From the NCBI GenBank assembly GCA_001563325.1, contig LRSK01000037.1, positions 1 through 7,754 of the forward strand: 7,754 nt of DNA, given 5' to 3'. Source of the DNA: Candidatus Thorarchaeota archaeon SMTZ1-83 (GTDB lineage: Archaea > Asgardarchaeota > Thorarchaeia > Thorarchaeales > Thorarchaeaceae). This document shows, in pieces, positions 1 through 7,754 of the stretch (positions within the stretch are counted from its first letter, which is position 1; each line of letters starts with the position of its first letter). The translations under genes and the position numbers were made by a program. The notes under the pieces were generated by a model that saw only the letters and a program-made list of their open reading frames with translations, did not search any database and had not been told where the DNA came from.

Positions 1-263
1 TCGCGGTCGTCGACAAGGCAGTCCTTGGGTATGACACATCTGACCATACTATCATTGTCACAGATATCAAACCGGATATTGTTGCCCTTGGCTATGACCA
101 GAAGACCGACATTCATTCATTGGAGAAACACTTCCAAGAGAAGAACATGACCACGGAGATCGTGCGACTTGAACAGCGAAAGGCCGATGGACTATACTCA
201 TCAACTCTGATACGAGAACGAATAATTGAATTCTACCGAGAGAATGGCAGAGCCAGAATATAG
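1..263 (+). CDS. ribL: FAD synthetase-like cytidylyl/adenylyltransferase, C-terminal part (5' end outside window)
   Basis: The reading frame opens at base 3 and gives 86 residues before TAG at 261-263; the N-terminal HxGH-type nucleotide-binding half lies left of the window. Visible marks of the nucleotidyltransferase (cytidylyltransferase-like) fold are KPDIVALGYDQ near residues 25-35 and YSSTLIRERI near 66-75, which corresponds to the family's (S)SST.(I)R motif that binds nucleotide phosphates. The GYDQ form is typical of archaeal RibL, which makes FAD from FMN and ATP in the cytoplasm. A TagD-like glycerol-phosphate or other cytidylyltransferase remains possible because the N-terminal half is missing. 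The visible C-terminal part contains no cysteine, although the Methanocaldococcus RibL is reported to depend on C-terminal cysteines. The gene converges on the membrane-protein gene with only base 264 between the two stop codons. Confidence 0.72.
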   Translation, partial: AVVDKAVLGYDTSDHTIIVTDIKPDIVALGYDQKTDIHSLEKHFQEKNMTTEIVRLEQRKADGLYSSTLIRERIIEFYRENGRARI

Positions 264-264
264 C

Positions 265-1614
265 CTACATCACCAGCTCGCCACGTGCCCTCGCCTCACG
301 GACTAGGAATGCTTTTCTCTCACGTCTATTAAAAGTCCATTTCCATATTCCAAAGGCGGCTCCAACTGAGAATATCAACCCAATGATTCCCAGAAGTGTA
401 TACCAACCAAATGGAAAATGGATAAAGAAATCAGGAAGTGGTCCGGCTATGAAATATGGCCAGTTGACAACTACTCCAAACGCATAGAGGAAACCCACAA
501 TTGTCAGTTCCTTTAGATAGCCAACTCTATGCTCATCTTTCTCAAAGAGGAATATGGCAGGGCCTAGCCAGAAGAGGTACCAAGGCATTTCCCACCTGAA
601 TACAAAGAGGACTGCTGGAAGCATGTAGATGTAGAATGGCTGAAGCAGCCGAATCTTTCCGAATAAGGATGCATTCCGGAAGGCTTCCCTGTTGGGGAGA
701 TAAAGCCGAATGGTGAACAGCATGAAACCCACATATATCAGAAGGGGTATGAGTGCGGGCGGCCAAAAATAGCTGCCAATGATCGTGCCGTTCTCGACAA
801 TTGGAGTACTAGTGAATAGGCCGGGGTACATGGGATTCACTATGAATGAGCTGTAGGCAGATGTATTCAGGAAATGGTTCAGCAAGGAGCTGAAGTCAGC
901 ACCCAGAAACAGAAAGGGGACAATTGTCAGTAGAGTGGACCCCAGGAACCATATTATGGATACAGGCGCAGCTAAGAATATTATTGGTAGAGCGACAACT
1001 GAGTAAATCTTGGTCTGGACTGAAAGACCAAGTGCAAACATGGCCTTGCCATATTGCTTGTCCTGGAGAAGAACCAATGACATAAGAAAGAGGCAGTCTA
1101 CAATTGGCTCGAGCTTCCCTCCTCCAGCCGACATAATCAAACCGTAGACATAGTATCCGGTGAAGAAGAAGCGAGCCCACTGGCTCTTGAAGATGCGATC
1201 ACCCAAGAGAATCGCAATCAGAACAAGATTCAGATTGAACACGAGTGTCAATATGAAATTCAACCATAGCGGTTGCAAACCACCTTGTCCAGGGAATAAC
1301 CACGTGGCTATTGCAAAGAAGATTAGTCCAAAGACTGGATACTCATAGGTGATGTTGCCCAAGTAATCAGGAAGCACGTGCAAGTCATCATTGTATCCCC
1401 ATTCTGGTGGAAGAGCTGCGGCCAGCTCATGGTCATTCATTTCGTAGACTTCGAAACCGTATATCCAGAAAGCCTCACCGTACATCTCGTTTCGATTGCG
1501 GTCTCGTTCAATGACAAGATAATTGGCGAAGGGGATAGCAATCATTGAGATTATCAAGCTCAGTACTAGCTCTCGTCGGAATCTCCAAATTGTGATTGAG
1601 ATTGCACGGAGCAT
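265..1614 (-). CDS. Polytopic membrane protein, probable GT-C fold glycosyltransferase (GT87/DUF2029-like)
   Basis: Integral membrane protein of 449 residues with about 11-13 hydrophobic segments (for example 14-34, 91-107, 118-138, 146-163, 204-238, 284-303, 325-342, 368-385, 405-425). A long charged loop follows TM1 (about 35-90), where GT-C enzymes keep acidic catalytic residues. Other GT-C/GT87-like features are YEYPVFG (90-96), GGKLEPIVDCLFL (165-177), the segment GLSVQTKIYSVVALP (196-210), which resembles the family's 'A..TK..P...LP' pattern, and MPWYLFWLGP (343-352). Members transfer sugars from polyprenyl-phosphate donors on the outer face of the membrane. Donor and acceptor cannot be told from sequence. 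The frame extends upstream to a TTG at 1671, but I choose ATG at 1614: it has AGGTGG seven bases upstream and TM1 follows directly. The extra 19 residues of the longer form are polar and Gly/Pro/Ser-rich. A basic tail (RRERKAF..REARARGE) ends the protein, presumably cytoplasmic. Confidence 0.75.
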   Translation of the reverse strand: MLRAISITIWRFRRELVLSLIISMIAIPFANYLVIERDRNRNEMYGEAFWIYGFEVYEMNDHELAAALPPEWGYNDDLHVLPDYLGNITYEYPVFGLIFFAIATWLFPGQGGLQPLWLNFILTLVFNLNLVLIAILLGDRIFKSQWARFFFTGYYVYGLIMSAGGGKLEPIVDCLFLMSLVLLQDKQYGKAMFALGLSVQTKIYSVVALPIIFLAAPVSIIWFLGSTLLTIVPFLFLGADFSSLLNHFLNTSAYSSFIVNPMYPGLFTSTPIVENGTIIGSYFWPPALIPLLIYVGFMLFTIRLYLPNREAFRNASLFGKIRLLQPFYIYMLPAVLFVFRWEMPWYLFWLGPAIFLFEKDEHRVGYLKELTIVGFLYAFGVVVNWPYFIAGPLPDFFIHFPFGWYTLLGIIGLIFSVGAAFGIWKWTFNRRERKAFLVREARARGELVM

Positions 1615-1621
1615 ATTCTTA

Positions 1622-1627
1622 CCACCT
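1622..1627 (-). promoter_or_regulatory. Shine-Dalgarno site deciding the start of the membrane glycosyltransferase
   Basis: On the minus strand AGGTGG is followed by seven bases and then ATG at 1614. It matches the AGGTG part of the archaeal anti-SD complement AGGAGGTGAT. This favours ATG 1614 over the upstream TTG at 1671, which has no purine-rich site at a suitable distance. Confidence 0.6.
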
Positions 1628-1704
1628 GAATCATCTTTCGCGGGAGACGGTGGCCCGCTTCTCGAGAGCAATAATTAAGGTTTCGTGAGCAGAGCACACG
1701 CACG

Positions 1705-1716
1705 TATTATATAATC
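1705..1716 (-). promoter_or_regulatory. Candidate TATA box for the membrane glycosyltransferase gene
   Basis: The minus strand reads GATTATATAATA, the most AT-rich stretch of the 118-bp gap between this gene and the upstream 647-residue gene. It lies 17-28 bases past that gene's stop. Archaeal initiation about 25 bases downstream would fall near 1680-1690, giving a leader of roughly 70 bases to ATG 1614. The core ATTATATAAT (1706-1715) is a perfect palindrome, so orientation cannot be fixed from the box alone. It suggests the membrane gene can be transcribed separately from the deoC cluster. Confidence 0.45.
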
Positions 1717-1732
1717 ACTAGCAATACATAAG

Positions 1733-3676
1733 TCAGCTCAGATATGTTGGGCAAGGCCAAGCATCGCATTTGAGGCAATTTGTGCATCTTTCAGCATCAA
1801 CTGCAATCCTCGCTTCGTCTAAGTTCAATGCCTCTTGGTCGCATTGAGGAACGCAAGATCCACATGCTTGACAGAAGAGCGCCCGTTTCATTGTGCGTTC
1901 TACTTGCTCTGCTAGAACCTCAATCTCGGATCCTTCTTTCCCCCGAATAGTCATTGAGCCCGAGCTGAATAGTGCGATAGTGCTGTTACCAGAGGTTGTT
2001 CTGAGGGCTCCAAGCTCTTCAGATACTTTCGTCCTTCCGAAAATAGGCATCAGTTTTGACGCTCGAATCAGATCTATACCTTCTGAGAATTGTCCCTCCA
2101 GACTAAAACCTGAATCTGTGCATGGAGAGACTCCCTTTACCAATTCTAGCTCCAAGCGTTCAGAAGGGCCAGGTCGCACACCTTCTATGTCCAATCCGAG
2201 TTCCTCTATCAACTTCAACTGGCCAGGCGGAAGGCTCTTCCATCTCCAGAATCCAAGCTCGGCCCACTCTTTCGAATAGCCGAGCTTTTCAGCCCAATCA
2301 CTAATCTTCTGCTTCCATCTTGTGTAGAGTTTCGGATGGGTTTCGCGAAGGCTCTCAATCTCTGCAAGGGGTGATGCAGGACACAAGTAGCAGCCCATTC
2401 TATGATAGCCCTCATTATACAGTGGGTTGAATGGTTCTTTCTCTTTGAATATGTAGAGCCACACTTCTAGTGCATTCCATTTCTGAATTGGATTTGCAGA
2501 TGTTTGTCCGGGAACCCATGGATTAGAAGATACCCTTGACTCCACAGACCGCTGAAATGACTCGAGCTTCCTCTGACCCATGAAGCTTAGCGTGTCGCTG
2601 CCAATCTCCTCACTGATTGCAATCGCTGCAGGACCAAGCTTTAGAACCTTGCAGCACCATCGGAAATCCCTTGCAGGCGGTCCAAAGGTTTCAATTGACT
2701 CCCAGAACTGCTCGCCAGCCTCCTGTGTAACAATTGATGCCTGATGGCGAACAGCAAATTCATTCAGGTATTCTACGGTTTCGGGAAGCTCAAGACCAGT
2801 GTCCATAAAGAAGAGTGGGGGGCTTTCATTCAGTGCCTTTTCCACAAGCAGATATGTGACTAGGGAGTCCTTGCCCCCGCTGAAACCAACAACTACAGGC
2901 AATTGATGCTTTTCGATAGTCCGTTTTATGAACGAGATTGCCTCGTTTTCAATCACATCGATGTCGTTGCTGTTAGCTTTCACTGCGTCATCCCAAGTGG
3001 CTGTTGTTGGATTGATGGTTGGCGGCCTTGGGTCGTCCACCTCGCGAATCTTGACGGCAAACCCCTTCGACTCATGGGCCATTTCTTCACCACTCATTCT
3101 GGCGATTCCAACACCTATTACTGCTCCATTTGAATCAGCAATCCAGACTTCTTCACCAGCCTCAATGCCTGAATCGCAGCCAGCAATGCCGGGGAGCATC
3201 AGATTTGCGCCTTTCTTCAGGTATTCCAGTACACCATCATAACATGAAACCCACTTCTGCCTGCTATGCTCTCCGATTCGGCGCCCTCCCTCCAAAGAGA
3301 GGAGGAAAGTATAGCCTCGCTGAGGGATGTCGTAACGAAGACGACCAATGATATAGCCATCGACAACGAACTCAAACATCGCGTCCAGCGAAGAAACCTT
3401 GTTGATTATTATGGTCTTATCGGCAGGTAAGACCTTCTGACCTACCGCAGGACCAAATTGCCTGTCTATTGTGGCTATTGCGCAGCGGAGGTGGCCTTCC
3501 ATTGCAGGATAGGGATCGCCCGGTGGTGATATATGCACTTTTCTGGGCTCATGACCACAGACTCCACATCTGGTTTCAGCTGGCCTCGGGACGTTACACT
3601 CATCGCACCAGAATAGCCTGATCTTGGTGAGGAAAGGGGCATGAGACCTTCTGAACTTTCGACGGCTTTGTTTCAT
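1733..3676 (-). CDS. Zinc-ribbon / PUA / PAPS-reductase-like PP-loop / 2x[4Fe-4S] ferredoxin fusion protein
   Basis: A 647-residue multidomain cytoplasmic protein of an archaeal family often labelled phosphoadenosine phosphosulfate reductase; its true substrate is unknown. In order: a zinc ribbon with C24, C27, C37 and C40; a conserved region with PPGDPYPA (51-58); a PUA-like segment about 172-212 (GEEVWIADSNGAVIGVGIA); a PP-loop ATP-pyrophosphatase core with SGGKDS (266-271) and FMDTGLELPETVEYL (290-304); a cysteine pair C341-C342 and C429-x2-C432, the CC..CxxC pattern that holds a [4Fe-4S] cluster in APS reductases; a linker with STIALFSSGSMTIRGKE (565-581); and a di-cluster ferredoxin with C602, C605, C608, C612 and C631, C634, C637, C642. 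The catalytic ECG(L/I)H motif of sulfonucleotide reductases is absent, so sulfate reduction is not supported. PUA plus PP-loop could instead point to RNA or sulfur-transfer chemistry. It lies 40 bp after AOR, likely in the same operon. ATG 3676 has no well-spaced SD. Confidence 0.82.
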   Translation of the reverse strand: MKQSRRKFRRSHAPFLTKIRLFWCDECNVPRPAETRCGVCGHEPRKVHISPPGDPYPAMEGHLRCAIATIDRQFGPAVGQKVLPADKTIIINKVSSLDAMFEFVVDGYIIGRLRYDIPQRGYTFLLSLEGGRRIGEHSRQKWVSCYDGVLEYLKKGANLMLPGIAGCDSGIEAGEEVWIADSNGAVIGVGIARMSGEEMAHESKGFAVKIREVDDPRPPTINPTTATWDDAVKANSNDIDVIENEAISFIKRTIEKHQLPVVVGFSGGKDSLVTYLLVEKALNESPPLFFMDTGLELPETVEYLNEFAVRHQASIVTQEAGEQFWESIETFGPPARDFRWCCKVLKLGPAAIAISEEIGSDTLSFMGQRKLESFQRSVESRVSSNPWVPGQTSANPIQKWNALEVWLYIFKEKEPFNPLYNEGYHRMGCYLCPASPLAEIESLRETHPKLYTRWKQKISDWAEKLGYSKEWAELGFWRWKSLPPGQLKLIEELGLDIEGVRPGPSERLELELVKGVSPCTDSGFSLEGQFSEGIDLIRASKLMPIFGRTKVSEELGALRTTSGNSTIALFSSGSMTIRGKEGSEIEVLAEQVERTMKRALFCQACGSCVPQCDQEALNLDEARIAVDAERCTNCLKCDAWPCPTYLS

Positions 3677-3683
3677 TCGAGCC

Positions 3684-3697
3684 AGTTGCGGTCAACT
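3684..3697 (-). repeat. Small inverted repeat between the AOR gene and the PP-loop/ferredoxin gene
   Basis: The minus strand reads AGTTG-ACCG-CAACT, a perfect 5-bp stem with a 4-base loop. It sits between a GGAG (3696-3699), whose AG it overlaps, and the ATG at 3676. GGAG is 19 bases from the start in linear form, too far for a normal SD, but folding the hairpin would bring it closer. It could equally be chance in a 40-base spacer; there is no T-run, so it is not a terminator. Confidence 0.25.
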
Positions 3698-3716
3698 CCA
3701 TTTGCAGGTGTTGCGG

Positions 3717-5510
3717 CTAGGCATCTATTTTCAGCCTTTTGATACGGTCCTTGGACGGTTGGCCTTCTTTGTCCCAGCCCCTGAGGGAATAGTATTCGGC
3801 AAGCATTTCATTAAGATGAACCACACGGCCCCTGGAGTTGCCTTCTGGAAGGGGACTGAAGAATCGAGGGGGTAATTGGTCATCCTTGGCGGATAAGCCC
3901 TCGCGGTTGTTGAACATACGCTCTAGATTATAGATACGCTCACCAATTTCTAGTATATCTCGACCATTCACAGGGAGGCCAGTTCCCGCGGCAAGGAATT
4001 CTGCATAGTCATCGACTGTCCATGCGAAGTTCGTGAACCGACAGAGAATCATCGAGTCCATCGCAGCGGATAGGTTTTGATAGAGAATTACCAGGTCAGC
4101 TTTCCCTCTCGGATTATCTCGGTCCACTCTGACTGGACTTCCAAGAATCTCGGGACCGATGAGGTAGGATCTTAGGTGACAACCGCCTCTATTGGATGTG
4201 GCATATCCGAGCGCATGACCCTGAGCTCCACGGGGATCATAGGCGGGAATTTCTAGACCCTTCGCATGCATTGCTAATTCTGGAGCGCCATTCTTTTCTG
4301 CGAAGGCTCGACTTCCTTCTCCCAGTTCCGCACCAAGACCGCGAGCATGGCCAATATCCCGGATTAGGTCAATTAGGCCTTCTGTGCTGCCAAACTTCAT
4401 TGATGCATCAATCTTGCCTCTCTGGTAGAGCTCCATGACGCACCCTATGGTGCTGCCCACAGAAATGGTATCAAGTCCAAGCAGGTTACACTCATGATTT
4501 GCTAGAGTGATCCATTCTAGGTCATTTATACCACATTGTGGTCCAAATGCCCAAATAGTCTCATACTCTGGACCACCCACCTCTTGGTCACCTACACGAC
4601 TTATGCGGCCGCACCCAATGGGGCAACCAAAACAGTTGTACCTCCCAACTAGTAGCCGCTCAAGCAGCTTCTCTCCGGAAACGCCCACTGCATCATTGAA
4701 GGTCCCCTCCTGAAAATTGTGGGTGGGCAACATACCGAATTCGTTGGTCACATTGACTAGCACGGATGTACCATAGATAGGAAGTGACTTGTCTGTCACT
4801 GCGTTCTTCTTGATGAGGTGTCTTGCCCGCTTGACTGCCTCGGTCAGTCGATCCTTATCATCTACTCCAACACTGCCAGTACCCTTCACAACAACAGCCT
4901 TGAGGTTCTTTGAACCCATGACTGCACCCACACCACCTCGACCAGCGGCTCTATGCTTGTCTGTCATAATCGCTGCAAGCTTGACCTTATTCTCCCCCCC
5001 AGGGCCAATGCATGCGACCTGTGCCTTGGGATCGGTTTCTCCTAGAAGCATGTCAGTGGTCTCGTATACATCCTTGCCCCAAACCTTGGAGGCGTCACGG
5101 ATTTCGACCTGCTCATCGTTAATCCAGAGATAGACTGGAGTGGGCGAACTCCCTTCGAATATTATTGCAGCATAGCCTGCACGTCGCAGCTGTGCACCGA
5201 TATAGCCTCCAACATTGGAATCAAATATTGTGCCCGTGAGTGGAGATTTGGTGATGACCTCCAGTCTGCCTGCAGTGGGAACAGGCATTGCTGTGAGGGG
5301 TCCAATGGCAAATATCAGAAGGTTCTCAGGAGATAGCGCATCAACTTTAGGGGAAAGAGTATCATAGAGAATCTTTACACCCAGACCCCTACCTCCAAGG
5401 TAGTTCCTATACAGATCATCAGGAATAGGCTCAGTAGTGGTCTTATTCTCCGTCAGTGATACTCGAAGGATTTTAGATTCGATATATGGCAATGGAGTGT
5501 CTGACATCAT
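3717..5510 (-). CDS. aor: Tungsten-containing aldehyde:ferredoxin oxidoreductase
   Basis: Oxidises aldehydes to carboxylic acids and passes two electrons to ferredoxin, using a bis-pterin tungsten (rarely molybdenum) cofactor and one [4Fe-4S] cluster, in the cytoplasm. The 597 residues match the usual length of about 600. Family marks: GGRGLG (39-44); NVGGYIGAQLRRAGY (99-113); AAGRGGVGAVMGSKNLKAV (188-206) for cofactor binding; cluster ligands C293, C296, C300 (CFGCPIGC) and distal C490 (MDSMILCRF); GGPEYET (312-318) and NRGGCHLRSY (440-449), which carry the Glu and His expected near tungsten (probably E315 and H445); CNLLGLDTIS (341-350), a pterin-binding segment. All key cysteines are present. 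Aldehyde specificity (AOR, FOR or GOR-like) cannot be set from sequence. The start is ATGATG; the second ATG (5507) sits 8 bases from GGAGG and may be the one used. It follows deoC by 9 bp, which makes acetaldehyde a plausible substrate by inference. Confidence 0.93.
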   Translation of the reverse strand: MMSDTPLPYIESKILRVSLTENKTTTEPIPDDLYRNYLGGRGLGVKILYDTLSPKVDALSPENLLIFAIGPLTAMPVPTAGRLEVITKSPLTGTIFDSNVGGYIGAQLRRAGYAAIIFEGSSPTPVYLWINDEQVEIRDASKVWGKDVYETTDMLLGETDPKAQVACIGPGGENKVKLAAIMTDKHRAAGRGGVGAVMGSKNLKAVVVKGTGSVGVDDKDRLTEAVKRARHLIKKNAVTDKSLPIYGTSVLVNVTNEFGMLPTHNFQEGTFNDAVGVSGEKLLERLLVGRYNCFGCPIGCGRISRVGDQEVGGPEYETIWAFGPQCGINDLEWITLANHECNLLGLDTISVGSTIGCVMELYQRGKIDASMKFGSTEGLIDLIRDIGHARGLGAELGEGSRAFAEKNGAPELAMHAKGLEIPAYDPRGAQGHALGYATSNRGGCHLRSYLIGPEILGSPVRVDRDNPRGKADLVILYQNLSAAMDSMILCRFTNFAWTVDDYAEFLAAGTGLPVNGRDILEIGERIYNLERMFNNREGLSAKDDQLPPRFFSPLPEGNSRGRVVHLNEMLAEYYSLRGWDKEGQPSKDRIKRLKIDA

Positions 5511-5515
5511 TAATT

Positions 5516-5520
5516 CCTCC
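5516..5520 (-). promoter_or_regulatory. Shine-Dalgarno site of AOR overlapping the deoC stop codon
   Basis: The minus strand reads TAGGAGGAATTAATGATG: the deoC stop TAG (5522-5520) shares its G with the GGAGG that serves AOR. The spacing is 5 bases to the first ATG and 8 to the second. The arrangement is typical of translational coupling, so AOR synthesis should follow DeoC synthesis. Confidence 0.8.
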
Positions 5521-6341
5521 TAGTCATTGAAAACGTTCCCCGATCTGTCAGGACATATAGTACATCGTTCCTTGTACCACACGTAGACCTCCTTGGGCTG
5601 CTTTGCAAGGTTGGCCTGGCGACTGGGACAGTCCCAGCATGGTCTGTCTTCCTGCATCCAGCTATCGCTATACTTAGCCCATCGGAAGTCTTCTACGATA
5701 GCAACACCTGCACTAGTTCCCAGTCTGTCAGCGCCTGCATCGAGCATCTTAATCGCATCTTTGAAGCTCCGAATTCCACCTGCAGCCTTGACTCCCATGT
5801 CTTTGCCAACAGTTTCTCTCATCAATCGCACATCATACGGAGTTGCACCCATTGGACCAAAGCCTGTCGAAGTCTTCACAAAGTCAGCCCCAGCCTCCTT
5901 TGATAGCAGGCAACCTTTACGTTTCTGGTCATCAATCAAGAGGCCTGTTTCGAGAATCACCTTGGTATGGGCGTCACCAGATGCAGACACAACCCCCTCA
6001 ATGTCACTGCGGACGAGCTCATAGTTCTCGTCTCGTAGAGCGCCGACATTCACTACCATGTCTACCTCATGGGCACCTGCACGTACTGCGTCCTTGGTTT
6101 CGAAAGCCTTCACCTCAGATGTGTTGGCTCCGAGAGGAAATCCAATCACGCAACACACCTTCACGTCAGAGTCCTTCAGGAGCTCTGCAGCATAGGCAAC
6201 ATGAACTGGATTGATACAAACAGCTGCAAAATTGTAGGTGAGCGCCTCCTCACAGATCTGCAGAATCTTACTCTGTTTTGTATCGGCTTTTAGGACAGTA
6301 TGGTCAATAGTTTTTGCTAGCGCTTCGACAGTAAGGTCCAT
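5520..6341 (-). CDS. deoC: Deoxyribose-phosphate aldolase with cysteine-rich C-terminal extension
   Basis: Class I aldolase that reversibly cleaves 2-deoxy-D-ribose 5-phosphate to D-glyceraldehyde 3-phosphate and acetaldehyde, in deoxynucleoside catabolism. The TIM-barrel part fills residues 1 to about 218: IDHTVLKAD (12-20), [12 protein letters not shown] (91-102) with catalytic D94, FVKTSTGF (154-161) with the Schiff-base lysine K156, and VKAAGGIR (184-191) with the second active-site lysine K185; DRLGTSAG (205-212) helps bind phosphate. Family members usually end soon after, at about 215-260 residues. Here about 55 residues follow, with C235-x2-C238 and C260-x2-C263 and many aromatic and charged residues, which looks like a small zinc or Fe-S binding tail. 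ATG 6341 has GGTGG seven bases upstream. It is the first gene of the tight deoC-aor-PP-loop cluster, or the second if the PRC-barrel gene 63 bp upstream is cotranscribed. Confidence 0.94.
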
Positions 6342-6348
6342 AATAGTG

Positions 6349-6353
6349 CCACC
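6349..6353 (-). promoter_or_regulatory. Shine-Dalgarno site of deoC
   Basis: On the minus strand GGTGG is followed by seven bases and ATG 6341. This is the same motif and spacing as before the membrane glycosyltransferase, and it supports the start, which directly precedes the conserved IDHT segment. Confidence 0.55.
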
Positions 6354-6377
6354 AGACGCGAAATGCGATGCTAGGGG

Positions 6378-6385
6378 CTATTAAC
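6378..6385 (-). promoter_or_regulatory. Weak candidate TATA box for the deoC cluster
   Basis: The minus strand reads GTTAATAG within the 63-bp gap between the PRC-barrel stop and deoC. Initiation about 25 bases downstream would lie near 6355, leaving a leader just long enough for the GGTGG site. The match is weak, and cotranscription with the PRC-barrel gene is an equally good reading. Confidence 0.25.
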
Positions 6386-6404
6386 CCTTCCATAGGCTAG
6401 AAAG

Positions 6405-6740
6405 TTAGCGTGCGCCGAGATATGATTTGATGTCATCAAGAACTTCTTTCTGCAAACGAATAACGTCGTGGACCTCAATCTCTTCAGCTTCTTTCACAAC
6501 TGAGTTCAATTGTACTACAGTTCCAACAGTTTCAACCTTGGCAAAATCAACTGGAAACTCCACTTCGGCGCCCTTTACAATCAGTTCTGAGCGAGTTGGG
6601 TTCAATGCGATTCTAATGCTACGAACAATCCCAATCCTGCGAGCTCTACTGTCTAGAACCTCCTTGCCTAACAGCCTGCCGGGCATACTCAGTTCATAAA
6701 GCTCGGCTTCGATACTTGGCATTGACTCACTACTTGTCAT
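6405..6740 (-). CDS. Small PRC-barrel domain protein
   Basis: A soluble 111-residue protein. The segment GKEVLDSRARRIGIVRSI (25-42) is the usual opening of a PRC-barrel: Gly-Lys-x-Val, then a basic turn, then hydrophobic strands; LIVKGAEVEFPVD (53-65) and IEVHDVI (88-94) continue the barrel. The end (95-108) looks like an amphipathic helix. PRC-barrels are small beta domains found in the photosynthetic reaction centre H subunit, in RimM, and in many archaeal stand-alone proteins, some of which (CdpB) act in cell division; nothing here fixes the role. There is no signal peptide or membrane segment. ATG 6740 is preferred, nine bases from AGGAG (6750-6754). A GTG one codon upstream (6743), six bases from the same SD, would add one residue. 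The gene is divergent from the helicase gene and precedes deoC on the same strand. Confidence 0.68.
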   Translation of the reverse strand: MTSSESMPSIEAELYELSMPGRLLGKEVLDSRARRIGIVRSIRIALNPTRSELIVKGAEVEFPVDFAKVETVGTVVQLNSVVKEAEEIEVHDVIRLQKEVLDDIKSYLGAR

Positions 6741-6743
6741 CAC

Positions 6744-6833
6744 GTCTGGCTCCTATTCTTCATCAGATGTAGGAGTCTTTTTAGACCGAGTATTATCAAG
6801 AGTGTAACAGCACAATTATGAGTGTGAAGCTAA
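6744..6833. promoter_or_regulatory. Divergent promoter region between the PRC-barrel gene and hef
   Basis: This 90-bp region must hold start signals for both directions. On the minus strand AGGAG (6750-6754) serves the PRC-barrel gene and GATAATA (6791-6797) is a possible TATA box, with initiation expected near 6767-6772. On the plus strand I see no convincing TATA box or SD for the GTG at 6834; TTTTTAGA (6778-6785) is AT-rich but unremarkable. No operator-like repeat stands out. Confidence 0.4.
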
Positions 6834-7754
6834 GTGGAACCCTCCTATGTCGATGCAAAGGGCATTCTCAAAGAGAGCATCGAATATAGGAAATATCAGG
6901 TCGATCTCGCTGAGATTGGTTCAAAAGAGAACACAATGATTGTTCTAAGCACAGGCTTGGGGAAGACTGTGATTGCAGCTTTGGTGGCTGCAGCGCGTCT
7001 GATTCAACATCCGGACTCAAAAGTCCTATTTTTGGCACCTTCACGGCCTCTTGTGGATCAGCAGGCTCGGTATCTAAGGCGAGTTCTTGATGTCAATCCG
7101 GAACATGTTGTGTGCATGACTGGGCATGACACTCCTGAAGACAGACGCACAATGTGGGATGAAGCCAGAGTATTTGTTATGACTCCGCAGGCTCTGCAGA
7201 ATGATTTGGTGCAGAGGAGCTATGGACTTCAGAAGGTCTCTCTGATCGTATACGATGAGGCCCATAGAGGCGTAGGAAACTATGCATACACGTTCGTTGC
7301 TGAGCTGTACGGGAAGCAAGGAGCAAATCCTCTGTCCCTCGGTCTCACTGCATCCCCGGGCCATGAGGCAGACCACATCAAGACAGTCTGCAAAAACCTT
7401 GGTCTTACTCGTGTAGAGGTCCGCAACGAAAGGAGTCCAGATGTTCGCGACTATGTTGTTTCGATAGACACCGATGTGAGATATGTCAGGTTGCCTTCGG
7501 AAGTCGAGGTCCTAAAGGATATCCTCTATGGCCTTCTCGATGAATACAAGAAACCGATATTGGAGCATGGTTTCTCATTACCTAATAGCCGTCGGTTGAG
7601 TCGAAGAGAGATTCTTAGAGTTCAGAAAGAGGTTAGAAAAGAGATTGGATCATATACTAAGCCGCCACGTGGCCTGTTCTTGGTCATCAGGAACCTGACA
7701 GCAGCCCTCAGACTCGTTCATCTAATTGAGTTCATAGGCACTCAGGGCTTGACG
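6834..7754 (+). CDS. hef: Hef-type DEAH helicase (archaeal FANCM/Mph1 family), N-terminal part, cut by window end
   Basis: A superfamily 2 DNA helicase acting on stalled replication forks and branched DNA. Full Hef carries the helicase followed in many archaea by an XPF-type nuclease, which would lie beyond the window. The 307 visible residues contain an N-terminal segment with YRKYQ (18-22), STGLGKT (39-45, Walker A, where PTGLGKT is usual), APSRPLVDQQ (68-77, motif Ia), TPQALQNDL (117-125, motif Ib), DEAH (141-144), and TASPG (172-176, motif III). The later region, about 220-307, is mainly charged and predicted helical, fitting the inserted thumb-like domain between the two RecA lobes. The start is GTG 6834, directly after an in-frame TAA; the next in-frame ATG (6936) would delete the Q-motif region and leave only a few residues before Walker A. 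No clear SD precedes it, so either a leaderless start or a start-region sequence error is possible. Confidence 0.88.
   Translation, partial: MEPSYVDAKGILKESIEYRKYQVDLAEIGSKENTMIVLSTGLGKTVIAALVAAARLIQHPDSKVLFLAPSRPLVDQQARYLRRVLDVNPEHVVCMTGHDTPEDRRTMWDEARVFVMTPQALQNDLVQRSYGLQKVSLIVYDEAHRGVGNYAYTFVAELYGKQGANPLSLGLTASPGHEADHIKTVCKNLGLTRVEVRNERSPDVRDYVVSIDTDVRYVRLPSEVEVLKDILYGLLDEYKKPILEHGFSLPNSRRLSRREILRVQKEVRKEIGSYTKPPRGLFLVIRNLTAALRLVHLIEFIGTQGLT

What the first reader, a model, noticed from the sequence alone, without database searches (positions are those of the whole stretch)
5520..5687. DeoC carries a cysteine-rich tail (CxxC-x21-CxxC) after the complete aldolase barrel
The barrel and all catalytic residues (D94, K156, K185) are complete by about residue 218. 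The frame then continues about 55 residues with C235/C238 and C260/C263, the spacing of a zinc-ribbon-like or [4Fe-4S]-like site. Class I DeoC chemistry needs no metal. In front of a ferredoxin-dependent oxidoreductase gene, the tail may dock AOR or a ferredoxin, hold the aldolase next to AOR for acetaldehyde channelling, or sense redox state. The cysteine pattern is seen directly; the role is inference.
Basis: partly seen in the sequence, partly recalled or inferred. Interest (0 to 1): 0.72.

Follow-up and report, generated by a model that had tools for sequence, protein, structure and literature searches.

The report
Four-cysteine tail couples aldolase to AOR
In some uncultured archaea an ordinary sugar-phosphate aldolase carries an extra four-cysteine tail that is kept almost only where an aldehyde-oxidising enzyme is encoded right behind it, which suggests the tail is a docking piece that hands the toxic product acetaldehyde to the next enzyme.

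Summary
In detail: DeoC (window 6341-5520, minus strand) is a complete class I deoxyribose-phosphate aldolase plus a 55-residue tail with C235, C238, C260 and C263. In 227 Asgard genomes all 44 strong tail matches sit at the end of DeoC. The tail also occurs in Hadarchaeota and in proteins named Cloacimonetes. It tracks an adjacent aldehyde:ferredoxin oxidoreductase (AOR) gene: of 80 distinct deoC loci, 43 have tail and aor directly downstream, 3 have the tail without aor, 30 have neither, none has aor without the tail, 4 had too little flank. Tail-less deoC falls among tailed ones at least three times, without adjacent aor, though the deep node is weak. The three tails without aor keep all cysteines but lack R241 and the acidic end that the 35 other aligned tails keep. 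Best explanation: a metal-held helical adaptor that docks DeoC onto its partner AOR for acetaldehyde transfer. Binding, metal and channelling are inferred; a zinc-ribbon fold is not supported. The searches in the held library found no description.

The parts
5523..6341 (-). deoC, 273 aa, class I deoxyribose-phosphate aldolase with C-terminal four-cysteine tail (stop codon 5520-5522)
5523..5687 (-). tail, residues 219-273; conserved core from W228 to D273
5628..5639 (-). first CxxC, C235-C238, followed by P239 and R241
5619..5621 (-). R241 codon; R in 35 of 35 aligned four-Cys tails with AOR or of unknown context, lost in 3 of 3 without linked AOR
5553..5564 (-). second CxxC, C260-C263, at the end of helix 250-261
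5523..5537 (-). C-terminal NxFx(D/E), residues 269-273; N269, F271 and acidic 273 are candidate contact residues (inference)
3717..5510 (-). aor, 597 aa, directly downstream of deoC (9 bases between stop and start, GAGG within the gap); AFOR_N and AFOR_C domains; cysteines C293, C296, C300, C490 at the cluster positions (assignment recalled)
1733..3676 (-). PAPS-reductase/PUA-domain gene; follows deoC directly in tail-less relatives that lack aor
6405..6743 (-). 112-aa gene upstream of deoC, no Pfam match; same position in tail-less relatives L131, L132, L136

Best explanation
The C-terminal ~46 residues of this DeoC (W228-D273) are a small helical adaptor held together by four cysteines, most likely around one zinc. 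Its job is to bind the AOR encoded by the next gene. [quoted passage not shown] AOR bound through the tail takes up the acetaldehyde and oxidises it to acetate, reducing ferredoxin. R241 and the NxFx(D/E) terminus are the likely contact residues and the cysteines are the scaffold. Shown: the tail, its conservation, the tight gene pair and the joint presence and absence of tail and aor. Inferred: the metal, direct binding, the contacts, the substrate of AOR and transfer of acetaldehyde.
For: Four cysteines kept in 115-117 of 121 rows. Tail only at the end of DeoC: 44 of 44 strong matches in 227 Asgard genomes. aor immediately downstream in 42 of those 44 genomes and in 3 of 4 Hadarchaeota with the tail. 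Distinct loci: 43 tail and aor, 3 tail only, 0 aor only, 30 neither; Fisher p 4e-18, not corrected for descent. In the window's family 33 of 43 DeoC genomes are tailed, all 33 with aor behind deoC; the 10 tail-less ones have no match to this AOR at E<=1e-135 among the up to 5 candidates scored per genome, and in the 6 of them searched with every candidate scored the best is a paralogue at about 40% identity. Tail-less loci L131, L132, L136 run 112-aa gene - deoC - PAPS-reductase gene without aor. Tail-less f1g8, f12g31 and Hadarchaeota g162 and Cys-less f6 DeoC group with tailed ones. Linked AORs fall in one clade, weakly supported (83/66) and shared with AORs of unknown context. The 3 four-Cys tails without linked AOR lost R241 (3 of 3), the acidic end (3 of 3) and N269/F271 (2 of 3); the other 35 keep them but for one F-to-Y at 271. 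In family f9 three genomes have the tailed DeoC-aor pair and seven a ~480-aa DeoC; none has both; one of the seven was checked by Pfam and lies in a microcompartment locus.
Against: No structure or assay shows binding. G261 (Hadarchaeota) keeps all four cysteines with no AOR match in the genome at E<=1e-60; G002 and G003 keep them while their AORs fall outside the linked clade. AORs of similar kind also occur in genomes without a DeoC match (G340, G374; not placed in the tree). The clade of all tailed DeoC has weak support (80/73), so the number of losses depends on rooting. The tail alone does not fold confidently (mean pLDDT 52.5). AOR context of the Cloacimonetes proteins was not seen.
Confidence: 0.55

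Rival explanations
1. The tail is a metal-stabilised structural element of DeoC itself (stability or oligomer contacts) and does not touch AOR; it follows aor only because deoC and aor travel as one inherited or transferred pair.
For: The full-length model gives the tail pLDDT blocks of 77-91 (49 for the last three residues) while the tail alone gets 52.5. Four-Cys tails persist without linked AOR in G261, G002 and G003. Deep relationships of the tailed clade are weak.
Against: Tail-less forms among tailed ones repeatedly lack adjacent aor, and R241 and the acidic end are lost in the three tails without linked AOR.
Confidence: 0.22
2. The tail holds a [4Fe-4S] cluster and acts as redox sensor or electron relay next to AOR's own cluster.
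For: Proline follows the second cysteine of the first pair in all and of the second pair in most aligned four-Cys tails, as in some cluster motifs (recalled). The 14 linked AORs aligned all have Arg directly after cysteine C490; none of the 32 unlinked rows does.
Against: No similarity to a ferredoxin or cluster domain above noise; one tail matched an LRV FeS model at E 0.066 among other unrelated weak matches. The AOR Arg also occurs in G374, whose genome has no DeoC match, so it may reflect descent or substrate. Class I aldolase chemistry moves no electrons (established knowledge).
Confidence: 0.1
3. The tail is a nucleic-acid-binding or regulatory zinc module that tunes expression of the operon.
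For: Four-Cys modules often bind nucleic acid (recalled); the deoC-aor junction is tight.
Against: Only noise-level matches to zinc-finger models in single tails; nothing else in the data points to it.
Confidence: 0.04
4. Assembly or frame artefact joined an unrelated 3' sequence to deoC.
For: None found.
Against: Same tail in many independent genomes, including single-contig G185.
Confidence: 0.01

Closest known systems
Class I deoxyribose-phosphate aldolase DeoC/DERA (TIGR00126; e.g. PDB 6d33, 3ngj, 5dbu)
   Different: In the 50 entries shown the aligned part of the model ends at residue 227 or earlier; none covers the four-Cys tail
Aldehyde:ferredoxin oxidoreductase family (AFOR_N/AFOR_C)
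   Same: The partner gene has both domains and four cysteines at the cluster positions
   Different: A sub-clade tied to tailed DeoC, with S481 and R491 in 14 of 14 linked rows
Sugar-phosphate-utilisation (SPU) microcompartments
   Same: Same logic: acetaldehyde made by DeoC is handled in a confined system (PMC8217296, passages read)
   Different: Shell plus an aldehyde dehydrogenase that makes acetyl-CoA instead of a tail and AOR; no shell domain in the window genes scanned
DeoC A-domain encapsulin operons (family 4)
   Same: Archaeal DeoC with a dedicated neighbour (PMC8346489, passages read)
   Different: Neighbour is a ~100-aa DUF1884 protein downstream, not AOR; no cysteine tail mentioned in the passages read
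Prepilin peptidase N-terminal domain (PF06750)
   Same: Weak match for 3 of 17 tails, best E 0.0054; a CxxC-x21-CxxC zinc site is recalled for that family
   Different: Membrane enzyme; match is at noise level and treated as convergence

Membership tests
Class I DeoC (TIGR00126) | Score above curated cut-off over the whole barrel | tested here: met
   288.9 bits against 117.3, residues 8-216
Class I DeoC (TIGR00126) | Catalytic Asp and two Lys | tested here: met
   D94 in 121 of 121, K156 and K185 in 120 of 121 rows; their catalytic role is recalled
Class I DeoC (TIGR00126) | Aldolase activity on 2-deoxyribose 5-phosphate | not testable with these tools
   Needs purified enzyme
Aldehyde:ferredoxin oxidoreductase | AFOR_N and AFOR_C domains | tested here: met
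   283.8 and 464.7 bits
Aldehyde:ferredoxin oxidoreductase | Four [4Fe-4S] cysteines | tested here: met
   C293, C296, C300, C490 in 14 of 14 linked rows; assignment as cluster ligands recalled
Aldehyde:ferredoxin oxidoreductase | Acetaldehyde as substrate | not testable with these tools
   Needs an assay; no NCBIfam equivalog reached its cut-off for this AOR
Zinc ribbon | Beta hairpins carrying the CxxC knuckles | tested here: not met
   Model has only helices and loops from 210 to 273; AlphaFold models no metal
Zinc ribbon | Bound zinc | not testable with these tools
   Needs metal analysis
Known metal or cluster domain in Pfam or NCBIfam | Significant profile match of the tail | tested here: not met
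   No match for the window's tail; best among 17 tails 0.0054, mixed unrelated families
DeoC A-domain encapsulin operon | DUF1884 protein (PF08967) encoded downstream of deoC | tested here: not met
   Downstream gene is AOR; the small upstream gene has no Pfam match up to E 1
SPU microcompartment DeoC | Shell genes in the locus | tested here: not met
   Seven window proteins scanned, no shell domain; the window is only 7.8 kb

The most novel reading that the evidence does not exclude
The tail is a portable adaptor with its own metal cluster that makes DeoC a permanent subunit of an aldolase-AOR supercomplex, shared by Asgard archaea, Hadarchaeota and Cloacimonadota: a shell-free alternative to the DeoC microcompartment, in which a carbon-carbon lyase feeds acetaldehyde directly to a tungsten enzyme and possibly takes part in its electron exit.
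Probability: 0.12. Interest if true: 0.85.

Novelty: new variant of a known kind. Interest (0 to 1): 0.62.

Why it matters
If the tail docks AOR, it is an apparently undescribed protein-protein adaptor with a clear evolutionary signature. It would offer a simple, testable way in which anaerobic archaea keep acetaldehyde from damaging the cell while saving its electrons as reduced ferredoxin, and it would give one AOR sub-clade a likely physiological substrate. AOR paralogues are numerous in these genomes (2 to 10 matches at E<=1e-30 in each of the 25 Asgard genomes searched), so a clade defined by its partner is useful.

Tried and rejected
Zinc ribbon: not supported by the model. Tail as a domain of other proteins: no strong match outside DeoC in 227 Asgard genomes. 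Tail in solved structures: only a 19-residue match at E 7.2. Tail alone as a fold: low confidence, so I did not search with it. Fold searches of the whole model listed mostly DERAs (and designed enzymes built on them, and MJ1099 at the end of the VIA list) for the barrel only; the tail was barely tested there.

G002 and G003 at first looked as if their partner AOR had merely moved; the tree places those AORs in another clade, so I count them against the coupling. The AOR residues S481/R491 first looked specific to linked AORs; G374 has them without any DeoC match, so I do not lean on them.

Papers: the searches named in the full report found no description of the tail or of a DeoC-AOR link; the held library lacks most subscription journals.

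Full report
WHAT IS THERE. The window comes from an Asgard archaeon close to named Thorarchaeota: the best named relative, L001, is a Thorarchaeota MAG with 92% DeoC identity, and the genome G000 has 2.29 Mb at 74.5% completeness. On the minus strand lie a 112-aa gene (6405-6743), deoC (6341-5520), aor (5510-3717) and a PAPS-reductase/PUA gene (3676-1733). DeoC is a full class I aldolase: TIGR00126 matches residues 8-216 at 288.9 bits. It continues to residue 273 with C235, C238, C260 and C263. Such a double CxxC appears in 41 of 200,000 random 55-mers of barrel composition.

THE TAIL IS CONSERVED. The 120 homologues listed (of 7994 scored) were aligned with the query: cysteines kept in 117, 116, 115 and 117 of 121 rows. 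The consensus is roughly CxxCPSRxAxxxKQPKxVYxWYKxRCxxCPxRxxNxFND. Among 16 Thorarchaeota/Hermodarchaeota sequences the tail (228-273) is as conserved as the barrel (mean identity 0.75 and 0.74); over all 22 AOR-linked sequences aligned it is less so (0.59 and 0.65). Scanning 227 Asgard genomes with the tail profile gave 44 strong matches (E at most 3.2e-13), all at the end of a DeoC found independently; four weaker ones were partial, one of them (G025) on a Cys-less DeoC tail. The tail also occurs in 4 of 6 DeoC-bearing genomes among 28 of a second archaeal phylum. I take that phylum as Hadarchaeota because the AOR of G321 is identical to P0166 on a contig of the same length, and its nearest named relatives are Hadarchaeales. 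A tail search with P0120 listed 54 proteins, all with the DeoC domain, four of them bearing Cloacimonetes, Cloacimonas or Tenebribacter names.

THE TAIL TRACKS AOR. I compared distinct deoC C-termini in fetched loci: 114 loci with deoC gave 80. The 75 loci of named Bacillota (L006-L080) were left out before counting; their matches to the query end at residue 238 or earlier. Of the 80, 43 have the four-Cys tail and aor on the same strand within about 50 bases, 3 have the tail and no aor, 30 have neither, none has aor without the tail, and 4 had too little flank. The script scored L169 as Cys-less because its deoC is cut by the contig end; its tail has all four cysteines and I count it with the 43. 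Of the 23 f6 genomes with DeoC I read 7. Fisher p is 4e-18 but ignores descent. In the window's own family 43 of 47 genomes have DeoC: 33 tailed, all followed by aor, and 10 tail-less, none with a match to this AOR at E<=1e-135, where one search scored up to 5 candidates a genome; six of the ten were also searched with all candidates scored and held only paralogues of about 40% identity. At the tail-less loci L131, L132 and L136 the neighbours, judged by eye from their sequences, are those of the window but aor is missing between deoC and the PAPS-reductase gene; in L139 the PAPS-reductase side agrees. Four further genomes of this family had no DeoC match: G190 and G203 keep aor near a contig end, G214 an aor cut short, and G200 no AOR of this kind.

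IT IS PROBABLY MORE THAN ONE INHERITED BLOCK. In a tree of DeoC barrels without tails (75 rows, IQ-TREE), tail-less f1g8 and f12g31 are successive sisters of the tailed Thor/Hermod sequences in supported groups (97/91 and 98/81), tail-less Hadarchaeota G357/G407 are sister to the tailed ones (99/96), and the Cys-less f6 tails (KQPKxVYxFY kept, cysteines gone) group with tailed lineages too. None of the loci read for these has adjacent aor. Since the tail is clearly homologous across Thorarchaeota, Hadarchaeota, f9 and the Cloacimonetes type, a single origin implies at least three losses of the tail and one of the cysteines, all without aor. The node uniting all tailed DeoC is weak (80/73), and replacement of the 3' part together with aor is an alternative history; in both cases tail and aor move together. 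The remaining tail-less f1 genera (g2, g10-g12) branch outside the tailed clade and need not be losses.

COUNTER-EXAMPLES AND WHAT THEY TEACH. G261 has a four-Cys tail and no AOR match at E<=1e-60, while its genus-mate G409 has tail and aor. G002 and G003 have tails with AORs that fall outside the linked clade. These three tails keep every cysteine but have T, Y or G in place of R241 and lack the acidic last residue, and two lost N269 and F271. In the 22 AOR-linked, 8 Cloacimonetes-type (4 named, 4 placed by similarity) and 5 unassigned tails aligned, R241 and N269 are invariant, position 273 is always D or E, and F271 has one change to Y. I read the cysteines as scaffold and these residues as contact points; that is inference from 3 cases. 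The tail of G153 (L148) is cut by the contig end and was not classed.

STRUCTURE. AlphaFold2 with 34 sequences gives mean pLDDT 93.3; ten-residue blocks from residue 221 score 84, 84, 90, 91, 77 and, for the last three residues, 49; the tail has only short helices. The tail alone with 6 sequences gives 52.5, so it is perhaps not an autonomous domain without metal or barrel. I had no coordinates and could not measure sulphur distances. PDB fold matches cover the barrel, to residue 227 at most in the rows; the tail profile has no solved relative by sequence and no Pfam or NCBIfam match above noise. Zinc is my guess over a cluster because DeoC has no redox need.

THE PARTNER. AORs next to tailed DeoC fall in one clade together with two Nitrososphaeria-type AORs and further rows of unknown context; its node is 83/66, and Bathyarchaeia-type AORs are the next group out. 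S481 and R491, beside cysteine C490, are in 14 of 14 linked rows; R491 is in none of 32 unlinked rows, S481 in a few; but G374, which has no DeoC match, has both.

HOW IT PROBABLY WORKS. DeoC releases acetaldehyde (established chemistry). Archaea without a shell could limit its escape by holding an acetaldehyde-oxidising AOR on the aldolase. In family f9 the seven genomes with a DeoC frame of 480-490 aa (G042, G044-G047, G049, G051) have no tailed DeoC, and the three with the tailed DeoC (G043, G048, G052) have no such long form; G041 and G050 have frames of other lengths and are not classed; most of these genomes are incomplete. The long form sits in a microcompartment locus in G049, by Pfam, and by eye in G042. 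SPU microcompartments with DeoC are described for 26 bacterial phyla (PMC8217296, passages read). So the two arrangements look like alternative answers to one problem.

LITERATURE. Full-text searches for DeoC or deoxyribose-phosphate aldolase with AOR, Asgard, archaea, zinc finger and C-terminal extension, channelling, acetate and Cloacimonadota, and for Thorarchaeota with AOR, listed no paper on this tail or gene pair as far as titles, abstracts and the passages I opened show. I read passages of PMC8346489, PMC4725937, PMC11291895, PMC8163825 and PMC8217296; all others I saw only as search listings. Catalytic roles of D94, K156 and K185, the cluster-ligand assignment in AOR and zinc-site precedents are recalled.

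VERDICT. A real, conserved, apparently undescribed C-terminal module of DeoC whose fate is tied to a neighbouring AOR. Docking for acetaldehyde transfer is the best explanation at about 0.55; the physical steps remain to be shown.

Noticed in passing
L146:6687-16552 (G049, single-contig Asgard genome); also L147 by eye; DeoC frame also in L145: A microcompartment locus in Asgard genomes: EutN_CcmL genes (two by Pfam, a third by eye), two BMC-domain shell genes, DeoC with a ~260-aa N-terminal extension beginning with a helix like an encapsulation peptide (recalled), RpiB, aldehyde dehydrogenase, PTAC, acetate kinase and an RnfC-like protein. It looks like an SPU microcompartment; the catalogue paper speaks of bacterial phyla and a search of its main text for 'archaea' found nothing.
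   Followed up: partly
L124-L130 (family f6): DeoC with a homologous tail without cysteines (KQPKxVYxFY kept), no AOR adjacent; in L124, L126, L127 and L129 the next genes look like mutS and mutL by eye.
   Followed up: partly
P0095, P0101, P0103, P0106, P0116: Tailed DeoC of unknown host with intact R241 and NxFx(D/E) end; predicted to have a linked AOR.
   Followed up: no
AOR P0203 and P0218: An AOR named Nitrososphaeria and a relative inside the linked clade with S481/R491; could mark a further lineage with the pair.
   Followed up: no
L166 (G214): In this single-contig relative no DeoC was found and only the C-terminal half of the linked aor (query 317-595) is present, next to a stretch translated as X; deletion, masking or assembly fault.
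   Followed up: no
window 1733-3676: PAPS-reductase/PUA protein whose C-terminus looks ferredoxin-like by eye (cysteine-rich), next to aor and kept in place in tail-less relatives.
   Followed up: no
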